DNA from: Streptomyces sp. NBC_00344
GTDB lineage: Bacteria; Actinomycetota; Actinomycetes; Streptomycetales; Streptomycetaceae
Length of the DNA: 64,000 bases
Assembly: GCF_036088315.1 (NCBI RefSeq)
Contig: NZ_CP107996.1
Location: forward strand, 5,575,001-5,639,000
Direction: 5' to 3'
Shown here: in pieces, positions 1 to 64,000 of the stretch
Position numbering within the stretch: the stretch's first letter is position 1
Layout: every line of letters starts with the position of its first letter
Translations under genes and position numbers: made by a program
The notes under the pieces: generated by a model
Seen by the model: only the letters and a program-made list of their open reading frames with translations
Database searches by the model: none
Told to the model about the DNA's origin: nothing

Positions 1-137
1 GGCACGCTGTTGGGTATCTGAAGGTACGGGCTATGCCTGTGTCTTCGGTTGCCGGCCCCAGTGAACTCGCCTGTATGGGTGGGGTGATGGGTGGCTGGTC
101 GTTGTTTGAGAACTGCACAGTGGACGCGAGCATCTGT
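1..137 (+). other. 16S-23S rRNA spacer (3' part)
   Basis: This is the end of the internal transcribed spacer that precedes the 23S gene; no tRNA can be folded from it. Bases 110-132 are complementary to 3265-3287 downstream of the 23S gene over 23 positions, with one G-T pair as the only imperfection. This is the expected RNase III-type processing stem that loops out pre-23S rRNA. The 16S gene itself lies left of the window. Confidence 0.8.
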
Positions 138-3260
<3,123 letters not shown>

Positions 3261-3377
3261 CAGTTGCTCGCGTCCACTGTGTAGTTCCCAGACCACGAAC
3301 AGTCGTGCCTGCGGAACAAAGTTTCACTGCTTAATTCTTAATTGAAGAGTGTGCTTGTTCGCTAGAGCCCAAATAGG

Positions 3378-3496
3378 GTTTCGGTGGTCATAGCGTTAGG
3401 GAAACGCCCGGTTACATTCCGAACCCGGAAGCTAAGCCTTTCAGCGCCGATGGTACTGCAGGGGGGACCCTGTGGGAGAGTAGGACACCGCCGAAC
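3378..3496 (+). rRNA. 5S ribosomal RNA
   Basis: The segment of about 119 nt starts with gtttcggtggtcatagcgtt, contains the conserved loop cattccgaacccggaagc, and ends with the complementary ccgccgaac, so the terminal helix I closes. It follows the 23S gene by about 115 nt and is the last gene of the rRNA operon. Confidence 0.95.
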
Positions 3497-3504
3497 AATC
3501 TTTG

Positions 3505-3553
3505 AAGGACCTTTGGTCCCAGCGTTCATGCTGGGACCAAAGGTCCTTTTTTT
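3505..3553 (+). terminator. rRNA operon intrinsic terminator
   Basis: A perfect 19-bp stem (3505-3523 with 3530-3548) closes a 6-nt loop and runs directly into a T-rich tract (ttttttt). It lies 8 nt after the 5S gene, so it ends the rRNA transcript. Confidence 0.95.
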
Positions 3554-3624
3554 ATTTCCCGAAGCGCGTCGGACGTCCGGCTGCGTGAGAATGACTGCGG
3601 TACCCGAAGACAGGAGTCACACCG

Positions 3625-5844
3625 ATGTCCACCAACTCCCCCGACGACCGTCCGGAGCGCGAGCCGCGTCGCCGGGACGGCGGTGACCAGGGCGGGTTCC
3701 GCGGTGGTCGTGACGACCGTCCGAGTACTCCGCGCCGGGACAACGACCGTGGTGGCTTCCGCCGTGACGATCGTCCGAGCACGCCGCGTCGTGAAGACGA
3801 CCGCGGTGGCTTCCGCCGTGATGACCGTGGCGGCCGGCCCAGCAGCAGTGGTGGCGGCGGTTACCGCGGTGGGCAGCGTGACGACCGTGGCAGTGACCGC
3901 GGTGGTTTCCGTCGCGATGACAGCCGTGGTGACAGCCGTGGCGGCGGGTTCCGTGGTGGTCGTGACGACCGTCCGAGCACTCCGCGCCGTGATGACGACC
4001 GCGGTGGACGTCCCAGCGGCGGCGGGTTCGCCCGGCGCGACGACCGTCCGCCCTTCCGCCGTGACGACCGTTCAGGCGGCCCCCGCCGAGACGACCGGCG
4101 CGACGACCGTGGTGGACGTCCCAGCGGTGGCGGCTTCGAGCGCCGTGACGACCGTTCAGGCGGCCCCCGCCGAGACGATCGACGCGACGACCGTGGCGGA
4201 CGCCCCAGCAGCGCCGGGGGCGGCGGCTTCCGTGGTGGTCGTGACGATCGTCCGAGCACGCCGCGTCGTGAAGACGACCGCGGTGGCTTCCGCCGTGATG
4301 ACCGTGGCGGCCGGCCCAGCAGCAGTGGTGGCGGCGGTTACCGCGGTGGGCAGCGTGACGACCGTGGCAGTGACCGCGGTGGTTTCCGTCGCGATGACAG
4401 CCGTGGTGACAGCCGTGGCGGCGGGTTCCGTGGTGGTCGTGACGACCGTCCGAGCACTCCGCGCCGTGATGACGACCGTGGTGGACGTCCCAGCGGCGGC
4501 GGGTTCGCCCGGCGCGACGACCGTCCGCCCTTCCGCCGTGACGACCGTTCAGGCGGCCCCCGCCGAGACGATCGACGCGACGACCGTGGTGGACGTCCCA
4601 GCGGTGGCGGCTTCGAGCGCCGTGACGACCGTTCAGGCGGCCCCCGCCGCGACGACCGTGGCGGACGCCCCAGCAGCGCCGGGGGCGGCGGCTTCCGTGG
4701 TGGTCGTGACGACCGTCCGAGCACGCCGCGCCGTGAAGACGACCGCGGCGGCTTCCGCCGTGACGACCGTCCGAGCACGCCGCGCCGTGAAGACGACCGC
4801 GGCGGCTTCCGCCGTGACGACCGCCCGAGCAGCCCGCGCCGGGACGACGACCGCGGTGGTCGGCCCAGCAGTGGTGGCGGCGGTTACCGCGGTGGGCAGC
4901 GTGACGACCGCGGTGGTTACCGCGGTGGACAGCGTGACGACCGCGCCGGCGGCTATCGCGGTGGGCAGCGTGACGAGCGCGGCGGTGGCTTCCAGCGGGA
5001 CGACCGCGACCGTGAGCGTGAGCCCGTCAAGCGGCTGCCGATCCCGGACGACGTCACTGGTCAGGAGATCGACAAGGATGTGCGGCAGGAGCTGATGAGC
5101 CTGCCGAAGACCCTCGCCGAGGACGTCGCCAAGAACCTGGTGATGGTGGCCCGGCTGATCGACGAGGACCCGGACGAGGCGTACGAGTACTCGCGTATCG
5201 CACTGCGTCTGGCCTCGCGAGTGGCCGCCGTGCGCGAGGCTGCGGGCTTCGCCGCGTACGCCACGCAGAAGTACACGGAAGCCCTCGCAGAGTTCCGTGC
5301 GACGCGCCGGATGACCGGCACCGTCGACCTGTGGCCCGTGATGGCCGACTGCGAGCGTGGACTGGGACGCCCCGAGCGCGCCATGGCCATGGCAGGCGAG
5401 CCCGAGGTGCAGAAGCTCGACAAGGCCGGCCAGGTCGAGATGCGTCTGGTCGCGGCCGGTGCACGGCGTGACATGGGGCAGATCGACGCGGCCATCGTCA
5501 CGCTGCAGAGCCCGGAGCTGGCGTCGAACTCCGTACAGCCGTGGACCGCTCGGCTGCGATATGCCTACGCCGACGCGCTGCTGGCGGCCGGGCGTCAGGA
5601 CGAGGCCCGCGAGTGGTTCGCCAAGACCATCGAGTCCGACAAGGACGGTTCGACCGATGCCTCCGACCGGCTCGCTGAGTTGGAAGGCGTGGAGTTCGTC
5701 GATGTCGAGCACGAGTCGATCGACGAGTCCGGCGACGAGCCGCACGACGACTCCGCTCACCACGAGCCGCAGGAGCCGCACGGGCAGCACGAGGTCCCTG
5801 ACGCGGACGGCGACGCCGACGACCAGGGCGACGACCGGCACTGA
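3625..5844 (+). CDS. RDD/RGG-repeat protein with helical TPR-like C-terminus
   Basis: The product has 739 residues. The start ATG has a good Shine-Dalgarno AGGAG 8 nt upstream. Residues 1 to about 460 are low complexity: repeated RRDDR, DRGG, RPSTPRR and GGGFRGG units rich in Arg, Asp and Gly. These are typical of intrinsically disordered, possibly RNA-binding segments. Residues about 467-690 form a conserved helical part that reads like tetratricopeptide repeats (for example EALAEFRATRRMTG and DEAREWFAKTI). The tail is acidic and His-rich. Comparable Streptomyces proteins are annotated only as TPR-containing hypotheticals, so no function is known to me. The gene is alone between two terminators. 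The repeat region contains a near-perfect 477-bp duplication, described separately. Confidence 0.85.
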   Translation: MSTNSPDDRPEREPRRRDGGDQGGFRGGRDDRPSTPRRDNDRGGFRRDDRPSTPRREDDRGGFRRDDRGGRPSSSGGGGYRGGQRDDRGSDRGGFRRDDSRGDSRGGGFRGGRDDRPSTPRRDDDRGGRPSGGGFARRDDRPPFRRDDRSGGPRRDDRRDDRGGRPSGGGFERRDDRSGGPRRDDRRDDRGGRPSSAGGGGFRGGRDDRPSTPRREDDRGGFRRDDRGGRPSSSGGGGYRGGQRDDRGSDRGGFRRDDSRGDSRGGGFRGGRDDRPSTPRRDDDRGGRPSGGGFARRDDRPPFRRDDRSGGPRRDDRRDDRGGRPSGGGFERRDDRSGGPRRDDRGGRPSSAGGGGFRGGRDDRPSTPRREDDRGGFRRDDRPSTPRREDDRGGFRRDDRPSSPRRDDDRGGRPSSGGGGYRGGQRDDRGGYRGGQRDDRAGGYRGGQRDERGGGFQRDDRDREREPVKRLPIPDDVTGQEIDKDVRQELMSLPKTLAEDVAKNLVMVARLIDEDPDEAYEYSRIALRLASRVAAVREAAGFAAYATQKYTEALAEFRATRRMTGTVDLWPVMADCERGLGRPERAMAMAGEPEVQKLDKAGQVEMRLVAAGARRDMGQIDAAIVTLQSPELASNSVQPWTARLRYAYADALLAAGRQDEAREWFAKTIESDKDGSTDASDRLAELEGVEFVDVEHESIDESGDEPHDDSAHHEPQEPHGQHEVPDADGDADDQGDDRH
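3763..4704 (+). repeat. 477-bp in-frame tandem duplication inside the RDD-repeat gene
   Basis: Positions 3763-4239 are repeated almost base for base at 4240-4704. The offset is 477 bp (159 codons) until a 12-bp, four-codon deletion in the second copy near 4640. Only a few synonymous changes separate the copies. A third partial start of the unit follows at 4705. Confidence 0.9.
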
Positions 5845-5879
5845 AACCGCGTCCGGGTGACCGGACGAGGGTGACAACG

Positions 5880-5929
5880 CGAAGAGGGTGGCAGCCCCGG
5901 AATTCACTCCGGGGCTGCCACCCTCTTCG
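5880..5929. terminator. Bidirectional terminator between convergent genes
   Basis: A perfect 22-bp stem (5880-5901 with 5908-5929) with a 6-nt loop lies between the ends of two convergent genes. It has no long T tract, which is usual for strong GC-rich Streptomyces terminators. Confidence 0.85.
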
Positions 5930-5938
5930 CATATCGGT

Positions 5939-7291
5939 TCAGTCGTTGCCGAGGCTGCGCAGCACCAGTCCGGTGGCCGGTTTCGGCCCGAACGAGGTCG
6001 ACTTGCGGGGCATGGTCACCCCCAGCCTGGCGAGGTCCAGCACGACCTCCTCACGTACCGGATGCATCAGAACGGCTGTGGCTCCCCTGCGTTCCGCCTG
6101 CTCGACGGCCGCATCAGCGGTATGGATGTACATGATGTGGTCAGGGGTGTCCGGGATCCGCCAGACCTCGTCGAGCAGTGCGTGATGGAGCACCGTCGCG
6201 TCCAGGGTGCGCCAGGCCGGCGGCCGGCTGGTGGGGACGGTACGCGCCAGCAGACCCTCGTCCGGCCGGTCGATGAGATGGAACCGCCCGTCTCCCGCCA
6301 GCAGAAAGGCGTTTCCGTCGGCCCCGGCAGCGGCCAGGGCGGCCAGGGCAGGCGCGAGACCCTCGATCGTACGGACGCGGAAGAGGCCTTCCACCGCGGC
6401 GAGCGCGTCGGCCACCGGGAGCCGGTGCAGCAGCCGGTGGATCGCCCGCACCTCGAGCGGATGACGCACCGTGTCGACGAGCAGCACCAGGCCGTGGCTC
6501 CAGGGGCCCGGTCCGGGGTGCTCGGTGTGCAGCCGGAGATAGGTCGCCCAGCGGTGGTGCCCGTCGGCGATCAGCGCCTGGTGACGGGCGAGGTCGGACT
6601 GGGCCTCGGCGATCTCCCCGGCATCGGTGAGCGACCAGAGGCGGTGCCTGAAACCGTCCTCGGTGGTCGTCGCGAGCAGCGGCGGACGTGAGACGGCACG
6701 CTCGATGACGGCCGCGGCCCCGCCGTCCCCAACCGCCCCCGGCATGCCGGCGCCGGCCGAAGCCGCGTCCACCGTGCCTGCTGCGGCATCCACCGGGGCC
6801 GGACCGCCGTCGCCGCGGTAGGTCAGCAGCAGCGGCTCGAAGTTGGCGGCAGTCGCCCGCATCAGCGCCGCCCGGTCCTCGACGATGTCCGGCATCACGT
6901 CCTCATGCGGGAGGACCACGCCGTCCTCGGGGCGGGACAGCTTCAGTGCGCCGATCAGACCGCGCTGAAGCAGCGTGCCCCTGCGCTGCTCGTAGACATA
7001 CAGGGCGGGTTCGGGATCGTGGGCGAGAACGCCCTCCGCGAGCCAGCGGGACAGCGTGGCCGCGGACTGCTCATGCCGGGCGGCAGCGGTACCGGCCTGC
7101 GGCAGGATCAACCGCACGATGTTGTGCGGGTCGGCCGATTCCAGGTGCTGGAGCCCGTCGGGCCTCACCACCACGTCGTACGGCGGAGAGGTGACGGCCG
7201 CGAGGCTGCCCACCTGCTCGGGGACGTAGCGCAGCCCGCGGAAAGGGAGCAGCTGCAATCCGGTGTCCGCATGCTGACCACTTGTGCTCAT
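5939..7291 (-). CDS. DUF1015 family protein
   Basis: The product has about 450 residues if it starts at the ATG at 7291 (MSTSGQHADTGLQL). An upstream in-frame ATG at 7423 would run into the divergent neighbour and is less likely. Recognisable family features are the N-terminal PFRGLRYVPEQVGSLAAVTS and PPYDVV, the central DGHHRWATYL block, and the ending PRKSTSFGPKPATGLVLRSL. DUF1015 proteins (COG4198) are widespread, cytosolic and of unknown biochemical role. The gene is divergent from the HAD phosphatase gene with about 52 bp between the starts, so they share a promoter region. Confidence 0.9.
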   Translation of the reverse strand: MSTSGQHADTGLQLLPFRGLRYVPEQVGSLAAVTSPPYDVVVRPDGLQHLESADPHNIVRLILPQAGTAAARHEQSAATLSRWLAEGVLAHDPEPALYVYEQRRGTLLQRGLIGALKLSRPEDGVVLPHEDVMPDIVEDRAALMRATAANFEPLLLTYRGDGGPAPVDAAAGTVDAASAGAGMPGAVGDGGAAAVIERAVSRPPLLATTTEDGFRHRLWSLTDAGEIAEAQSDLARHQALIADGHHRWATYLRLHTEHPGPGPWSHGLVLLVDTVRHPLEVRAIHRLLHRLPVADALAAVEGLFRVRTIEGLAPALAALAAAGADGNAFLLAGDGRFHLIDRPDEGLLARTVPTSRPPAWRTLDATVLHHALLDEVWRIPDTPDHIMYIHTADAAVEQAERRGATAVLMHPVREEVVLDLARLGVTMPRKSTSFGPKPATGLVLRSLGND

Positions 7292-7343
7292 TGGTGCATG
7301 GTAAGTGGGGCTCGGGTATGCGGGATGATCGGGGGAGGAACCC

Positions 7344-8387
7344 ATGGTGAGGAGTGCGATGAGCCGGCAGAGCAGAACCAGGCCCGACAGCAGTACGACG
7401 GCGCTGAACGAGGCGTACGACACCGCTCTGCTCGACCTGGACGGCGTGGTGTACGCGGGAGGTGAGGCGATCGCTCACGCCGTCGCCTCGCTCGGCACGG
7501 CACGGGACGGCGGGATGCACCTCGCCTATGTCACCAACAACGCGCTGCGGACACCGGAAGCCGTGGCACGCCACCTGACCGAGCTCGGAGTTCCCGCGGA
7601 CGGCACCGACGTCATCACATCGGCGCAGGCGGTCTCCCGGCTGATCGCCGATCAGGTTCCGCGCGGCGCGAGGGTGCTGGTCATCGGCGGGGAGGGGCTG
7701 AAGGCCGCACTGCGCGAGCGTGGCCTCGAGCCGGTGGATTCCGCCGACGACGACCCCGCGGCCGTGGCGCAGGGCTACGGCGGACCCGAGCTGGCCTGGG
7801 CGCGGTTCGCCGAGGCCGCGTACGCGATCAACAGCGGGGTGCCGTGGTTCGCCTCCAACACCGACCTGACCATCCCCAGCGCCCGGGGGATCGCGCCCGG
7901 TAACGGGGCTGCCGTGGAGGTCGTACGGATCGCCACCGGCGCCGAGCCGCAGGTGGCAGGGAAACCACTGCCTCCGATGCACAGGGAGACCGTGCTGCGG
8001 ACCGGGGCCGAGCGGCCGCTGGTGGTCGGGGACCGTCTTGACACCGACATCGAGGGTGCCTTCAACGGAGGTGTGGACTCGCTGCTGGTGCTGACCGGCG
8101 TGACGGACGGGGCGCAGCTGCTCGCCGCGAAACCCGAACACCGGCCGGTCTATGTGGACGCGGATCTGCGCGGACTGCTGACGGGGCAGCCCGAAGTGAC
8201 CGACAGGGACGGCGGATTCGGGTGCGGCGGCTGGACCGCGTTCGTCCGGGAGGGAGAGCTGGCCCTGGAGGGCGACGGTCAGCCACTGGACGGGCTGCGC
8301 GCCCTCTGTGCCGCGGCCTGGACGGACGCGGGGGACGGTACCTGCGAACGGGACGCCGGGAAGGCACTTTCCCGGCTGGACCTCTGA
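7344..8387 (+). CDS. HAD-superfamily phosphatase, NagD-like
   Basis: The product has 347 residues. GGGGGAGG stands 5 nt before the ATG. HAD motif I is LLDLDGVVY (residues about 32-40), motif II is the YVTNNALRTP block, the substrate-binding cap is in the middle, and the C-terminal motif is VVGDRLDTDIEGAFNGG. This arrangement is that of the NagD/4-nitrophenylphosphatase/phosphoglycolate phosphatase group (cap type C2). Such enzymes remove phosphate from small metabolites in the cytoplasm; the substrate cannot be told from sequence. A further about 60 residues after the HAD core are Streptomyces-like. It is read away from the DUF1015 gene. Confidence 0.88.
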   Translation: MVRSAMSRQSRTRPDSSTTALNEAYDTALLDLDGVVYAGGEAIAHAVASLGTARDGGMHLAYVTNNALRTPEAVARHLTELGVPADGTDVITSAQAVSRLIADQVPRGARVLVIGGEGLKAALRERGLEPVDSADDDPAAVAQGYGGPELAWARFAEAAYAINSGVPWFASNTDLTIPSARGIAPGNGAAVEVVRIATGAEPQVAGKPLPPMHRETVLRTGAERPLVVGDRLDTDIEGAFNGGVDSLLVLTGVTDGAQLLAAKPEHRPVYVDADLRGLLTGQPEVTDRDGGFGCGGWTAFVREGELALEGDGQPLDGLRALCAAAWTDAGDGTCERDAGKALSRLDL

Positions 8388-8427
8388 GGCACTCCGAAGC
8401 CATCGAGGCCCACCGGGGTTCGGTCTG

Positions 8428-8446
8428 CCAGGGTAGGCTAACCTAA
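8428..8446 (+). promoter_or_regulatory. Iron box (DmdR/IdeR/DtxR-type operator)
   Basis: The 19-mer ccagggtaggctaacctaa agrees at 16 of 19 positions with the DtxR/IdeR/DmdR consensus TWAGGTWAGSCTWACCTWA. It ends 4 nt before the first GTG of the iron-uptake operon, so an iron-loaded repressor bound here would block the promoter or start site. Confidence 0.85.
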
Positions 8447-8450
8447 CCGG

Positions 8451-9497
8451 GTGTTGGTCGACAGTCCTCCCCGACAGAGCGCGGATCCTGCCCCCGCGCC
8501 CCTCAAGCGTTCGCTGCCGCGCGCCGCCGGGCTGCTGCTGGCCCTTGCGGTGCTGCTGCTCGTCGCCGTCGCGAGCATCGCGATCGGCGCCAAGGCGGTG
8601 CCGCTGAGCGAGGTGTGGCACGGGCTGGCGCACGGCTCGGGCAGCGCGGACGATGTTCTCATCCGTGAGGTGCGGCTGCCGCGCACGGTGCTCGGCCTGC
8701 TCGTAGGAGCAGCGCTGGGGGTCGCCGGAGCGGTGATGCAGGCGCTCACCCGCAACCCGCTGGCCGAGCCCGGCGTTCTCGGCGTCAACGCGGGGGCGTC
8801 CGCTGCGGTGGTCTCCGCCATCAGCTTCCTCGGGATCACATCGCTCACCGCCTACGTGTGGTTCGCGTTCGCCGGGGCCGCCGTGGTCTCGGTGGTCGTC
8901 TACGCGCTCAGCGGTGGACGCAGCGCGAATCCGGTGCGGCTCGCGCTCGCGGGCACGGCGGTCACCTTCGCGATGTTCGGGTATGTCAACGCCGTACAGC
9001 TGCTGGACTCGGCCGCGCTGGACAAACTGCGCTTCTGGACCGTCGGTTCGCTGGCCTCGGCCACCGGGGCCACCGTCTCCCAGGTGTGGCCGTTCATCGC
9101 GGTGGGGCTCGCCGTGTCGATGCTGATCGGCAGGCCGCTGAACGCGATGGCGATGGGCGACGACACCGCGAGGGCCCTGGGCGCCCATCTGACCCGTACC
9201 CGGGTGCTGGCGATGATCGCCGTCACGCTGCTCTGCGGGGCCGCGACCGCGGCGTGCGGCCCGATCGTCTTCATCGGGCTGATGGTGCCGCACATCGTCC
9301 GGGCCTTCACCGGTCCTGATATGCGCTGGACCCTGCCGTACGCCGCGGTGCTCTCACCGGTCCTGCTGCTCGGCGCCGATGTGGTGGGCCGGGTCGTGGC
9401 CCGCCCCGCCGAACTCCAGGTGGGCATTGTGACCGCGCTCATCGGAGGGCCCGTCTTCATCTTTCTCGTACGCCGCCGGAGGATGGCCCAGCTGTGA
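8451..9497 (+). CDS. Iron-siderophore ABC transporter permease (FecCD family), first subunit
   Basis: The 348-residue membrane protein has about nine or ten hydrophobic helices. Family blocks are REVRLPRTVLGLLVGAALG, AGAVMQALTRNPLAEPGVLG, and the late ACGPIVFIGLMVPHIVR, which contacts the ATPase. The GTG start has no Shine-Dalgarno and lies 4 nt after the iron box, so a leaderless transcript is likely. It overlaps the next permease by 4 nt (GTGA). It should form a heterodimeric channel with that permease for Fe(III)-siderophore import. No substrate-binding lipoprotein gene is present in the cluster. Confidence 0.92.
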   Translation: MLVDSPPRQSADPAPAPLKRSLPRAAGLLLALAVLLLVAVASIAIGAKAVPLSEVWHGLAHGSGSADDVLIREVRLPRTVLGLLVGAALGVAGAVMQALTRNPLAEPGVLGVNAGASAAVVSAISFLGITSLTAYVWFAFAGAAVVSVVVYALSGGRSANPVRLALAGTAVTFAMFGYVNAVQLLDSAALDKLRFWTVGSLASATGATVSQVWPFIAVGLAVSMLIGRPLNAMAMGDDTARALGAHLTRTRVLAMIAVTLLCGAATAACGPIVFIGLMVPHIVRAFTGPDMRWTLPYAAVLSPVLLLGADVVGRVVARPAELQVGIVTALIGGPVFIFLVRRRRMAQL

Positions 9498-10531
9498 AAG
9501 TGATGCATGCGATACGCACCCCCGGCGGGCTCTCCCTGCGGGTGGACATCAGGGCCGTGGTCGTCGCGCTGCTGCTGGCGGTGGTCGCGCTGGCGAGCGG
9601 TGTCGTCCTCATCGGGAGCGGTGACTATCCGATCGCGCCCGGCGATGTGGTCCGCACCCTCTTCGGCGGAGGCACCGCCGGGCAGGAGTTCATCGTCAAC
9701 GACCTGCGGCTGCCGAGAGCCCTTGTGGGGCTGTTCGTCGGAGCGGCGCTCGGTATCGGGGGCGCGGTCTTCCAGTCCATCTCCCGCAATCCGCTGGGCA
9801 GTCCGGACGTGATCGGCTTCGGGCAGGGAGCGAGTGTCGGGGCGCTGACGGTGATCGTGCTCTTCCACGGAGGAGCCACCGCCGTGGCCGGCGGCGCCGT
9901 CGTGGGAGGTCTGGTGACCGGTGTCGCGGTGTACACCCTCGCGTGGAAGCGCGGGGTGCACGGCTACCGGCTGGTGCTGGTGGGTATCGGCGCGGCCGCG
10001 ATGCTCACCGCGTGCAACAGCTATCTCCTCACCAAGGCCGATCTTGTCGACGCCACCCGCGCCGTGGTCTGGATGACAGGTTCGCTCGACGGACGCGACT
10101 GGGGCCAGTTCCGGCCACTGCTGGTGACCTGCGTGGTCCTGGTACCGGTGGTTCTCGGATACGGCCGCAATCTGCGAATGCTGGACATGGGAGACGACGC
10201 GGCCCACGCCCTGGGAGTGCGGGTCGAGCGGACCCGGCTGCTGCTGGTGCTCGCCGCGGTGCTGCTCACCGCGGTGGCCACCGCCGCCGCAGGGCCGATC
10301 GCCTTCGTGGCGTTGAGCGCGCCCCAGCTGGCCCGCAGGCTCACCCGTTCGCCGGGCGCCAACCTCCTCCCCTCGGCGTTCATGGGGGCCACCCTGCTGC
10401 TCGTCGCCGACTGGATCGCCCAGCGGGCCTTCGGCGACCGGCAGTTGCCGGTGGGAGTGGTGACCGGCGTGATCGGTGGCTGCTACCTGCTGTGGCTGCT
10501 GGTCTCCGAACGCAAGGCAGGACGGATCTGA
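9494..10531 (+). CDS. Iron-siderophore ABC transporter permease (FecCD family), second subunit
   Basis: The 345-residue polytopic membrane protein is a paralogue of the gene before it. It carries NDLRLPRALVGLFVGAALG, GGAVFQSISRNPLGSPDVIG and AAGPIAFVALSAPQLARRL. Its GTG overlaps the preceding stop by 4 nt and its own TGA overlaps the ATPase start (TGATG), so the three genes are translationally coupled. It is the second half of the channel of an iron-chelate importer. Confidence 0.92.
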   Translation: MKVMHAIRTPGGLSLRVDIRAVVVALLLAVVALASGVVLIGSGDYPIAPGDVVRTLFGGGTAGQEFIVNDLRLPRALVGLFVGAALGIGGAVFQSISRNPLGSPDVIGFGQGASVGALTVIVLFHGGATAVAGGAVVGGLVTGVAVYTLAWKRGVHGYRLVLVGIGAAAMLTACNSYLLTKADLVDATRAVVWMTGSLDGRDWGQFRPLLVTCVVLVPVVLGYGRNLRMLDMGDDAAHALGVRVERTRLLLVLAAVLLTAVATAAAGPIAFVALSAPQLARRLTRSPGANLLPSAFMGATLLLVADWIAQRAFGDRQLPVGVVTGVIGGCYLLWLLVSERKAGRI

Positions 10532-11370
10532 TGACTTCCAGGAGCACGGCCATGCAGCGACTCACCGCCGAATCGGTCACCCTCGGCTATGAGCAGCGGA
10601 TCATCGCGGAGAACCTCTCGGTGGAGATCCCCGATCATTCCTTCACCGTCATCGTCGGCCCCAATGCCTGCGGCAAGTCGACTCTGCTGCGTGCCCTCTC
10701 CCGCATGCTGAAGCCCTCGCAGGGGCGGGTGCTCCTCGACGGACACACGATCGGATCCATGCCGGCCAAGAAGGTCGCCAGGACCCTGGGGCTGCTTCCG
10801 CAGTCCTCGATCGCGCCGGACGGGATCACGGTCGCCGATCTGGTGGCACGCGGCCGGTACCCGCACCAGGGTCTGCTGCGCCAGTGGTCACCGCAGGACG
10901 AACAGGTCGTCCAGGAGTCGATGGCCGCCACCCGGGTCGGTGAGCTGGCTGATCGCTTTGTCGACGAACTCTCCGGCGGACAGCGCCAGCGTGTCTGGAT
11001 CGCCATGGCGCTGGCCCAGCAGACACCCCTGCTGCTGCTCGACGAACCGACGACCTTCCTCGACATCCAGCACCAGATCGACGTGCTGGATCTCTGTGCG
11101 GAACTGCACGAGACCCAGGGGCGCACCCTGGTGGCCGTACTGCACGACCTGAACCACGCCGCTCGCTACGCCACCCATCTCATCGCGATGCACGACGGCC
11201 GTATCGTCGCCGAGGGCCCGCCCGGACAGGTGGTCACCGCCGAACTCGTGGAACGGGTCTTCGGCATGAGCTGCCAGATCATCGACGACCCCCAGACGGG
11301 TACACCGCTGGTGATCCCCGCGGCGCGGAAGGCCCGGGTGCGTACCGCCGGGGCTACAGAAGTGTCCTGA
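10531..11370 (+). CDS. Iron-siderophore ABC transporter ATPase
   Basis: The product has 279 residues from the coupled ATG at 10531. An ATG at 10552 has a better Shine-Dalgarno (AGGAG, 7 nt spacing) and would give 272 residues, and may be the true start. Walker A is GPNACGKSTLL, the signature is LSGGQRQR, Walker B is LLLLDEPTTFLD, and the switch histidine follows in VAVLHDLNHAARY. This is the FepC/FecE type of ATPase that powers siderophore import from the cytoplasmic face. The 3' end overlaps the convergent SCP2-like gene by 17 nt. Confidence 0.93.
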   Translation: MTSRSTAMQRLTAESVTLGYEQRIIAENLSVEIPDHSFTVIVGPNACGKSTLLRALSRMLKPSQGRVLLDGHTIGSMPAKKVARTLGLLPQSSIAPDGITVADLVARGRYPHQGLLRQWSPQDEQVVQESMAATRVGELADRFVDELSGGQRQRVWIAMALAQQTPLLLLDEPTTFLDIQHQIDVLDLCAELHETQGRTLVAVLHDLNHAARYATHLIAMHDGRIVAEGPPGQVVTAELVERVFGMSCQIIDDPQTGTPLVIPAARKARVRTAGATEVS

Positions 11371-11701
11371 GGCGCAGCAGATCGCGGAATCCCGCTTCCA
11401 GACTCACCCGGCCCGAGGCCCAGGCCTTGGCGAAGTTCAGCTCTCCCGCCACCAGGGCCAGCAGATCGTCGCCCTTCATGGCGAGCCGGATCTCCGCCTT
11501 GTCCTGTGGCGGGCCCGGCAGCGTGTCCAGCACCTGGATCCGGCCGTCCACCAGACGTCCGGTGAACGTGATATCGAGATCGGTGATGCGGCAGCTCAGC
11601 GAACGGTCGAGTGCCGCCGCGCTGCGCACCTCGCTGTTCGCCTGTGCCATGTTGTCCGAGAGCCTGTCGAGGGCACTGCGGCACTCTTCTGTCGTCGCCA
11701 T
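11354..11701 (-). CDS. Small SCP2 sterol-carrier-domain protein
   Basis: The product has 115 residues. The ATG at 11701 begins MATTEECRSALDRLSDNMAQ. The DKAEIRLAMKGDDLLALVAGE and NFAKAWASGRVSLEAG pattern is that of stand-alone SCP2 (PF02036) domains, which bind hydrophobic ligands such as acyl-CoAs or lipids in a cavity. No membrane segment or signal is visible. It converges on the ABC transporter operon (17-nt overlap) and is divergent from the 97-residue gene at 11744. The ligand is unknown. Confidence 0.8.
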   Translation of the reverse strand: MATTEECRSALDRLSDNMAQANSEVRSAAALDRSLSCRITDLDITFTGRLVDGRIQVLDTLPGPPQDKAEIRLAMKGDDLLALVAGELNFAKAWASGRVSLEAGFRDLLRLRTLL

Positions 11702-11743
11702 CGTGATCGACGGTACCGCAGCCCTTCGCGGTAGCGTCTGGGC

Positions 11744-12037
11744 ATGAGCGACTCGACGCCGGAGCCCTCCGGCCCGCAGCCCGGGCCGGCCACCGGTGCG
11801 GTGCACGACCCGGCCGCGCCCGCCCCCCTGGGCCTGACGCGTACCCCCACCGGTGACGACGGGATCGACCTGGTGCTCGAACGGCTGGGCGACGCCGACC
11901 ACCTCGCCGCCGACGGGCACATCGAGGTGTACGAGGATGTACACCGGGGGCTGCGTGAGGCGCTGGACGCGCTCGACACGCCCCCGGGGCCGCCGGCCCC
12001 GGCCCCCGGCCCCCATCCGTACAACAGCAGGAGCTGA
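11744..12037 (+). CDS. Small conserved hypothetical protein upstream of tlyA
   Basis: The product has 97 residues. Its ends are Pro/Ala-rich and a short conserved core (DDGIDLVLERLGDADHL and YEDVHRGLREALDAL) probably forms two helices. It is 7 nt upstream of tlyA in the same direction, and such small proteins precede tlyA in other Streptomyces, so it is likely a real co-transcribed gene. I do not recognise a function. Confidence 0.75.
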   Translation: MSDSTPEPSGPQPGPATGAVHDPAAPAPLGLTRTPTGDDGIDLVLERLGDADHLAADGHIEVYEDVHRGLREALDALDTPPGPPAPAPGPHPYNSRS

Positions 12038-12044
12038 ACCGAAC

Positions 12045-12860
12045 GTGGCAGGAGTGGCACGCCGCCGCCTCGACGCCGAGCTGGTCCGCAGGAGCCTCGC
12101 CCGCTCGCGGGAGCACGCGAGCCAGCTGATCGCCGCGGGGCGGGTGACCGTCGGCGGCGCCACCGCGACGAAGGCGGCCACCCAGGTCGAGACCAGCGCG
12201 GCCGTGGTCGTGCGCAAGGACGACAGCGACCCCGACTACGTCTCGCGCGGGGGGCACAAGCTCGCGGGAGCCTTCGCGGCCTTCACACCGCTCGGGCTGC
12301 GGGTCGAGGGACGGCGGGCACTGGACGCCGGCGCCTCGACCGGTGGCTTCACCGACGTACTGCTGCGGTCGGGTGCCGCACAGGTCGTCGCGGTGGACGT
12401 CGGTTACGGGCAGCTCGCCTGGTCGCTGCAGAGCGACGACCGGGTCACCGTGAAGGACCGTACGAACGTACGTGAACTGACGCTCGAAGGGATCGGCGGA
12501 ACGGCGGTCGACCTGGTCGTCGGAGACCTTTCGTTCATCGCGCTGGGACTGGTGCTGCCCGCTCTGGCCCGGTGCACCGGGCCGGACGCCGACCTGGTGC
12601 TGATGGTCAAACCCCAGTTCGAGATCGGCAAGGACAGGCTCGGCAGCGGCGGGGTTGTCCGCAGCCCGGAGCTCCGGGCGGAGACGGTGAGGACCGTGGC
12701 CGGGCAGGCCGCGGCCCTCGGTCTCGGCGTCCGCGGGGTCACGGCGAGCCCGCTCCCCGGCCCTTCGGGAAATGTCGAGTACTTTCTGTGGCTGCGGGCA
12801 GATGCGCCCGCGCTCGATCCGGCGGACGTGGACCGTGCAGTGGCGGAGGGGCCTCAGTGA
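12045..12860 (+). CDS. tlyA: TlyA family rRNA (cytidine-2'-O)-methyltransferase
   Basis: The product has 271 residues from the GTG at 12045, which has CAGGAG about 12 nt upstream. An N-terminal S4 RNA-binding domain (RRLDAELVRRSLARSREHA, residues about 5-65) is followed by an FtsJ-like Rossmann methyltransferase domain. The SAM loop is ALDAGASTGGFTDVLLRSG, and DLSFIALGLVLP and VKPQFEIGKDRLG follow. TlyA enzymes 2'-O-methylate cytidines of 16S and 23S rRNA, a modification linked to capreomycin sensitivity. The stop overlaps the NAD kinase start by 4 nt, so the two are coupled. Confidence 0.92.
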   Translation: MAGVARRRLDAELVRRSLARSREHASQLIAAGRVTVGGATATKAATQVETSAAVVVRKDDSDPDYVSRGGHKLAGAFAAFTPLGLRVEGRRALDAGASTGGFTDVLLRSGAAQVVAVDVGYGQLAWSLQSDDRVTVKDRTNVRELTLEGIGGTAVDLVVGDLSFIALGLVLPALARCTGPDADLVLMVKPQFEIGKDRLGSGGVVRSPELRAETVRTVAGQAAALGLGVRGVTASPLPGPSGNVEYFLWLRADAPALDPADVDRAVAEGPQ

Positions 12861-13786
12861 CAGACACAGCACCAGTTTCAGCGGAACCGGGCGCGGAACG
12901 CACCGTTTTCCTGTTGGCGCACACCGGACGGCCGGCCGCGATCCGGAGTGCGGAACGCGTGGTGGACGGGCTGCTGAAGTCCGGTATCGGCGTACGGGTG
13001 CTGGAGGCCGAGGCGGTGGATCTGCCCTTGCCCTCCGCGGTCGAACTGGCCCCGGAGGCGACACCCGCCTGCCTCGACGGCTGCGAACTGCTGGTGGTGC
13101 TCGGCGGGGACGGAACCCTGCTGCGCGGCGCGGAGTTCGCCCGGGCGTCCGGAGTGCCGATGCTCGGTGTCAACCTCGGGAGGGTCGGCTTCCTCGCCGA
13201 AGCCGAGCGGGATGACCTGGACAAGGTCGTGGACCGGGTGGTCTCCCGCTCGTACCAGGTCGAGGAACGCATGACCGTCGATGTCATCGTCCACAACAAC
13301 GGCAGCATCGTGCACCGGGACTGGGCGCTCAACGAGGCCGCCGTCCAGAAGACCGAACCCGAGCGGATGCTGGAGGTCGTGCTCGAGATCGACGGGCGTC
13401 CGGTCACCGGTTTCGGCTGCGACGGCGTCGTCTGCGCCACTCCGACGGGGTCCACCGCGTACGCCTTCTCGGCGGGCGGCCCCGTGGTGTGGCCCGAGGT
13501 GGAGGCGCTGCTGATGGTCCCCATCGGAGCACACGCACTGTTCGCCAAGCCTCTGGTGACCTCACCGACATCGGTGCTCGCCGTCGAGGTGCAGCCGCAC
13601 ACTCCGCACGGGGTGCTGTGGTGCGACGGGCGCCGTTCGGTCGAGTTGCCGGCCGGTGCCCGGGTGGAGGTGCGGCGCGGTGCGGTGCCGGTACGGCTGG
13701 CCCGGCTGCATCACGCGTCCTTCACCGACCGGCTGGTGGCCAAGTTCGCACTCCCGGTGGCCGGATGGCGCGGGGCACCGAACTAG
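12857..13786 (+). CDS. nadK: NAD kinase
   Basis: The product has 309 residues from the GTG that overlaps the tlyA stop. The family GGDGT motif is seen in VVLGGDGTLLRGAEFA, followed by NLGRVGFLAEAE, and the second domain has DGVVCATPTGSTAYAFSAGGP. This is the ATP/polyphosphate-NAD kinase that makes NADP+ in the cytosol. It is the only obvious NADP-making gene here and lies about 20 kb from the NAD salvage operon. Length matches the family. Confidence 0.95.
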   Translation: MTDTAPVSAEPGAERTVFLLAHTGRPAAIRSAERVVDGLLKSGIGVRVLEAEAVDLPLPSAVELAPEATPACLDGCELLVVLGGDGTLLRGAEFARASGVPMLGVNLGRVGFLAEAERDDLDKVVDRVVSRSYQVEERMTVDVIVHNNGSIVHRDWALNEAAVQKTEPERMLEVVLEIDGRPVTGFGCDGVVCATPTGSTAYAFSAGGPVVWPEVEALLMVPIGAHALFAKPLVTSPTSVLAVEVQPHTPHGVLWCDGRRSVELPAGARVEVRRGAVPVRLARLHHASFTDRLVAKFALPVAGWRGAPN

Positions 13787-13935
13787 GCCCGGTTCCAGCA
13801 GTGCCGCTTGCCTTGCGCCACCGGCCGCTCGCGGTGGATTTTCCGGCTGCGCAGGTGTGCGGAGATCCCGGTTGCGGAGCGTGACGGTTCGGGGTCCGTC
13901 GCGCACCGGGCCCCGGACCTCGTAAGGTCGTGTCC

Positions 13936-15666
13936 GTGTTGGAGGAGATGCGGATACGGTCGCTCGGAGTCATCGACGACGCGGTGGTGGAGCTGTCACC
14001 CGGTTTCACCGCGGTGACCGGTGAGACCGGCGCGGGCAAGACCATGGTCGTGACCAGCTTGGGGCTGCTGCTGGGCGGGCGCGCCGACCCCGCCCTGGTG
14101 CGGCTCGGCGCCAAGTCGGCGGTCGTCGAGGGGCGGATCAGGATGCCCGCGGGCGCGGCCGCCACGCTACGGGCCGAGGAGGCCGGCGCCGAGCTGGACG
14201 ACGGCGCCTTGCTCATCAGCCGGACGGTCTCCGCCGAAGGCCGTTCACGGGCGCACCTCGGCGGACGTTCGGTGCCGGTCGGACTCCTGGCGGAACTCGC
14301 CGACGAGCTCGTCGCCGTCCACGGGCAGACCGATCAGCAGGGGCTGCTGCGTCCCGCCAGACAGCGGCAGGCCCTGGACAGGTACGCCGGGGACGCGGTG
14401 GCCGTACCGCACGCCAAGTACTCCGCCGCCTACCGGCGGCTGCGCGCCGTTGTCGTGGAATTGGACGAGCTCACCACCCGGGCCCGCGAGCGGGCCCAGG
14501 AGGCAGACCTGCTGCGCTTCGGACTCGAGGAGGTCGCGGCTGTCGAGCCGCTGCCCGGCGAGGACACCGAACTCGCCGCAGAGGCCGAACGGCTGGGACA
14601 CGCCGAGGCCCTGGCCTCCTCCGCCTCGCTCGCGCACACCGCGCTGGCCGGCAATCCGGAGGACCCGGAGAGCGTCGACGCGACCACGCTCGTCGCCGGA
14701 GCCGGCCGGGCGCTGGACACGGTGCGGTCCCATGATCCCGCGCTCGCCGCGCTCGCCGAACGCATCGGCGAGATCGGCATCCTGCTCGCCGACGTCTCGG
14801 GTGAGCTCGCTGGATACGCCGACAACCTCGACGCCGACCCGCTCCGGCTCTCCGCGGTCGAGGAGCGGCGGGCCGCGCTGACCCAGCTCACCCGCAAGTA
14901 CGGCGCGGACATCGCCGCGGTGCTCGCCTGGACCGAAAAGAGCGCAGCGCGACTCACCGAGCTGGAGGGCGACGACGACCGGATCGGCGAACTGACGGAG
15001 GAGCGGGACGCGCTGCGGGCCGAACTCGCAGGTCTGGCACAGGCGCTCACCGACGCCCGCACCGAGGCCGCGGACCGGTTCGCCGGTGCGGTCACCGATG
15101 AGCTGGCCTCGCTCGCCATGCCGCACGCCCGGGTCTCGATCGACATCCGGCAGACCGAGGACCCGGAGGGCGTCGAGGTCGGCGGCCGGCTCGTCGCCTA
15201 CGGCCCGCTCGGCGCCGACGAGGTGGAACTCCTGCTGGCACCCCATCCGGGGGCCGCGGCCCGGCCGATCTCCAAGGGCGCTTCGGGAGGTGAACTCTCG
15301 CGCGTCATGCTCGCCGTCGAGGTCGTCTTCGCCGGATCGGATCCCGTACCCACGTATCTCTTCGACGAGGTGGACGCCGGGGTGGGCGGCAAGGCGGCCG
15401 TGGAGGTCGGCCGCCGGCTGGCCAGGCTGGCCAGGACCGCCCAGGTCGTCGTCGTCACGCATCTTCCGCAGGTCGCCGCCTTCGCCGACCGGCAGCTCCT
15501 GGTGGAGAAGACCAACGACGGATCGGTGACGAGCAGCGGTGTCACGGTCCTCGAAGGTGAGGACCGGGTGCGCGAGCTGTCCCGGATGCTCGCGGGCCAG
15601 GAGGATTCGGAGACGGCCCGTGCACATGCCGAGGAACTGCTGGCGACAGCGCGGGCGGACGGGTGA
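13936..15666 (+). CDS. recN: DNA repair protein RecN
   Basis: The product has 576 residues from the GTG at 13936, which has AAGG 8 nt upstream; a GTG at 13930 is also in frame. This SMC-like repair ATPase has Walker A GETGAGKTMV near the N-terminus and a central coiled-coil part rich in Glu, Ala and Leu. At the C-terminus are the signature SKGASGGELSRVMLA and the Walker B/D-loop FDEVDAGVGGKAAVEVGRR. RecN acts at double-strand breaks and promotes end cohesion. It stands after nadK as in many actinobacteria, separated by about 150 bp that probably hold its own promoter. Confidence 0.95.
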   Translation: MLEEMRIRSLGVIDDAVVELSPGFTAVTGETGAGKTMVVTSLGLLLGGRADPALVRLGAKSAVVEGRIRMPAGAAATLRAEEAGAELDDGALLISRTVSAEGRSRAHLGGRSVPVGLLAELADELVAVHGQTDQQGLLRPARQRQALDRYAGDAVAVPHAKYSAAYRRLRAVVVELDELTTRARERAQEADLLRFGLEEVAAVEPLPGEDTELAAEAERLGHAEALASSASLAHTALAGNPEDPESVDATTLVAGAGRALDTVRSHDPALAALAERIGEIGILLADVSGELAGYADNLDADPLRLSAVEERRAALTQLTRKYGADIAAVLAWTEKSAARLTELEGDDDRIGELTEERDALRAELAGLAQALTDARTEAADRFAGAVTDELASLAMPHARVSIDIRQTEDPEGVEVGGRLVAYGPLGADEVELLLAPHPGAAARPISKGASGGELSRVMLAVEVVFAGSDPVPTYLFDEVDAGVGGKAAVEVGRRLARLARTAQVVVVTHLPQVAAFADRQLLVEKTNDGSVTSSGVTVLEGEDRVRELSRMLAGQEDSETARAHAEELLATARADG

Positions 15667-15721
15667 GAAGGGCGCTCTCCCCGGCGCAGGAGCCCCGGCG
15701 GACGCCCCCTAGGGTGGCGGG

Positions 15722-16486
15722 ATGAGCAGACACGGCGTCAGGACAGCCGCATTTCTCGCCGCCCTCGGCACGACCCGCACCGTCGCCGGCGTACTGCGCC
15801 GTCGCCCGCCGGGTGGTTCCTCGCCCTGGCAGCGCAAGAATTACGCCGGCCGTACCGTCGATCTCTTCGCCGGTCCGGCGGCCACCGCCGGCACCCTGCT
15901 CGGGGCCGCCGTGCTCCCCCCGCGCACCCGCCAGGCCGCCGCGCTCGCCGTACTGGCCGCGGGTGTGTGCGGGGGGTACGACGACATCGCGGGGGCGGGC
16001 GACACGCGCCGGGGGTTCGGGGCGCACCTTTCCGCGCTGCGTGAGGGCGAGGTCACCAGTGGCGCGGTGAAGCTGTTCGGTATCGGAGCAGCAGCTCTCG
16101 CCGCGGGCACCCTGCTCAAGGAGCGCCCGGTCGACCGGCTCCTCGCCGGGATCGTGGTGGCCGGCACCGCCCACCTCGTCAACCTGGTGGATGTGCGCCC
16201 GGGACGAGCCACCATCGGCGTGCTCGGACTCGCCGCCCCCGGTCTGCTGAGGCGTGGCCCCGCAGGGGTGGCTGCCGCTGTGCCGCTGGGGGCGGCGGCT
16301 GCCGTCGTCATCGACGACCTGGGGGAACAGACGATGATCGGGGACGCCGGCGCGCATGCGCTGGGCGCGGCTCTCGGCGTGGCGATCGTCGTGGGCAACG
16401 GCCGGGCCGGACTCGCAGCCCACGCGGCGGCACTGGTCACCGCCGCGGCGTACGGTGACAAGGTGAGCCGGGCGGCCGCGGGTTGA
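15722..16486 (+). CDS. MraY/WecA-like polyprenyl-phosphate glycosyl-1-phosphate transferase-like membrane protein
   Basis: The product has 254 residues with several hydrophobic helices. Weak but ordered MraY/WecA-family landmarks can be seen: an acidic pair in CGGYDDIAGAGD, then HLVNLVDVRPGRA (compare the NxxDG region), then DDLGEQTMIGDAGAHALG (compare the GDxGS motif). MraY-type enzymes move a sugar-1-phosphate from a nucleotide sugar onto a lipid phosphate. The protein is shorter than MraY (about 360 residues), so a full catalytic role is uncertain. It sits between recN and a GT4 glycosyltransferase, which suggests a two-step envelope-glycan role. Family assignment is inference from motifs. 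Confidence 0.6.
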   Translation: MSRHGVRTAAFLAALGTTRTVAGVLRRRPPGGSSPWQRKNYAGRTVDLFAGPAATAGTLLGAAVLPPRTRQAAALAVLAAGVCGGYDDIAGAGDTRRGFGAHLSALREGEVTSGAVKLFGIGAAALAAGTLLKERPVDRLLAGIVVAGTAHLVNLVDVRPGRATIGVLGLAAPGLLRRGPAGVAAAVPLGAAAAVVIDDLGEQTMIGDAGAHALGAALGVAIVVGNGRAGLAAHAAALVTAAAYGDKVSRAAAG

Positions 16487-16650
16487 GCCACGGGCTCGCC
16501 CCGCCATCCGCTCACCCATGTGAGTGATACCCCTCGGCGCCGACCCGATCGCGCCGTGCCCCCGCCCCAGGGCAATGCCGGAACGCACGTGCGGACTGGC
16601 ATCCTGGGGCGCAACGCCCCCGTCCGCCGCCGACTCAGGAGCTCCGGCCA

Positions 16651-17769
16651 GTGAGCAGCACCCCGTTCCCGACGTACGGCCGATCGCCTCTGCGCGCCGT
16701 CCAGGTACTCGGCGGGGGCAGCGCGGGCAGCAGCGCACATGTCCGTTCGATCGCCGGAGGGCTCGTCGAGAGGGGCGTGCACGTCACCGTGTGCGCCCCC
16801 GCCGAACTGGAAAGCGCCCACGGCTACAGCGGTGCGGGCGCCCGCTTCCTGCCCGTGCCGCGGCGCACCGATCCGGCGGCCGTCGCCGCACTCCGCGCCG
16901 CCTGCGCGGGCGCGGACGTCGTGCATGCGCACGGGCTGAACGCCGCCGTGCGCACCGCGCTGGCGCTCAGTGGGCAGCGGCTGCCGCTCGTCGTCACCTG
17001 GCACACCCGTACCCCGGCGGAGGGCGCGCGCCGCCATCTGGTCCGGCTGGTGGAGCGGAGAGTGGCGACTGCGGCGGCAGTGGTGCTCGGTACATCGACG
17101 GATCTGGTCGACAGGGCCCGCAGCCGGGGGGCGCGCGACGCGCGGCTCGCGCCGGTGGCGGTCGCCGCGCCGCGGGTGGTGCGGAGCGGTACCGATGGCA
17201 AAATCCGGGCCGAACTGGGCGCTGTAGGAAGGCCGTTGCTCGTCGCGGTGGGAAGTCTGACACCGCACAGTGGCTACGGCACACTGCTGGACGCGGCCCG
17301 GCTCTGGCAGCACCTCGATCCGGTGCCGTTGCTCGTCATCGCGGGCGAGGGCCGGGAGCGGCCGGCCCTGCAGCGCCGCATCGAGGCGGAAGCGCTTGCC
17401 GTACAGCTCATCGGCAGCCGGGACGACATCACGGAACTCCTCGCCGCCGCTGATGCCGCTGTCATTCCCAGCCGCTGGGAGGCACGTTCCCTGCCGGCGC
17501 AGGAAGCCCTCCGGCTCGGCGTGCCGCTGGTCGCCACTGCCGTCGGCGGAATGCCCGAACTGGTGGGCACAGCGGCCGAACTCGTGCCGTACGGGGACCC
17601 CGTGGCACTGGCAGCCGGAGTGACCGGTCTGCTCGCCGACCCGGCACGCCGGCTGATGCTCGCCGATGCCGGGCGCGCGCAGGCCGCGAGCTGGCCGACC
17701 GAGGACGAGACGGTGGCGCAGGTCCTCAGCGTCTACGACGAGTTGACCCAGCGGGACCGGTCACGCTGA
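16651..17769 (+). CDS. GT4 family glycosyltransferase
   Basis: The product has 372 residues. The GTG start has AGGAG 9 nt upstream. The N-terminal Rossmann half has LGGGSAGSSAHVRSIAGGLV and HAHGLNAAVRTALA, and the C-terminal half has VAVGSLTPHSGYGTLLDA. The nucleotide-sugar site PSRWEARSLPAQEALRLGVP ends with a conserved Glu, followed by VGGMPELVG. This is the usual GT-B retaining GT4 layout. No signal peptide is seen, so it acts at the cytoplasmic side of the membrane. Next to the MraY-like protein it may extend a lipid-linked sugar; donor and acceptor are unknown. Confidence 0.85.
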   Translation: MSSTPFPTYGRSPLRAVQVLGGGSAGSSAHVRSIAGGLVERGVHVTVCAPAELESAHGYSGAGARFLPVPRRTDPAAVAALRAACAGADVVHAHGLNAAVRTALALSGQRLPLVVTWHTRTPAEGARRHLVRLVERRVATAAAVVLGTSTDLVDRARSRGARDARLAPVAVAAPRVVRSGTDGKIRAELGAVGRPLLVAVGSLTPHSGYGTLLDAARLWQHLDPVPLLVIAGEGRERPALQRRIEAEALAVQLIGSRDDITELLAAADAAVIPSRWEARSLPAQEALRLGVPLVATAVGGMPELVGTAAELVPYGDPVALAAGVTGLLADPARRLMLADAGRAQAASWPTEDETVAQVLSVYDELTQRDRSR

Positions 17770-17815
17770 GACGTCGTACGGCGCGCCCGGCCTCCGTCCA
17801 TGCCGGGCGGGGCCA

Positions 17816-19405
17816 TCAGGTCGTGTGCCTGCGTGCGCGCAGCGCCAGACTCAGGGCCAGCACGGTCTGCGGGTCGTCCAGATCGGTGCCCAGCAGTTCG
17901 GCGATCCGCGCCAGCCGGTTGTAGAGCGTCTGGCGGTTGAGGTGCAGCTCGCGTGCCGTTTCCGCCTTGCGGCCCGCATGCGCCAGATACGTCTGCAGGG
18001 TGGGCAGCAGCGCGGGCCGCGACGTGCGGTCGTGCTCGCGCAGTGGGCCGATCGCCCGGTCCACGAAAGCCGCCAGGTCGGGCTGGTCCCGCAGCCGCCA
18101 CAGCAGCAGATCGATGTCGAGACGACGGGCGTCGTACCAGGGGCGCTCGGGAAGCCCCTGCGCCGCGGTCGCCGCCTCCGCCGCGTGCCGCAGCCCGGCT
18201 GACGCCGCCGCCCAGCCGCCCGGGACCCCGACCACCACGACCGGCGGATGAGCGCCGGCACGCTCCAGCCCGGCCCTTTCCACCCCCGCCCGCAGCGCGA
18301 CGGCGACCCGGTCGGCCACCGCGGCACGTTCCGATTCCGTACGGAGTCCGAGGAGGAGTGGCACGCGCCCCTCCACGGGCCGTACACCCAACAGGACCGG
18401 CACCCCGACCGCGCTCAGTTCCTCGAGGACGGCGCGGGCCAGCACGGCCCAGTTGCCGGAGGGTGACAGCTCGGCCGCCAGCCGCATCACCACGGGCAGC
18501 AGCGGACCGCTGCCCGGCCTGAAGCCCAGTACCCGGGCCTGCGCCGGAGCGTCATCGGCCGAGATCCGGCCCTCGGCCAGATCGGTCAGGAAGTCACCCC
18601 GGCCACGTGCGGCCAGTTCCTCCTCCTGACGCGCCTGCATCAGGACCACCGCGAGAAGACCGGCCGCCCGTTCGGCGGCCATCCGGTGGACCGGTGCGAG
18701 CGGCGCCGACACCGGCAGCAGCGCCAGCCTGGCCCGGACCGCACCGGGGCCCGAACCACCACCGGGTACCTCCACCAGGACGGCACCGGCCGGCCGGTGC
18801 CCGCGCAGCCCCTCCCACACCTGGAGTGGTTCGTCGGGGCCCGCGGCGTACAGGAGCTGTCCGTCCGGGGTCTCGAGAAAGACCGGGTTGGCGGTGAAGT
18901 CCGCGAGCACGGAGAGCACCTGGGGCACCCCGCCACCGTTGAGCAGGGCCGAGGTGCACCGCCGGTGAACCTCCTCGGCCTGCTGCAGGAGCGCCAGGTG
19001 CCCGTTGACGATCTCGGTGTGGACCTCTTCCGTCACCGAGACGAAGGGCACTTCGCGGTGCAGCTGGACCAGCGGCAGCCCGGCCGAGCGGGCTGCCTCC
19101 ACCAGAGTGGTGGGCAGTCTGCTGAAGCGCGGACCGAGTTCCACCACGAGAGCGGCGATGCCCCGCTCGGCGAGCTGCCGCACGAACGCCCGCTGCTCGG
19201 CCGGCCGGGTGCCGAGCGCGAGCCCGGTGGTGAGCAGCAGCTCGCCCCCCTTGAGCAGCGACGCGATGTTGGGCGCCTCACCCGCGTGCACCCAGCGCAC
19301 CGTGCGGTTCAGCCGGTCGGCGCCGGTGACCACCTCGGGCAGGCCGCCGCGCAGCCCCGGCAGCTCGAGCGCCCGCCGTACCGTGATCCCGCCCTGGTTC
19401 TCCAT
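17816..19405 (-). CDS. PucR family transcriptional regulator
   Basis: The product has 529 residues. The N-terminal PucR domain (ITVRRALELPGLRGGLPEVV and SLLKGGELLLTTGLALG) is followed by a middle GGDEF-like/ligand segment. The C-terminal PucR-type helix-turn-helix has LQTYLAHAGRKAETARELHL followed by NRQTLYNRLARIAELLG. Members control purine, allantoin, proline or amino-acid catabolism in response to small ligands. No catabolic target lies next to it; the gene downstream on the same strand order is separate, and the GH15 gene upstream starts its own unit. Target genes are unknown. Confidence 0.9.
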   Translation of the reverse strand: MENQGGITVRRALELPGLRGGLPEVVTGADRLNRTVRWVHAGEAPNIASLLKGGELLLTTGLALGTRPAEQRAFVRQLAERGIAALVVELGPRFSRLPTTLVEAARSAGLPLVQLHREVPFVSVTEEVHTEIVNGHLALLQQAEEVHRRCTSALLNGGGVPQVLSVLADFTANPVFLETPDGQLLYAAGPDEPLQVWEGLRGHRPAGAVLVEVPGGGSGPGAVRARLALLPVSAPLAPVHRMAAERAAGLLAVVLMQARQEEELAARGRGDFLTDLAEGRISADDAPAQARVLGFRPGSGPLLPVVMRLAAELSPSGNWAVLARAVLEELSAVGVPVLLGVRPVEGRVPLLLGLRTESERAAVADRVAVALRAGVERAGLERAGAHPPVVVVGVPGGWAAASAGLRHAAEAATAAQGLPERPWYDARRLDIDLLLWRLRDQPDLAAFVDRAIGPLREHDRTSRPALLPTLQTYLAHAGRKAETARELHLNRQTLYNRLARIAELLGTDLDDPQTVLALSLALRARRHTT

Positions 19406-19457
19406 GGGCCGGACGCTACAGGGGGCCGGACGCCGCCCGGAAGCGTCCGGCCGCAGG

Positions 19458-21260
19458 TCAGCCGCCGTACGCCCCCGATGCAGTCAGCCGCAGCGCCGTG
19501 TCGATCAGCGGCACATGGCTGAACGCCTGGGGGAAATTGCCGACCTGGCGCTGGAGCCGCGGGTCCCACTCCTCGGCGAGCAGACCCAGGTCGTTGCGGA
19601 GCGAGAGCAGCTTCTCGAAGAGCTTCCGCGCCTCGTCGACCCGCCCGATCATCGCCAGGTCGTCGGCGAGCCAGAAGGAGCAGGCCAGGAACGCGCCCTC
19701 GTCGCCCTCCAGGCCGTCGACCCCCGCTGCTCCGCCGGTCGTCGGGTAGCGCAGTACGAATCCGTCGGTCGTGGACAGTTCGCGCTGGATGGCCTCGACG
19801 GTGCCGATCACCCGTTTGTCGTCCGGCGGCAGGAAGCCCATCTGCGGGATGAGCAGCAAGGACGCGTCGAGTTCCTGCGACCCGTAGGACTGGGTGAAGG
19901 TGTTGCGCTCCTTGTCGTAGCCCTTTTCGCAGACATCGCGGTGGATCTCGTCGCGCAGTTCCCGCCAGCGCTCGAGCGGGCCGTCCGCGTCCCCGGACTC
20001 GATGAGCTTGATGGTCCGGTCGACGGCGACCCAGGCCATCACCTTGGAGTGCACGAAGTGGCGGCGGGGGCCGCGCACCTCCCAGATGCCCTCGTCGGGC
20101 TGGTTCCAGTGGTCCTCCAGATAGCGGATCAGTTTCAGCTGGAGAAGCGAGGCGTAGTCGCTGCGGGCCAGCCCCGTCATATGGGCGAGGTGCAGGGCCT
20201 CGGTCACCTCACCGTAGACATCCAGCTGAAGCTGGCCGGCGGCGCCGTTGCCGACCCGGACCGGCGCCGAGTTCTCGTAGCCGGGCAGCCAGTCGAGTTC
20301 CGCCTCGCCCAGTTCCCGCTCCCCGGCGATCCCGTACATGATCTGGAGGTTCTCCGGATCGCCCGCGACAGCCCGCAGCAGCCACTCGCGCCACGCCCGG
20401 GCCTCCTCGCGGTAGCCGGTGCGGAGCAGCGAGGAAAGGGTGATCGCGGCGTCACGGAGCCAGGTGTAGCGGTAGTCCCAGTTGCGGGAGCCTCCGATGT
20501 CCTCCGGCAGCGAGGTCGTCGGCGCTGCCACGATCCCGCCCGTCGGCGCGTAGGTGAGCGCCTTGAGCGTGATCAGTGAGCGGACCACGGCCTCGCGGTA
20601 AGGGCCGTGATACGTGCACTGCTCGACCCATTCACGCCAGAAGTCCTCCGTCGCCACCAGCGCGTTCTCCGGCTCGGGCAGGGCCGGCGGCTCCTTGTGA
20701 GAGGGCTCCCAGCTGATCGTGAAGGCGACCCGTTCGCCGGGGCCGACGGTGAAGTCGGAGTAGGTCGTGAGGTCCTCGCCGAAGGTCTCGGCCGAGGTGT
20801 CGAGCCAGACCGAGTCCGGGCCGGCGACCGCGACGGTACGGCCGTCGATCTTGTGGACCCACGGGGTCACCCGCCCGTAGCTGAACCGCATCCGGAGCGC
20901 GGAGCGCATCGGGACGCGCCCGGTGACACCCTCGACGATCCGGATCAGCTGCGGTGCGCCGTCCCGGGGCGGCATGAAATCCGTCACACGGACGGTGCCG
21001 CGTGGCGTGTCCCACTCCGATTCGAGAATCAGGGAGTCCCCGCGGTAGCGGCGCCGGTCGGCGTCGGGTGGGCATGCCGAAGCGGCATGGGCCGGTCCCA
21101 GGCGCCAGAAGCCGTTTTCCTCCGTTCCCAGCAGTCCGGCAAAAACGGCGTGTGAGTCGAAGCGGGGCAGGCACAGCCAATCGGCCGTGCCGTCCCGGCA
21201 GACCAGGGCAGCGGTCTGCATGTCTCCGATGAGTGCGTAATCCTCGATGCGCCCGGCCAC
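19458..21260 (-). CDS. Glycoside hydrolase family 15 protein (glucoamylase/trehalase-like)
   Basis: The product has about 600 residues from the GTG at 21260, which has GGAG 7 nt upstream. An ATG at 21317 would add 19 residues without family support. The N-terminal block VAGRIEDYALIGDMQTAALV and DGTADWLCLPRFDSHAVFAG is diagnostic. The (alpha/alpha)6 barrel follows with SRNWDYRYTWLRDAAIT and WLPGYENSAPVRVGN. Catalytic Glu candidates are in DEGIWEVRG and LAEEWDP. In actinobacteria this group includes cytosolic trehalases and glucoamylase-like enzymes; no signal peptide is present, so an intracellular glucan or trehalose role is likely. It is divergent from pyrG. Confidence 0.9.
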   Translation of the reverse strand: MAGRIEDYALIGDMQTAALVCRDGTADWLCLPRFDSHAVFAGLLGTEENGFWRLGPAHAASACPPDADRRRYRGDSLILESEWDTPRGTVRVTDFMPPRDGAPQLIRIVEGVTGRVPMRSALRMRFSYGRVTPWVHKIDGRTVAVAGPDSVWLDTSAETFGEDLTTYSDFTVGPGERVAFTISWEPSHKEPPALPEPENALVATEDFWREWVEQCTYHGPYREAVVRSLITLKALTYAPTGGIVAAPTTSLPEDIGGSRNWDYRYTWLRDAAITLSSLLRTGYREEARAWREWLLRAVAGDPENLQIMYGIAGERELGEAELDWLPGYENSAPVRVGNGAAGQLQLDVYGEVTEALHLAHMTGLARSDYASLLQLKLIRYLEDHWNQPDEGIWEVRGPRRHFVHSKVMAWVAVDRTIKLIESGDADGPLERWRELRDEIHRDVCEKGYDKERNTFTQSYGSQELDASLLLIPQMGFLPPDDKRVIGTVEAIQRELSTTDGFVLRYPTTGGAAGVDGLEGDEGAFLACSFWLADDLAMIGRVDEARKLFEKLLSLRNDLGLLAEEWDPRLQRQVGNFPQAFSHVPLIDTALRLTASGAYGG

Positions 21261-21668
21261 GTGCAATCTCCAGTCGAACGGCCACGTCGCCCCTTGGGGC
21301 GCTTGCGTTGCAGTCAAGGGATCGTTGACGAGCGCTTGTTCCGGGGAACGGGCGGGGTGGTGCCGGTTTCCGGCCGTCTCGGCAGCGAGTGTCCGAGCAG
21401 GATACGACGCACCCTAGTGATCCGCATGACGGGTTCGGCAACCTGACTGCGCCGAACGAGTGAGCGTCAGGTGAGTGAGTTGTAACCTCACGGTGAACGT
21501 GATGCTGAATGCGGTCGGAGGCAGGGTCCCGCCGGCGCTGATACCCTGGTGGCCCGTGGACCGGTGGTCATCACACCCCCGAACCGCAGCGACGGCACCC
21601 CCGGAGTTTTCCGGGGCCTCGTGCCGGCACGCACCTCAGATCGCGACCACGGGAGCCCCCTCTTGGCC
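21261..21668. promoter_or_regulatory. Divergent control region between the GH15 gene and pyrG
   Basis: This 408-bp stretch holds no convincing gene. It must carry the promoters of both divergent genes, but no clear -35/-10 pair stands out. A small hairpin (ccccgg at 21599-21604 with ccgggg at 21611-21616, loop agtttt) lies about 50 nt before the pyrG start and could influence the leader. I see no T tract after it. Confidence 0.5.
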
Positions 21669-23318
<1,650 letters not shown>

Positions 23319-23403
23319 CGGGCTGCTGTACAGCGATACGGTTGACCGGGGCGGGGTCTCTTGAGGCTCCTGCCCCGGTTCACGTTCTGGAGAGGACGCT
23401 TTC

Positions 23404-24030
23404 ATGGGCATCAAGGACACCCCCGCCGAGTGGCAGGTCACGGCGACCAGGACTCCCTTCACCGGCAACAAGACAAGCGTCCGCACCGACGATGTGGTCA
23501 TGCCCGACGGCATGGTCGTCCACCGCGACTACCAGGTCCATCCCGGCTCGGTGGCCGTCCTCGCGCTCGATGAGCAGGGCCGGGTCCTCGTCCTGCGTCA
23601 GTACCGGCACCCGGTACGCCACAAGCTCTGGGAGATCCCGGCCGGTCTGCTCGACATCCCCGGAGAGAACCCGTTGCACGCCGCGCAGCGCGAGCTCTAC
23701 GAGGAGGCGCACGTCAAGGCCGAGGACTGGCGGGTGCTGACCGACGTCTACACCACGCCGGGAGGCTGCGACGAAGCCGTACGGATCTTCCTCGCCCGTG
23801 ATGTCTCCGAGGTCGAGGGTGAGCGGTTCGAGGTCTCCGAGGAGGAGGCCGACATGGAACTCGCACGGGTGGATCCGGCGGAGCTGGTACGCGGTGTGCT
23901 TGCGGGGGATCTGCACAACACCTGTCTGGTCGTCGGTGTCCTGGCACTCACCGCCGCACTGAACGGCGACGGGCTCGATGCGCTCCGCCCGGCGGACGCG
24001 CCCTGGCCGGCCCGTCCGTTCGAGGCGTAG
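23404..24030 (+). CDS. NUDIX hydrolase, ADP-ribose pyrophosphatase-like
   Basis: The product has 208 residues. GGAGAGGA precedes the ATG by about 7 nt. The fold starts with the beta strands around VLRQYRHPVRHKLWEIPAG. The Nudix box reads GLLDIPGE, NPLHAAQ, RELYEEAHV. Compared with the consensus GX5EX7REUXEEXGU it has one extra residue before the first Glu and His where Gly is usual, but all metal-binding Glu residues are kept. ADP-ribose pyrophosphatases split ADP-ribose to AMP and ribose-5-phosphate. It lies 85 bp after pyrG in the same direction, the common Streptomyces order. This protein could also connect with the NAD/ADP-ribose genes at 32.6-37.6 kb, but that is inference. Confidence 0.88.
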   Translation: MGIKDTPAEWQVTATRTPFTGNKTSVRTDDVVMPDGMVVHRDYQVHPGSVAVLALDEQGRVLVLRQYRHPVRHKLWEIPAGLLDIPGENPLHAAQRELYEEAHVKAEDWRVLTDVYTTPGGCDEAVRIFLARDVSEVEGERFEVSEEEADMELARVDPAELVRGVLAGDLHNTCLVVGVLALTAALNGDGLDALRPADAPWPARPFEA

Positions 24031-24187
24031 CCGGAGCACTCGGTCCGTCAATCGGATGATCCGTTGAACCGGTTGGCGGATTCCGCCGTTGCGGTCCGCC
24101 CGATCCGTCCCGCTGCCTGAACTACGCTCGGCACTGTCCCGTCCGGACCCCCGGCGGGCTGGTGCGCAGGCGGACGGAGCGAGGCCC

Positions 24188-26230
24188 GTGACGGATCAGG
24201 CAGTGGATTCGGCCGACCGGGTCGCTACCTCGAACGCCGTGCCGGCAACCGGTCAGTTCGTCGGCAGGCGACGTGAATTGAAGGCGCTGCGGGCCGACAT
24301 CGAACGCGCGGGTCTGGACACGCTGGCCGGGCGCAAGGGCGCACGGCCCCGGGTGCTGCTGATCGCGGGCCGCCCGGGCTCGGGTCGCAGCGCCCTCGCC
24401 CGGGAGCTCGCCGCGCAACTGGCCGGCGACTACCCCGACGGTGTACTGCGGGCCAGACTCACCGGGCCCGGCGGTGACCGGGTGCCGGCGGCCGACACCG
24501 CTCGTGAACTGCTCGGGCTCCTCGGGGTACCGGCGCCCGCAGGGGCCGGGGAGGACGAGCTCACCGAGCTGGTGCGCGGGGCCATCGGCGGACGCCGGGC
24601 CCTGCTGCTCCTCGACGACGCGGCTGACGCCGGCCAGGTCGAGCCGTTGCTGCCCGACGCGTCCGCCTCCCTCGTGGTGGCCACGTCGACCGGACCGCTG
24701 ACCGGTATCCCCGACGTCCGGCCCTGCACGCTCGGAGGCCTGGACACCGGCTCGGCCGTCGAGTTGCTCAAGCAGGCCGCAGGTGCGGTGCGGATCACCG
24801 TCGACCCCCGGACGGCGGAGACACTGGCCGAGGAGTGCGGCGGACAACCCGCCGCACTCGTCCTGGTGGGCGGCTGGCTGGCCACCAGGCCCAAGCTGTC
24901 GGTCGCCGACGTGACCAAGCAGCTGTGGAGCCTGCCCGACGAGGCGGAGGAGCCCAAGGCGGCTTCCAGGCCGCTGGCCCGCGCCTTCCGTTTCGTGTAC
25001 CGCTCGCTGCCGCAGTCCGCCGCCCGGCTACTGCGACTGCTGGCGCTCGCACCGGCCGGTCTTGTCGACGCGCACACGGCTTCGGCGCTGGCCGGCTGCT
25101 CGGTATCCGCGGCCCGGACCACCCTGGAGGAGTTCACCACGCTCGGGCTGCTGCGCGGAACGGACGGCCCGCAGTTCGAGGTTCCCGGCTGTCTGGTGCC
25201 CCTGCTGACCGAGCTGATGGAGACGCAGGACCGCCCGGCCGAGGTGCAACTGGCCCGTGCCCGCATGCTCGAGCGGACCGTACGGCTGCTGCAGTCGTGC
25301 TGGGCGATCACCGAACCGGACGATTCGGTGATCCGCAAGAAGCTCGCCGGACTGCCCCGTTCGCTGCGCTTCACCAGCGCTCCGGCGGCTGCCGAATGGC
25401 TGCGGCTGCGGCTGCCCGCGCTGCTCGCGTCCGCCAGGCTCGCCGTCGCGGACGGCGAGCTCGACACCCTGGCCAGGCGGCTGGTCGCCGCGCTGGTGCG
25501 GGCGCTGGCCGCACACCGGGGCACGGACGCCGCAGCGCCGGTCCTCTACGGGCTCCATCAACTCGTCCTCGGTGTGGCTGAACGGCGCGGGCTGCACCGT
25601 GAACGGGCCGCCGCGCTGCTCAACCTGGCAGATCTGGACGCGGAGTGCGGCCGTACCCGGGAGGCGCTGGCCCGCTACAAGGCCGCACTGGACGCAGGCC
25701 GGTCCGCCCATGATCCGTACGCGACCGGGCGGGCCACGGAATCCGTGGGCGGCGCCTACCAGGAGCTGAGGGACTGGGACCGGGCGGCCGACTGGTACGG
25801 CAGGGCCCTGGCGCACCGCCAGGCGCGCGGGGAGCGGAGCGAGGAGTCCCGGCTGTACGGGCGGCTCGGGACCGTCCACAGCTATGCCGGGCGCTACGGC
25901 GACGCACTGCGCAGCTGGCGGGCGGCGGTGGCCGGATACCGCCGTCTCGGTGACCTCTCCGGCCAGGCGCGGGCACTGAGCGAGCTGGCCAGGGTGCAGG
26001 AGTACGCGGGTCACCCGGAGGAGTCCCTGCGCACCTGCACCGAGGCCGTCGAGTGGGCGCGCCGAGCCGATGACGTGCGGCTTCAGGCCGCGCTGTACCT
26101 GCGGCTGGCCGACACCCTGGACCGGCTGGGGGACTCGGCGGCGGCCCAGCTGCACAGGGGTTCAGCAGGCAGATTGCTGGCAGATTCCAAATCTACCTAC
26201 GAAATCCGTGGCACATCTGCGGAAGATTGA
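24188..26230 (+). CDS. AfsR-like NTPase with C-terminal TPR repeats, without a SARP domain
   Basis: The product has 680 residues from the GTG at 24188 (GGAG upstream). An NB-ARC/AAA-like module starts at about residue 25 (GQFVGRRRELKALRADIERA). Its P-loop is GRPGSGRSALARELA, where Arg replaces the usual Lys; the kinase-2 motif is ALLLLDDAADAGQVEPLLP. A winged-helix-like part follows (LRLLALAPAGLVDAHTASAL). From residue about 480, TPR units appear (LADLDAECGRTREALARYKA and ESVGGAYQELRDWDRAADWY). The layout is that of AfsR-type regulators minus the DNA-binding SARP domain. It may be a signalling NTPase; the role is unknown and it stands alone between nudix and ald. Confidence 0.82.
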   Translation: MTDQAVDSADRVATSNAVPATGQFVGRRRELKALRADIERAGLDTLAGRKGARPRVLLIAGRPGSGRSALARELAAQLAGDYPDGVLRARLTGPGGDRVPAADTARELLGLLGVPAPAGAGEDELTELVRGAIGGRRALLLLDDAADAGQVEPLLPDASASLVVATSTGPLTGIPDVRPCTLGGLDTGSAVELLKQAAGAVRITVDPRTAETLAEECGGQPAALVLVGGWLATRPKLSVADVTKQLWSLPDEAEEPKAASRPLARAFRFVYRSLPQSAARLLRLLALAPAGLVDAHTASALAGCSVSAARTTLEEFTTLGLLRGTDGPQFEVPGCLVPLLTELMETQDRPAEVQLARARMLERTVRLLQSCWAITEPDDSVIRKKLAGLPRSLRFTSAPAAAEWLRLRLPALLASARLAVADGELDTLARRLVAALVRALAAHRGTDAAAPVLYGLHQLVLGVAERRGLHRERAAALLNLADLDAECGRTREALARYKAALDAGRSAHDPYATGRATESVGGAYQELRDWDRAADWYGRALAHRQARGERSEESRLYGRLGTVHSYAGRYGDALRSWRAAVAGYRRLGDLSGQARALSELARVQEYAGHPEESLRTCTEAVEWARRADDVRLQAALYLRLADTLDRLGDSAAAQLHRGSAGRLLADSKSTYEIRGTSAED

Positions 26231-26365
26231 TGCTTTGAAAGGCTAGACAGCAGGAAGCCCTTCATTAGACTGGTTCCGTCGCGTGTATCCGTGGTGCATC
26301 CAGCTGTGCTGTGCATGCTCGGGTATGTATGGCATTGCCCGAGTTATCCACCTGAGTCAAGGACC

Positions 26366-27490
26366 GTGATCGACGTGAAGGTCGGCATCCCCCGCGAAGT
26401 CAAGAACAACGAGTTCCGGGTGGCCATCACCCCGGCCGGTGTGAACGAGCTGGTGCGCCACGGACACCAGGTCGCCATCGAGCAGAACGCCGGAGTCGGC
26501 TCCGCGATCACGGACGTGGAGTACGTGGCGGCCGGGGCGCAGATCCTGCCCACGGCGGACGAGGTCTGGGCCACCGCCGACCTGCTGCTGAAGGTCAAGG
26601 AGCCCATCGCCGAGGAGTACCACCGGCTCCGCAAGGACCAGACGCTCTTCACGTACCTGCACCTCGCGGCCTCCCGCGACTGCACGGACGCCCTGCTGAG
26701 CTCCGGCACCACCGCCATCGCGTACGAGACGGTCGAGACCGCGGCCCGCCAGCTGCCCCTGCTCGCCCCGATGTCGGAGGTGGCCGGCCGGCTCGCCCCG
26801 CAGGTGGGCGCCTACCATCTGATGCGCTCGGTGGGCGGCCGCGGTGTGCTGCCCGGCGGGGTGCCGGGTACGGCCGCCGGCGAAGCGGTGGTCATCGGCG
26901 GCGGGGTCTCCGGCTGGAACGCCACTCAGATCGCCGTCGGCATGGGCTTCCATGTGACCCTGCTCGACAGGGACATCAACAAGCTCCGCGAGGCGGACAG
27001 GATCTTCGGCACCAAGGTGCGGACCATCGTCTCCAACGCCTACGAACTGGAGAAGGCGGTCATCGGCGCGGACCTCGTCATCGGCGCCGTACTCATCCCC
27101 GGTGCGAAGGCTCCGAAGCTCGTCACCAACGCGCTGGTCGCCCGGATGAAGCCCGGAAGTGTACTTGTCGACATTGCGATTGATCAGGGCGGCTGCTTCG
27201 AGGACTCCCACCCGACCACGCACGCCGAGCCGACCTTCCAGGTCCACAACTCGGTGTTCTACTGCGTGGCCAACATGCCGGGTGCGGTGCCGAGCACGTC
27301 CACCTACGCGCTGACGAACGCCACGCTTCCGTACATCCTGGAGCTCGCGAACCGCGGCTGGGTCGAGGCGCTGCGCCGCGACTCCGCGCTCGCTCTGGGC
27401 CTCAACACCCATGACGGGCAGGTTGTTTACGGGTCTGTGGCCGAGGCACACAACCTCCCGTACACCGAACTGAGCACCCTGCTCGGCTGA
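26366..27490 (+). CDS. ald: Alanine dehydrogenase
   Basis: The product has 374 residues from the GTG at 26366; a GTG at 26375 (371 residues) fits the AAGGA spacing better. The N-terminal catalytic part has VGIPREVKNNEFRVAITPAG and a substrate Lys in LLLKVKEPIAEEY. The active His is in FTYLHLAASRDC. The NAD-binding Rossmann loop is VVIGGGVSGWNATQIAVGMG. The enzyme interconverts L-alanine with pyruvate and ammonia using NAD+, and serves amino-acid catabolism and sporulation energy in actinobacteria. The gene is monocistronic, with a terminator about 30 nt downstream. Confidence 0.96.
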   Translation: MIDVKVGIPREVKNNEFRVAITPAGVNELVRHGHQVAIEQNAGVGSAITDVEYVAAGAQILPTADEVWATADLLLKVKEPIAEEYHRLRKDQTLFTYLHLAASRDCTDALLSSGTTAIAYETVETAARQLPLLAPMSEVAGRLAPQVGAYHLMRSVGGRGVLPGGVPGTAAGEAVVIGGGVSGWNATQIAVGMGFHVTLLDRDINKLREADRIFGTKVRTIVSNAYELEKAVIGADLVIGAVLIPGAKAPKLVTNALVARMKPGSVLVDIAIDQGGCFEDSHPTTHAEPTFQVHNSVFYCVANMPGAVPSTSTYALTNATLPYILELANRGWVEALRRDSALALGLNTHDGQVVYGSVAEAHNLPYTELSTLLG

Positions 27491-27521
27491 CGCGTCAACA
27501 CTCGCCGTCAATCTTGCGCAA

Positions 27522-27554
27522 CCGGCCGGACCTTGCCCGTGAAGGTCCGGCCGG
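27522..27554 (+). terminator. ald terminator
   Basis: A perfect 13-bp GC-rich stem (27522-27534 with 27542-27554) with a 7-nt loop lies 31 nt after the ald stop. The remaining bases to 27818 hold the promoter and leader of the parA-like gene and no other feature I can support. Confidence 0.8.
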
Positions 27555-27818
27555 AGCTGCTTGCGTCCTCTTTGTTCCCCTCGTTCAACTCGCGGCGAAC
27601 GTAGCCCTTTAGCCGTTTCGTACACCCGCGAAACGTCCCGAGTGGTCCCGGTGCGCCCTTGACAGCGGGGTGTTCGGTTGCCGACACATCGGGTCGGGTC
27701 CGGCGGATTGTGTTGCTGCGGAGTGGTGACACGCCATAGAGTCGCCCATCGTCGGCATGGTGCCACGCTGACCTATCGATAAAGTTTCCTGGTCACGTCC
27801 AAGGAGGTAAGACGACTT

Positions 27819-28979
27819 GTGAATGAGTCGACATTTACTCCCGGGGGTGGTCAACCAGGAGTGCCTGCTCGGAGCCATGGCCCTGCGGGGCGCGAGACTG
27901 TCGGCTCCGTCGCCGTCCGCACCTCCGGAACCCCACAGCACAGGACGACAGCCCACCAGAGTATGGACGGCCTACACGTGAACGCCAGGGCCGGCGACCG
28001 GAGTGGTGATAAGACCACCCATCTCGCCGTCTACAACGAGGTACCCGAGGGTCATTTCTACGACCCGGACGCCGAGTACGAGCCCGACCCGGAGTACGCG
28101 GCCACGCTCGCCCCGGACGCTGCACGCCAGCGCCGCGAGCGGATCGGCCCGACCGGACGGCCGCTGCCGTACTTCCCCATCCCGGGACCGCTGACCGACC
28201 ACGGTCCCGCCAAGATCATCGCGATGTGCAACCAGAAGGGCGGCGTGGGCAAGACCACGTCGACCATCAACCTGGGTGCCGCACTCGCCGAGTACGGACG
28301 ACGGGTTCTGCTGGTCGACTTCGACCCGCAGGGCGCGCTGTCCGTGGGGCTCGGCGTGAATCCGATGGAGCTCGACCTCACCGTCTACAACCTGCTCATG
28401 GAGCGGGGCATGGCGGCGGACGAGGTCCTGCTGAAGACCGCAGTGCCCAACATGGATCTGCTGCCCAGCAACATCGACCTCTCGGCAGCGGAAGTGCAAC
28501 TGGTCAGCGAAGTGGCCCGGGAGTCCACGCTGCAGCGGGCGCTCAAGCCGCTGATGCAGGACTACGACTACATCGTGATCGACTGCCAGCCGTCGCTGGG
28601 CCTGCTGACCGTGAACGCGCTGACCGCCGCACACAAGGTGATCGTGCCGCTGGAGTGCGAGTTCTTCGCGCTCCGTGGGGTGGCGCTGCTGACCGAGACC
28701 ATCGAGAAGGTCCAGGAGCGGCTCAACCCGGAGCTGGAGCTCGACGGCATCCTCGCCACGATGTACGACTCCCGCACGGTGCACAGCCGTGAGGTGCTCG
28801 CACGGGTCGTCGAGGCCTTCGACGACCACGTCTACCACACCGTCATCGGACGGACCGTACGGTTCCCCGAGACCACCGTCGCCGGCGAACCCATCACCAC
28901 GTATGCCTCCAACTCGGTCGGTGCGGCCGCTTATCGCCAGCTCGCCAGGGAGGTGCTCGCCCGGTGTCACGCCGAGTGA
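27819..28979 (+). CDS. ParA/Soj-like ATPase
   Basis: The product has 386 residues. The GTG start has a near-perfect AAGGAGGT 10 nt upstream. The first about 125 residues are a poorly conserved extension with the acidic stretch YDPDAEYEPDPEYAATLAPD. The ParA core has the deviant Walker A CNQKGGVGKTTSTINLGAAL, the switch VDFDPQGALSVGLGV, and DYIVIDCQPSLGLLTVNAL. It is not the oriC-linked parA; it is the ParA-like gene that precedes scpA-scpB in Streptomyces. The following gene, overlapping by 16 nt, may encode its DNA-binding partner. A role in segregation or condensation is likely from context. Confidence 0.9.
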   Translation: MNESTFTPGGGQPGVPARSHGPAGRETVGSVAVRTSGTPQHRTTAHQSMDGLHVNARAGDRSGDKTTHLAVYNEVPEGHFYDPDAEYEPDPEYAATLAPDAARQRRERIGPTGRPLPYFPIPGPLTDHGPAKIIAMCNQKGGVGKTTSTINLGAALAEYGRRVLLVDFDPQGALSVGLGVNPMELDLTVYNLLMERGMAADEVLLKTAVPNMDLLPSNIDLSAAEVQLVSEVARESTLQRALKPLMQDYDYIVIDCQPSLGLLTVNALTAAHKVIVPLECEFFALRGVALLTETIEKVQERLNPELELDGILATMYDSRTVHSREVLARVVEAFDDHVYHTVIGRTVRFPETTVAGEPITTYASNSVGAAAYRQLAREVLARCHAE

Positions 28980-29524
28980 GTCTGCCGGGGGCCGACGAAC
29001 TGTTCCGTACCACCGGGGGGATGGCGCTGCAGTCGTCGTCACCGAGGCGGCCGGTGAACGGCGAGCCCCGGGTGCCCGCGCCCGCGGGTGAGAGCGATCC
29101 GGCCGGCTCGGCGTCCGAGCGCACCGAACCCCCCGCGGCGGAACACTCCACCGCGGGGGCGGAGAACCAGGAGTCCCGCGCCAGGAACGGCGAGGCGGAG
29201 GCGGCGGGGAACGCCCGCAGGCCCGCCGACGGGCGCACCGCCCCTTCCGCTGCTGCGCCGGTGGCCCAGCAGCGCCGCCGTGGCGGAGGCCGGGGCGCCA
29301 ACCGCCGCCCCACCGGACGTGAACGCCACGACGAGAAGATCACGGTCTATGTCTCGGCCGAGGAACTGATGGACCTCGAGCACGCCCGTCTGGTGCTCCG
29401 CGGGGAGCACGGACTCGCCGTGGACCGCGGCCGGATCGTCAGGGAAGCGGTCGCCGTGGTCCTGGCGGACCTGGAATCACGCGGCGACGCCAGCATTCTT
29501 GTCCGGAGGCTGCGCGGGCGCTGA
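28964..29524 (+). CDS. Hypothetical protein, possible ribbon-helix-helix-like partner of ParA
   Basis: The product has 186 residues; the GTG start overlaps the parA-like gene by 16 nt in another frame, so it is coupled. Residues 1-120 are Pro/Ala/Arg-rich and disordered, with a basic patch (QQRRRGGGRGANRRPTGRER). The last 65 residues form an ordered unit: a strand-like DEKITVYVSAEELMDLEHAR followed by helices with DRGRIVREAVAVVLADL. A short basic strand followed by two helices resembles ribbon-helix-helix DNA-binding proteins such as ParG or CopG, common partners of ParA. This assignment is inference; no family can be named with certainty. Confidence 0.7.
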   Translation: MSRRVSLPGADELFRTTGGMALQSSSPRRPVNGEPRVPAPAGESDPAGSASERTEPPAAEHSTAGAENQESRARNGEAEAAGNARRPADGRTAPSAAAPVAQQRRRGGGRGANRRPTGRERHDEKITVYVSAEELMDLEHARLVLRGEHGLAVDRGRIVREAVAVVLADLESRGDASILVRRLRGR

Positions 29525-29578
29525 GCGGCTGCGCGCCGGTAGCCTTCCCGCGCCCGTACTTCCGTACTCTGGACCCCG

Positions 29579-30814
29579 ATGCCCACCGACGAATCCGCCC
29601 AGCCCCGCCGCCGGACCCTGGGGCGCGGCCCGGGAGCCGTCGTTCCCGCGGAGGCAGCGGCACCGGAGTCCGCCGCCGGTTCTCCGCCCGAGCCGGAGGC
29701 GCCGGAGGGGGATACGCCGCCCGCGGTGGACACCGCTCCGGCCGGTGCGGTCCCTGACGATGCGAACGCCGTCGAAGCCGGTGCGGTCCCGGAGGCCGCG
29801 CCCGCCCGGCTCCTGACCGCCGAGCACCCCGGCGATGCCGTGCCCGGCCCCCCGGTGCCCGAGGCCGCCACGGGCGGTCCCGATGTGTCCGGGCCTGTCA
29901 CCGATAGCCCCGATGTGTTCGGGCCTGTCACTGGTAACCCCGACGTGTCCGAGCCCCCCACGGGGCTTCCGCCACGCGGCAGCGACGCCCCCGAAACCGC
30001 CGACGAGCCGCACGACGGCAGGTTCAGGGTGCGGCTGGTCAATTTCGAAGGGCCCTTCGACCTGCTGCTCCAGCTGATCTCCAAACACAGGCTGGACGTC
30101 ACCGAGATCGCGCTGTCGAAGGTCACTGTCGAGTTCATGGCGCACATCCGGTCCATGGGCGCCGACTGGGATCTTGACCAGGCCACCGAATTCCTGGTGG
30201 TGGCCGCCACCCTTCTCGACCTCAAGGCCGCGCGGCTGCTGCCCGCGGCCGAGATCGAGGACGAGGCGGACCTCGCCCTGCTCGAAGCGCGTGACCTGCT
30301 CTTCGCGCGGCTGCTCCAGTACCGCGCCTACAAGCAGATCGCCGAGATCTTCAGCGACCGGCTGGAGGCCGAGGGCAGGCGGTACCCCCGGACCGTCGGC
30401 CTGGAACCGCACCATGCGGCGCTGCTGCCCGAAGTGGTCATCCGGATCGGCGCCGAGGGCTTCGCGAAACTCGCGGTGAAGGCGATGCAGCCCAGAGCGA
30501 GGCCGCAGATCTATGTGGATCACATCCATGCGCCGCTGGTCTCCGTACAGGAGCAGGCCGAGATCGTGATGGCACGCCTGCGGCAGGGCGGCGACGTGAG
30601 CTTCCGCACGCTCACCGAGGACGCCGAGGACACCCTCACGGTGGTGGCCCGTTTCCTGGCCCTGCTGGAGCTCTACCGGGAGAAGGCGGTCGTCCTGGAC
30701 CAGGAGGAGGCCCTCGGGGAGCTGCTGGTGCGCTGGACCGGTGGCGACGGTCCGACACCGGCCGTCACCGACGAATTCGACCGGCTCGATCATGTGGTGG
30801 AGGAAAAGGCGTGA
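29579..30814 (+). CDS. scpA: Segregation and condensation protein A (kleisin)
   Basis: The product has 411 residues. The first about 145 residues are a low-complexity Pro/Ala/Glu/Gly tail unusual in length for ScpA (about 250-270 residues elsewhere). The kleisin core then begins at FRVRLVNFEGPFDLLLQLIS, followed by DQATEFLVVAATLLDLKAAR, and ends with a winged helix (DVSFRTLTEDAEDTLTVVAR). ScpA bridges the SMC heads and recruits ScpB in the chromosome condensation complex. Its stop overlaps the scpB start by 4 nt. A 15-residue repeat unit lies in the N-terminal tail. Confidence 0.93.
   Translation: MPTDESAQPRRRTLGRGPGAVVPAEAAAPESAAGSPPEPEAPEGDTPPAVDTAPAGAVPDDANAVEAGAVPEAAPARLLTAEHPGDAVPGPPVPEAATGGPDVSGPVTDSPDVFGPVTGNPDVSEPPTGLPPRGSDAPETADEPHDGRFRVRLVNFEGPFDLLLQLISKHRLDVTEIALSKVTVEFMAHIRSMGADWDLDQATEFLVVAATLLDLKAARLLPAAEIEDEADLALLEARDLLFARLLQYRAYKQIAEIFSDRLEAEGRRYPRTVGLEPHHAALLPEVVIRIGAEGFAKLAVKAMQPRARPQIYVDHIHAPLVSVQEQAEIVMARLRQGGDVSFRTLTEDAEDTLTVVARFLALLELYREKAVVLDQEEALGELLVRWTGGDGPTPAVTDEFDRLDHVVEEKA
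29881..29970 (+). repeat. 30-bp tandem repeat in the scpA N-terminal tail
   Basis: Two full 30-bp units (29881-29910 and 29911-29940) and a degenerate third encode PDVSGPVTDS, PDVFGPVTGN, PDVSEPPTG-like stretches. The units are about 85 percent identical by eye. Such length-variable minisatellites often differ between strains. Confidence 0.8.
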
Positions 30815-31422
30815 GTGATCTCAAGCCCGCGCTCGAGGCGGTCCTGATGGTCGTCGACGAGCCGGCCACCGAAGAACACCTGGCCAAGGTGCTCGACCGG
30901 CCCCCTCGGGAGATCTCGGTGGCACTGCGTGCCCTGTCCGACGAGTACACCGTTCAGGGGCGCGGTTTCGACCTGCGGCTCGTCGCCGGCGGCTGGCGGT
31001 TCTACACCCGTCCCGAGTACGCGGAAGCGGTCGAGGCGTTCGTCCTGGACGGGCAGCAGGCCCGGCTGACGCAGGCGGCGCTGGAGACGCTCGCGGTGGT
31101 CGCGTACCGTCAGCCGGTGAGCCGTTCCCGCGTCTCCGCGGTCCGCGGAGTGAACTGCGACGGGGTCATGCGGACCCTCCTGCAGCGCGGTCTGATCGAT
31201 GAGGCGGGCGCGGAACCCGAAACAGGTGCGATCCTGTACGGGACGACGAACTACTTTCTGGAGCGGATGGGCCTACGAGGCCTGGACGAGCTCCCGGAGC
31301 TCGCGCCCTTCCTTCCGGAGGCGGATGCGATCGAGGCCGAGACACAAGAAGGTGTGCCGTCGTTCGATCCGGATGCACCGGACGGTCCGGACACCGACGC
31401 AGACGACAAGACGGAACTTTGA
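30811..31422 (+). CDS. scpB: Segregation and condensation protein B
   Basis: The product has 203 residues. The GTG overlaps the scpA stop. It is formed of two winged-helix domains: LKPALEAVLMVVDEPATEEH at the start and LTQAALETLAVVAYRQPVSR in the second, then TDATLLERGL-like VMRTLLQRGLIDEAG. ScpB dimers bind ScpA in the SMC complex. An acidic tail of about 30 residues ends the protein. The stop overlaps the next gene's ATG (TGATG). Confidence 0.94.
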   Translation: MSDLKPALEAVLMVVDEPATEEHLAKVLDRPPREISVALRALSDEYTVQGRGFDLRLVAGGWRFYTRPEYAEAVEAFVLDGQQARLTQAALETLAVVAYRQPVSRSRVSAVRGVNCDGVMRTLLQRGLIDEAGAEPETGAILYGTTNYFLERMGLRGLDELPELAPFLPEADAIEAETQEGVPSFDPDAPDGPDTDADDKTEL

Positions 31423-32543
31423 TGCGAAGCAACGGCAGGAACAGCGGAAGCGGCAACCGGGACAACCGGGGTGCGGGCGGGAAGTCACAGTCCCCCCGTC
31501 CCAGGTCCGGCGGTGCGCGCGGAGACAAGCAGGAGGAGCGTCCGCGCAAGCCCCGTCCCGAGGAGCGCCGTTACGACGTCGGCACCGCTTCGTCCGATGA
31601 GCAGGGCCGCAAGTCCGGCGGCGGCAGCCGTGGCGCTTCCGCCCGCGGAGGGGCGAAGGGCGGCCCCAAGACCCCGAAGGGCGGCACCCCCCCGCGCCGC
31701 GGCCCGCACGGCCAGCGGGAGACCTCCAGGCCGCGTGAGCTCGACGCCAAGATCGAGGAGCGCAACCGGGAGCGGCACAACAAGCCGCAGGTGAAGACCC
31801 CCAAGACCTTCCCCGGCGCCGAGGAGGAAGGTGAGCGCCTGCAGAAGGTGCTGGCCAGGGCCGGCATGGGCTCGCGGCGTGCCTGTGAGGAGCTCATCGA
31901 CCAGGCCAGGGTGGAGATCAACGGCGAGATCGTCATGGAGCAGGGCCGGCGGGTCCTGCCCAAGGACGAGATCAAGGTGGACGGCCTGACGGTCGCTACC
32001 CAGTCGTATCTCTTCTTCGCGCTGAACAAGCCGGCCGGCGTCGTCTCCTCGATGGAGGACCCGGACGGCCGCCAGAATCTCGGCGACTACGTCAACAACC
32101 GGGAGACCCGGCTGTTCCATGTGGGCCGTCTCGACACGGAGACGGAGGGCATCATCCTCCTCACCAACCACGGTGAGCTGGCCCATCGGCTGACCCACCC
32201 GCGGTACGGGGTCAAGAAGACCTATCTCGCCGCGATCCAGGGTCCGCTCCCGCGTGATCTGGGCAAGCGGCTCAAGGACGGCATCGAGCTGGAGGACGGC
32301 TACGCCCGCGCCGACCACTTCCGGGTCGTCGAGAACACCGGCAAGAACTACCTGGTCGAGGTGACCCTCCACGAGGGCCGGAAGCACATCGTCCGCCGGA
32401 TGCTCGCCGAGGCCGGATTCCCGGTCGAGAAGCTGGTGCGGGTCAGCTTCGGCCCGATTCCGCTGGGTGACCAGAAATCCGGCTGGCTACGCCGTCTCAC
32501 CAACACCGAGGTCGGCATGCTGATGAAGGAAGTCGGCCTCTAA
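31422..32543 (+). CDS. rRNA pseudouridine synthase, RsuA/RluB family
   Basis: The product has 373 residues. The first about 125 residues are a basic, Gly/Arg/Ser-rich disordered extension, absent from enteric RluB. The S4 domain follows (ERLQKVLARAGMGSRRACEE), then the catalytic domain with the active Asp in GRLDTETEGIILLTNHGELA and a late EGRKHIVRRMLAEAGFPV. RluB-type enzymes isomerise a uridine of 23S rRNA (helix 89/90 region). The gene is the last of the parA-like to scpAB unit and ends in a strong terminator. The basic tail may aid rRNA binding. Confidence 0.92.
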   Translation: MRSNGRNSGSGNRDNRGAGGKSQSPRPRSGGARGDKQEERPRKPRPEERRYDVGTASSDEQGRKSGGGSRGASARGGAKGGPKTPKGGTPPRRGPHGQRETSRPRELDAKIEERNRERHNKPQVKTPKTFPGAEEEGERLQKVLARAGMGSRRACEELIDQARVEINGEIVMEQGRRVLPKDEIKVDGLTVATQSYLFFALNKPAGVVSSMEDPDGRQNLGDYVNNRETRLFHVGRLDTETEGIILLTNHGELAHRLTHPRYGVKKTYLAAIQGPLPRDLGKRLKDGIELEDGYARADHFRVVENTGKNYLVEVTLHEGRKHIVRRMLAEAGFPVEKLVRVSFGPIPLGDQKSGWLRRLTNTEVGMLMKEVGL

Positions 32544-32583
32544 GCCATCACCTGAGGCCCCTGGCCTCACCGCACAGCCCGAG

Positions 32584-32617
32584 ACCGGCCCCCGCGCAGC
32601 GCGGGGGCCGGTTTTTT
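32584..32617 (+). terminator. Intrinsic terminator after the scpA-scpB-rluB-like operon
   Basis: A perfect stem of about 13 bp (32584-32596 with 32600-32612) with a 3-nt loop is followed by six T residues. It separates this operon from the NAD operon promoter that begins three bases later. Confidence 0.95.
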
Positions 32618-32619
32618 GC

Positions 32620-32660
32620 TTGTGGTCACCCGTCCGATCCTTTATAGTCATAGTGACCAT
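32620..32660 (+). promoter_or_regulatory. NAD operon promoter with probable NrtR operator
   Basis: A -35 element TTGTGG (32620-32625) and a -10 element TATAGT (32643-32648) are 17 bp apart. Overlapping the -10 is the 17-bp inverted repeat atagtca-tag-tgaccat (32644-32660), whose arms match at 6 of 7 positions. The operon's third gene encodes an NrtR-type repressor, so this is its natural operator. A further tggtca half-site lies at 32623. The AAGGGGG ribosome site for pnuC starts 2 nt after the repeat. Confidence 0.75.
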
Positions 32661-32673
32661 TAAGGGGGCGGGC

Positions 32674-33324
32674 GTGAGTCTCGCGGATGTACTCGAACCG
32701 CTGCAGCAACCGCTGGTGACCGTTCTGGGCACCCCGGTGAGCTGGACCGAGGTGCTCGGCTTCGGCAGCGGCGCGCTCTGTGTGCTGCTCGTCGCCCGTC
32801 AGCACATCGCCAACTGGCCGATCGGCATCACCAACAACATCTTCTTCGTCGTGCTGTTCCTCCAGGCCGGCCTGTACGCCGATGCAGGTCTGCAGTTCGT
32901 CTTCATCGCCCTCGCCGGGTACGGCTGGTGGGCCTGGACCCACGGGGGTGGACCAGGCTCCGGGCTGCCGGTGCGGCGTACCGGCCGTACCGAGTGGACC
33001 CGGCTGCTCGCGGCGGGGGCGGTGGGGACTCTTGCGCTGTGGTCCCTCCTGGACCGGGCCACCGACTCCAGCGTTCCCTTCTGGGACGCGGTGACGACCG
33101 CGCTGTCGCTGACGGCGACGTATGGGCAGTGCAGGAAACTCATCGAGTCCTGGTGGCTGTGGATCGCCGCGGACCTGGTCTACATCCCGCTGTACGCCTG
33201 CAAGGACCTCTATCTGACCTCGCTGCTCTACGCAGGGTTTCTCGCCCTCTGCGCCGTCGGACTGCGTGACTGGCAGCGCGACGCGGCACGGCGGCAAGGG
33301 CGTACTGCCGGGGTGACGGTATGA
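32674..33324 (+). CDS. pnuC: PnuC-type nicotinamide riboside transporter
   Basis: The product has 216 residues from the GTG at 32674, with AAGGGGG 5 nt upstream. It is a membrane protein with about six or seven helices. Family markers are NWPIGITNNIFFVVLFLQAG, LYADAGLQFVFIALAGYGWW and the late ESWWLWIAADLVYIPLYACK. PnuC proteins move nicotinamide riboside by facilitated diffusion, and trapping depends on its phosphorylation inside. It is the first gene of a coupled operon; the following NadR-like enzyme is the natural trapping partner. Confidence 0.92.
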   Translation: MSLADVLEPLQQPLVTVLGTPVSWTEVLGFGSGALCVLLVARQHIANWPIGITNNIFFVVLFLQAGLYADAGLQFVFIALAGYGWWAWTHGGGPGSGLPVRRTGRTEWTRLLAAGAVGTLALWSLLDRATDSSVPFWDAVTTALSLTATYGQCRKLIESWWLWIAADLVYIPLYACKDLYLTSLLYAGFLALCAVGLRDWQRDAARRQGRTAGVTV

Positions 33325-34400
33325 GCAGATACGGCCATGGCCTGGTGCTGGGCAAGTTCTATCCGCCGCACGCGGGCCACCACCATCTCGTCAGGACGGC
33401 ACTGGACCGCTGCGAGCGGCTGACCGTGCTTGTCTGCGCCGCGTCCGTCGAGTCGGTGCCCCTCGGGGACCGGGTGGCCTGGATGCGTGAAGTGCACCCG
33501 GGCGCAAGGGTGGTGGGCGCAGTCGACGACATCCCCATGGACATCGGCGACCCCGGCATATGGGACGCACACATGGCTGTCTTCCGCGGTGCGGTGCCCG
33601 CCCCGGTGGACGCCGTGTTCACCTCCGAGACATACGGCGACGAGCTGGCCCGCCGGTTCGGTGCCGCACATGTGCCGGTGGATCCGGGCCGGACGGCCTT
33701 CCCGGTGTCCGGAACCGCGGTGCGCCAGGACCCCGCCGGCCGCTGGGACTTCCTCGAACCGCCGGTACGTGCCGGACTCGCCCGCCGGGTGGTGGTGCTG
33801 GGCGCTGAGTCCACCGGCACCACCACGCTGGCCAGGGCACTCGCCGCGCACTACGCCGCACGTGGCGGGGTCTGGGCCAGGACCCGCTGTGTGCCGGAGT
33901 ACGGAAGGGAGTTCAGCGAGCGGAAGCTGGCCCGGCTGCGTGCCGTGCGGCCCGACGCCACCTGGCGGGACGTCTCCTTCCGGGCCGACGACTTCCCGCT
34001 GATCGCGCGGCGGCAGACGGAGGCCGAGGAAGCCGCCGCCCGGACCGGTTCGCCCCTGCTGGTCTGCGACACCGATGCCTTCGCCACCACCGTCTGGTAC
34101 GAGCGCTATCTGGGCGGCCGTGACGACCGGGTCGCCGCCATCGCCGCCCGGGGGCGCCGGCACCTCTGGCTGCTCACCGATCACCAGGGTGTGGACTTCG
34201 AGGACGACGGACTGCGCGACGGCGAACATCTGCGGCCCTGGATGACGGAACGGTTTCGGGCCGAACTCCAGCGCACAGGAAGGCGGTTCGTCATGCTCGG
34301 CGGCCCGCACGCGCAGCGGCTCAGCACCGCTGTCGCCGCGGTGGACGCGCTGCTGGCCCGGGGCTGGGACCTCGCGGACCCGTTGCCGGAGCGCCGGTGA
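33321..34400 (+). CDS. nadR: NadR-like bifunctional NMN adenylyltransferase/ribosylnicotinamide kinase-like protein
   Basis: The product has 359 residues; the ATG overlaps the pnuC stop (ATGA). The N-terminal nucleotidyltransferase has the GxFxPxHxGH motif as GKFYPPHAGHHHLVRTALD and the late FPVSGTAVRQDP (ISGTxxR type). The C-terminal kinase-like domain starts at VVVLGAESTGTTTLARALAA; where NadR kinases have GKS, this has GTT, so the Walker-A Lys is missing. It keeps VPEYGREF and VCDTDAFATTVWYERYL. NadR turns nicotinamide riboside into NMN and then NAD+. Unlike E. coli NadR there is no helix-turn-helix; regulation is by the next gene. Confidence 0.88.
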   Translation: MSRYGHGLVLGKFYPPHAGHHHLVRTALDRCERLTVLVCAASVESVPLGDRVAWMREVHPGARVVGAVDDIPMDIGDPGIWDAHMAVFRGAVPAPVDAVFTSETYGDELARRFGAAHVPVDPGRTAFPVSGTAVRQDPAGRWDFLEPPVRAGLARRVVVLGAESTGTTTLARALAAHYAARGGVWARTRCVPEYGREFSERKLARLRAVRPDATWRDVSFRADDFPLIARRQTEAEEAAARTGSPLLVCDTDAFATTVWYERYLGGRDDRVAAIAARGRRHLWLLTDHQGVDFEDDGLRDGEHLRPWMTERFRAELQRTGRRFVMLGGPHAQRLSTAVAAVDALLARGWDLADPLPERR

Positions 34401-35131
34401 ACGGCCGGACGGAGGGGGAGTACGACCCGTACGCCTTCGAGCCGTTCGCCGTAACCGTCGACCTCGCGGTCTTCACCGTCAGGAACGGGGCCCTGCACGT
34501 CCTGCTGATCCGGCGCGGCGAGGATCCCCACCGCGGCGCCTGGGCGCTGCCGGGCGGATTCATCCTGCCGAGGGAGTCCGCCGAGGACGCGGCCAGGCGT
34601 GAACTCGCCGAGGAGACCGGGATTTCCGATACCACCGCGGCCGGGCTCCACCTGGAGCAGCTGCGCACCTACAGCGATCCGGACCGCGACCCGAGGATGC
34701 GGGTCGTCTCGGTCGCCTGGACCGCACTGGTCCCCGATCTGCCGGAACCGCAGGGTGGCGGCGACGCGGCCCACGCGCAGTGGATACCCGTCGACACCGA
34801 GCGGGAACTCGCCTTCGACCACACCCGGATCCTGACCGACGCCTACGAGCGGATCTGCGCCAAGATCGAGTACAGCTGTCTCGCCACCTCCTTCTGCCCG
34901 CCCCAGTTCACCCTCGGCGAGCTTCAGCAGGTCTACGAGACGGTCTGGAGCACCGCGCTCGACCGCCCCAACTTCCGCCGCAAGGTCCTCGCCACCCCGG
35001 GCTTCGTCGAGCCGGTGCCGGGCGCCGCGCGGCTGACCGGCGGCCGGGGGAAACCGGCCGCCCTCTACCGCGCGGGCCCCGCCACCGCGCTGCATCCCCC
35101 TCTGCTCCGCCCGGAAGGACGATCCGAATGA
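34397..35131 (+). CDS. nrtR: NrtR-type transcriptional regulator (Nudix + winged helix)
   Basis: The product has 244 residues; the GTG overlaps the nadR stop by 4 nt. The N-terminal Nudix domain (residues about 15-150) has the box GFILPRE, SAEDAAR, RELAEETGI, which fits the catalytic consensus GX5EX7REUXEEXGU exactly. The C-terminal winged helix carries FTLGELQQVYETVWSTALDR and NFRRKVLATPGFVEPV. NrtR repressors bind ADP-ribose or related NAD products through the Nudix domain and release DNA. It probably represses this operon through the inverted repeat at 32644. Confidence 0.9.
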   Translation: MNGRTEGEYDPYAFEPFAVTVDLAVFTVRNGALHVLLIRRGEDPHRGAWALPGGFILPRESAEDAARRELAEETGISDTTAAGLHLEQLRTYSDPDRDPRMRVVSVAWTALVPDLPEPQGGGDAAHAQWIPVDTERELAFDHTRILTDAYERICAKIEYSCLATSFCPPQFTLGELQQVYETVWSTALDRPNFRRKVLATPGFVEPVPGAARLTGGRGKPAALYRAGPATALHPPLLRPEGRSE

Positions 35132-36159
35132 ACACCATGAGCCGCCCCGCCGCGCACCGGCGGCAGGCCGCGACGGGTGCGCTGACCGGCCTCGCACTCG
35201 GGGACGCGCTCGGCTTCCCGACCGAGTTCAACGACGTCCCCTCGATCCTCGCCACGTGCGGTCCGTGGCGGGAGATGGGCCTGCCCCGGCCCGCCATCGT
35301 CACGGACGACACCCAGATGACGCTTGCCCTGAGCCGGGGTCTGCGGACCGCGACGGAGCGGGGGCCGCTGGACGCCGCCCGCATGACCCAGCCGGTGCGT
35401 GATGAGTTCGTGCGCTGGTACCACTCCCCGGAGAACAACCGCGCGCCGGGAAACACCTGCCTGACCGCCTGCGAACTGCTGGACAGCGACCGGCCCTGGC
35501 AGCAGGCGAGCCGGCTCGGCTCCAAGGGGTGCGGCGCCAATATGCGGGTCGCCCCCGTCGGGCTGGTGCCCGGCCTGAGCGAGGATCAGCGCGCGGGAGC
35601 GGCGCAGCTCCAGTCCGCCCTCACCCATGGCCACCCCACGGCGCTGGCCGCCAGTGATCTGACGGCCAGGGCGGTGTTCCTGCTGGCACAGGGAACGGAG
35701 CCGACCGGACTGGTGGGGCGGCTGCGGTCGTACGCCATCGAGAACCGCACCCGGTACCACGCGGGGTGGCTGGGGGACCTCTGGACGTACTCGCAGGACG
35801 CGACCCCGGAGGACTTCACGGCTCGCGGCTGGGACGACTGCCTTGCTGTCCTGGACCGGCTGGTGGACGCACTGCGTGCGCCCTCCCCCGAGACGGACCC
35901 GTGTCTGGCCACGGGGGACGGCTGGATCGCGGAAGAGGCCCTGGCCACCGCGCTGCTGTGCTTCCTGCTCTTCCCCGAGGAGCCGGTCACCGCGCTGCGC
36001 CGGGCGGCCTGCACCCGCGGCGACTCGGACTCCATCGCCTGCCTGGCCGGCGCGTTCGCCGGGGCTCATCTGGGGCCCGGAGCCTGGCCGGCCGAATGGG
36101 CCGGACGCATCGAGTACCGGAGCGAACTGCTGGCGTTCGGCACACTCTGGGACGCTTGA
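35128..36159 (+). CDS. ADP-ribosylglycohydrolase family protein (DraG-like)
   Basis: The product has 343 residues. The ATG overlaps the nrtR stop and GGAAGGA lies 9 nt upstream. The all-helical family landmarks are TGALTGLALGDALGFPTEF, the metal ligands in VTDDTQMTLALSRGL, GAGTGANMRVAP-like GSKGCGANMRVAPVGLVPG, and the C-terminal TRGDSDSIACLAGAFAGAHL. Such enzymes split ADP-ribose from proteins, nucleic acids or small molecules. In this operon it may recycle ADP-ribose towards NAD or counter an ADP-ribosyltransferase; no transferase is seen nearby. The substrate is unknown. Confidence 0.9.
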   Translation: MNTMSRPAAHRRQAATGALTGLALGDALGFPTEFNDVPSILATCGPWREMGLPRPAIVTDDTQMTLALSRGLRTATERGPLDAARMTQPVRDEFVRWYHSPENNRAPGNTCLTACELLDSDRPWQQASRLGSKGCGANMRVAPVGLVPGLSEDQRAGAAQLQSALTHGHPTALAASDLTARAVFLLAQGTEPTGLVGRLRSYAIENRTRYHAGWLGDLWTYSQDATPEDFTARGWDDCLAVLDRLVDALRAPSPETDPCLATGDGWIAEEALATALLCFLLFPEEPVTALRRAACTRGDSDSIACLAGAFAGAHLGPGAWPAEWAGRIEYRSELLAFGTLWDA

Positions 36160-36162
36160 GCC

Positions 36163-36930
36163 ATGACAGCACCGTTCGCCATCGGAACAGGCAGCCACGA
36201 TCTGGCCTCAGTGGTCTCCGAACAGCCCGATCCGCTGCTCTTCGCGACGGTCTCCGGCGCGCACCTCTACGGATTTCCCTCCCGGGACTCCGATGTCGAC
36301 ATCAGGGGCGTCCATCTGCTGCCGGTGGAAGCCCTGGTGGGTCTGCGCGAGCCCGACGAGACCAGGTCGCGGATGTGGGACCTGGACGGTCTGGAGATGG
36401 ATCTGGTCACCCACGATCTGCGGAAATTCGTCCGGCTGATGCTGCGCCGCAACGGCTATGTGCTGGAGCAGCTGCTCTCACCGCTGGTGGTGCACACCAC
36501 GCAGGCGCACACGGAACTCGTCGCGCTGGCCCCCGGCGTACTCACCCGTCACCACGCCCACCACTACCGGGGGTTCGCCGGTACCCAGTGGCGGCTGTTC
36601 CTCAGGACCGGAGAGCTGAAGCCGCTGCTCTACACCTTCCGGGTGCTGCTCACCGGCATCCATCTGATGCGCAGCGGTGAGGTGCAGGCCGCTCTGCCCG
36701 CCCTGCTGGAAACCGTGGACGCGCCGGCCTATCTTCCTGAACTCATCGCGGCCAAGGCCGAGGCGGAGCACGGCCCCGCAGGCGGCCCCGGCCGCGACCG
36801 GGTGCGGGCGGACGTCGAGGCACTGCACGCGGTGCTGGACGAGGCGGAAGGCGCATCCCGGCTGCCCGGCGCGGCCTCAGCCCACGATGCGCTCCACGAC
36901 TTCGTCGTACGGACCCGGCTGCACCGCTGA
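36163..36930 (+). CDS. Predicted nucleotidyltransferase, RlaP/COG3541-like (first copy)
   Basis: The product has 255 residues and begins 3 nt after the previous stop, the fifth gene of the coupled unit. A pol-beta-type core is seen near the N-terminus: VSGAHLYGFPSRDSDVDIRG, with the metal Asp pair in DSDVD; a third acidic residue is likely in DGLEMDLVTHDL. Helical parts follow (KFVRLMLRRNGYVLEQLLSP). I assign it by pattern to the PF10127/RlaP group, some members of which go with RNA-repair genes. The substrate is unknown. The last 54 nt overlap the convergent gene's end. Confidence 0.8.
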   Translation: MTAPFAIGTGSHDLASVVSEQPDPLLFATVSGAHLYGFPSRDSDVDIRGVHLLPVEALVGLREPDETRSRMWDLDGLEMDLVTHDLRKFVRLMLRRNGYVLEQLLSPLVVHTTQAHTELVALAPGVLTRHHAHHYRGFAGTQWRLFLRTGELKPLLYTFRVLLTGIHLMRSGEVQAALPALLETVDAPAYLPELIAAKAEAEHGPAGGPGRDRVRADVEALHAVLDEAEGASRLPGAASAHDALHDFVVRTRLHR

Positions 36931-37605
36931 TCTCCGGCGGACCCGGAAAAGGAAGTCCTCCACCCGCGCACGGTCGGGTTCCGGCGGGAGCATGGTGTGG
37001 ACGGCCGCCTCGTCGCACTCCTCGCCGAGGCGCGCCATCCGCCGCTCGATCTCCGGCCACGGCACCTCGCCCCGTTTCACGGCGAGCAGCCGCTCCCGCT
37101 CGTCACCGGCGTCGATCACCAGCCGGCCGGTCCTCAGCAGATCGCGACAGCAGGCCATGAGACGCAGCAGATGCATCGCGTGCTTCCAGCGCGGCACACC
37201 GTGCTGCCGCACGTCGGCCGACAGCTTCTTGCGCTGGCCCATCGCGTAGCGCGTGAACGTGCGGTGGACGTCCCGGGAGAGAAACGCCTCGCGCAGCGAC
37301 AGCAGCTCGTGGCCCGTCGCGTCGATGCGCTCCACCAACGGGGAGTGCAGACATTCCAGAATGTTGGGATTGGCCCGCAGGGCCAGCTCGCAGAATCGCT
37401 CCAGCTCCCAGGAGAACTGCTCGTCCGCCGGTCCTTCCACATGCGCCGGCGGCTTCTCGAAGCTCCAGTACAGCGGGGTCGGCGCGAGGAAGACCCCCCG
37501 GCGGTCGGTGTCACTGGAGCCGGTGGCGAGACCGAACGCACGCGACCCCATCACACAGGAGTAGACGGTGTGGTCGCGTACCAGCGCTTCAGGGGTGAGC
37601 CGCAT
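36877..37605 (-). CDS. Predicted nucleotidyltransferase, RlaP/COG3541-like (second copy)
   Basis: The product has 242 residues. The pol-beta-type signature is VMGSRAFGLATGSSDTDRRG near residue 20-40, with the metal ligands in SSDTD; EQFSWELERFCELALRANPN follows in the position of the family's third acidic motif. It is a paralogue in architecture, not closely in sequence, of the gene at 36163, with which it converges and overlaps by 54 nt. Helices such as FTRYAMGQRKKLS are basic and may bind RNA. It may act with the NAD operon, but is not in the same transcript. The family call is by pattern. Confidence 0.8.
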   Translation of the reverse strand: MRLTPEALVRDHTVYSCVMGSRAFGLATGSSDTDRRGVFLAPTPLYWSFEKPPAHVEGPADEQFSWELERFCELALRANPNILECLHSPLVERIDATGHELLSLREAFLSRDVHRTFTRYAMGQRKKLSADVRQHGVPRWKHAMHLLRLMACCRDLLRTGRLVIDAGDERERLLAVKRGEVPWPEIERRMARLGEECDEAAVHTMLPPEPDRARVEDFLFRVRRRSAVQPGPYDEVVERIVG

Positions 37606-37750
37606 GCGCCAGAGGCTACGCGAGAGCGGCCGGTGGGCCGCTCCGGTGCCGTGCCGTCCCGCAGGGCGGTCGCGGAGGCCACGGGTCCGTTCCGCTGACT
37701 ACTCTGAACGGAGCAGCGCGGAGCGAGCAGCACAGATCAAGGAGCACGAA

Positions 37751-38113
37751 GTGGCGGTACGAGCGGTCCGGGGCGCGGTCCAGCTGGAGCGGGACGAGGC
37801 GGGACATCTGGAGGAGCAGGTCTGTGCACTGCTCACGGACATCCTCGAGCGCAACGAACTCACGTCGGACGACCTGATCAGCATCTGGTTCACCGCCACC
37901 CCCGACCTGCACAGTGCCTTTCCCGCAGCCGCGGCCCGCAAGCTCGGCATCGTCGACGTCCCGCTGATCTGTGCCCAGGAGCTCGACATCGCCGGGGCCA
38001 TGCCGCGGGTCGTCAGGATCCTCGCGCACATCGAGAGCGAGCGGCCCAAGTCCTCGATCACCCATGTCTACCTCGGCGCGGCCGGGGCCCTGCGCAAGGA
38101 CATCGCCCAGTGA
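37751..38113 (+). CDS. aroH: Chorismate mutase, AroH class
   Basis: The product has 120 residues from the GTG at 37751, with AAGGAG 6 nt upstream. The beta/alpha-barrel monomer type is seen in VRAVRGAVQLERDEAGHLEE, LISIWFTATPDLHSAFPAAA and VPLICAQELDIAGAMPRVVR. Active-site Arg and Glu residues of the trimeric Bacillus-like enzyme are present. It turns chorismate into prephenate. The stop overlaps the tyrA start by 4 nt. This is the pathway step directly before tyrA. Confidence 0.94.
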   Translation: MAVRAVRGAVQLERDEAGHLEEQVCALLTDILERNELTSDDLISIWFTATPDLHSAFPAAAARKLGIVDVPLICAQELDIAGAMPRVVRILAHIESERPKSSITHVYLGAAGALRKDIAQ

Positions 38114-39195
38114 GAACCGCAGTCGTCATCGGAACCGGTCTGGTGGGGACCTCCGCCGCGCTCGCCCTAGCCGGACGGGGGGTCGCGGTCCATCTCGTCG
38201 ACCACGACGCGGGCCAGGCCAGGACCGCGGCCGCGCTCGGGGCGGGCACCGACGAACCGCTCGAAGGACGGGCCGACCTGGCAGTCGTCGCCGTGCCGCC
38301 GGCCCATGTCGCGAGCGCGCTCGCCGACGCCATGGGGCGCGGGATCGCCCGGGCCTACCTCGATGTCGCCAGTGTCAAGGGCGGTCCGCGGCGCGAACTG
38401 GAGGCCATGGGCTGCGACCTCGCGCCGTACATCGGCACGCACCCGATGGCGGGCAAGGAGCGCTCAGGTCCGCTTGCCGCCACCGCTGATCTCTTCGAGG
38501 GCCGGCCCTGGGTCCTCACTCCGACCCGGGAAACCGAGACCGAGGCGCTCAACCTGGCCCTCGAGCTGGTGGCGCTCTGCCGGGCCGTGCCGGTGGTGAT
38601 GGACGCAGACGCGCACGACCGGGCTGTGGCGCTGGTCTCGCACACTCCGCAGCTGATCTCGTCCATGGTCGCCGCCCGCCTCGAGGAGGCGGACGAGACC
38701 GCCGTACGGCTGTGCGGCCAGGGCATCAGGGACGTCACCAGGATCGCCGCGTCGGACCCGCGGATGTGGATCGAGATCCTCTCGGCGAATCCGGGGCCCG
38801 TCGCGGACGTACTGGCCGGGATCGCCGACGACCTGGACGAGACGGTCCGGTCGCTCCGAGCGCTGCAGTCGTCCGACGAGGAGAAGCGGCGCACCGGCGC
38901 GGGCGGCATCGAGGACGTACTCAGGCGCGGCAACGCGGGCCGGGTGCGAGTGCCCGGCAAGCACGGTGCGGCGCCGGCCGTGTACGAGGTCGTGGCCGTC
39001 CTGATCGGCGACCGGCCGGGTGAACTGGCCCGGATCTTCGCGGACGCCGGACGGGCCGGGGTCAACATCGAGGACGTGCGCATCGAGCACGCGACAGGTC
39101 AGCAGGCCGGCCTGGTCCAGCTGATGGTCGAGCCGAGCACGGCTCCGGTGCTCGCGGCTTCGCTGCGGGAGCGGGGCTGGTCGCTGCGGCAGTGA
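38110..39195 (+). CDS. tyrA: Prephenate dehydrogenase
   Basis: The product has 361 residues. The GTG overlaps the aroH stop. The Rossmann loop is AVVIGTGLVGTSAALALAGR; the catalytic His lies in YIGTHPMAGKERSG; a late HTPQLISSMVAARL is typical. From about residue 290 an ACT-like domain reads AVYEVVAVLIGDRPGELARI and VNIEDVRIEHATGQ, which would give feedback control by tyrosine. The enzyme oxidises prephenate to 4-hydroxyphenylpyruvate with NAD(P)+. It completes the two-gene tyrosine unit with aroH. Confidence 0.94.
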   Translation: MRTAVVIGTGLVGTSAALALAGRGVAVHLVDHDAGQARTAAALGAGTDEPLEGRADLAVVAVPPAHVASALADAMGRGIARAYLDVASVKGGPRRELEAMGCDLAPYIGTHPMAGKERSGPLAATADLFEGRPWVLTPTRETETEALNLALELVALCRAVPVVMDADAHDRAVALVSHTPQLISSMVAARLEEADETAVRLCGQGIRDVTRIAASDPRMWIEILSANPGPVADVLAGIADDLDETVRSLRALQSSDEEKRRTGAGGIEDVLRRGNAGRVRVPGKHGAAPAVYEVVAVLIGDRPGELARIFADAGRAGVNIEDVRIEHATGQQAGLVQLMVEPSTAPVLAASLRERGWSLRQ

Positions 39196-39329
39196 CGGGG
39201 GCGGAGCGGTGGTGGCGGAGGGCTGCGCCGGACGGCGTAACCGGGTGGTCGGCCCGGCCGGTAACCTTGAGCGGGGCGCATCGGCGTCCCGCCCATACAG
39301 CCCCGTGAAGCAGGAAGGTGTCCGTCACC

Positions 39330-40034
39330 GTGGAAACCGCCGCCCGGACCGCCCCGGCCGCAGTGATTGTCGCCATCGACGGCCCCTCCGGCACGGGCAA
39401 GTCCAGCACGTCGAAGGCGGTGGCAGCCAAGCTCGGCCTGAGCTACCTGGACACCGGCGCCCAGTACCGGGCGATCACCTGGTGGATGATCAGCAACGGG
39501 ATCGATGTGCAGGACGCGGAGGCCGTCGCTACGGCGTCCGGCAAGCCCGCCATCGATTCGGGCACCGACCCGTCCGCCCCGACCATCACCGTCGACGGTG
39601 TCGACGCATCCGGGCCCATCCGCACCCAGGAGGTCACCTCCAAGGTCAGTGCGGTCAGCGCTGTCCCCGAGGTACGGGCCAGGATCACCGAGCTGCAGCG
39701 CAGCATCGCCGCCGCCGCGGACCGTGGCATCGTGGTCGAGGGGCGGGACATAGGTACCACCGTCCTGCCGGACGCCGACCTGAAGATCTTTCTCACCGCC
39801 TCACCCGAAGCCCGTGCGGCCCGCCGCAGCGGTGAGCTCAAGGGCAAGGAGGCCACCGATGTGGCCGCCACCAGGGACGCGCTGGTCAAGAGGGACGCGG
39901 CCGACTCCAGCCGGAAGACCTCCCCGCTCGCCAAGGCGGACGACGCGGTCGAGGTGGACACCACGGAACTGACCCTCCAGCAGGTCATCGAGTGCGTCGT
40001 CACCCTCGTCGAGGAGAAGCAGGCCGCCAAGTGA
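39330..40034 (+). CDS. cmk: Cytidylate kinase
   Basis: The product has 234 residues from the GTG at 39330 (AGGAAGG 11 nt upstream); the GTG at 39318 overlaps that ribosome site and is unlikely. The P-loop is VAIDGPSGTGKSSTSKAVAA, followed by YLDTGAQYRAITWWM, and the catalytic GIVVEGRDIGTTVLPDADLK. It phosphorylates CMP and dCMP with ATP. The stop overlaps the acyltransferase start, and der follows, an order shared by many actinobacteria. Confidence 0.95.
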   Translation: METAARTAPAAVIVAIDGPSGTGKSSTSKAVAAKLGLSYLDTGAQYRAITWWMISNGIDVQDAEAVATASGKPAIDSGTDPSAPTITVDGVDASGPIRTQEVTSKVSAVSAVPEVRARITELQRSIAAAADRGIVVEGRDIGTTVLPDADLKIFLTASPEARAARRSGELKGKEATDVAATRDALVKRDAADSSRKTSPLAKADDAVEVDTTELTLQQVIECVVTLVEEKQAAK

Positions 40035-40699
40035 CCGCACCCACGCTGCGGGGTGCCGCGGTCGGCCGGCGCATCGGCATCGGGCTGATGTACGGCCTCT
40101 GGAAGCCCCGCGTGCTCGGTGCCTGGCGGGTCCCGGCGAGCGGTCCGGTCATCCTGGCCGTCAACCACTCGCACAACATCGACGGGCCCATGGTGATGGG
40201 AACCGCGCCCCGGCCGGTGCACTTCCTGATCAAGAAGGAGGCGTTCACCGGCCCGCTCGACCCGTTCCTGCGAGGAATCGGACAGGTGAAGGTGGACCGT
40301 GCCATCGCCGACAGGTCAGCGGTCACCGACGCGCTCGGCGTGCTGGCCGCCGGTGGCGTACTCGGGATATTCCCCGAGGGCACCAGGGGTGAGGGCGATT
40401 TTGCCTCGCTCCGGGCGGGGCTCGCGTACTTCGCGGTGCGCGGCGGAGCACCGATCGTGCCCGTCGCGGTGCTGGGGAGCACCGAGTCCAGCGGCGGGCG
40501 GCTGGGCCGCATGGCACCCGCGGCGCGGGCTGCCCTGCCACCGCTGCGCAGCCGCATCGATGTCGTCTTCGGAGACGCCTTCGACGCGGGTGACGGCAGC
40601 GGACGGCGTACCCGCAAGGCGCTGGACGACGCCACCGTACGTATCCAGGAACGGCTGACCGCCCATCTGGAAAGGGCGAAGCGCCTCACCGGGCGCTGA
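40031..40699 (+). CDS. 1-acyl-sn-glycerol-3-phosphate acyltransferase-like (PlsC family)
   Basis: The product has 222 residues from the GTG coupled to cmk. The acyltransferase motif HX4D is in AVNHSHNIDGPMV, motif II is PVHFLIKKEAF, and motif III is GIFPEGTRGEGDFASL. These enzymes add the second acyl chain to lysophosphatidic acid at the membrane. The N-terminal hydrophobic helix (IGIGLMYGLWKPRVLG) may anchor it. The exact acceptor is not proven. Confidence 0.9.
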   Translation: MTAPTLRGAAVGRRIGIGLMYGLWKPRVLGAWRVPASGPVILAVNHSHNIDGPMVMGTAPRPVHFLIKKEAFTGPLDPFLRGIGQVKVDRAIADRSAVTDALGVLAAGGVLGIFPEGTRGEGDFASLRAGLAYFAVRGGAPIVPVAVLGSTESSGGRLGRMAPAARAALPPLRSRIDVVFGDAFDAGDGSGRRTRKALDDATVRIQERLTAHLERAKRLTGR

Positions 40700-40762
40700 G
40701 CGAGACTTGAGTAGTGGACCGCGCAACCGTGGTCCATCGATGATGAACGAGGAACGGACTTC

Positions 40763-42211
40763 ATGAACGACCAGCACGACCACGGAGCACTTGGCGATGC
40801 CGAGTACGCGGAGTTCATGGAGCTCGCCGCGGAAGAGGGCTTCGACGTCGAAGACGTCGAGGGCGCCATCGAAGAGGCCTCGCACGGCCCCCTGCCCGTC
40901 CTCGCCGTCGTCGGCCGCCCGAATGTCGGCAAGTCGACACTGGTGAACCGCATCATCGGCCGTCGCGAGGCTGTGGTGCAGGACAAGCCGGGTGTCACCC
41001 GCGACCGGGTCACCTATGAGGCGGAGTGGGCCGGACGGCGGTTCAAGGTCGTCGACACCGGCGGCTGGGAGCAGGACGTGCTGGGCCTCGACGCCTCGGT
41101 CGCCGCCCAGGCCGAGTACGCGATCGAGGCCTCCGACGCGGTGGTCTTCGTCGTGGACTCGACGGTCGGTGCCACAGACACCGACGAGGCCGTCGTCAAG
41201 CTGCTGCGCCGGGCGGGCAAGCCCGTCGTGCTCTGCGCCAACAAGGTCGACGGCCAGAGCGGCGAGGCGGACGCCACCGCCCTCTGGTCGCTGGGTCTCG
41301 GCGAGCCGCACCCTGTCTCCTCGCTGCACGGGCGCGGCACCGGCGACATGCTGGACGCGGTACTCGAGGCGCTGCCCGAGGCGCCCGCCCAGACCTTCGG
41401 GAGCACGGTCGGGGGCCCGCGCAGGATCGCGCTCATCGGCCGGCCGAACGTCGGCAAGTCATCGCTGCTGAACAAGGTCGCGAACGAGGACCGGGTCGTC
41501 GTCAACGAGATGGCGGGCACCACCCGCGACCCGGTCGACGAGCTGATCAAGCTGGGCGGCATCGTCTGGAAGTTCATCGACACCGCGGGTATCCGCCGTC
41601 GTGTGCACCTCCAGGAGGGTGCCGACTACTACGCGTCGCTGCGTACCGCCGCCGCCGTGGAGAAGGCCGAGGTCGCCGTCGTCCTGATCGACGCGACGGA
41701 GTCCATCAGTGTGCAGGACCAGCGCATCGTCACCATGGCCGTCGAGGCCGGCCGGGCCATGGTCCTGGCGTTCAACAAGTGGGACAACCTCGACGAGGAG
41801 CGCAGGTACTACCTCGAGCGCGAGATCGAGACCGAGCTGGGCCAGGTCGCCTGGGCGCCGCGGGTCAACGTCTCCGCGCTCACCGGACGCCACATGGAGA
41901 AGCTGGTCCCGGCGATCCAGACCGCCATCGCGGGCTGGGAGACCCGGGTCCCGACCGGAAGGCTCAACGCCTTCCTCGGTGAGATCGTCGCCTCGCACCC
42001 GCACCCGGTCCGGGGTGGCAAGCAGCCGCGCATCCTCTTCGGGACCCAGGCCGGGACGATGCCGCCCCGGTTCGTGCTCTTCGCTTCGGGCTTCCTGGAG
42101 GCCGGATACCGGCGCTTCATCGAGCGCCGGCTGCGTGAGGAGTTCGGCTTCGACGGCACACCGATCCACATCTCGGTGCGGGTGCGCGAGAAGCGCGGAC
42201 GCAAGAAGTAA
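40763..42211 (+). CDS. der: Ribosome-associated GTPase Der (EngA)
   Basis: The product has 482 residues with two GTPase domains in tandem. The first has [23 protein letters not shown] and NKVD; the second has [24 protein letters not shown] and NKWD. A C-terminal KH-like domain follows ([20 protein letters not shown]). A roughly 40-residue acidic extension ([16 protein letters not shown]) precedes the first domain, as in other actinobacteria. Der acts in 50S subunit assembly. It ends 1 nt before the convergent gene's stop. Confidence 0.97.
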
Positions 42212-42212
42212 C

Positions 42213-42578
42213 TCAGGTGCCCCTGCGGGGGCCGGGCGGCAGCGCTGCCGGGACATGGTTCCCGGTGGGCTGCCGCTGCCAGAACCCGAGGTTCTCCGGC
42301 GGCCGGTGGCCGCTGCTGTGCTGACCACTGCCGTGCTGACCGCTCTGCGGGCCGGTGCCGTGCAGGCCGCTGCCGTGCGGGCCGATACCGAAGGGCGTGA
42401 ATCCGTTGTTCTCCTCGTTGCTCCGGTCGCCGGGCAGCGTCCGGAAGGATCTGCGGTATTCGGAGCAGAGCGCGTCGTAGATCGGCGTGGCGGATCGGCT
42501 GCTGGTCGGGTCCTGCGACAGACGCATGCCGGGGATCGGATTCGGATACTGCTGGCGGCTCGGCTCGTAAGGGTGCAC
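42213..42578 (-). CDS. Short Streptomyces-type hypothetical protein with Gly/Ser/His-rich tail
   Basis: The product has 121 residues from a GTG at 42578; no clear ribosome site is seen. A possible conserved part is TPIYDALCSEYRRSFRTLPG (residues about 31-50). The rest is low-complexity, with GSGLHGTG, QSGQHGSG and QHSSGH repeats. It converges on der with almost no gap. No function or membrane segment is seen. Genus-restricted proteins with the TPIYDxL pattern are common in Streptomyces, which supports it as a real gene. Confidence 0.6.
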   Translation of the reverse strand: MHPYEPSRQQYPNPIPGMRLSQDPTSSRSATPIYDALCSEYRRSFRTLPGDRSNEENNGFTPFGIGPHGSGLHGTGPQSGQHGSGQHSSGHRPPENLGFWQRQPTGNHVPAALPPGPRRGT

Positions 42579-42699
42579 ATAGGTGCAAACGACCGGACCG
42601 CTCGGGGGATGCGGTAAGGAGGGTAATGGTTTCTTCTACGCGAACATGCCGATAACCCCCGAAACCGCATATGGCAGGGGGGTATCGGCACAGAAGTGA

Positions 42700-43494
42700 T
42701 CAGGTGCCGGCGAGCGGCAGGGCCGCAGCGACCAGCGCACCCTGCATCGCGGCCCGGTCCAGGGCGTCCCGGAGCAGGTCCTCGCGGCCCTGCTGGCCGA
42801 TCGATCCCACCGGCGCCGCGTAGACGAGAACGGTGTGCGACTTGTTCGCCGCAGCCCGCCAGTCATCGGTGACATGAAGCGGCTGGTGTGCCTGCCACCA
42901 GGAGATGGGGCTGCCGCCGCCCGTACCGGGCTGCAGGATGGCGTGCAGCTGGCCCATGGCGAGCAGAACGGACCAGCCGGGCAGCGCTCCGGGCACCTGG
43001 TTCAGGTCGCCGATCCGCCGGAAGCCCTGCTCGGAGAGGAGCAGGAGGAACTCGTCGGTGGTCCCCGTGGAACCCGGCCGGACGACGGGCGCGGTCGGTT
43101 CGACGACGAGCGCGGGACGGAGTTCGCCCTCGATCAGCACCAGGCCGCTGGTGATGCCCAGCACCGCCTGCTCGGGACCGGCGGCGATCGGGGGCACCTG
43201 AGCGGTACCGGCCGCTCCGTCCGCGGTGATGTTCCGTACGGCGCCCTGGAGCTGTGTCTCGGACACCCTGACGACCTGCGAGGGGATGCAGGTGGCGTGG
43301 GCGAAGGCGAGCACGGCGGTTTCGTCACCGACGAAGAGCACGGTGCTGGTGCGTTCCTGCTCGGAGTCGCCGGGGGTCCGGCAGGAGGTGCAGTCGTAGC
43401 TGCCAGGGGCGTTGTCGCCGGCGAGCAGCAGGTCAGCTTCTTCGTCGCCGATCTCGGCACGTACGTCCTGGCTGACGTCGAGCATGCGCGGCAC
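42700..43494 (-). CDS. Conserved hypothetical protein with N-terminal Cys pair
   Basis: The product has 264 residues. Near residue 35 it has YDCTSCRTPG and later AFAHATC, a CxxC plus HxxC pattern that could hold zinc. A middle part (VLGITSGLVLIEGELRPALV) is followed by DEFLLLLSEQGFRRIGDLNQ, with a hydrophobic core and no obvious membrane span. The end (DLLRDALDRAAMQGALVAAA) is helical. I do not recognise a named family; its good codon use and length make it a real gene. It is divergent from the Rpf-like gene. Confidence 0.75.
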   Translation of the reverse strand: MPRMLDVSQDVRAEIGDEEADLLLAGDNAPGSYDCTSCRTPGDSEQERTSTVLFVGDETAVLAFAHATCIPSQVVRVSETQLQGAVRNITADGAAGTAQVPPIAAGPEQAVLGITSGLVLIEGELRPALVVEPTAPVVRPGSTGTTDEFLLLLSEQGFRRIGDLNQVPGALPGWSVLLAMGQLHAILQPGTGGGSPISWWQAHQPLHVTDDWRAAANKSHTVLVYAAPVGSIGQQGREDLLRDALDRAAMQGALVAAALPLAGT

Positions 43495-43723
43495 GGGTGG
43501 CTCCTCGAACTCGGTTCGTGCGCCGGGCAGTTCCCGGCTATCGAGAGAACAACGGGATACCGGGGGCCGGAGTCACGCGTATCGGCGAACGGAATCGGAT
43601 ACCAGCCGCCGGTCTGTCATGCGGCAGGCGCGCCGACAGGCCACGGCTCGGGCGCGTCCGACCGGGTGGCGTTCCATCCGTCCACCGCGCGGCGTGATCA
43701 TCGGGTGGTACGACCCTGCCTAG

Positions 43724-44311
<588 letters not shown>

Positions 44312-44395
44312 CCGCCCAAGCTCCGCCGCAGAGGTCACCCCGGGTACAGTCACTCACAGCAGTCACATAAGAAGCACGGGGGATGCGACGGCGAC

Positions 44396-45679
44396 ATGAA
44401 GATTTCATTCATACTTCACAACGCCTATGGCATAGGCGGCACGATCCGGACCACATTCACCCTGGCCGAGACCCTCGCCCAGCAGCACGACGTCGAGATC
44501 GTGTCGGTCTTCCGTCATCTGGACCGGCCGACGCTGGGCGCGCCCGTCGGCGTACGGATGCGTCACCTGGTGGATCTGCGGAAGAACAGCCAGGACTACG
44601 ACGGCGGCCATCCGGAACACGCCATGCCCGCGGGGGTCTTCCCCCGCGGCGACAACCGGCACCGGCAGTACAGCCGCCTCACCGACACCCGGATCGCCCG
44701 GTATCTGAAGGATCCGGAAGCCGACGTCGTCATCGGCACCCGGCCCGGGCTCAATGTGCACATCGCCCGCCAGGTGCGGCGCGGCCCGCTGAGGATCGGC
44801 CAGGAACATCTGACACTGGACAGTCACAGCGGCCGGCTGCGCCGTGAGATCGGCCACCGGTACGGGCTGCTGGACGCGGTCACCACGGTTTCCGAGGCGG
44901 ACGCGGAGGCGTACCGCAGCCGCCTGCGGCTCCCCGGGGTGCGTATCGAGGCCATTCCCAACAGCGTTCCCGAGCCCAGGCTCCCGGCATCCGACTCCAC
45001 TGCCAAGTGGGTCATCGCCGCAGGACGGCTCACCGAGACCAAGCGGTTCGACCTGCTTTTACGCGCCTTCGCGCAGGTGGTGGCGGTACGCCCGGACTGG
45101 CGGCTGCGCATCTACGGCAGCGGCGACGCCAGCGGCGACGAGAAGGGCGCACTGCGCGCCCTCATCAACGAACTCGGCCTCTACAACAACGTGTTGCTGA
45201 TGGGCCCGGCCAATCCCATGGAGCCCGAGTGGGTGAAGGGGTCGATCGCCGCGGTCACTTCACGCCTGGAGTCCTTCGGTATGTCCCTCGTGGAGGCGAT
45301 GCGTTCAGGACTGACCGTTGTCTCCACCGACTGCCCGCACGGGCCCCGCGAGATCATCAGGGACGGTGTCGACGGCCGGCTTGTGCCGGTCGGTGACGCC
45401 GGGGCGGTCGCCGCCGCACTCCTCGGACTCGTCGAGAACGACGAACTGCGGCGCAGTATGGGACAGGCGGCGCGAAGGAACGCGGCCCGCTTCGACCCCG
45501 CCCTGATAGCCGCGCGTCATGAAGCCCTTTTCACCGAACTGGCCGCAGGGCGTGGGGGCGCACGACGGCACTCAGTCCTGCGGGACGGTCTCGGACGCGC
45601 CGGTGGCACGCTCCTCGGTACGTCCTATGCGCTGGGCAGCCGGATCGCCGGCGCGGTACGCACGGGGAGGGCTGCATGA
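44396..45679 (+). CDS. GT4 glycosyltransferase with a TTA codon
   Basis: The product has 427 residues. The N-terminal part has MKISFILHNAYGIGGTIRTT and PEADVVIGTRPGLNVHIARQ; the C-terminal GT-B half has WVIAAGRLTETKRFDLLLRA and SRLESFGMSLVEAMRSGLTV, with the retaining-GT Glu. The site 45059-45061 is an in-frame TTA leucine codon (residue 222), rare in Streptomyces and read by the bldA tRNA. The stop overlaps the next gene's ATG. Together they may build a wall polymer such as a teichoic-acid-like glycan, but donor and acceptor are unknown. Confidence 0.87.
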   Translation: MKISFILHNAYGIGGTIRTTFTLAETLAQQHDVEIVSVFRHLDRPTLGAPVGVRMRHLVDLRKNSQDYDGGHPEHAMPAGVFPRGDNRHRQYSRLTDTRIARYLKDPEADVVIGTRPGLNVHIARQVRRGPLRIGQEHLTLDSHSGRLRREIGHRYGLLDAVTTVSEADAEAYRSRLRLPGVRIEAIPNSVPEPRLPASDSTAKWVIAAGRLTETKRFDLLLRAFAQVVAVRPDWRLRIYGSGDASGDEKGALRALINELGLYNNVLLMGPANPMEPEWVKGSIAAVTSRLESFGMSLVEAMRSGLTVVSTDCPHGPREIIRDGVDGRLVPVGDAGAVAAALLGLVENDELRRSMGQAARRNAARFDPALIAARHEALFTELAAGRGGARRHSVLRDGLGRAGGTLLGTSYALGSRIAGAVRTGRAA

Positions 45680-46491
45680 GCACGGCAGGCGGGGAACCGC
45701 AACTGTGCGCCGACTGCACGGCCGACGCCGCCGGCGCCCTCACCTTCGAGCTCACCGGAGCCGAAGCCACCGCACTGGTACTGAAGCGGCGCGGCACCGG
45801 TGACCGGGTCACGCTCGACTTCACCGCGGTGGACGGGGGACGGCTGCGTTCCGTACTGAGCGCCGGCGCCGAGCTGCGCGAGGGCCGCTGGGACGCGTTC
45901 GCCGACTGCGGTGATTCCGGCCTGCGGCGCCTGGAACCCGGCCTGCGGGATCTGCGGGCGCTCGTCGACCGGGCGCCGCGGCCCGTGGCCGGAACGGTCG
46001 TGGCACGGGTCCCGTACCGGACCGCCGACGGAAAACTCGCACTCCGCTGCTGGTCGCGGTCGCCGCACGCCGAAGCGGGCGCGCTCACGGTCGAGGACGC
46101 CGCGCTCACCGTGCGGGGACAGCTGTACGGACCCCGGATCGGGCCGGGTGCGGTGGTCGAGGCCCGGCTGCGCGGCACCCCGGGGCGGCTGCACCGGGAG
46201 CCCGCGACGGACGAGGGGGGCGGCACCTTCCGCTGCCTCCTGCCGTACGGCCCGCTGGCCGGTGGCGGGCTCGACGGATCACAGCTCTGGGACCTGTGGC
46301 TGCTGCCCGACGGCGCGGACGGCGCGGAGATCCGAATCAGCAGAATCCTGGACGACATGGCCGACCGCAAGAGCGTCTTCGTCTATCCGGCCTCGCACTT
46401 CGGCGCCGGCGCCGAACCGGCGGTCAGAGCGGCGCCCTACTACACCGTCGACAACGACCTCAGCCTGCGGCTCGATCCGCAGGAGAGCTGA
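45676..46491 (+). CDS. Hypothetical protein coupled to the GT4 gene
   Basis: The product has 271 residues; the ATG overlaps the GT4 stop (ATGA). It appears beta-rich, with repeating short strands (GALTFELTGAEATALVLKRR, TVEDAALTVRGQLYGPRIGP, SQLWDLWLLPDGADG) and no membrane segment or signal. The pattern looks like tandem immunoglobulin-like or jelly-roll folds seen next to wall-teichoic-acid glycosyltransferases in Streptomyces. The function is unknown; it is probably a partner of the GT4 enzyme. Confidence 0.75.
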   Translation: MSTAGGEPQLCADCTADAAGALTFELTGAEATALVLKRRGTGDRVTLDFTAVDGGRLRSVLSAGAELREGRWDAFADCGDSGLRRLEPGLRDLRALVDRAPRPVAGTVVARVPYRTADGKLALRCWSRSPHAEAGALTVEDAALTVRGQLYGPRIGPGAVVEARLRGTPGRLHREPATDEGGGTFRCLLPYGPLAGGGLDGSQLWDLWLLPDGADGAEIRISRILDDMADRKSVFVYPASHFGAGAEPAVRAAPYYTVDNDLSLRLDPQES

Positions 46492-46507
46492 CAGGGACTC
46501 CGCCGGT

Positions 46508-46534
46508 CCTTGCGGACCCATACTGTCCGCAAGG
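46508..46534. promoter_or_regulatory. Perfect 10-bp inverted repeat, probable WYL-regulator operator
   Basis: Arms ccttgcggac (46508-46517) and gtccgcaagg (46525-46534) are perfectly complementary across a 7-nt spacer. It ends 18 nt before the WYL regulator start and 17 nt after the preceding stop, so autoregulation is the simplest reading. A factor-independent terminator is less likely, as there is no T tract. Confidence 0.7.
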
Positions 46535-46552
46535 GCTGGCAGACTCGGCGGC

Positions 46553-47512
46553 ATGGTGGACACCTCGGCAAGACTTCTGCGGCTGCTCTCGCTGCTGCAG
46601 GCACATCGCGAGTGGTCCGGCTCCGACCTCGCCGACCGGCTCGGGGTCACCGCGCGCACGGTGCGACGCGACGTCGACCGGCTGCGCGAGCTCGGCTATC
46701 CCGTCAACGCGAGCCCCGGCACCGGCGGCGGTTACCGGCTGGGAGCGGGGGCCGAGCTGCCGCCGCTGCTGCTCGACGACGACGAGGCCGTCGCGGTCGC
46801 CGTGGGCCTGCGAACCGCCGCGGGAAACGGTGTCGAAGGCATCGGTGAGAGCTCGGTGCGCGCCCTCGCCAAGCTCGAACAGGTGCTGCCGAGCCGGCTC
46901 CGCCGCCGTATCGGGGCTCTGAACGCTTTCACCGTGCCCATGCTGCGCGGCGCGGGCACCTCCACGGTCGAACCCGAGGTTCTCACCGAACTCGCCAACG
47001 TCTGCCGGGACACCCGGCAGCTGCGCTTCGACTATCGCGCCCACGACGGATCGGCCAGCCGCCGCACGGTCGAGCCGCACCGGCTGGTGTGCACCGAACA
47101 CCGCTGGTATCTGGTCGCCCGGGACATCGCGCGCGACGACTGGCGCACCTTCCGGGCCGACCGGATCACGCCTGTCCTGCCGTACGGCCCGCGCTTCACC
47201 CCCCGTCCGCCGCCGGCCGACGACCTGGCCGCCTATGTGTCCAGCGGGGTCTCCACCAGGGTGTACGCGGCGCATGCCGTGGTCCGTCTGCTGGTGCCCA
47301 TGGAGGAGGCGGCGGCGCGGGTGTCGCCTTCGGCCGGAGTGCTCGAAGCGGTCGACGGGGAGAGCTGTCTTCTGCGCACCGGGGCGGCGAGCCTCGACGC
47401 GATGGTGGTGCACGTGATGCTCATCGGACTGGAATTCGAGGTGATCGAACCGCAGGCGCTCGCCGATCACATCCGGGCGGCCAGGGACCGGCTGTCCCGG
47501 GCGCTGCGCTGA
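46553..47512 (+). CDS. HTH-WYL domain transcriptional regulator (YafY-like)
   Basis: The product has 319 residues from the ATG at 46553. An N-terminal winged helix of the HTH_11 type (TSARLLRLLSLLQAHREWSG and VTARTVRRDVDRLRELGYPV) is followed by the WYL domain with PHRLVCTEHRWYLVARDIAR, where WYL is present as such, and a C-terminal extension. WYL proteins bind ligands such as nucleic acid or nucleotides and regulate DNA-damage or defence genes. A perfect inverted repeat lies immediately upstream. No clear target operon is adjacent. Confidence 0.92.
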   Translation: MVDTSARLLRLLSLLQAHREWSGSDLADRLGVTARTVRRDVDRLRELGYPVNASPGTGGGYRLGAGAELPPLLLDDDEAVAVAVGLRTAAGNGVEGIGESSVRALAKLEQVLPSRLRRRIGALNAFTVPMLRGAGTSTVEPEVLTELANVCRDTRQLRFDYRAHDGSASRRTVEPHRLVCTEHRWYLVARDIARDDWRTFRADRITPVLPYGPRFTPRPPPADDLAAYVSSGVSTRVYAAHAVVRLLVPMEEAAARVSPSAGVLEAVDGESCLLRTGAASLDAMVVHVMLIGLEFEVIEPQALADHIRAARDRLSRALR

Positions 47513-47656
47513 GCCGCCGGGCCCCGGATCGGGGCCCGTACCTGTGCCCGGCTGCGGACTCGGCGATGGCCGGCCGGACACGGCGGGTGCACGGGGGGAT
47601 ACGCAGGAACGCTATGGTGTCCAGCATGCGGGCGGTGCGGATTGTGTAGGGAACCC

Positions 47657-47790
47657 GTGAATTCGCGTGGTGTCGCCCACTGCTCCGCTGTTCCGCAGGG
47701 GCGTTATTCGACGCGTAATTCACGCCTTGCCTCCGTGGGTTTCGGAGAAGGAATTGGGCGGGGTCGCCGCACGGGTTGTTCACCGTGCGG
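47657..47790 (+). ncRNA. Candidate structured RNA (three nested or serial hairpins)
   Basis: In a 446-bp stretch without a convincing gene (47513-47958), three stable structures follow each other. The first has an outer stem gtgaattcgcg (47657-47667) with the near-complement at 47712-47723 (one bulged T), and inner stems 47674-47678 with 47699-47703 and 47680-47683 with 47695-47698. The second is ctccg/cggag at 47731-47747. The third is ccgcacgg/ccgtgcgg at 47767-47790 with an 8-nt loop. Strand is assumed. Whether it is a separate RNA, a leader or a DNA feature is open. Confidence 0.4.
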
Positions 47791-47958
47791 TCCATTGCGG
47801 TTCTTCTTGTACGGAACACCCCATCGGGTGAAAATGATGAGGCCGAACAGTGTAGTGGTCCTGTGACAGAAGCGTGACGAGCGGCAGATCCGCGCATGCC
47901 GCGACGGGCTTCCGGGCCGGCCTTCCTCTCCCCGCCCGGGGAGCCTACGGTGGGTGCC

Positions 47959-48174
47959 ATGTCATCCATTCCGGCCATTCCCGAACAGCCCGACGACGAC
48001 CCCGACGCCTACCTGGGACTCACCGGCGCCCGCGCCGAGGAACTGGCCCGCGAGCGCGGCTGGTCCACGGTCAGGTCGCTGCCACCGGGCGCGGTCATCA
48101 CCATGGAGTTTCTTCAGGGCCGGCTGAATTTCGAAGTCAAGGACGGCACGGTCACCCGCTGCTGGCTGGGCTGA
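47959..48174 (+). CDS. Small peptidase-inhibitor I78-like protein
   Basis: The product has 71 residues from the ATG at 47959. The C-terminal 50 residues match the I78 inhibitor pattern: GARAEELARERGWSTVRSLP, then an RLNFEV-type strand with the ending CWLG. I78 proteins are small inhibitors of serine peptidases. No signal peptide is present, so this one is probably cytosolic. A stable terminator follows. A secreted protease gene is about 11 kb away, but a link is not shown. Confidence 0.75.
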   Translation: MSSIPAIPEQPDDDPDAYLGLTGARAEELARERGWSTVRSLPPGAVITMEFLQGRLNFEVKDGTVTRCWLG

Positions 48175-48211
48175 CACGGTGCGGTGAAGTAAGACGGCGC
48201 GGTGAAGGAAG

Positions 48212-48248
48212 AAGGCCCTGGCCCGGAAGTTTCCGTGGCCAGGGCCTT
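48212..48248 (+). terminator. Terminator after the I78-like gene
   Basis: A perfect 12-bp stem (48212-48223 with 48237-48248) encloses a small inner hairpin (cggaa/ttccg). It lies 37 nt after the stop and probably serves the convergent PAP2 gene as well. Confidence 0.85.
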
Positions 48249-48340
48249 CTGGCGTCGCGGCCGGGCTGTGCGTGCCCACCCGGCGCCTTTGTGCGGCCCT
48301 CCCCGCTCGGATCAGCGGCCGGGGACGTGCGCCGGCCGGC

Positions 48341-49381
48341 CTAGGAGGAGCCGCCGGGTACCGGCCGGGCCTGACTGCTGCCTCTCGGGGAGCGGTCGGC
48401 GTGCGGTGGGCGACGGCTGACCACGGGGGTGCTCGGTGTGCGCTCCGAGCGCGGCGGGTGCGGTCGCTGCGGCTGGGGCGTCGTGTGATGCGAAACGGAC
48501 CTGATGCCCGTCGCGCGCCCGCCGGCACCCACCGGCTCGAGGGCCGGGCTCTGCTCGTCGGCGCCCCCGGAGCGGGAGTCTCCCGGCGGGAACAGCGCGG
48601 ACCGGACACCGACCGGGACGGGCACCGGGGGAGTGGTGGTCCCGCGGCCACGGCCGCGAAGCCGGTCCCGCAGGGCGAAGACGGCGGTTTCGGTACGACC
48701 GATCAGCGGCTCGCACCAGGGCAGGCCCAGCAGGATCAGCAGCCCGGCGGCCCAGCCGAGCAGCACGTCACTCAGCCAGTGCGTACCGAGGTAGACGGTG
48801 GTCGCCCCGACACCGAGAGCCAGCGCGGAGGAGCCGACCGACAGCCAGCGCCTGGCCGTCGGCGTGGTCGCCAGATAGGCCAGGATTCCCCAGGTCACCA
48901 CAGCATTGGCGGTGTGTCCTGAAGGAAATATATCGCCGCCGGCGAAGAGCTCGGCGGAACCGATCTGGGTGGCGTAGTGCGGTCCGAGGCGGCCGAGGCC
49001 GAGTTTGACCGCGCCCACCGTGATGTTCAGCAGCAGCAGTGCGGCGCCCAGGGCGAGCAGCGGGCGCAGCGTGTGCTGACGCCATGAACGCCAGCCGAGC
49101 CAGGCCATGACCATGACCGCGGTGGGTCCGCGCTGGCCGAGGACCACGAAGTAGTCGAGGAAAGCATGCAGCTGCGGCCACTGCTGGTAAGGCCGGAACA
49201 GCATGACCTTCCAGTCCAGCTCCACGAGCCAGGACGTGGTCAGCACGGCCACAACGATGGCGAGATAGAACGCCAGCGTTGCACCGAGCAGGGCCACCCG
49301 GTGCCGGCTCATCCGCGGGATCTCCAGCTGCGGTGGCTCCGGCTCCCGGTCCAGGCGGGCAAAGATTCGGTCGATACGCAC
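48341..49381 (-). CDS. PAP2-family membrane phosphatase
   Basis: The product has about 346 residues if the GTG at 49381 is used; an ATG at 49311 has a good GGAG 9 nt upstream and would give 323 residues. About six membrane helices hold the PAP2 motifs: KLGLGRLGP for KX6RP-like, GGDIFPSGHTANAVVTWG for PSGH, and TVYLGTHWLSDVLLGWAAG for SRX5HX3D-like. A disordered Pro/Arg-rich tail of about 100 residues ends the protein. These enzymes remove phosphates from lipid or polyprenyl phosphates. Confidence 0.88.
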   Translation of the reverse strand: MRIDRIFARLDREPEPPQLEIPRMSRHRVALLGATLAFYLAIVVAVLTTSWLVELDWKVMLFRPYQQWPQLHAFLDYFVVLGQRGPTAVMVMAWLGWRSWRQHTLRPLLALGAALLLLNITVGAVKLGLGRLGPHYATQIGSAELFAGGDIFPSGHTANAVVTWGILAYLATTPTARRWLSVGSSALALGVGATTVYLGTHWLSDVLLGWAAGLLILLGLPWCEPLIGRTETAVFALRDRLRGRGRGTTTPPVPVPVGVRSALFPPGDSRSGGADEQSPALEPVGAGGRATGIRSVSHHTTPQPQRPHPPRSERTPSTPVVSRRPPHADRSPRGSSQARPVPGGSS

Positions 49382-49694
49382 CCAATCGACGTTACAGCGA
49401 GTGAGTGTCGAGCCCGGCCGATTCGGTCTCTTTGTGATGACGATGTGATGTGGACTATGTCTCACGGAGCGACTTATTCCGACGCAATATCGAATAGCCG
49501 CCGAGGGCGGTCATCTTATGTGGGGCGGCTTCTTACGTCATTTTTATCAGGCATCCGGCAAAGAGTTTTTCCGGGGATTCAATCCGGATTTCCCCTGTCG
49601 TTCGCGTCGCCGGCCGGGCCTTTCAAGATCGACATGCGCCCCCCGCACCCGCGTGCGGCACGGCCTCGTTCTCCGTGGATGAGAGATGGGCCAC
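49382..49694. other. AT-richer intergenic stretch upstream of the DHA2 exporter gene
   Basis: About 310 bp hold no convincing gene on either strand. The base composition is clearly more AT-rich than the coding parts (for example tttttatcag, aagagttttt). It must contain the promoter of the PAP2 gene, read leftwards. No tRNA, repeat or terminator stands out. Confidence 0.5.
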
Positions 49695-49737
49695 ATGACA
49701 CGGGCGAGGTCTCGCGTAGTCTGGCGAGTCACTCGCC
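49695..49737 (+). promoter_or_regulatory. DHA2 exporter promoter with two palindromic operator sites
   Basis: A -35 ATGACA (49695-49700) and a -10 TAGTCT (49717-49722) are 16 bp apart. The palindrome gcgaggtctcgc (49704-49715) fills the spacer. A second, ggcgagtcactcgcc (49723-49737), covers the start site. Both share gcgag/ctcgc arms, and their centres are about 20 bp apart, near two helical turns. This is the usual plan of a repressed efflux promoter, but no regulator gene is adjacent. Confidence 0.7.
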
Positions 49738-49815
49738 CGTCGACGCCGGGCCAGGTGGACGCAGCCGTCCACCGCGGGCCTGCCGAGCGCGAGAACCACA
49801 GTGGGAGGTACGTGC

Positions 49816-51492
49816 ATGCCAGGGACGACGTCCATGACCGGCCGGCGCTCACGCGCCGTTGTCGCCGGCGGTGCCAACCGCTGGGTCGTCCTCGTCGTCC
49901 TCTGCGTCAGTCTCCTGCTGGTCGCGCTGGACGCGACCGTGCTGCATGTGGCTGTTCCCGCGGTCACCGAGGATCTGCGCCCCGGAGCCGTCCAGCTGCT
50001 CTGGATCGTCGATGCCTACCCACTGGTCTGCGCCTCGCTGCTGATCCTCTTCGGCACCCTGGGCGACCGGGTGGGGCGCCGCCGCATCCTGCTCATCGGT
50101 TACGCACTCTTCGGTCTCGCGTCGGCCGCCGCCGCCTTCGCGGCGGGCCCGGAGATACTGATCGGCGCCCGTGCGCTGCTCGGCATCGGCGGAGCGATGA
50201 TCATGCCTGCCACCCTGTCGATACTCCGGGCGGTCTTTCCCGACCGCCGTGAGCGAGCGGTGGCCATAGGTGTCTGGACGGCGGTGGCCGCCGTCGGCGC
50301 CGCCATCGGGCCCGTGCTCGGCGGGTTCCTGGTCGAGAACTTCTGGTGGGGTTCGGTCTTCCTGATCAACGTTCCGCTGGTGGCCCTGCTGCTGCCGCTG
50401 GCCCGCTGGCTGCTGCCCGAGTCGAAGGGCGGCGCCGAAGGCCCGTGGGACGTCCTCGGAGCGCTGATGGCGGCGGCCGGGGTCCTCGGTGTGGTGTTCG
50501 GTGTGAAGCGGATCGGCGGTGGGGGGGCCCTGCTCGGTCCAGGGACGCTGGTCCCTCTGCTGGCGGGTGTTCTGCTGCTGGTGCTGTTCGTGCGACGGCA
50601 GCAGAGCCGGGCCAATCCGCTCATCGACATGCGGATGTTCTCCAGGCCCACTTTCACCACGGCTGTCGGCTGCATCGTCCTGGCGATGCTGGCACTGGTC
50701 GGCCTGGAGCTGATCGCGGTCCAGTATCTCCAACTGGTGCTGAATCTCAGCCCGCTCGCGACCGGCCTGCGGCTGCTTCCGCTCACCTTCGCCGCCATAA
50801 CCGCCGGTGTCACCGGGTCCTGCACCCTGCGCCGGATCGGCCCGCGCCGGATGGTCAGTCATGGTTTCGCACTCACCGCGGCCGCCGTGCTCTGCCTGGT
50901 GAGGATGGGTGACCAGGACAGCCCCTTGCTGCTCACCGTCGCCTTCGTGCTGCTCGGTTTCGGCCTGCAGGCCACCCTCTTCGGGGCGTACGAGTCCATG
51001 CTCAGCGACGCACCGGCCGACCGGGCGGGCGGAGCGGCGGCGATAGGTGAAACCTCCTACCAGCTCGGTGCCGGCATGGGTATCGCCCTGCTCGGCAGCG
51101 TCATGAACGCGGCCTACGGGCCGGCCCTCGCCTCGGTGCCGGGTGTTCCCGCATCGGCGAGCGGCAAGGCGTCGAACTCGCTGGGCGAGGCGTATCAGGT
51201 GGCCGCCCGTCTCGGCGGTCCCGCCGGGGAGGCGTTGCGCGACGCGGCCCGCGGGGCGTTTGTGCACGGGCTGCATGTGACGCTTCTGGTCAGCGCGGGG
51301 CTGCTGCTGCTCGGCGCGCTGGCCGCGCTGCGGCTGCCGCGTGTGATGGACTGCGGCGCCTCCTCCGCGGAGCCGGCCGGCGAAGAGCCGGTCAAGGCGA
51401 GCGTTCCGCACCAGGCACAGGCGCAGCCGGTACCCCCCCTGATGCGGCGAGAGCCCGCCGAGGCGGCCGGGTCTGGACGCGCGCGACGCTGA
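49816..51492 (+). CDS. DHA2-family (14-TM) MFS drug exporter
   Basis: The product has 558 residues from ATG 49816, with GGGAGG 7 nt upstream. About 14 helices are seen. Family marks are LVALDATVLHVAVPAVTEDL (motif D1), LFGTLGDRVGRRRILLIGYA (motif A) and AIGPVLGGFLVENFWWGSVF (motif C of antiporters). It should export hydrophobic compounds using the proton gradient. The cytosolic C-terminal tail is about 60 residues. The promoter region has two palindromes, so expression is likely induced by substrate. Confidence 0.92.
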   Translation: MPGTTSMTGRRSRAVVAGGANRWVVLVVLCVSLLLVALDATVLHVAVPAVTEDLRPGAVQLLWIVDAYPLVCASLLILFGTLGDRVGRRRILLIGYALFGLASAAAAFAAGPEILIGARALLGIGGAMIMPATLSILRAVFPDRRERAVAIGVWTAVAAVGAAIGPVLGGFLVENFWWGSVFLINVPLVALLLPLARWLLPESKGGAEGPWDVLGALMAAAGVLGVVFGVKRIGGGGALLGPGTLVPLLAGVLLLVLFVRRQQSRANPLIDMRMFSRPTFTTAVGCIVLAMLALVGLELIAVQYLQLVLNLSPLATGLRLLPLTFAAITAGVTGSCTLRRIGPRRMVSHGFALTAAAVLCLVRMGDQDSPLLLTVAFVLLGFGLQATLFGAYESMLSDAPADRAGGAAAIGETSYQLGAGMGIALLGSVMNAAYGPALASVPGVPASASGKASNSLGEAYQVAARLGGPAGEALRDAARGAFVHGLHVTLLVSAGLLLLGALAALRLPRVMDCGASSAEPAGEEPVKASVPHQAQAQPVPPLMRREPAEAAGSGRARR

Positions 51493-51515
51493 GCCGTAAC
51501 GTCTCCGGCACGCGT

Positions 51516-51532
51516 AACTAACACTGCTAGTT
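51516..51532. promoter_or_regulatory. Operator-like 17-bp palindrome upstream of the acyl-CoA dehydrogenase
   Basis: The sequence aactaacactgctagtt is a palindrome about its central C, with 7 of 8 arm positions matched. It lies 31 nt before the start of the acyl-CoA dehydrogenase gene. Sites of the form CTAACAxTGTTAG bind TetR-type lipid-catabolism repressors, so it may respond to acyl-CoA. The regulator is not in the window. Confidence 0.65.
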
Positions 51533-51563
51533 TTATCCGTGCGAGCCGCCGGAGGCCCCCCTC

Positions 51564-52754
51564 ATGTCCTCATCCTCGAAGCTGCCGTCCTTCGATCCCG
51601 CCGATCCCCTCGGTCTGGACGACCTCCTCGGTGACGACGATCTCGCGATCCGCGGCACCGTCCGCTCCTGGGCGGCTGACCGCGTCCTGCCGCACATCGC
51701 CGAGTGGTACGAGAAGGGCGAGCTGCCGGGCATCCGTGAGCTCGCCAGGGAACTGGGCGCGCTCGGCGCCCTCGGCATGTCACTCCAGGGCTACGGCTGC
51801 GCGGGCGCCAGCTCGGTCCAGTACGGGCTCGCCTGCCTGGAGCTCGAGGCCGCCGACTCCGGTATCCGCTCACTGGTCTCCGTACAGGGATCCCTCGCGA
51901 TGTACGCGATCCACCGCTTCGGTTCCGAGGAGCAGAAGCAGCGGTGGCTGCCCGGTATGGCGGCAGGCGAGATCATCGGCTGCTTCGGTCTCACCGAGCC
52001 CGACCACGGTTCCGACCCCGCGGGCATGCGGACGCATGCCAAGCGCAGCGGTGACGACTGGGTGCTCAACGGTCGCAAGATGTGGATCACCAATGGCTCG
52101 GTGTCGGGTGTCGCCGTTGTCTGGGCACAGACCGACGACGGCATCCGCGGTTTCGTCGTGCCCACCGACACCCCGGGCTTCTCGGCCCCGGAGATCAAGC
52201 ACAAGTGGTCGTTGCGCGCCTCGGTGACCAGTGAGCTGATCCTCGACGAGGTGCGGCTGCCCGGCGATGCGGTACTGCCCGATGTCACCGGGCTCAAGGG
52301 CCCCCTCAGCTGTCTGAGCCATGCCCGCTACGGGATCGTCTGGGGAGCGATGGGTGCCGCGCGCTCCAGCTTCGAGGCCGCCGTCGAGTACTCGAAGACG
52401 CGTGAACAGTTCGGCAGGCCGATCGGCGGCTTCCAGCTCACCCAGGCCAAGCTCGCCGACATGGCGGTGGAACTCCACAAGGGCATCCTGCTCGCGCACC
52501 ATCTCGGGCGCCGGCTCGATGCGGGAAGGCTCAGGCCCGAGCAGGTCAGCTTCGGGAAGCTGAACAACGTACGGGAGGCGATCGAGATCTGCCGTACGTC
52601 CCGCACGATCCTCGGCGCGAACGGGATCTCGCTGGAGTACCCGGTGATGCGGCACGCCACCAACCTGGAGTCCGTGCTCACCTATGAGGGCACGGTCGAG
52701 ATGCACCAGCTGGTGCTGGGCAAGGCGCTCACCGGTCTCGATGCGTTCCGGTAG
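51564..52754 (+). CDS. Acyl-CoA dehydrogenase, glutaryl-CoA dehydrogenase-like
   Basis: The product has 396 residues; GGAGG is 8 nt upstream. The flavin-dependent fold shows GCFGLTEPDHGSDPAGMRTH (FAD/substrate loop), WVLNGRKMWITNGSVSGVAV, and TREQFGRPIGGFQLTQAKLA. The catalytic Glu lies in LTYEGTVEMHQLVLG, with ANGISLEYPVMRHATNLESV before it, the glutaryl-CoA dehydrogenase pattern. It oxidises and may decarboxylate glutaryl-CoA to crotonyl-CoA in lysine or tryptophan breakdown. It is a single gene with its own operator-like palindrome. Confidence 0.93.
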   Translation: MSSSSKLPSFDPADPLGLDDLLGDDDLAIRGTVRSWAADRVLPHIAEWYEKGELPGIRELARELGALGALGMSLQGYGCAGASSVQYGLACLELEAADSGIRSLVSVQGSLAMYAIHRFGSEEQKQRWLPGMAAGEIIGCFGLTEPDHGSDPAGMRTHAKRSGDDWVLNGRKMWITNGSVSGVAVVWAQTDDGIRGFVVPTDTPGFSAPEIKHKWSLRASVTSELILDEVRLPGDAVLPDVTGLKGPLSCLSHARYGIVWGAMGAARSSFEAAVEYSKTREQFGRPIGGFQLTQAKLADMAVELHKGILLAHHLGRRLDAGRLRPEQVSFGKLNNVREAIEICRTSRTILGANGISLEYPVMRHATNLESVLTYEGTVEMHQLVLGKALTGLDAFR

Positions 52755-52781
52755 GCCGGGGCCGACCGGCGAGCGCCCTGC

Positions 52782-53231
52782 TCAGCTCTGGTTGAAGAAG
52801 CCGCCCTCGTTCGGGCGGCCGGCGGCCTCGCCGCTGACGATCTGAGTGTCGGAGGGGGTCAGCAGAAAGACCCGGGTCGCCACGCGGTCGATGGAACCGC
52901 GCAGGCCGAAGATCAGCCCGGCGGCGAAGTCCACCACCCGCTTGGCGTCGGCCGGCTCCATGGCGGTGAGGTTCACGATCACCGGGACCCCGTCGCGGAA
53001 CATCTCACCGATGCCGCGGGCGTCCCGGAAGCTGTCGGGTGTGATCGTGGCGATCCGGCGGCTCTGTTCCTGCGCCGCCTCGGCCGCCACGCGGACCCGC
53101 GGGTCGGTCACCCATGCCTCGGAGGGGGCAGGCGCCCCCGCCCCCTCCGCGTACTCGTCGTCGTAGTAGCGGTCGTCGTCGTTGTCCTCGACAAGTCCCA
53201 GCCAGGCACTCGCCTTGCGTACCGATCCCAT
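52782..53231 (-). CDS. sflA: SepF-like protein, SflA type
   Basis: The product has 149 residues. The ATG at 53231 has AAAGGAGG 7 nt upstream (5 nt spacing to the core). The N-terminal amphipathic start [18 protein letters not shown] is followed by an acidic linker ([14 protein letters not shown]). The SepF domain follows: [60 protein letters not shown] and [11 protein letters not shown]. Streptomyces has three SepF-type proteins; the one in this gene neighbourhood is known as SflA, which helps limit FtsZ ladders. Assignment to SflA rests on context and length. Confidence 0.85.
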
Positions 53232-53528
53232 GGACGCCTCCTTTCGCCGCGGTTCGTCTGCGTTCCGCCTCCCTATGGTCGTCCATGAAGCGGATCGTGC
53301 GCCAAGTGGATAGTCGGCGCGTAGGGGATTCGTGACGCTACTGGTGCAGAACTTGTGGCGATTCGTCAGGAATCTTCCTACGGACGACTGCTGACAGGAT
53401 GAAAATAAGATTTCTCGGGCCGTATGGGTGAGGGAGGGGTCGTCCGGGTGAAAGGGCCCTCGATACGATGCGTGGCACCCGGTCGCCCCATCGGCCGGGC
53501 ATCGCTGGACGAGGCTCGGGGGAGCGCC

Positions 53529-54689
53529 GTGTTCGGAATCATCAGGCCCTGTACGCACCGGCTCTCCGACGGGCTGAGGATGGACTGGATGGCCCATCTC
53601 TGCGGCCTCTGCCTGGCGCTGCGCACCGAGCACGGCCAGTTCGCCCGCGTCGTCACCAACTACGACGGCCTGATCGTCTCGGTCCTGACGGACGCTCAGG
53701 CCCCGCACTCCCCGGACCTCAGACGCACTGCCGGTCCCTGCCCGCTGCGCGCGATGCGCACCGCGCCGGTGGCCCGTGGGGAGGGAGCACGTCTCGCCGC
53801 CGCAGTCTCCCTGGTGCTCGCCTCGGCAAAGATGCGTGACCATGTCGCCGACCGGGACGGCCTGCTCGCCCGCAGGCCGGTGGCGGCAGCGGCCCGCAGG
53901 ATCGCCGCGCGCTGGGACCGGGCCGGTGCACGCACCGGCGCCGAACTGGGGTTCGACACCGCGCTCCTGGTCGAGTCCGTGGACCGGCAGGCGGGAATCG
54001 AGGCGCTGGCCGGTCCGGGTACACCGCTGCTCGCCGTCACCGAGCCCACCGAGACCGCGACGGCCGCGGCGTTCGCGCACACCGCCGTCCTCGCCGGCCG
54101 GCCGCGGAACGTGGCACCGCTCACCGAGGCGGGCCGGCTCTTCGGCAGGCTCGCGCATCTGCTGGACGCGGTGGAGGACCAGGAAGCCGACGCCGCGGCA
54201 GGGGCCTGGAACCCCCTGACAGCCACCGGCACACCCGGCACCGAGGCGCGCCGGCTGTGCGACGACGCGCTGCACGGCATCCGACTGGCGCTGCGGGATG
54301 CCGAGTTCAATGACCGCAGGCTGGTGCATGTGCTGCTCGCCCATGAACTCGAGCGCTCGGTGGAGCGGGCCTTCGGCGCGAGCTGCGCGCACGGTGCCCC
54401 GGGGCCGCTCCCGGGCGTCGACCCGGTGCCGCCGGGGCATGACGAACGGGGCCGGTCCGACGACCACGGCCGGCCCGCGAAGCGTGGGTTCCTCGCCGGC
54501 TGCGCGGTCGCCACCGGACTCTGCTGCACCTGCCAGCTCTGCTGTTCCTCCGAGTTCGAGGGCCCCTGGTCACGCAGGAAGCGCGAGGGCTGCTGCACCA
54601 ACTGCGACGGGTGCGACTGTTCCGACTGCGGTGGGTGCGACTGCGGGGGATGCGACTGCGACTGCTGCTGCCCCTGCGACGGCTGCTGA
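53529..54689 (+). CDS. DUF5685-like protein with an extremely Cys-rich C-terminus
   Basis: The product has 386 residues from the GTG at 53529, with a purine-rich ggggag 4 nt upstream. The N-terminal part has [20 protein letters not shown] and [20 protein letters not shown], with CTH and CGLC cysteines that could bind a metal. A helical middle (about 220 residues) follows. The final 62 residues contain 21 Cys, with CDC, CGGC and DCCC runs. I recognise the DUF5685 group, whose function is unknown. Heavy-metal binding or a multi-cluster metal site is plausible. It is divergent from sflA; the 297-bp gap holds their promoters and the palindrome aggaatcttcct at 53368. Confidence 0.83.
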
Positions 54690-55110
54690 CAGGTGACGTG
54701 AAGCTGCACTGGACAGGATGAACCGGATGGAACGGGCCATGAGGGGAGGGGTGTGGTGCTGTACGGGTGAAGGCGCGGAAGCGCGAGAAGCGCGGGCGCC
54801 GGAAGGCACCGGGAGGACGCGTGTCGAGAACGCGCGGCGGGTCAGCTCAACAGGATGAGGACCACACTCGACCGAAGTCGATGTGGGAGCGTGTGACCAG
54901 CCACTGCTGCGGATGCATGGCGCAAGTGGAACAGGCATCCGTTACCCCGTCAACTGCCGCCGTCCACAACGCCCACAGTGTGGACACGTTTGACATTCCG
55001 CGGAACGGGCGCCGTAGTCTCGGAAGCGGACCGTGCTGAGGGGCTGAGTCCGCGCTGTACTCCCGTGAAGGCAACACCGTGTTCGATCTGTGCATCCACG
55101 GAGCCTTCCC
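54690..55110 (+). promoter_or_regulatory. Control region upstream of the FAD/LLM monooxygenase cluster
   Basis: No solid gene is seen here. A TTGACA (54990-54995) and a TAGTCT (55015-55020) are 19 bp apart and may be a promoter reading right. Just before it is an inverted repeat, gtccaca (54962-54968) with tgtggac (54979-54985). Each arm, with flanks, resembles a DnaA box (TTGTCCACA), the right one in 8 of 9 positions. An open frame at 54767-55039 (90 residues, basic) cannot be supported. Confidence 0.5.
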
Positions 55111-55197
55111 ATGTCCTCTCAGCCGAGTACCCGCCCGAGACCAACCGCAGTGCCCGCCGGGCGCGCAGCGGTCCACGCAGTGCCGAGCGCCCGGTGA
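55111..55197 (+). CDS. Possible 28-residue leader ORF
   Basis: An ATG at 55111 with GGAG 7 nt upstream opens a 28-codon frame rich in Pro and Arg. It ends on a TGA that overlaps the GTG start of the next frame by 4 nt (GTGA). It could be a leader peptide that couples translation, or the remains of the real N-terminus of the decayed gene that follows after another frameshift. There is no family match. Confidence 0.3.
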   Translation: MSSQPSTRPRPTAVPAGRAAVHAVPSAR

Positions 55198-56171
55198 ACG
55201 CCACCGTGGTGGTCGTCGGCGCCGGTCCGCGGGGCACCGGTTTCCTGGAACGGCTGGTGGCCAACGCCCCTTCGCTGTACGGGGACCGGCCGTTGGACGT
55301 CCACCTGGTGGACCCGTTCCCTCCGGGCGGCGGCCGCATCTGGCGTCAGGAGCAGTCCCCGCTGCTGTGGATGAACTCCATGGCGGAGGACGTCACGATG
55401 TTCACCGACGAGTCCGCGGCGCCGCTGGACGGTCCGGTGCGGCCCGGCCCGGCTTTCGCCGAGTGGGCCGGAGCGGACCCGCGGTCCTTTCCCAGCAGAC
55501 CGGCCCTGGGAGCGTATCTGGGCTCGGTCTGCCGGGAGGCGGTGGCGGCGCTGCCGCCGGGCGCCACCGTGCGGGAGCACCGGACGCGGGCACTGCGCAT
55601 CAGCGGTTCGGCGGACGGCCACCAGCAGGTGTTCCTCGAAGGGCGCGGCGAACCGCTGGTGGCCGATGCGGTCGTACTGACCATCGGCCATCTCGACGCC
55701 GAACCAGGCTGGGAGCAGCCGGAGTTGACCGGTTTCGCCAAGCGTCACGGGCTGGTGCGTCTGCCGCCGGAATTCACCGCGGACGCCGATCTGTCCCCGC
55801 TCCGGGCGGGTGAACCGGTCATAGTCCGGGGCTTCGGACTGGCCTTCGTCGATCTGATGGTGCTGCTGACGAAGGGCCGTGGCGGCCGTTACGGCCCATC
55901 CGGCGCATACCAGCCATCCGGCCGGGAACCGCTGCTGCACGTCGGTCCCGGCGCGGTGTCCCCCACCACTCCAAGATCGGGTACGACTGGCAGGGCGAAC
56001 TCCCGCCGCTGCCACGCTTCTTCGGGCCTGCCGAGGCCGACGCGCTGCCGCGCCCGCCGGAGCGGGCCGCGCGCACGCCGCCGCGTCTTCGGCCCGGCCG
56101 GAGCCCGATGCACCGGCGCTCTCCCGACCTCTGCCCTCCTCATCCGTGCTCTCCTCGTCACGGTCCTGTGA
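55194..56171 (+). pseudogene. FAD/NAD(P)-binding protein, frameshifted and truncated
   Basis: The frame from GTG 55194 opens with a good Rossmann motif, VVVVGAGPRGTGFLERLVA, and family segments such as LHLVDPFPPGGGRIW-like HLVDPFPPGGGRIWRQEQ and SMAEDVTMFTDES. Near 55945 the frame is lost: the bases after the shift encode, in the next frame, GVPHHSKIGYDWQGELPPLP and RFFGPAEADALPRP, the normal continuation of this family. A 1-bp loss fits exactly. Even in that frame, recognisable sequence stops near 56060, while full proteins have roughly 600 residues. The gene is therefore broken twice and probably inactive. Confidence 0.75.
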
Positions 56172-56184
56172 AAGGACTCCGGCC

Positions 56185-57198
56185 ATGCCAGCCACCCGTC
56201 CCCTGCATCTCTCCGCCGAGATCGGCGGCCCGCCGCACTACGAGGCCGGCCACTACGTCGCGCTCGCCCGACTGGCGGAACGCGGCACTCTCGATTTCGT
56301 CACCCTCGGCGACTCCTTCACGGGGCCGGGACTCGACGCGCTCGCCGTGCTCTCCCGCGTCGCGCCGAGCACTCAGCGGATCGGCCTGGTACCGACGGTG
56401 ACGACCACTCACACCGAGCCCTTCCACGTCTCCGGCGCCGTGGCCACCCTGGACTGGGTGAGCCGGGGCCGGGCGGGCTGGAGTGTCGGTGTGTCGGAAA
56501 CCGACGCGGAGGCCGCGCTCTTCGGCCGCCGCAGGGCGGCGCCCGGCCACGAACTGTGGCACGAGGCGGGCGAGGTCGCCGATGTGGCAGCGAAGCTGTG
56601 GGACAGCTGGGAGGACCACGCGGAGATCCGCGACATCCCGACCGGACGCTTCATCGACCGCGACAAGCTGCACTACACCGACTTCGAGGGGCGTACGTTC
56701 TCCGTCCGAGGCCCGGCCATCGTCCCCAGGCCTCCGCAGGGCCATCCCGTCACGGTGATCGACGCCACGGACCCCGCTGCCCGCGCGGCGGCGGCCGGGC
56801 ACGCGGACGTCGCCCTGGTCACCTCCGGCGATCCGCTCACCGCCCGCGCCGCCGGACAGGAGATCAGGGACCGGGCACGTGCGCTGGGCCGGGACGCGGG
56901 CCGGCTGCGGGTACTGGTCTCGCTGGCTGTGGAGCTGCACACCACCGCGGACGCGGTGGACCTCGCGGGTCTGCTCGGCGAGTGGTACGCGGACGGGGCG
57001 GTCGACGGCTTCCATCTGCGGCCCGACGACGTGGAGCGCGATCTCGCCCTGATCGTCGACGGCACCGTTCCGCTGCTCCAGCACCGCTGCCTGCTGCGGC
57101 GGTTCTACCCGGGCGCCACACTCCGCGAGCATCTGGGACTCGCCAGGCCCGTCAACCAGTACGCACGCAGCACCGCACTCACAGGGGGACGGCCGTGA
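56185..57198 (+). CDS. LLM-class flavin-dependent monooxygenase
   Basis: The product has 337 residues from ATG 56185, AAAGGA 9 nt upstream. The luciferase-like TIM barrel starts with PLHLSAEIGGPPHYEAGHYV and ERGTLDFVTLGDSFTGPGLD, then WVSRGRAGWSVGVSETDAEA, and the flavin/substrate loop RPPQGHPVTVIDATDPAARA. Relatives oxidise alkanesulfonates, nitrilotriacetate or dibenzothiophene sulfone using FMNH2. The stop overlaps the following gene's start by 4 nt. It is first of three functional genes after the broken FAD gene. Confidence 0.88.
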   Translation: MPATRPLHLSAEIGGPPHYEAGHYVALARLAERGTLDFVTLGDSFTGPGLDALAVLSRVAPSTQRIGLVPTVTTTHTEPFHVSGAVATLDWVSRGRAGWSVGVSETDAEAALFGRRRAAPGHELWHEAGEVADVAAKLWDSWEDHAEIRDIPTGRFIDRDKLHYTDFEGRTFSVRGPAIVPRPPQGHPVTVIDATDPAARAAAAGHADVALVTSGDPLTARAAGQEIRDRARALGRDAGRLRVLVSLAVELHTTADAVDLAGLLGEWYADGAVDGFHLRPDDVERDLALIVDGTVPLLQHRCLLRRFYPGATLREHLGLARPVNQYARSTALTGGRP

Positions 57199-58502
57199 CC
57201 GAAGTGAAGAAGAAGAAACAGATCCATCTGGCCGCTCACTTCCCCGGTGTCAACAACACCACGGTCTGGACCGACCCGCGCTCCGGGAGCCAGATCGACT
57301 TCGCGTCCTTCGAGCACCTCGCGCGTACCGCCGAACGGGGCAGGTTCGACTTCTTCTTCCTCGCCGAGGGGCTGCGACTGCGTGAGTACCAGGGGCGGAT
57401 CCACGAACTGGACGTGGTCGGCAGGCCCGAGTCGATCACCCTGCTCAACGCGCTGGCGGGGGTGACCGACTGGCTGGGCCTGGCCGCCACGGTGAACGCC
57501 ACCTTCAACGAGCCCTACGAACTGGCGCGCAGGCTGGCCACGCTCGACCATCTCAGCGACGGCCGGGCCGCCTGGAACGTCGTCACCTCTTCCGACGCCT
57601 TCACCGGGGAGAACTTCCGGCGCGGCGGCTACCTCGACCGGGCCGAGCGCTACACCCGTGCCGCCGAGTTCGTCGCGACCGCCCGTGAGCTGTGGGACTC
57701 CTGGTCGCCCGACGGGAGCCCGCGCCCCTTCGCACGCTCCGGACGGCACTTCGACATCCGGGGGGAGTTCACCGTCCCGCGCTCCCCGCAGGGGCACCCT
57801 GTGATCATCCAGGCGGGTGACTCGGAAGAGGGCCGGGAGTTCGCCGCGTCCAGCGCCGACGTGATCTTCACCCGCCACGGCACGCTGGAGGCGGGCCGCG
57901 AGTTCTACGCCGACGCGAAGGGACGTCTGGCCAAGTACGGCCGTGAACCGTCCGAGCTCAAGATCATGCCGGGTGTCACCTATGTCCTCGGAGACACCGC
58001 GGCCGAGGCCGACGAGCGGGCCTCGGAGATCCGCGAGCAGCAGATCTCGCCGCAGAACGCCATCCTCGCCCTCGAACAGGTCTGGGGCCGCGACCTGTCG
58101 TCCTACGATCCCGACGGCCCCATGCCCGACATCGATCCCGACCCCGGATCGGACTTCGTGCAGGGGCGGGTCCGGGTCGGCGATCCGCTGGCCGTCGCCT
58201 CGAAGTGGCGTGCCCTCTCGGAGCAGAAGGGGCTCTCCATCCGGCAGACGGTCATCGAGACCACCAGGCGCCAGTCCTTCATCGGTACCCCCGGCTCGGT
58301 CGCTGCCGCGCTGGAGGAGTTCGTCGTGACGGACGCGGCCGACGGATTCATCCTTGTCCCGCATCTCACCCCCGGCGGGCTCGACGACTTCGTCGACCGG
58401 GTCGTACCGCTGCTCCAGGAACGGGGTGTGTTCCGCACGGAATACACCGGCTGCACGCTCCGCTCCCATCTTGGACTGGCCGAACCGGTAGGGAAGGGTT
58501 GA
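57195..58502 (+). CDS. NtaA/DmoA-family FMN-dependent monooxygenase
   Basis: The product has 435 residues from the GTG at 57195. Family marks are IHLAAHFPGVNNTTVWTDPR, HLARTAERGRFDFFFLAEGL, LATLDHLSDGRAAWNVVTSS, ENFRRGGYLDRAERYTRAAE and FTVPRSPQGHPVIIQAGDSE. NtaA, DmoA and SnaA/SoxA-like enzymes cleave C-N or C-S bonds using FMNH2 and O2. With the other LLM protein it may release sulfur or nitrogen from an organic compound. A flavin reductase gene is not visible in the window. Confidence 0.92.
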   Translation: MTEVKKKKQIHLAAHFPGVNNTTVWTDPRSGSQIDFASFEHLARTAERGRFDFFFLAEGLRLREYQGRIHELDVVGRPESITLLNALAGVTDWLGLAATVNATFNEPYELARRLATLDHLSDGRAAWNVVTSSDAFTGENFRRGGYLDRAERYTRAAEFVATARELWDSWSPDGSPRPFARSGRHFDIRGEFTVPRSPQGHPVIIQAGDSEEGREFAASSADVIFTRHGTLEAGREFYADAKGRLAKYGREPSELKIMPGVTYVLGDTAAEADERASEIREQQISPQNAILALEQVWGRDLSSYDPDGPMPDIDPDPGSDFVQGRVRVGDPLAVASKWRALSEQKGLSIRQTVIETTRRQSFIGTPGSVAAALEEFVVTDAADGFILVPHLTPGGLDDFVDRVVPLLQERGVFRTEYTGCTLRSHLGLAEPVGKG

Positions 58503-58506
58503 TCAC

Positions 58507-59322
58507 ATGAGCACACACATGGACAGCGCGGACAGTACGGGCGACGCGGCCGCGGACTGGAGGAGCTGGCACGAACAGCGCACCGAGACCGTCTCCGCAC
58601 CGTACGGACCGCTGGCGCTCACCGGCACCCACTGGCTCGACGACGCGGTGGAAGGGCTAATTCCGGCCGTTGCGGGCCACTGGGAGGTGGCCGGTGACGA
58701 GGTGTTGCTGACGGCCTCCGCCGAGGACGGACTGACTGTCGACGGTGAACCGTTCGCCGGCCGGGTGGCACTCACCGCCGACCGCGCGCCGGCCGGATCA
58801 GCCCGCGTCGCCCAGGGCGAGCGGCGCCTGGTGGTGCTGCGCCGCGAGGGGCTCTGGGCGGTCCGGGTCTGGGATCCGCGGTCCGGGCCCCGTCAGGCCT
58901 TCGCCGGCATCGAGGCGGGCCCGTACGACGAGAGCTGGGTGCTCCGGGGACTCTTCCGGCCGTACGCCGAGCGCCGGGATGTCCGCGTCCCGAACGCCGA
59001 CGGCCGCGACCGGGGACTTGCTCTCGCCGGTGAGCTCGCCTTTCTTCTGGAGGGAGACGAGTACACCCTCCAGGTCGCCGCGGAGGAGGACGGCTCGCTG
59101 TGGGCCGTCTTCGCCGACGCGACCAGCGGAACGAGCAGCTATCGGTTCCGCTTCCTGCGGCCACCGGCTCCGGCATCCGACGGCACGGTGAGCGTCGACT
59201 TCAACCGGGCGCTGCTGCCGCCCTGTGCCTTCGCCGAGCACTTCATCTGCCCCTTTCCGCCTCCCGGCAACACCCTTCCGGTCGCGATCACCGCAGGGGA
59301 GCGCTCGGTGGCCCGCCGATAG
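58507..59322 (+). CDS. DUF1684 family protein
   Basis: The product has 271 residues and starts 4 nt after the monooxygenase stop. Family features are DWRSWHEQRTETVSAPYGPL, ALTGTHWLDD, the beta-rich middle with ALAGELAFLLEGDEYTLQVA, and the end FNRALLPPCAFAEHFICPFP followed by PPGNTLPVAITAGE. DUF1684 proteins are commonly next to flavin monooxygenases in actinobacteria but have no known activity. No signal or membrane span is visible. It closes the coupled unit. Confidence 0.88.
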   Translation: MSTHMDSADSTGDAAADWRSWHEQRTETVSAPYGPLALTGTHWLDDAVEGLIPAVAGHWEVAGDEVLLTASAEDGLTVDGEPFAGRVALTADRAPAGSARVAQGERRLVVLRREGLWAVRVWDPRSGPRQAFAGIEAGPYDESWVLRGLFRPYAERRDVRVPNADGRDRGLALAGELAFLLEGDEYTLQVAAEEDGSLWAVFADATSGTSSYRFRFLRPPAPASDGTVSVDFNRALLPPCAFAEHFICPFPPPGNTLPVAITAGERSVARR

Positions 59323-59517
59323 CCCGGCGCGGCGCCACGCCCGTCCCGCGAGGCCCGGCCGAAAGGCGCCCTTGCGCCTGATGGCCGGTTCGCGCTGTAC
59401 TCCCGGACAGCACTTGTCAGGGGCACGGCGGAAACGGAACCCGCTTTGTCTCTTTATATGTGCATCATGGGTCCCCCCACCCTGTCGGACCCTCGATTCC
59501 CTTCGGGAGGAACTGAA

Positions 59518-60417
59518 GTGAGGATCAAGCGCACCACCCCCCATAGCGGATCTGCGAGACGCGCACGGCTGATCGCCGTGACGTCCGGCCTGATCGTCGC
59601 GGCCGCGCTGACCGTTCCCACCGCTCATGCCGAACCGACGCCGACGTACAGCGCCAACCAACTGGCAGCCGTGAGCAGCGCCGTGCAGACCGCCGATGTC
59701 GCAGGCACCGCCTGGTACACCGACAAGGAGACCGGCACGGTCATCGTCACGGCGGACAGCTCGGTCTCCAAGGCCGAGATCTCCCGGCTCAAGCAGCGGG
59801 CCGGGACCAACGCCGGCGCGGTACGCGTGGAGCGCACCGCAGGCACGTTCCGAGAGCTCCTCTCGGGCGGCGACCCCATCTACACCTCTCAGTGGCGCTG
59901 CTCGGTGGGCTTCAACGTCCGCAGCGGCTCGACCTATTACTTCCTCACCGCAGGCCACTGCACCGAGGGCTCCCCGGCCTGGTACACGAACTCGTCGGAC
60001 ACCACCAGCATCGGCCCGACGACAGGCACCAGCTTCCCGGGCAATGACTACGGCATCGTGAAGTACAGCAACACCTCGCTCGCCCACCCGGGCACCGTCG
60101 GCGGCCAGGACATCACCAGCTCGGGCAACCCCACCGTGGGGCAGACCGTGACCCGGACCGGCTCCACCAGCGGCACCCACAGCGGCAAGGTCACCGCACT
60201 CAACGCCACCGTCAACTACGGCGGCGGCGACGTGGTGTCCGGACTCATCCAGACCACCGTCTGCGCCGAGCCCGGTGACAGCGGCGGCCCGCTCTACGCG
60301 GCGTCCAAGGCACTCGGCCTCACCTCGGGCGGCAGCGGCGACTGCACCTCGGGTGGCACGACCTTCTTCCAGCCCGTCACCGAAGCACTCAGCGCCTACG
60401 GAGTCAGCGTCTACTGA
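59518..60417 (+). CDS. Streptogrisin-type secreted serine protease (S1 family)
   Basis: The product has 299 residues from the GTG at 59518, GGGAGG 7 nt upstream. A Tat- or Sec-like signal ([20 protein letters not shown], cut after AHA near residue 38) is followed by an about 77-residue propeptide. The mature enzyme begins near [20 protein letters not shown]. The triad is His in LTAGHCTEG, Asp in GNDYGIVKY and Ser in [11 protein letters not shown]. The end [17 protein letters not shown] is that of streptogrisin B. Four Cys form two disulfides. It is a single gene with a strong terminator. Confidence 0.95.
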
Positions 60418-60469
60418 CGGCCCTCCGAGCGGATGGCTCTTCGAACGAGCCGCCGCCGGCCAGCAGATG

Positions 60470-60497
60470 GCCCCCGCCCGGTCCTCCGGGCGGGGGC
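60470..60497 (+). terminator. Terminator after the protease gene
   Basis: A perfect 12-bp stem (60470-60481 with 60486-60497) and a 4-nt loop lie 52 nt after the stop. A weak T-containing run (cttgcgtactttt) follows. Confidence 0.85.
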
Positions 60498-60559
60498 TCT
60501 TGCGTACTTTTGAGAGGATGTCAGGGGGAGCCGGGGGGCTCGGAGAAGGCGGGGGGCGT

Positions 60560-61039
60560 ATGAAGCGCATCGGAGTGACCGGTCACCGCAGCATTCCGCC
60601 TGAGGCCTTCGTCCATGTGAGGGATGCCCTGCGTACCCTGTTGTGCGGCCATATGGACTCCATGGAGGCACTCTCCAGCCTGGCAGCCGGTGCGGACCAG
60701 CTGTTCGCGGGAATAGCTCTCGAATGCGGTGCCGAGCTGACGGCGGTCATCCCCAGCGGCGACTACGAACTGGGCTTCGACGACGAGGACGAACTCGCCG
60801 GCTACCGATGGCTCAGAAGCCGGGCCACCCAGGAGATCCGGATGGGCTTCACCCACTCGACTGATGAGGCCTACTTCGCCGCGGGCGCCTACATCGCCGA
60901 CAACTGCGACCGTCTGGTGGCGGTCTGGGACGGCCGCCCCGCCCGCGGACGCGGCGGTACCGGCGACATCGTGAGCTATGCCATCGGGGTGGGCAGGCCG
61001 GTCACGGTCATCTGGCGCGAGGGTGTGGAACGCCAGTAG
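60560..61039 (+). CDS. SLOG-superfamily protein
   Basis: The product has 159 residues from the ATG at 60560, with GGGGGG just upstream. A single Rossmann-like SLOG fold is seen: RIGVTGHRSIPPEAFVHVRD, ALSSLAAGADQLFAGIALEC, RLVAVWDGRPARGRGGTGDI and VSYAIGVGRPVTVIW. The GhR and GGTGD motifs are the nucleotide-binding parts. SLOG proteins are predicted to sense or make nucleotide-derived ligands, often beside SLATT membrane effectors. The SLATT-type gene is convergent and 18 nt away, which fits that pairing. Ligand unknown. Confidence 0.85.
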   Translation: MKRIGVTGHRSIPPEAFVHVRDALRTLLCGHMDSMEALSSLAAGADQLFAGIALECGAELTAVIPSGDYELGFDDEDELAGYRWLRSRATQEIRMGFTHSTDEAYFAAGAYIADNCDRLVAVWDGRPARGRGGTGDIVSYAIGVGRPVTVIWREGVERQ

Positions 61040-61057
61040 GGCTGATGTGATGTGCCA

Positions 61058-61972
61058 TCAACTGCCGTGCCGCGCGAGCCACTCGGTGTACTGGGGTGAA
61101 ACGATCCGCTCGGTCTCGTACACCACGGACGACCACTGCTTCTCGGTGAGACGGCTCTCCATCTCGATGTGCAGCGCCTTCAGCTTCTCCTCCACCAGCG
61201 CATGGGCCGAGATCATCGGCTGATGGCGGCGGAACTCGCTCCAGGCGACTCCGGAGGCGGCGGCGGCCGAAAGCACCCCGGCGGCGTCGGTGTTCTCGGT
61301 GACCGAGAAGGCCCGCAGCACCCCGAGGATCAATGCGACCAGGGTGAGCAGGGCGAATGCACTGGACCACAGTGCGGTGGCCACCCTCGACACCTCCTGC
61401 TTGCGGCGGTACCAGTTGCGCTGCTCGATCAGCCTGTCCCGTACGTAGGTCTCCTTGCGGACCCCGAACGACTTGGCCCTCAGCTGACGCATCTGAGGGG
61501 TGATCAGGCTGCCCTCGGGGGACTCGAGGACCCAGCCCACGGTCCGCAACTCCTGGAGCTGTTCCTCGAGCCGAGTGGTGAACACCCGGTCCACATCCGG
61601 GGATTCGGCATCGAACGGAGCACCGTGGACCGCGTAGCGCCAGCACATCGACTTGACGAAGTCCGCCGCGGACCGGTTGAGCTGCCACTGCGACTTCGCC
61701 TTGCGCCGGGAGGTGCTGAAGGTCAGCAGCAGCACACCGGCATACGCTGCCGCACTCAGTACGCCGGCCGCCTCGAGGCCGCCGCCCAGCTCCCCCCGCC
61801 ACGGAACAGCGGCCAGCGCGGCCCCGACGACCAGCAGGACCAGTTGAGCCCGGGTGGAGCCCACGGCCTCGCCCTGCCGGGCGATGGCGAGTGAGTCGGC
61901 ACGATGGAACAACGCGGGCAGATCGGCATTCCGGAAGACCATGCTCTGTTCAGGACCGGGAAACGCCGTCAC
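61058..61972 (-). CDS. SLATT/DUF4231-type membrane effector-like protein
   Basis: The product has 304 residues from a GTG at 61972. Two pairs of membrane helices are seen: TRAQLVLLVVGAALAAVPW with AAGVLSAAAYAGVLLLTF, and VATALWSSAFALLTLVALIL with DAAGVLSAAAASGVAW. A cytosolic helical region separates them (YVRDRLIEQRNWYRRKQEVS). SLATT proteins are predicted to form pores that are opened by SLOG or other sensors in conflict systems. It converges with the SLOG gene and is divergent from the FxsA precursor gene. Confidence 0.83.
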   Translation of the reverse strand: MTAFPGPEQSMVFRNADLPALFHRADSLAIARQGEAVGSTRAQLVLLVVGAALAAVPWRGELGGGLEAAGVLSAAAYAGVLLLTFSTSRRKAKSQWQLNRSAADFVKSMCWRYAVHGAPFDAESPDVDRVFTTRLEEQLQELRTVGWVLESPEGSLITPQMRQLRAKSFGVRKETYVRDRLIEQRNWYRRKQEVSRVATALWSSAFALLTLVALILGVLRAFSVTENTDAAGVLSAAAASGVAWSEFRRHQPMISAHALVEEKLKALHIEMESRLTEKQWSSVVYETERIVSPQYTEWLARHGS

Positions 61973-62096
61973 GTGAACCCCCGTCTGCGACTTCGGGCCG
62001 CACGACCCAAGTCTTCACTCTTTAGATGGAATGGCGTGTTCCGTATTTCCGGAGGGCACTCTGTGCAACGCTCCTGTTGCCTCTGGTCGCGCTCAG

Positions 62097-62124
62097 TTGC
62101 CTTCGGTCTGCATGAGAGTAAAGT
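62097..62124 (+). promoter_or_regulatory. Possible promoter of the fxsA-fxsB unit
   Basis: A -35-like TTGCCT (62097-62102) and a -10-like TAAAGT (62119-62124) are 16 bp apart, about 80 nt before the precursor start. A second ttgcct lies 21 bp further up. The opposite strand must carry the SLATT promoter. It is a sequence guess. Confidence 0.45.
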
Positions 62125-62205
62125 CGACCCGCCGACACTGCAACGGTGCATGTATCGGCAGCCCATCCCATGTCCGGAAAGCATCCCTCAAGGACGGTCG
62201 CCACC

Positions 62206-62367
62206 ATGTCCGTAAATTCAACCGCCTTCGCCGCCGAGAAGAAGCCCAGTGTCCCGCTGGCCGAGATCGACGTACGCAGTGCCGAGGCTGCCAGGCAGCT
62301 CGACCGGGTTCTCGCCCCGTCAACCCGCCGCTCGACGAGGACTTCCACGTTCAACTCGGCGCTCTAG
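62206..62367 (+). CDS. fxsA: FxsA-type RiPP precursor peptide (FxSxx-COOH)
   Basis: The product has 53 residues if it starts at ATG 62206 (AAGGA 11 nt upstream); two further in-frame ATGs at 62170 and 62146 lack ribosome sites. The last five residues are FNSAL, exactly the F-x-S-x-x carboxyl end that defines the FxSxx-COOH precursors. The leader part is LAEIDVRSAEAARQLDRVLA, with Arg/Ser/Thr before the core. The FxsB-type radical SAM protein 52 nt downstream should join Phe to a residue two positions on and so form a small cyclophane ring. Function of the product is unknown. Confidence 0.88.
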   Translation: MSVNSTAFAAEKKPSVPLAEIDVRSAEAARQLDRVLAPSTRRSTRTSTFNSAL

Positions 62368-62373
62368 TCCCCT

Positions 62374-62400
62374 TTCCGGCAAAGCCAGGCATTGCCGGAA
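62374..62400 (+). terminator. Intercistronic hairpin between precursor and maturase
   Basis: A perfect 9-bp stem (ttccggcaa at 62374-62382 with ttgccggaa at 62392-62400) and a 9-nt loop stand between fxsA and fxsB. There is no T tract. Such elements partly stop or stabilise transcripts, so more precursor than enzyme is made. Confidence 0.65.
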
Positions 62401-62419
62401 GCCGCACTAGACTGGCGGA

Positions 62420-64000
62420 ATGACAGGACCCCTGGTCCCCTTCCGCGAGATTGTCCTCAAGGTCCACAGCCGGTGCGATCTCGCCTGTGACCATTGCTAT
62501 ATCTACGAACACGCAGATCAGAGCTGGCGCACTCGCCCCAAAGCAATCTCTGACGAGGCGATTCACTGGACGGCTCTGCGACTGGCGGAGCATGCCAGGA
62601 CCCATGCCCTGCCCTCCGTGTCAGTGATCCTGCACGGAGGGGAGCCACTGCTGGCGGGCCCTGCGCGACTGCGCCGCATCTGTGAGGAGCTCACCGCGGC
62701 CCTGACGGGCATCGCGGAGCTCGACCTCCGGATCCATACCAACGGGCTGCAGCTCAGCCCGCGCTATCTCGATCTTTTCGCTGAGTTCAACGTCCGGGTC
62801 GGTATCTCCCTCGACGGGGACCGGGAGTCCAACGACCGCCACCGCCGCTTCGCCGACGGCCGCAGCAGCCATCCGCTCGTGCTCAGGGCCGTGGAGCTGC
62901 TGCGTCAGGAGCAGTACGCACATCTCGACCTCGGTCTGCTCTGCACCATCGATGTGCAGAACGACCCCGTCGCCGTATACGACGCGCTGACCGCACTCGG
63001 CCCGCCGCGTATCGACTTCCTGCTTCCGCATGCCACCTGGGACGCGCCTCCGCCCCGGCCCAGCGGTTCGCCGACCGCCTATGCCGACTGGATCCTGCGG
63101 GTCTTCGACCGCTGGGACTCCCGGGGGCGGCAGGTCCCGGTCCGGCTCTTCGAATCCGTCCTCTCCACGCTGAGCGGTGGTCCCAGCCTCACCGAGTCGC
63201 TGGGGCTCGCCCCCACCGACCTCGTCGTCGTCGAGACCGACGGGACCCTGGAACAGGTCGATTCCCTCAAGAGCGCCTATGAGGGCGCGGCCTTCACCGG
63301 ATTCGACGTCTTCACCCACGCCTTCGACGAGGTCGCGGCCCACCCCGGGGTGCGGGCCCGCCAGCTGGGCCTCGAAGGTGTCAGCGCGAAGTGCCGGCAG
63401 TGCCCCGTCGTACGTTCCTGCGGAGGCGGCCTCTACACCCACCGCTACCGTGCAGGATCCTTCGGCAACGAGAGCGTCTACTGCGCCGATCTGGAAGCGC
63501 TGGTGCACGGCATCGAGAGGCGTACCGCCGCCGCGACCACCTCGCCCGCCATCGCCGACCCGGCGGAGCTGAGCGCGGCGCAGCTGTCGCTGACCCGCAC
63601 ACTGCTGGCCACTCTGCACGCCGAGCTGGGCGGCCGCGGGGGTGAACGATGGGCCGAGGCATGGGAGCTGGCGGGCCTCGTGGACCAGCGGCCCGACGGC
63701 ATGTTCGACCTGGTGATCGGCCACCCCTACGCCCGCAGCTGGCTGTTCAGTTCCCTGGAGGCCGTGCAGCGGGAGTGCTTCGGGCCGTCGGGCCGGCTGG
63801 CCTCGTACGTCGCGGCGGCAGCTGTGCGCGGCGGCCAGGACATCCCGGTCACCGTCGACTACCACGACGGACTGCTCCACCTGCCCACCCTGGGAGCGTT
63901 ACGGCTGGCCGCGCCCGGAGCGAACGGCCGTGCCGAGGTACGCAGCGCGGAGAAGGGCTTCCTGGTCCGGACAGCGGGCACCGAAAGGCGGGTTGCCCGC
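62420..64000 (+). CDS. fxsB: FxsB-type radical SAM/SPASM cyclophane maturase (5' part)
   Basis: The visible part has 527 codons and is open at the window edge. The start MTGPLVPFREIVLKVHSRCD runs into the radical SAM motif CDLACDHC (CX3CX2C) within VHSRCDLACDHCYIYEHADQ. HGGEPLLAGPARLRR and GISLDGDRESNDRHRRF follow. The SPASM-type cluster part is KCRQCPVVRSCGGGLYTHRY and SVYCADL at residues about 323-357. The rest is helical and typical of FxsB proteins, which may continue into an HExxH domain beyond the window. Codon 494 (63899-63901) is TTA, read by the bldA tRNA. It would crosslink the FxsA core using SAM and iron-sulfur clusters. Confidence 0.93.
   Translation, partial: MTGPLVPFREIVLKVHSRCDLACDHCYIYEHADQSWRTRPKAISDEAIHWTALRLAEHARTHALPSVSVILHGGEPLLAGPARLRRICEELTAALTGIAELDLRIHTNGLQLSPRYLDLFAEFNVRVGISLDGDRESNDRHRRFADGRSSHPLVLRAVELLRQEQYAHLDLGLLCTIDVQNDPVAVYDALTALGPPRIDFLLPHATWDAPPPRPSGSPTAYADWILRVFDRWDSRGRQVPVRLFESVLSTLSGGPSLTESLGLAPTDLVVVETDGTLEQVDSLKSAYEGAAFTGFDVFTHAFDEVAAHPGVRARQLGLEGVSAKCRQCPVVRSCGGGLYTHRYRAGSFGNESVYCADLEALVHGIERRTAAATTSPAIADPAELSAAQLSLTRTLLATLHAELGGRGGERWAEAWELAGLVDQRPDGMFDLVIGHPYARSWLFSSLEAVQRECFGPSGRLASYVAAAAVRGGQDIPVTVDYHDGLLHLPTLGALRLAAPGANGRAEVRSAEKGFLVRTAGTERRVAR

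What the first reader, a model, noticed from the sequence alone, without database searches (positions are those of the whole stretch)
62206..64000. Cyclophane RiPP locus of the FxSxx type at the right edge
The 53-residue precursor ends in FNSAL and the maturase has CX3CX2C, SPASM cysteines and the FxsB leader pattern. FxSxx-COOH systems are established as a radical-SAM RiPP family, but their product function is not. Here the core is short and the leader carries unusual Thr/Ser/Arg before it. Later members (FxsC TIR-like, FxsT NTPase-TPR) are expected to the right.
Basis: partly seen in the sequence, partly recalled or inferred. Interest (0 to 1): 0.9.

Follow-up and report, generated by a model that had tools for sequence, protein, structure and literature searches.

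The report
Cyclophane peptide locus with SLOG-SLATT pair
A Streptomyces-type gene cluster that makes a small ring-bearing peptide next to immune-type sensor genes is mostly inherited together with a predicted nucleotide-sensor gene and a predicted membrane-effector gene, which makes an immune role for this puzzling peptide family testable.

Summary
The observation and the family assignment are right. The 53-residue precursor (FNSAL end) and the maturase score over the curated cut-offs of TIGR04268 and TIGR04269, and the genome beyond the window edge holds FxsC and FxsT. It is a complete member of a known family, of the 'standalone' type already described among conflict systems (PMC7159879, section 24).

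Just upstream lie a SLOG-fold gene and a SLATT membrane-effector gene. In 295 genus genomes this SLATT type (full length, 40% identity or more) occurs in 85 of 109 FxsC-bearing and 1 of 186 other genomes; the exception carries a truncated fxs locus. The pair stays with fxs through an inversion and in divergent loci, and one genome keeps a deletion scar spanning both. Away from the usual chromosomal site it is kept in only 6 of 13 loci. FxsC is a TIR fold that keeps its glutamate (102 of 103 loci); the TIR of FxsT does not. Best model: FxsT senses, FxsC makes an NAD-derived signal, SLOG/SLATT respond; these signalling steps are inferred. An AAC(3)-type gene sits in the locus in 35 of 62.

The parts
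60560..61039 (+). SLOG-fold protein, 159 aa (YpsA/DprA/LOG type), predicted nucleotide or ADP-ribose-derivative sensor or enzyme
61058..61972 (-). SLATT protein, 304 aa, SLATT_3 + SLATT_1 fused; predicted membrane effector, three hydrophobic peaks (about 36-63, 64-88, 194-227)
   Evidence: PF18184 131 bits, PF18181 113 bits; NF033610, NF033634; hydropathy; co-occurs with FxsC, 85 of 109 vs 1 of 186 genomes.
62097..62124 (+). promoter-like element TTGCCT-16-TAAAGT before fxsA
   Evidence: AGTAAAGTC block conserved at 85% or more in an alignment of 80 upstream regions; read by eye, function inferred.
62136..62148 (.). CACTGCAACGGTG imperfect inverted repeat downstream of the promoter-like element, possible operator or leader hairpin
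   Evidence: Exact in 4 of the 7 upstream regions printed, with one change in the other 3; not tested further.
62190..62197 (+). ribosome-binding-like AAGGACGG before fxsA
   Evidence: AGGACGG block conserved at 85% or more in 80 upstream regions.
62206..62367 (+). fxsA, FxSxx-COOH precursor, 53 aa, ending ...STFNSAL
   Evidence: TIGR04268 37.6 bits, cut-off 28.
62420..64000 (+). fxsBH, cyclophane-forming radical SAM/SPASM maturase with inactivated hydroxylase-like extension; continues to window-equivalent 64627. Outside the window (L002 coordinate + 57000): AAC(3)-like 64620-65387, fxsC 65407-66792, fxsT 66761-70723
   Evidence: TIGR04269 577 bits; NF040587 399 bits; PF02522 235 bits; NF040588 237 and TIGR04276 247 bits; NF040586 1035 bits; coordinates.

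Best explanation
This is a complete FxSxx-COOH cyclophane RiPP system of the standalone actinobacterial type, and its working unit is larger than FxsA-B-C-T: in this lineage it includes a SLOG gene and a SLATT membrane-effector gene, and an AAC(3)-type acetyltransferase gene sits in the operon. Mechanism proposed: FxsBH links Phe and Ser of the F-x-S core into a three-residue cyclophane. The modified peptide stays in the cell, since no exporter or leader peptidase is in the operon, and acts as ligand or keeper of FxsT, a STAND/NB-ARC-TPR sensor with a TIR and a MinD-like domain that both look inactive. On disturbance (for example phage infection) FxsT releases or assembles FxsC, whose TIR domain keeps the glutamate and makes an NAD+-derived signal or depletes NAD+. 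The SLOG protein binds or processes that signal and the SLATT protein permeabilises the membrane. Shown here: gene content, folds, motif retention and loss, co-occurrence. Inferred: cyclisation in this strain, peptide retention, FxsC activity, signal identity, SLOG/SLATT response, phage trigger.
Against: The pair is bound partly to one site: of 62 named loci, 49 of 49 with the usual chromosomal flanks have SLATT but only 6 of 13 without them. It is absent from 24 of 109 FxsC+ genomes, so FxsC can occur without it. In G057, G548, G571:C26 and G649:C384 (a 5.6 kb contig) the pair stands without fxs beside it. Six FxsC- genomes have distant SLATT relatives at 28-32% identity. Counts are not independent of ancestry, and the FxsC+ class mixes fxs loci with FxsC fused to SAV_2336-type proteins. 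The equivalence of FxsC E121 with the FxsT residue rests on a non-significant profile match (probability 0.3%, E 0.18) plus a shared motif. The FxsC model is middling (pLDDT 72.6, pTM 0.48) and Foldseek alone gave E 2.5e-3 at best. No PADLOC match for FxsC or this SLATT. An ABC-2-like membrane gene (PF12698 29.1 bits, just under its cut-off 31.6) lies 3.3 kb beyond fxsT and could serve export. No activity was measured.
Confidence: 0.42

Rival explanations
1. The cyclophane peptide is itself the toxin or effector (the reading of Kaur et al. [quoted passage not shown] SLOG-SLATT is a second, additive effector arm.
For: PMC7159879 section 24. FxsA and FxsB are kept in L077 and L140 although no FxsC match was found in those genomes, so the peptide may act alone.
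Against: The peptide end is conserved in the main clade (mostly FNSAL, FSSAL, FNSSL), unlike a diversifying toxin, though divergent loci have FQSSI, FDSCL or FTSSI; no exporter gene within the operon.
Confidence: 0.22
2. The FxS peptide is a developmental or hormone-like signal with the TPR protein as receptor, and SLOG-SLATT is a separate defence pair that shares the same insertion site.
For: Patchy and mostly in this genus (FxsC over cut-off in 23 of 61 genus genomes; 5 of 396 genomes of the phylum draw); TPR domains often bind peptides (general knowledge); SLATT in 49 of 49 loci at the usual site but 6 of 13 elsewhere; pair without fxs at that site in G057 and G548.
Against: The pair also adjoins fxs at other sites and in divergent loci and is nearly absent from genomes without FxsC; FxsC is shared with VMAP-type proteins.
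Confidence: 0.22
3. FxsC acts by NAD+ depletion on its own; SLOG degrades the product and SLATT regulates, so the pair restrains rather than executes.
For: SLOG includes clades predicted to process ADP-ribose derivatives (PMC9503650, passages); 24 of 109 FxsC+ genomes lack the pair.
Against: SLATT is predicted to be an effector in PMC9503650 and PMC7159879 (passages).
Confidence: 0.13

Closest known systems
FxSxx-COOH RiPP system (TIGR04268/04269/04276, NF040588, NF040586), standalone peptide-processing type of Kaur et al. 2020 (PMC7159879)
   Same: All four named components over curated cut-offs; FxsT has the MinD-like domain and AP-ATPase-TPR form that section 24 describes.
   Different: That section does not mention SLOG-SLATT or an AAC(3)-type gene (its figures and supplements were not seen); FxsB here is the FxsBH form with lost HExxH; no separate metallopeptidase gene among the genes called in the operon.
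Triceptide 3-CyFE maturases (MscB; ChlB, PDB 9gm3)
   Same: Residues 12-365 align to ChlB 11-364 (E 1.9e-78); MscB forms Phe C4-Ser Cbeta bonds (PMC11002830, passages), the bond expected for F-x-S.
   Different: Here the maturase carries an inactivated hydroxylase-like extension and sits with TIR/STAND genes. That MscB belongs to the FxsB family is recalled, not tested.
Thoeris (TIR signal + SLOG-containing effector; description recalled)
   Different: SLOG is a separate small protein, the effector candidate is SLATT, the upstream sensor is a STAND-TPR protein; no PADLOC Thoeris hit among six proteins.
FrbF / AAC(3) acetyltransferases
   Same: Closest solved sequence FrbF 3sma, E 4.1e-46; RS.HPQTS and FHLAEY motifs conserved.
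   Different: Below the AAC(3) NCBIfam cut-offs (best 142.9 vs 270 bits); substrate unknown, aminoglycoside resistance not indicated.

Membership tests
FxSxx-COOH system | precursor matching TIGR04268 over cut-off | tested here: met
   37.6 vs 28 bits
FxSxx-COOH system | FxsB maturase TIGR04269 with CX3CX2C and SPASM cysteines | tested here: met
   577 vs 370 bits; cysteines invariant
FxSxx-COOH system | FxsC (NF040588 + TIGR04276) | tested here: met
   237 vs 130 and 247 vs 55 bits
FxSxx-COOH system | FxsT NTPase-TPR (NF040586) | tested here: met
   1035 vs 300 bits
FxSxx-COOH system | Phe-Ser cyclophane in the product | not testable with these tools
   needs mass spectrometry and NMR
aKG-HExxH peptide beta-hydroxylase | intact HExxH | tested here: not met
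   SAVRQ at the site (first H in 6 of 99 loci); NF040587 'inactivated' model 399 vs 225 bits
SLATT effector | PF18184 / PF18181 over gathering score | tested here: met
   131 and 113 vs 26.3 bits
SLOG superfamily | SLOG/YpsA/DprA fold | tested here: met
TIR NADase (FxsC) | TIR fold with the motif glutamate | tested here: met
TIR NADase (FxsC) | NAD+ cleavage | not testable with these tools
   needs an assay
Thoeris | recognised ThsA/ThsB proteins | tested here: not met
   no Thoeris model among the PADLOC hits of six proteins
VMAP-ternary system | VMAP, MoxR and vWA genes beside it | tested here: not met
   none among the genes called at window-equivalent 58507-72684, each of which got another Pfam or NCBIfam name or the SLOG fold; genes further out not tested for it
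aminoglycoside 3-N-acetyltransferase (resistance equivalog) | NF033082 over cut-off | tested here: not met
   142.9 vs 270 bits

The most novel reading that the evidence does not exclude
A ribosomal cyclophane peptide is an internal ligand of a bacterial NLR-like switch: FxsT reads the state of the F-x-S cyclophane, licenses the FxsC TIR enzyme, and the NAD-derived product is relayed by a SLOG sensor to a SLATT pore. This would be a RiPP used as a guarded self-signal in innate immunity.
Probability: 0.25. Interest if true: 0.88.

Novelty: new variant of a known kind. Interest (0 to 1): 0.55.

Why it matters
FxSxx peptides are widely annotated and their ring chemistry is understood from relatives, but their function is open. 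Tying them by co-occurrence to a SLOG-SLATT pair, and finding that only one of the two TIR domains keeps its glutamate, turns 'function unknown' into an ordered pathway with named knock-outs. Ten literature searches (open-licence PMC only, listings seen, three papers opened in passages and PMC7159879 section 24 in full) showed no paper that links FxSxx systems to SLOG-SLATT; for the AAC(3)-type gene only bears on it (two papers listed, neither opened). Figures and supplements of PMC7159879, where such genes might be drawn, were not seen.

Tried and rejected
AAC supplied in trans: the five genus genomes whose fxs locus lacks the AAC gene (G006, G019, G052, G053, G056) carry a relative at 49-53% elsewhere, which looked like in-trans supply. 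Those loci, and the one from G029, share 14-19.5 kb of tblastx similarity with each other and with G031; G029 and G031 have no FxsC match. It is a core paralogue. Rejected.

Alpha/beta-hydrolase as an fxs member: it is in 62 of 62 named loci with FxsC and FxsT, also in those without the usual flanks, but it stays at the site in genomes without the island (G022, G030, G032). Left undecided, not counted in the unit.

HEGVA (FxsBH 682-686) first looked like the decayed HExxH; the alignment puts the site at SAVRQ (638-642).

FxsC by sequence against the PDB: no match up to E 1. Foldseek for FxsC: none at E 0.001 or better. FxsC-FxsT TIR profile match not significant. Paper searches 'FxsB + radical SAM' and 'cyclophane + TIR domain': no papers.

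Mended on checking: the split by chromosomal site (49 of 49 vs 6 of 13) was added; for it I lowered the main explanation from 0.45 to 0.42 and raised the shared-site rival from 0.20 to 0.22.

Dropped before counts: five genomes with FxsC below cut-off, and nine genomes with partial or 28-32% SLATT matches (three FxsC+, of which G623 and G610 proved to have divergent fxs beside the SLATT, and six FxsC-); with these nine, any SLATT match at E 1e-30 or better is in 88 FxsC+ and 7 FxsC- genomes of 95. In one search, 15 of 80 named loci shorter than 20 kb, and 3 more without both FxsC and FxsT. L158, counted as SLATT+, has only a 32% match on the other side.

Full report
The window is G000:C1:5575001-5639000 of a 7.06 Mb genome, unnamed; of the 80 closest named FxsB loci 78 are titled Streptomyces, one [Kitasatospora] papulosa and one Saccharothrix, so a Streptomyces is likely. 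The fxs locus lies across the right edge; L002 gives the rest, window coordinate = L002 + 57000.

Anatomy. Rightward: fxsA 62206-62367; 52 bp gap; fxsBH 62420-64627; an AAC(3)-like gene 64620-65387 that overlaps the end of fxsBH by 8 bases; 19 bp gap; fxsC 65407-66792; fxsT 66761-70723, overlapping fxsC (starts are the first in frame, not proven). Left of fxsA, head to head with it, a SLATT gene 61058-61972 (-), and convergent with that a SLOG gene 60560-61039 (+). Flanks: alpha-lytic/trypsin-type proteases on both sides, an alpha/beta hydrolase (PF00561), an SPFH protein (PF01145), an ABC-2-like membrane gene just under the Pfam cut-off and, further right, DNA polymerase III alpha-type and Y-family polymerase genes. 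Families: FxsA TIGR04268, FxsB TIGR04269 + NF040587, FxsC NF040588 + TIGR04276, FxsT NF040586 + NF047398, SLATT PF18184 + PF18181, AAC PF02522, all over curated cut-offs; the AAC(3) equivalog NF033082 is not reached.

Maturase. The radical-SAM part (12-365) aligns with ChlB (PDB 9gm3, E 1.9e-78) and the extension (384-701) with a solved chain named 'Radical SAM core domain-containing protein' (22nu, E 7.6e-20). The HExxH of that extension is lost here (SAVRQ); the first His is present in 6 of 99 loci, among them L045 (HEFQH) and L061 (HEVQH), which also hit the active-type model TIGR04267. So F-x-S cyclisation is expected here, beta-hydroxylation is not. For this bond type, MscB makes Phe C4-Ser Cbeta (PMC11002830, passages).

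Does the pair belong to fxs? (i) 61 genus genomes: SLATT in 18 of 23 with FxsC over cut-off and 0 of 38 others; G022 (FxsC+) has a partial hit. The whole family PF18184 gives one sub-threshold match (G015) among the 38. SLOG copies over 50% identical and near full length are in the same 18 genomes; G005 has a 61-residue remnant (66%); distant SLOG paralogues (28-44%) occur widely and say nothing. (ii) 295 genomes: 85 of 109 vs 1 of 186 (Fisher p 1.4e-50, which ignores ancestry); 76 of 88 hits within 10 kb of a listed FxsC, the FxsC place list being cut by the tool. (iii) Of the 12 hits not near a listed FxsC, 9 were fetched (G057, G028) earlier: G662 SLOG-SLATT-FxsA-FxsB with most of the extension missing; G563 a full fxs locus whose best FxsC match starts at residue 87; G663 and G529:C276 FxsB beside the pair; L165 and L167 divergent FxsB-C-T beside SLATT; G548, G571:C26 and G649:C384 (short contig) the pair or its contig without fxs; G057 the pair without fxs, its fxs 467 kb away; G028 FxsA and FxsB on the same short contig. 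G619 was not fetched. (iv) Empty sites: G022, G030 and G032 have the trypsin-type gene and hydrolase adjacent with neither pair nor fxs; G005 keeps a SLOG fragment, an FxsT C-terminal fragment and a broken hydrolase, the scar of a deletion through the whole unit. (v) Arrangement: pair upstream, or, in 16 of 80 named loci, SLATT co-directional after fxsT, as expected if the fxs block was inverted between the same flanks. (vi) On the tree of 97 FxsB proteins SLATT presence needs 8 changes (shuffled mean 16.9, 0 of 500 as low); L121, L142 and L157 are short contigs whose absence says little. (vii) In 62 named loci with FxsC and FxsT: SLATT 55, SLOG 54, AAC 35, hydrolase 62. Against: by site, SLATT is in 49 of 49 loci that have any of the usual flank genes but in 6 of 13 without (L123, L149, L152, L154, L156, L158). 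So part of the association is vertical descent at one site, and in some lineages fxs does without the pair.

No genome with this SLATT type lacked FxsC except G662. The two loci with FxsA-FxsB in genomes without an FxsC match (L077/G054, L140/G456) lack SLATT in the locus, G054 also genome-wide; L132, which lacks FxsC in the locus, lacks the pair too, though its genome has an FxsC match elsewhere; L137 has the pair and FxsB but FxsC only elsewhere in the genome. This leans towards SLATT being tied to the TIR arm rather than to the peptide. The reverse does not hold: 24 of 109 FxsC+ genomes lack it.

AAC(3)-like gene. In 35 of 62 named loci; 9 changes on the FxsB tree, absent from a 28-row clade and some others. 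Motifs RS.HPQTS and FHLAEY are conserved. Nearest solved relative FrbF, an acyltransferase of phosphonate biosynthesis (recalled). Acetylation of the released peptide is a guess.

Function. PMC7159879 (section 24 read in full) already places standalone FxSxx systems, with an AP-ATPase-TPR protein and inactive MinD-like domain, among conflict systems, with the peptide as toxin or amplifying signal. My addition is the co-occurring SLOG-SLATT pair, the division between the two TIR domains, FxsBH inactivation in this lineage and the AAC gene. The chain FxsT to FxsC to SLOG to SLATT is inference; co-occurrence is shown.

Verdict. The finding as stated is correct and known in kind; its extended form is a new variant of a known kind, of solid but not exceptional interest until the signalling is tested.

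Noticed in passing
L074 (G005:C1:1247000-1266900), about 9236-10438: Deletion scar: fragments of SLOG and FxsT C-terminus plus a broken hydrolase where the island stands in relatives.
   Followed up: partly
L049 5944-10488, L054 7369-9978, L057 5958-10187: FxsC at the C-terminal part of SAV_2336-type proteins, in L049 next to a VMAP-M2 protein, with no FxsB hit in the fetched region.
   Followed up: partly
L061 (G262:C1:1042000-1061900): A genome of another family of the class has two adjacent FxsC_Nterm matches; similar doublets in G499, G611, G616, G636, G642.
   Followed up: no
L077 10502-12778 and L140: FxsA-FxsBH pairs in genomes without an FxsC match.
   Followed up: partly
window 62097-62197: Strongly conserved fxsA upstream region: AGTAAAGTC block, CACTGCAACGGTG-like repeat, AGGACGG.
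   Followed up: partly
L068-L073, L079: An AAC(3)-type paralogue at a conserved core locus of the genus, independent of fxs.
   Followed up: yes
window 59446-60417 and window-equivalent 72813-73997: Two alpha-lytic/trypsin-type proteases flank the island on both sides.
   Followed up: partly
window-equivalent 74063-75082 (-): ABC-2-like membrane gene, PF12698 29.1 bits (cut-off 31.6), 3.3 kb beyond fxsT.
   Followed up: no
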